Shown here piece after piece: positions 1-8,783 of a stretch of 8,783 nucleotides of DNA. The position numbers and the translations under genes were made by a program. The notes under the pieces are model-generated. The model had not been told where the DNA came from. It ran no database searches and was given only the letters and a program-made list of their open reading frames with translations. This DNA comes from Deltaproteobacteria bacterium (GTDB lineage: Bacteria; Desulfobacterota; DSM-4660; Desulfatiglandales; B25-G16), in assembly GCA_019308645.1 (NCBI GenBank), contig JAFDHR010000080.1, forward strand, positions 1 through 8,783. Direction: 5' to 3'. Positions within the stretch are counted from its first letter, which is position 1, and the number at the start of each line of letters is the position of its first letter.

Positions 1-419
1 ACCTCCTTTATATTTTCTTTTCTCAGGCGGCTCATGAGCTCAGCAATACGAATGTCTTCTATTCCTACACCATCTAAGGGGGAAAGAACCCCCTGTAGAA
101 TATGGTATCTTCCTTTAAAGGTCCCTGATTTTTCAATGGCCAGCTGGTCTCCAGGCCCTTCAACTACGCAAAGGACACCATTTGCTCTCCTTTGATCGGT
201 GCAAATGGGGCAAGGATCTTTATCGGTAAAGTTAAAACATACGGAACAGAATTTAATTTTTTCTTTTACCTCCAAAAGACTTCGGGCCAATTCCTCAGCG
301 AAATTTTTTGGAGTCCTCAAGACATAAAGCGCCAATCTCTCCGCTGACTTCTTTCCAATACCAGGAAATTTGCTAAATTGTTCAATCAGCATTCCCAGCG
401 ATGATGGATAAATCCCCAT
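1..419 (-). CDS. recR: Recombination protein RecR, C-terminus cut off by window edge
   Basis: RecR works with RecF and RecO to load RecA at single-stranded gaps in the cytoplasm. The first 139 codons are visible, beginning MGIYPSSLGMLIEQFSKFPG at an ATG at 419. In order I see the N-terminal helix-hairpin-helix (FPGIGKKSAERLA, about residues 18-30), a four-cysteine zinc finger (C58, C61, C70, C73 in CSVCFNFTDKDPCPIC), and the start of the Toprim domain (VLCVVEGPGDQLAIE, then LSPLDGVG). Family members are about 200 residues, so roughly 60 are missing. The ribosome site before the ATG is weak (AGGT about 8 nt upstream). It lies downstream of ybaB, its usual partner, but a 143-bp spacer with two hairpins separates them, where the pair is normally tight. 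Identification is secure; the start is chosen from the family's typical M..YP.SL opening. Confidence 0.95.
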   Translation of the reverse strand, partial: MGIYPSSLGMLIEQFSKFPGIGKKSAERLALYVLRTPKNFAEELARSLLEVKEKIKFCSVCFNFTDKDPCPICTDQRRANGVLCVVEGPGDQLAIEKSGTFKGRYHILQGVLSPLDGVGIEDIRIAELMSRLRKENIKE

Positions 420-452
420 TTCAATACCTAAAATGTAACTACGCAGGTTGTC

Positions 453-469
453 GGGTTCACCGTGAACCC
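453..469. repeat. Perfect inverted repeat in ybaB-recR spacer
   Basis: Arms GGGTTCAC (453-460) and GTGAACCC (462-469) are exact complements around one central base. The site lies 34 bp before the recR start. It could be an operator or a decayed mobile repeat. No T-tract follows on either strand, so it does not look like a rho-independent terminator. Confidence 0.6.
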
Positions 470-505
470 TGGAACTTTGAAACCCGAATAGTAACCCTAA
501 AATTA

Positions 506-542
506 TGTGATATGTGGCTCACATTCCGCATCCACTATCACA
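506..542. repeat. Imperfect hairpin in ybaB-recR spacer
   Basis: TGTGATA(T)GTGG at 506-517 pairs with CCACTATCACA at 532-542, giving an 11-bp stem with one bulged base and a 14-nt loop. It sits 20 bp after the ybaB stop. Without a U-tract it is more likely an RNA processing or stabilising structure, or a dispersed repeat, than a terminator. Confidence 0.5.
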
Positions 543-562
543 CATCGGACATCCTAAGTTTT

Positions 563-886
563 TTACATCAAGCCTGGTATATTCACGCCACCGGTTAGTT
601 TCGTCATCTCATCGCTGGCCATTTGCTTTGCCTGAAAAAGTGCATCATTGACTGCTGCTAAAACAAGATCCTCTAACATCTCAATATCTTCTTGATTTAC
701 AACCTCGGGGTCAATTTTTATAGAAGCGATCTCTTGCTTTCCAGTTGCTATAACTGTTACCATTCCGCCACCAGCTGATGTTTCAACTGTCTTTTCACTT
801 AGTTCTTCCTGCAGCTTTGCCATTTTTTCCTGAAGCTGTTGTGCCTTTTTAAGCAAATTACCCATGTTAGGCATACCTTTCAACAA
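563..886 (-). CDS. ybaB: YbaB/EbfC family nucleoid-associated protein
   Basis: This is a small DNA-binding protein of the YbaB/EbfC family, which forms dimers and coats the nucleoid. The 107 residues match the family's usual size. The opening LKGMPNMGNLLKKAQQLQEK is the typical N-terminus, followed by a charged helix (KMAKLQEELSEKTVE), the AGGGMVTVIATGKQEIASIKIDPEVV core sheet and a C-terminal helix ending GGVNIPGLM. The start is a TTG: there are TTG codons at 886 and 883 and an ATG at 874. A full Shine-Dalgarno (891-898) is 4-7 nt from the TTGs but about 16 nt from the ATG, which favours a TTG start. It follows argH by 49 bp and precedes recR. The dnaX gene that commonly heads dnaX-ybaB-recR is not adjacent here. 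Confidence 0.93.
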   Translation of the reverse strand: MLKGMPNMGNLLKKAQQLQEKMAKLQEELSEKTVETSAGGGMVTVIATGKQEIASIKIDPEVVNQEDIEMLEDLVLAAVNDALFQAKQMASDEMTKLTGGVNIPGLM

Positions 887-890
887 TTCT

Positions 891-898
891 ACCTCCTT
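891..898 (-). promoter_or_regulatory. Strong Shine-Dalgarno deciding the ybaB TTG start
   Basis: On the minus strand this reads AAGGAGGT, a full match to the anti-SD core. Its spacing fits the TTG codons at 886 or 883, not the downstream ATG at 874. Confidence 0.8.
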
Positions 899-935
899 AT
901 ATTAGTGTATGTTGTAGTTGGTTTATTCTTTGTGT

Positions 936-2315
936 TTATGAGTTTAGCTCTTTCTTTGCCGTGTGTAATGCCTTTTTAACTTCTTTAGGCCCAGTTCCTC
1001 CCTTAATATTTCTACGCTCGATACATGACGCTGGATCAAGCCATCCGTAGACATCATTCTCGATAAGGCTGCTAAAATGTTTCATTTCACGTAAGTCAAG
1101 TTGATGCAGTTCCTTATTTTTCTTTTGAGCTAAAAGGATCATGTCACCTACAATGTGATGAGCTTTTCTGAATGTCATGCCCTTGGTCACAAGATAATCG
1201 GCCAGGTCTGTTGCAACAAGATATCCACTTTCAGTTGCCTTCTTGAGATTTTCTTTTTTGAAATCTATCTCTTTGAGGAGCAGCGAGAAAATGCCCAGCG
1301 ATTTTTCTACGGTGTCAACAGTATCGAAAAGGGGCTCTTTATCTTCCTGCATATCCTTATTGTACGTAAGAGGAAGGCCTTTCATGGTTGTGAGTAGTGA
1401 TATCAGGTGACCATATACCCTCCCCGTCTTTCCCCTGATCAGCTCAGGGATATCGGGATTTTTTTTCTGGGGCATGATGCTGCTACCAGTAGCAAAGGAA
1501 TCGGAGATTTCTATAAAGTCAAATTCCTGAGTTGACCAAATAATCAGTTCTTCACACAGACGGGAAAGATGCATCATCAAAAGGGCAGATATAAAGATAA
1601 ACTCCAGTATAAAGTCTCTGTCCGATACTGCATCCATGCTATTTGCCGTTATCCTTTGCAGATTCAGCTCTTTGGACAGAAATTCCCTGTCTATGGCAAA
1701 GGTAGTTCCAGTTAGTGCAGCGCTCCCCAGAGGAAGGACATTTGTTCTCTTCAAGGCCTCCTCATATCTCTGCGTATCCCTCTTGGTCATCTCGTAGTAG
1801 GCCAGTAAATGGTGTGCTAAGAGCACGGGTTGCGCCCGTTGAAGATGGGTATAACCAGGCATGACCAGATCCTGGTTCTTTTCAGCTATCTCGATCAAGG
1901 ATAATTGAAATTCCCTTATCAGTTGTAGAATGTTTCCTGTTGAATTTTTTATGAATAACCTTGTATCAAGGGCTATCTGGTCATTTCTGCTTCTTCCGGT
2001 ATGGATCATTTCACCCAGCGTGCCGGTTTTGTGTATCAGGGCCTTTTCAATAACGGTATGAATATCTTCCGATGACTCATCAAAGATAAATGTACCTTTT
2101 TCTATCTCGCTATAGATCTCTTGCAAGGCTGAGAGAATTTTTTTGGCTGCATTCTCACTGATTATACCCTGTTTTCCCAGCATTTTGCAGTATGCTATGC
2201 TACCCTGGATATCCTCTCTCCACAGCCTTTTATCAAACTGGAGAGAGGAATTAAAGGTATTCACCATGTCATGTGTGTCTGATGTGAAACGGCCTCCCCA
2301 GAGCTTTTCACTCAT
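936..2315 (-). CDS. argH: Argininosuccinate lyase
   Basis: This enzyme catalyses the last step of arginine synthesis, cleaving argininosuccinate to arginine and fumarate as a cytoplasmic homotetramer of the fumarase/aspartase superfamily. Its 459 residues are normal length. Visible motifs are KLWGGRF at the N-terminus, HTGRSRND (105-112), GYTHLQRAQP (154-163, with the His of the conserved TH pair at 157), and the superfamily signature GSSIMPQKKNPD (277-288), whose mobile loop carries the catalytic serine. The ATG at 2315 has AAGGA about 9 nt upstream, located inside the small ORF 2317-2457 that ends one base before argH. Translation is therefore probably coupled to that ORF. No lesion is seen, so the gene looks functional although its normal partner argG is missing next door. 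Confidence 0.98.
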   Translation of the reverse strand: MSEKLWGGRFTSDTHDMVNTFNSSLQFDKRLWREDIQGSIAYCKMLGKQGIISENAAKKILSALQEIYSEIEKGTFIFDESSEDIHTVIEKALIHKTGTLGEMIHTGRSRNDQIALDTRLFIKNSTGNILQLIREFQLSLIEIAEKNQDLVMPGYTHLQRAQPVLLAHHLLAYYEMTKRDTQRYEEALKRTNVLPLGSAALTGTTFAIDREFLSKELNLQRITANSMDAVSDRDFILEFIFISALLMMHLSRLCEELIIWSTQEFDFIEISDSFATGSSIMPQKKNPDIPELIRGKTGRVYGHLISLLTTMKGLPLTYNKDMQEDKEPLFDTVDTVEKSLGIFSLLLKEIDFKKENLKKATESGYLVATDLADYLVTKGMTFRKAHHIVGDMILLAQKKNKELHQLDLREMKHFSSLIENDVYGWLDPASCIERRNIKGGTGPKEVKKALHTAKKELNS

Positions 2316-2316
2316 T

Positions 2317-2457
2317 TCAATTTCCTTGTCTCATGAGATTTGCGATTTTCGATTCATAACCATTACGCATAATTAATCCATCGGCATATTTCTGGTTATA
2401 TACTGTGTCTTCTTTAAATGTGATATATTCATCAGGGTCTAAAAAATACTTTTTCAT
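2317..2457 (-). pseudogene. 46-codon ORF, probable argF start / argG tail deletion scar
   Basis: The ATG overlaps the argD stop as ATGA, and the TGA stop lies one base before the argH ATG. The product opens MKKYFLDPDEYITFKED and continues TVYNQKYADGLIMRN, ending KIANLMRQGN. From residue 13 on it resembles the C-terminal tail of argininosuccinate synthase, whose usual form is F..D.VYNQKDAEGFI.L followed by a basic helix. The opening MKK.FL resembles many ornithine carbamoyltransferase N-termini and sits exactly where argF would start after argD. I infer an in-frame deletion from the first codons of argF to the last ~40 codons of argG, about 2 kb. It carries no catalytic residues. It may persist because it supplies the argH ribosome site and translational coupling. 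Alternatives are an assembly collapse or an unrelated small protein. Confidence 0.7.
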
Positions 2458-3647
2458 ATCCTTATTTTCCTAAATATCTCATCCAGACATGTGATTAATA
2501 GATCAATCTCATCTTTTGTTATGATTAAAGGAGGCACAAACCTGAGAATTTTTGCCTGGATACAGTTTATTAAAAACCCTTTTTTCATGCAGGCATTGAC
2601 AATATCAGCTCCATCTCTATCAAGCAATACTCCAAGTATAAGGCCTAAACCCCTTACATCTTTTATAATACTATATTTTCGTTGAAGATAAGTGAGTTGA
2701 TTTTTAAAATAATCCCCCATCGTTCTGGCATTTTCGATCCAGCCATCATTCAAAAGGCTTTTGACAACAGCCAGGGCACCTGCAGTAATCAGGGGTGTTC
2801 CTCCGAACGTTGTCGCATGACTCCCTGGGCCAAAGGCATCAGCTAATTCCTCTGTTGCCAGCATAGCGCCGATAGGAAGCCCGTTACCCAAGGCCTTGGC
2901 AAGGGTCATGATATCAGGTATTATTCCAAAATGTTGGTAGGAAAAGAGCCTTCCTGTTCTTCCCATACCGGCCTGCACCTCGTCTAATATTAAGAGAAGC
3001 TCGTGTTTTTTACAGATTTCTTTGACACCTTTTAGGTAATCACCGTCAGGAACAACAACACCTCCTTCACCCTGTATTGGTTCTAACATTACAGCACATA
3101 CAGATCTATCTATAGCAGCATTCAGGTTATCCAGATCGTTAAAGGGTACATATCTAAAATCTTCAAGGAAGGGCTCAAAGCCTATTCTGATCTTTTCTTG
3201 ACCTGTAGCTGAAAGTGTGGCCATTGTCCGGCCATGGAATGAATTTTCCATGGTTATGATAGCATATCTCTCAGGCCCAAATTTTTCTTTTGAATAACGC
3301 CTGGCTAATTTTATGGCTGCCTCGTTAGCCTCGGCCCCACTGTTACAGAAAAACACCCTGTCTGCAAAAGAGTTCTCTACCAATATCTGGGCAAGTTCTG
3401 TCTGAGGCTGTGTATAAAATAGGTTAGAAACATGTACAAGTTTTGTAGACTGTTCATACAGGGCTTTGCTCACTATGGGTGAGCTATGTCCAAGAGCACA
3501 GACAGCTATTCCACCAACAAAATCGATGTATTCATTACCTTTCTCATCCCATACCCGGCATCCATCACCTTTAACCAGGGTGATGGGAAAGCGCTTGTAT
3601 GTGTTGAACATGAATGTATCTGCTCTGTCTATGGTGTTAGAAATCAT
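2454..3647 (-). CDS. argD: Acetylornithine aminotransferase
   Basis: This is a class III PLP-dependent aminotransferase that converts N-acetylglutamate semialdehyde to N-acetylornithine with glutamate as donor. From the ATG at 3647 it has 397 residues, the normal length. Numbered from that start, motifs include NTYKRFPITLVKGDG near the N-terminus, NSGAEANE (102-109, PLP phosphate site), FHGRT (137-141), DEVQ (222-225), the PLP lysine in TLAKALGNGLP (K251), and a complete C-terminus. The reading frame is open to a GTG at 3716, but those 23 extra codons lie inside a dispersed repeat (3661-3735) and look nothing like ArgD, so I reject them. Neither start has a visible Shine-Dalgarno. The stop overlaps the next small ORF. 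A succinylornithine transaminase activity is possible for such enzymes, but the arg context supports ArgD. Confidence 0.95.
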   Translation of the reverse strand: MISNTIDRADTFMFNTYKRFPITLVKGDGCRVWDEKGNEYIDFVGGIAVCALGHSSPIVSKALYEQSTKLVHVSNLFYTQPQTELAQILVENSFADRVFFCNSGAEANEAAIKLARRYSKEKFGPERYAIITMENSFHGRTMATLSATGQEKIRIGFEPFLEDFRYVPFNDLDNLNAAIDRSVCAVMLEPIQGEGGVVVPDGDYLKGVKEICKKHELLLILDEVQAGMGRTGRLFSYQHFGIIPDIMTLAKALGNGLPIGAMLATEELADAFGPGSHATTFGGTPLITAGALAVVKSLLNDGWIENARTMGDYFKNQLTYLQRKYSIIKDVRGLGLILGVLLDRDGADIVNACMKKGFLINCIQAKILRFVPPLIITKDEIDLLITCLDEIFRKIRI

Positions 3648-3660
3648 GATTATATATAGT

Positions 3661-3735
3661 TTAAAGTGAGCTAAAATTATGGATAGGATCCATAATGATT
3701 CATTAACCTTAGGCACTTTTAAAATTTAGGCACTT
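3661..3735 (-). repeat. Dispersed repeat copy A in argB-argD spacer
   Basis: Read on the minus strand it has two AAGTGCCTAA units, then GGTTAATGAATC, a perfect 9-bp hairpin (ATTATGGAT / ATCCATAAT, 3-nt loop, 3676-3696), and closes with TTTTAGCTCACTTTAA. The same layout recurs at 8642-8740. The two ends are imperfect inverted repeats of each other. It fills nearly the whole spacer, beginning one base after the argB stop, and supplies the spurious N-terminal extension of argD. Confidence 0.8.
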
Positions 3736-3736
3736 A

Positions 3737-4636
3737 TTAATCAAGAACTATCTCTGTTCCCACTCCTTCATCTGTAAATATCTCTAAAAGTAGGGCATGT
3801 TCCTTCCTGCCATCAATAATATGAACCTTTTTTACTCCACCTTTAAGTGCATCTAGGCAACATTGGAGCTTTGGTATCATTCCTTCCTTGATAACCCCAC
3901 GAGCTATCATTTTTTTTGCATCACCTGCTGTGAGACTGCTAATAAGGTTGCCATCTCCGTCAAGAACACCCTCGACATCAGTTAAGAGGATGAGCTTTCT
4001 CGCTTCAAGAGATGAGGCAATATGACCAGCCACAAGATCGGCGTTGATGTTGTATGTCTCATTATCTTTGCCCACTCCAACAGGGGCAATCACAGGAATA
4101 AACTGGTTAGTTATGAGGCTTTTTATTATTCGGTTATTAACAGAGACAACCTCACCCACTAGACCAATATCTATTATCTCTGGAGGGTTATCAGGCTTAT
4201 CCATTTTCTCATCAGAATTTGGTAGAAACCGAAGTTTTTTGGCAGTAATAAGATGGCCATCTTTACCTGAGAGGCCAACTGCCTGTCCACCATGTTGATT
4301 TATTGTGGCAACAATTTCTTTATTTACCTTCCCAGCAAGAACCATCTCAACGACATCCATCGTTTTTTCATCAGTAACCCTGTGGCCATTGACGAAATTC
4401 GATTGTATGGACATTTCACTCAAGATTTTTCCTATTTGAGGGCCACCACCGTGTACTATTACTGGATTAAGGCTGACGTATTTCATCAGGATGATATCTA
4501 AGGCAAAATCCTTTTTTAACCTGGAATCAACCATAGCATGGCCGCCATATTTAATGACAATTGTCTGGCTATTAAATTTTTTTATATATGGCAGGGCCTC
4601 AATCAGGATCCTTGCCCTGTCTAAACCAGTATTCAT
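3737..4636 (-). CDS. argB: Acetylglutamate kinase
   Basis: This enzyme phosphorylates N-acetylglutamate with ATP, the second step of arginine synthesis, and belongs to the amino acid kinase family. Its 299 residues are normal. Visible motifs are KYGGHAM (29-35), HGGGPQI (62-68), GLSGKDG (121-127), NINADLVA (197-204), LLTDVEGV (217-224) and GMIPK (252-256). It has an N-terminal helix before the kinase fold ([15 protein letters not shown]) and the ending [20 protein letters not shown] followed by GVGTEI. Both are features of hexameric, arginine-inhibited NAGKs, so feedback inhibition by arginine is likely; that is inferred from family knowledge. The ATG at 4636 has a good ribosome site (GAGGTGAGG, about 5 nt away). 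A 163-bp spacer separates it from hslU upstream. Confidence 0.97.
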
Positions 4637-4748
4637 CTAAGCCTCACCTCTTAAGTCTGCTATATGAGCGAAAGCAGTTATTCCAAAAAACTCTACTCCA
4701 CCATTCGGAATACTGACTAAAACATGAAGCGACTAAAATTATTATTGC

Positions 4749-4799
4749 CAAATTTACAATTCTCAATCCCCAAATTCCTCAATTCACAATTCAAAATTT
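4749..4799. repeat. Degenerate AATTC-type repeats after hslU
   Basis: AATTC or a near variant (AATCC) recurs every 5-10 bp: ACAATTCTC, AATCCCC, AAATTCCTC, AATTCAC, AATTCAAAA. It abuts the hslU stop codon and is a low-complexity degenerate tandem array. It forms the hslU-proximal third of the 163-bp hslU-argB spacer. In the rest of that spacer I see only the argB ribosome site. Confidence 0.5.
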
Positions 4800-6203
4800 C
4801 TAAAGAATATATTTACTTAGATTTATATCTTCCAGTATTTCGCTTAGCTTATCACTCACATAATCTCTATCAATTGTTATTTCTTTTTCTTTCATGTCTG
4901 ATGCATTAAAAGAAATATCATCCAAAAGTGCTTCCATCACTGTATGTAAACGTCGTGCGCCTATATTTTCCATTGTCTCGTTAGCCTGATAGGCCATTTT
5001 TGCTATCTGGGCTATGGCTGATTCAACAAAGTGCAGCGTAACTCCTTCAGTAGAGAGTAGGGCCTCATATTGAATTATTAGAGCATTTTGCGGCTCCGTT
5101 AATATCCTTACGAAATCCTCTTGGGTAAGGGAGTTGAGCTCTACTCGTATAGGAAAACGACCCTGAAGCTCAGGCAAAAGGTCAGAAGGTTTGCTCCCGT
5201 GAAAGGCCCCGGATGCAATGAATAAAATATGATCGCTCTTTACCATTCCGTATTTTGTAAGGACTGTTGATCCTTCCACAATAGGGAGAAGATCTCTTTG
5301 CACTCCCTCCCGTGATACATCAGGGCCAGATGTTGAATCGCTTCCCACTATCTTGTCCAGTTCGTCTAAGAAAATTATCCCATTTTGTTCTGTCCTGTGA
5401 ATAGCCTTTTCAACAACCTTATCGATGTCAATCAGCCTCTGTGATTCTTGCTGTGTTAATATCCCGATAGCATCTTTTACCTTTACCTTCCTTTTTTTGC
5501 TTTTAGAAGGAAGAATTTGTCCGAAAATCTCCTTTACATTAATATCCATTTCTTCTAATCCAGCACCGGAGAATATCTCCACAAGGGGAAAGGACTTATC
5601 GGTTACTTCCAACTCCACATACCTTTCATCAAGTTTCCCTTTCCTTAAGAGACGCCTCAGTTTCTCTCTGGTAGAGATAGGATTAGCAGGTTCGATTTTA
5701 ACTACCTCAAGCATTCCCTCTCTTTTTTCCTCGGTATCTTTCTCTATTTCTTTTTTTGGTTTAGGAAGGAGGATATCTAAAAGTTTATCTTCTGCAAGGT
5801 CAATTGCCTTGGTTTTTACCTTTTCCTGTTCCTCTTGCTTGGCCATATTCACAGCAAGCTCTGTCAAATCCCTGATCATGCTCTCTACATCTCTGCCCAC
5901 ATACCCAACCTCTGTAAATTTTGATGCCTCTATCTTTAAAAATGGTGAGTTAGCTAACCTGGCAAGGCGTCTCGCTATCTCAGTCTTTCCAACACCTGTA
6001 GGGCCTATCATGATTATATTTTTGGGGGCTATTTCATCTCTCAACTCTTCAGGAACCTGTTGCCTGCGCCATCTATTTCTGAGGGCTATAGCCACAGAGC
6101 GTTTTGCATTGTCTTGTCCAACAATATATTTATCCAGCTCTAAGACAATTTCTTTTGGGGTTAAGGGCCTTATCTCTTCTTTTATCTCATCGGTCTTTTC
6201 CAT
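4800..6203 (-). CDS. hslU: HslU, ATPase subunit of the HslVU protease
   Basis: This AAA+ unfoldase docks on HslV and threads substrates into it. Its 467 residues are within the family range. In order: the N-terminal [23 protein letters not shown] region, Walker A GPTGVGKT (67-74), the pore loop GYVGRD (100-105), a charged inserted I domain (about 110-250), Walker [11 protein letters not shown] (276-285, D280 and E281), sensor 1 region with [15 protein letters not shown] (342-355, arginine finger R349), and sensor 2 GARRLH (415-420). The ending NLSKYIL is the conserved C-terminal tail that inserts into HslV. All key residues are present, so it should be active. The ATG at 6203 has GGAG 5 nt upstream. 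It is the partner of the hslV gene 94 bp upstream and likely shares its transcript. Confidence 0.98.
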
Positions 6204-6237
6204 TAGGTCTCCATTAAAATTCCAAAATTAAGAAGCG

Positions 6238-6283
6238 GGCAGTAATCGCTAAAAATTTCTTTGTTGTCTACTGCAATACTGCC
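6238..6283. repeat. CAGTA repeats and inverted repeat in hslV-hslU spacer
   Basis: GGCAGTA at 6238-6244 is the exact complement of TACTGCC at 6277-6283, with a 32-nt loop. Read on the minus strand, CAGTA occurs three times at short intervals just after the hslV stop (about 6269-6288). No terminator-like T-tract is seen, so read-through into hslU is expected. Confidence 0.5.
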
Positions 6284-6297
6284 TACTGATTTTTCTC

Positions 6298-6882
6298 TTA
6301 TGCCTTTGGATTGGGCAGAAGTTTTACCTCAAACTCTTCATTGGTATAGAGGCAGATAGAGGCCGCGATTTTCATTGATTCAATGGCTATAGATTTGGCA
6401 TTTAAATCGGAGTGAGCCAAAAGAGCCTTTGCAGCAGCTAAGGCATATGGGCCTCCAGAACCGATAGCTGCTATTTCTTCATCCGGTTCAATCACATCCC
6501 CATTCCCCGATAATATAAGGGTATATTCCTTGTCCATAGCAAGGAGCAGCGCCTCTAATCTACGAAGGATTTTATCTGTTCTCCAATCTTTGGCTAACTC
6601 TACAGCAGCTCTAGATAGGTTTCCGTTGTATTTTTCCAGCTTTGCCTCCAGCCTTTCAAAAAGAGCAAAGGCATCTGCTGTTGCCCCTGCAAAACCTACA
6701 AGGACCTGATCATTATACATAAACCTGACTTTTTTAGCCTTTTTTTTCATAATTGTGTTTTCCAGGGTTACCTGCCCATCTGCAGCCATAACTCCCTGTC
6801 CGTTTTTCCTGACAGAAAGGATTGTAGTTCCCCTGATCTTCTTTTGGTTTGACCTATCTCTTTTTTTAAGTATTAATTTCAA
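6298..6882 (-). CDS. hslV: HslV, peptidase subunit of the HslVU protease, TTG start
   Basis: This threonine peptidase forms the dodecameric core of HslVU. The mature chain would start at the double Thr of [11 protein letters not shown]. Counting from Thr1, Asp17 (AADGQVTL) and Lys33 (KKKAKKVR) of the active site are present, as is [16 protein letters not shown]. Mature length is 176 residues, the family norm. The frame is open to an ATG at 6948, but a perfect Shine-Dalgarno (6888-6896) lies inside that extension, 7 nt before a TTG at 6882, so I place the start there. That gives a basic 18-residue propeptide [18 protein letters not shown], much longer than the single Met removed from the E. 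coli protein. It lies between xerC and hslU and is most likely co-transcribed with both. Confidence 0.95.
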
Positions 6883-6887
6883 CAGAT

Positions 6888-6896
6888 AACCTCCTT
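6888..6896 (-). promoter_or_regulatory. Strong Shine-Dalgarno deciding the hslV TTG start
   Basis: On the minus strand this reads AAGGAGGTT, with 7 nt between GGAGG and the TTG at 6882. It is the same strong motif used before the ybaB TTG start. Its place argues against the upstream ATG at 6948. Confidence 0.75.
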
Positions 6897-6957
6897 GGTC
6901 AGGAAGGAACGCTGGAGTGATGGAATAATACTTAAGCACTCCAGGCATTTCCCCTTT

Positions 6958-7866
6958 TTAGCTTCTTGGGTGAGATTTGTCATAAACCTCCATTAACTTA
7001 TCTATGCTCACATGCGTGTATTTTTGAGTAGTTGAAAGGTTGACATGACCTAATAGTTCCTGGATTGATCTTAAATCTGCACCGCCATCCAGGAGATGGG
7101 TTGCAAATGTATGGCGAATTGAGTGGGGGCTGATTTCCGCTGTTATCCCGCATTCCCTTGAATATCTTTTGACCAATCTATCTACACTCCTGGCAGAAAG
7201 CCTCCCTCCTCTGTAATTAAGAAAAAGAGGTCCATGAGTTGTGCTGAATCCGGCCTTTTTTCTTGCCTTCTCTGTATTTTCAAGATATTTTTTGATCACA
7301 ACAATAGCCTTTCTTCCCACTGGCAGAAGCCTTTCTTTTCCCCCTTTGCCTGATACCCTCACAAGACGAGAAGTAAGATCTAATTTTTCTATGTCTAAGG
7401 TGACAAGTTCACTGACCCTGAGACCACATGAATAAAGTAGCTCCAAAATAGCCAGATCTCTGAGCCCCAACTCTTTTTCCTTGTCAGGTTGCTCGAGCAA
7501 GGCGAACATATCATCTATCGGCAGATACGAAGGAATACGCTTTTCTTGCTTGGGGGTGGTTATATCTACCGCAGGATTGAACGGTGTAAGTCCTCTCAAT
7601 TCCAGATAGCTAAAAAATGATTTTAATGTCGAAAGTTTCCTGGCTATTGTGGTTCGCTTGCATGTATCAAAGAGTTCTCCCAAATATGATCTGATCAGCT
7701 TATAGTCTACAAGGTCAATTCCTGGATCACCTTTTTGAATACCCTTTTTAGTTACAACAAATTTGCTAAATTGTCTTAAATCGCTTTCGTAGTTCCTGAT
7801 TGTGTGCCTTGAATATCCCTTTTCTGCCCTTATGTATTCGATAAAAGAATGTATAAGTTGTCTCAT
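6958..7866 (-). CDS. xerC: Tyrosine recombinase XerC
   Basis: This site-specific recombinase normally acts with XerD at dif to resolve chromosome dimers. Its 302 residues match XerC/XerD. The N-terminal SAM-like core-binding domain (about 1-100: IEYIRAEKGYSRHTIRNYESD ... TIARKLSTLKSFFSYL) is followed by the catalytic domain with all six active-site residues: R150 (CGLRVSEL), K174 (SGKGGKERLLPVG), H248 and R251 (HSIRHTFATHLLDGG), H274 (LLGHVNLSTTQ) and the nucleophile Y283 (KYTHVS). XerC rather than XerD or an integrase is chosen from the linkage to hslVU, which is common in several phyla. The ATG at 7866 lacks a clear Shine-Dalgarno. It is the first gene of the run, with a probable promoter at 7944-7971. 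It ends 9 bp before the upstream hslV ATG and 75 bp before the preferred TTG. Confidence 0.93.
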   Translation of the reverse strand: MRQLIHSFIEYIRAEKGYSRHTIRNYESDLRQFSKFVVTKKGIQKGDPGIDLVDYKLIRSYLGELFDTCKRTTIARKLSTLKSFFSYLELRGLTPFNPAVDITTPKQEKRIPSYLPIDDMFALLEQPDKEKELGLRDLAILELLYSCGLRVSELVTLDIEKLDLTSRLVRVSGKGGKERLLPVGRKAIVVIKKYLENTEKARKKAGFSTTHGPLFLNYRGGRLSARSVDRLVKRYSRECGITAEISPHSIRHTFATHLLDGGADLRSIQELLGHVNLSTTQKYTHVSIDKLMEVYDKSHPRS

Positions 7867-7943
7867 TGTGTTTAGTGAACTGCCACGCTATCTGAGATAG
7901 ATAGTAATAATATTACAGAGCATATATAACTATCATATTTGTT

Positions 7944-7971
7944 AATATAAGCAATTAAAATTTTTTATCAA
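7944..7971 (-). promoter_or_regulatory. Probable sigma-70-type promoter for xerC-hslVU
   Basis: On the minus strand TTGATA (7971-7966, 5 of 6 to consensus) is separated by 16 bp from TATATT (7949-7944, 5 of 6). Transcription would start near 7937, giving a leader of about 70 nt before the xerC ATG. The surrounding DNA is AT-rich, so chance matches are possible. Confidence 0.5.
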
Positions 7972-7995
7972 TGGTGTCTTTGGTTTTTTAATTGC
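7951..7995. repeat. Inner 10-bp inverted repeat overlapping the promoter
   Basis: GCAATTAAAA (7951-7960) and TTTTAATTGC (7986-7995) are exact complements with a 25-nt gap. The left arm falls in the promoter spacer and the right arm lies just upstream of the -35 box, a layout compatible with an operator. Confidence 0.5.
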
Positions 7996-8054
7996 GTCTA
8001 CATTACTATCTTACAGTAATTGCTCAAAATCCTGTGGAAATTTAGTGCTTTGTT

Positions 8055-8086
8055 AGGGCATGGGTGTCTTTTTTTTGCTTATGCCC
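8055..8086 (+). repeat. Left terminal inverted repeat
   Basis: It begins AGGGCATGGGTGTC, continues with an 8-T run, then GCTTATGCCC. The outer GGGCAT and inner ATGCCC can pair into a stem. Confidence 0.8.
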
Positions 8087-8096
8087 CTGGCCCAGA

Positions 8097-8116
8097 CCCG
8101 CCTGTCGGATGGCGGG
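8097..8116. repeat. GC-rich hairpin inside the element
   Basis: CCCGCC (8097-8102) pairs with GGCGGG (8111-8116) over an 8-nt loop, TGTCGGAT. A further small hairpin, ACTGC / GCAGT, follows at 8131-8144. Confidence 0.6.
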
Positions 8117-8200
8117 CAGGCCTGGCTAGCACTGCACCAGCAGTTATACTTTGTCTGAAAACTAATAAAACGATCATATAATACTCCAGATAATTCGCGC

Positions 8201-8235
8201 CTCCCGATCCCGTCCCGGTCTCGGGACGGGGAGGG
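8201..8235. repeat. Strong GC-rich hairpin inside the element
   Basis: CCCGTCCCG (8209-8217) and CGGGACGGG (8222-8230) form a perfect 9-bp stem with a 4-nt loop. Flanking CTCCC (8201-8205) can extend the stem with GGGAG after a bulge. No T-tract follows, so a terminator role is unsupported. Confidence 0.7.
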
Positions 8236-8271
8236 CAGGCCTTAAATATAACTTAAGATTAGTTGTCATTT

Positions 8272-8287
8272 TCCCGACATGTCGGGA
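8272..8287. repeat. Perfect 16-bp palindrome
   Basis: TCCCGACATGTCGGGA is fully self-complementary with no loop. It could be a dimeric protein-binding site, or part of the repeat structure of the element. Confidence 0.7.
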
Positions 8288-8336
8288 GATAATATAGACA
8301 GATCATATAACTATAAGGTCAAGTTGCCCTTTGGCC

Positions 8337-8380
8337 TCGAGTCGTTCGATCTGGAGGCCTTTCGGCCCCGAGCGACTCGA
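8337..8380. repeat. Inverted repeat TCGAGTCG / CGACTCGA
   Basis: Exact 8-bp arms at 8337-8344 and 8373-8380, extended by TCG / CGA after one mismatch. The loop contains its own small hairpin GGCC TTTC GGCC. Confidence 0.6.
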
Positions 8381-8383
8381 CAT

Positions 8384-8464
8384 GAGCCGTTCGGCCCTGA
8401 GCTCACAGCCGAAGGGCTCGCCAACATGTCTCAAGGCCGAGGGGCTCTCGACAGGCTCAGGGCT
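8384..8464. repeat. REP-like pair of inverted units
   Basis: GAGCCGTTCGGC (8384-8395) pairs with GCCGAAGGGCTC (8408-8419) at 11 of 12 positions. CCCTGAGC (8395-8402) is complemented by GCTCAGGG (8455-8462). The wording (GTTCG.CCCTGAGC...CGAAGGGCTCG, then TCGACAGGCTCAGGG) resembles a class of intergenic REP/BIME-like repeats widespread in bacteria, in head-to-head arrangement. Confidence 0.6.
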
Positions 8465-8516
8465 GAGAGGCTATTACCCAATTTTGAAACGACATGGCAA
8501 GGCGCCCTATTAAGAA

Positions 8517-8546
8517 GGGCATAACAAAAAAAGACACCCATGCCCT
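8517..8546 (-). repeat. Right terminal inverted repeat
   Basis: GGGCATAAC, a 7-A run, then GACACCCATGCCCT: the reverse complement of the left end at 8055-8086 with only a run-length difference and one extra base. Confidence 0.8.
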
Positions 8547-8783
8547 TCCTTAAATTATTGAGCATATACACCGTACAAATAAATTTGCGTTCAAAACGGG
8601 GGGGGGAATTTAAAACTAAGATCAGAATTCACAAAAGTGTGAAGTGCCTAAAATGGAGCAAAGTGCCTGAAGTTAAGGATTGTAGCTATTTCGTAAAACA
8701 GATGGAGCGAAGCGATTCATTAACTTTAGCTCACTTTTAACTTTTCCTGTTTATCCGGGTTAGGATTTATTTGCCTTCGCCAG
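8547..8783. other. Gene-free right end; possible tail of an upstream gene
   Basis: I see no supported gene. The stretch holds a run of nine Gs (8598-8606) and dispersed repeat copy B. At the edge, two minus-strand frames enter the window open: one stops at 8760 after seven codons (LAKANKS), the other at 8726 inside the repeat (ending KQEKLKVS). Either could be the end of a gene beyond the window. Neither can be identified. Confidence 0.4.
8642..8740 (+). repeat. Dispersed repeat copy B
   Basis: It opens AAGTGCCTAAAATGGAGC, then AAAGTGCCTGAAGTTAAGGA, passes through a variable middle, and closes ATTCATTAACTTTAGCTCAC followed by TTTTAA. The order and spacing of the end blocks match copy A at 3661-3735 in opposite orientation; only the middle differs. 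The left and right blocks are imperfect inverted repeats of each other. Confidence 0.75.

Follow-up and report, generated by a model that had tools for sequence, protein, structure and literature searches.

A 46-codon ORF between argD and argH as the very probable scar of an argF-argG deletion

Results

Organization of the arg locus

The window (the whole stretch of DNA analysed, 8,783 nucleotides) carries argB, argD and argH on its minus strand, and neither argF nor argG is present between argD and argH (Table 1). Their place is taken by an ORF of 46 codons, whose predicted product is the 46-residue sequence MKKYFLDPDEYITFKEDTVYNQKYADGLIMRNGYESKIANLMRQGN. The first-pass annotation had described this ORF as overlapping the argD stop and ending one base before argH, and the coordinates agree: the ORF start shares the argD stop in a 4-nt ATGA overlap (2454-2457), and a single base (2316) separates its end from the start of argH. 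The resulting spacings, -4 on the argD side and +1 on the argH side, are the same in two related genomes, G165 and G414. Relatives suggest that the real start of argD lies ~23 codons after the annotated GTG.

Table 1. Features of the arg locus in the window.
Feature	Position	Strand	Basis
argH, argininosuccinate lyase	936..2315	-	TIGR00838, 638.6 bits
46-codon ORF, very probably a fusion of the argF start to the argG end	2317..2457	-	Reading frame, NCBIfam, database homologues, DNA alignments
Probable argG-derived part: last 38-39 codons including the stop	2317..2434	-	DNA alignment
ORF end with likely argH Shine-Dalgarno site (AAGGA), probably inherited from argG	2317..2331	-	By eye; junction alignment
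Probable argF-derived part: ~8 codons from the start codon on, with one extra nucleotide	2433..2457	-	DNA alignment
argD, acetylornithine aminotransferase	2454..3716	-	TIGR00707, 517.7 bits
argB, acetylglutamate kinase	3737..4636	-	TIGR00761, 270.1 bits

The arg genes are flanked by a YbaB-family gene, recR and a recombinase of the phage-integrase family (XerC-like), as identified with Pfam. Two further genes of the window are, from their translations, taken to be hslU and hslV. Elsewhere in the window, a 492-bp stretch (8055-8546) has a perfect inverted repeat of 21 bp at its two ends (8055-8075 and 8526-8546) and contains additional imperfect inverted repeats; it could be a small, MITE-like mobile element.

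Relationship of the ORF to argG and argF

The body of the ORF had been proposed to resemble the ArgG C-terminus and its opening the start of ArgF, and both resemblances were upheld. The sole NCBIfam match of the ORF is the ArgG model NF001770 (E 0.012, far below the curated cut-off set for whole ArgG), with residues 9-43 aligned to profile positions 364-398 of 401. A Pfam search of the ORF yielded no ArgG match and one match only, at chance level. For an ORF variant from the protein database (P0012, 76% identical), the best match was the ArgG C-terminus in six of six whole genomes, at E values of 3.3e-6 to 5.4e-4. Another variant (P0002) was searched through 395 genomes from the phylum and had a match at 1e-4 in 238. 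Among the matches listed, most lie in frames of ~400 aa, and G165 has the only free-standing whole copy of the ORF.

In DNA alignments, nucleotides 24-137 of the window ORF matched the end of argG of the related genome G426 at 89 of 114 positions, and nucleotides 1-25 matched nucleotides 1-24 of its argF at 21 of 25, each alignment being better than all of 500 shuffles. The corresponding part of the ORF matched the argG end of G413 at 90 of 117 positions. The G414 ORF gave 21/25 against the argF start and 88/114 against the argG end. For the ORF of G165 the values were 19/23, a match equalled by 1 of 500 shuffles, and 80/104, respectively. The short 5' part was also compared with argG sequence immediately upstream of the tail. 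In nine comparisons the argF start scored 12-15 and the argG sequence 3.5-6.5 (13-15 and 4.5-6.5 for the window alone), and only 0 or 1 of 5000 shuffles was as good as the argF match. For the window part, none of 5000 was as good with any of the three argF starts.

The two halves meet at nucleotides 24/25 of the ORF in both the window and G414, the border being placed to within 1-2 bases, and in both the argF-derived part contains one extra nucleotide. A single in-frame deletion had been suggested as the origin of this layout. The overall geometry stands, since it is that of the intact operons of G413, G426 and G427, but the extra nucleotide indicates that the junction is not that of a bare two-ended deletion. 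In the coordinates of G413 the lost stretch measures 2142 bp.

The argD-argH junction in related genomes

The first-pass annotation had also suggested comparing sister genomes at this junction. Close relatives were found in a family of 18 genomes that includes G165 and G414, whose ArgH proteins are 93% and 96% identical to that of the window; another family, that of G001, was rejected as kin, its best ArgH being only 64% identical. The argD-argH junction was read in nine genomes of the G165 family and its argG-argH side in two more (G416 and G319), whose contigs cover that side only.

G165 and G414 carry the same ORF at the same place, in the order argD-ORF-argH. In G413, G426 and G427 the order is argD-argF-argG-argH, with an intact pair; an ATGA overlap links the argD stop to the argF start, and a single base separates argG from argH, exactly as it separates the ORF from argH in the window. 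The argF-argG gap in these intact relatives is 70, 165 and 505 nt, which implies that argH was coupled to argG and not to argD.

Both genes are also missing between argD and argH in G422 and G423, where decayed pieces remain. G423 retains remnants of the argF 5' region (31/42 identities), the argG start (20/24) and the argG end (84/95), and G422 has kept a piece of argF (24/31) as well as the end of argG (27/33); for these pieces 0-2 of 500 shuffles were as good. An argG start was not found by remnant alignment in the G422 junction. In two further genomes, G417 (locus L189) and G420 (L190), argF is missing between argD and argG and argG is retained; argF pieces there are weaker, with 5 and 13 of 500 shuffles as good, respectively. 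G417 has no ornithine carbamoyltransferase (OTC) above the TIGR00658 cut-off, all of its matches lying on one 2.53-Mb contig. Behind argD these four genomes have gaps of 493 nt (G423), 249 nt (G422), 151 nt (G417) and 164 nt (G420), so the family can do without coupling from argD.

In a tree of five neighbouring proteins, intact G413 is the sister of the group comprising the window, G165 and G414 (support 100/98); other inner nodes are weak. An earlier tree that included G319, for which argH alone was available, was weakly supported, and G319 was left out of the five-protein tree. A single loss shared with G422 and G423 was rejected (AU p 0.004, taking the tree of the five neighbouring genes as the organism tree), and the pair was thus lost separately in the G422/G423 lineage.

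Taken together, the ORF is almost certainly the scar of an argF-argG deletion. The ancestral operon would have been argB-argD-argF-argG-argH, and an in-frame deletion of ~2.1 kb, with its limits at about codon 8 of argF and 38-39 codons short of the argG end, would have taken out the spacer between the two genes along with the greater part of each. It would have spared the argF start inside the argD stop and also the end of argG, where the likely ribosome-binding site of argH is situated. A collapsed or chimeric assembly of the window, for which no support was found, is improbable in the extreme, since the same junction recurs in diverged form in the G165 and G414 assemblies and homologous 46-aa proteins derive from other public contigs.

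Database relatives and rejected candidates

The protein database contains 15 homologues of the predicted ORF product, 72-93% identical and every one 46 aa long; they were compared at the protein level, and some are named "hypothetical protein". A search of the order, in which 29 of 85 genomes had a match at 1e-7, detected ORF copies in G414 and G165 and a 37-aa fragment in G423. Several other short matches were rejected as scars. The fragment-like match of G045 belongs to a full-length argG (L194) that is interrupted by a single in-frame TGA, 45 codons from its end; this reflects either a sequencing error or a recent pseudogene. Short frames in G394, G347 (contig C30), G173, G072 and G143 lie, by their coordinates, at or near contig ends.

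ArgG and OTC of other types

Full-length argF and argG genes of other types are located elsewhere in the genomes of G165 and G414. The single ArgG found in each of these genomes is full length (421 aa) and has its own tail, and this bears on a further explanation of the ORF, namely that its product is a detached C-terminal piece which completes a truncated ArgG in trans. The homology of the ORF to the ArgG tail would suit such a role, but with a complete ArgG in both genomes it is very improbable.

The ArgG proteins of G165, G414, G412, G422 and G423 constitute a clade with 100/100 support, whose branch has a length of 1.01. The operon ArgGs are far removed from it and group with sequences from Desulfobacteraceae and Desulfobulbaceae. 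Within the 18 genomes of the family, ArgG was of the operon type in nine and of the other type in five; one genome (G421) has a partial, unplaced ArgG, and three (G418, G419 and G424) gave weak matches only. No genome of the 18 showed both types. Several of these genomes are small or fragmented, and the absence of ArgG is therefore uncertain.

OTC was detected above the curated cut-off in 10 of the 18 genomes, including four of the five with the other-type ArgG. The OTC of G165 and G414 is of a 333-aa type (NF003286; 561 and 563 bits), and that of intact G427 is of the NF001986 type. In G414 the OTC gene is followed by a carbamate kinase gene, which by eye is also found beside OTC in G422. The best OTC match in G423 is partial (C1:304144-304494, positions 1-117 of TIGR00658), and the gene may be broken. 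In G423 (L185) and G412 (L180) the other-type argG is clustered with genes resembling argR, a divergent argH, carA and carB; the argH of G412 was tested and the remaining genes were assigned by eye. The argH-like part of G423 appears to be fused to carA, and the wider argH match in G412 has one TGA.

The other-type ArgG and OTC presumably serve arginine synthesis in these relatives. With full-length copies of both elsewhere, as seen in two related genomes, the operon argF and argG would be dispensable. The composite reading, in which the ORF is the scar of argF and argG, the pair was replaced by genes of other types and the peptide is non-functional, is highly probable, the reason for the persistence of the frame being left aside.

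Evolution and persistence of the reading frame

Selection on the encoded peptide was analysed with a branch codon model covering the 38 argG-derived codons in nine genomes. Branch lengths were scaled from argH, the tree was fixed by hand after the five-protein tree, and G319, G422 and G423 were left out; ORF DNA came from three genomes only (the window, G165 and G414). Omega was 0.11 on intact argG tails and 0.30 on the stem. On the ORF branches it was 1.08, which is not different from 1 (p 0.80), and a single omega for all branches was rejected (2dL 41.4, p 1e-9). Purifying selection on the protein sequence was thus not detected by this model in the ORF DNA of the three genomes. Neutrality along the whole stem fitted worse (lnL -534.8 versus -527.2). 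When the stem is treated as a mixture of both regimes, the deletion falls in approximately its last fifth, a rough figure.

Such neutral amino-acid evolution would be expected if the frame of the scar were open merely because the deletion is recent, without any selection, an explanation that concerns persistence alone. The decay of the remnants in G422 and G423 fits it as well, as does the chance of 0.13 that the start would be kept and no stop would arise in the three genomes with DNA. When assumed indel rates are included, however, the joint chance for these genomes falls to 0.06-0.004, and the open frame is weak evidence of selection. Moreover, the 18 known variants, which are separated by ~72 replacements on a minimum spanning tree, show no stop and no change of length; the chance of no stops alone is 0.004-0.019, a figure to be read with the fact that a protein database holds open frames only. 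Recency by itself remains somewhat short of an even prospect.

Persistence could alternatively reflect the passage of ribosomes. Those finishing argD would restart on the ORF and, having reached its stop a single base ahead of argH, restart once more; argH would in this way be coupled to argD through a peptide that is itself inert. Compared with the intact relatives, this link between argH and argD would be an innovation. In excerpts of a study of six gene pairs in two species, hardly any termination-reinitiation was left once gaps reached ~20 nt, and coupling was found to require overlaps or very short gaps (PMC10666635); by that limit, argH would lose its coupling to argD if the 138 nt between them went untranslated. 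A conflicting result, in which spacings of -4 to +25 were without effect, is cited in a passage of a review (PMC12548453). Extracts from work on Escherichia coli deletions indicate that a remnant of 34 residues was insufficient for most genes and that for most of them the effect was relieved by remnants of 41 or 60 residues (PMC8547470).

In an alignment of twelve junctions (intact, with the 46-codon ORF, or decayed), the ORF end with the likely argH ribosome-binding site was among the better-kept parts; G422 is shifted there by one base, and an ungapped comparison misses it. The argH start region folds no better than shuffled sequences, either in the window, G414, G165 and G413 (z 0.89 to 1.16) or in G427 (z -0.50). 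A hidden ribosome-binding site, one of the classical grounds for coupling, is therefore not supported, and the weak folding in the window suggests that argH may initiate alone.

The precedents for spacing and remnant length, together with the chances calculated for an open frame, lead us to favour selection for the frame as a carrier of ribosomes from argD to argH over recency alone. The evidence for such selection is suggestive and unproven, and its probability comes close to even. The stricter form of the proposal, in which selection holds the frame open at a constant length for this handover while the encoded peptide is unconstrained, is tentative and to be doubted sooner than accepted.

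A different possibility is that the 46-residue peptide has grown from the scar into a functional small protein, for example one that binds ArgH or ArgD. All 18 variants are 46 aa long and 17 of the 46 sites are invariant, and pairwise NG86 omega values of the ORF are below 1 in two of the three genome pairs (0.61 and 0.66), which is what a functional product might show. The third pair, however, gave 1.30, and the codon model gave no departure from neutrality on the ORF branches; argB, argD, argH and ybaB have pairwise values of 0.08-0.23. In addition, replacements among the variants were no more conservative than random (mean BLOSUM62 -0.5, versus -0.35 to -0.19), and the part conserved best, the end at sites 38-45, coincides partly with the likely ribosome-binding site of argH. 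A functional product is accordingly unlikely. Judged from its neutral evolution at the sequence level, the peptide is probably functionless.

Discussion

The ORF between argD and argH offers a clear and testable case of a "hypothetical" small ORF that is probably no protein gene in the usual sense. Interpreted as the scar of argF and argG, it is debris that records a change of pathway: the native pair would have been lost at least twice in this family, with some members using another ArgG and OTC. If the handover of ribosomes is true, many conserved "hypothetical" small ORFs in operons could likewise be bridges for ribosomes left by in-frame deletions, and their signature would be an open frame with an omega near 1 that matches lost genes at their start and at their end. 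Among the matches listed in a literature search, no report of an argF-argG scar was found in titles or the beginnings of abstracts.

In its design the scar would be a natural counterpart of laboratory knockouts, in which genes are deleted and the first start codon and last codons are kept. The knockout scar of the Keio collection of E. coli (34 residues), as outlined in extracts of PMC2691949 and PMC8547470, likewise joins the start codon of the deleted gene in frame to the last codons of that gene, and it retains the ribosome-binding site of the next gene, an arrangement meant to allow coupling. In contrast to that designed scar, which holds cassette sequence, the present ORF is natural, spans two genes, has 46 codons and occurs in the window and two further genomes.

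The loss of a native gene with a distant homologue present elsewhere in the genome is shared with the remnants of xenologous gene displacement. G422 and G423 exhibit the decayed kind of such remnants, whereas the present remnant stems from the loss of two adjacent genes and is an open frame that drifts neutrally. As for the replacement enzymes, the catabolic OTC of Staphylococcus aureus serves arginine synthesis, according to an excerpt of PMC9239276, and the OTC outside the operon may similarly supply citrulline here, although its direction of use in these bacteria is deduced. Finally, gene pairs coupled by termination and reinitiation, as described in portions of PMC6728339 and PMC10666635, resemble the present arrangement in the 4-nt overlap at one end and the near-zero spacing at the other; unlike the genes of those pairs, the middle reading frame here appears to serve only as a passage.
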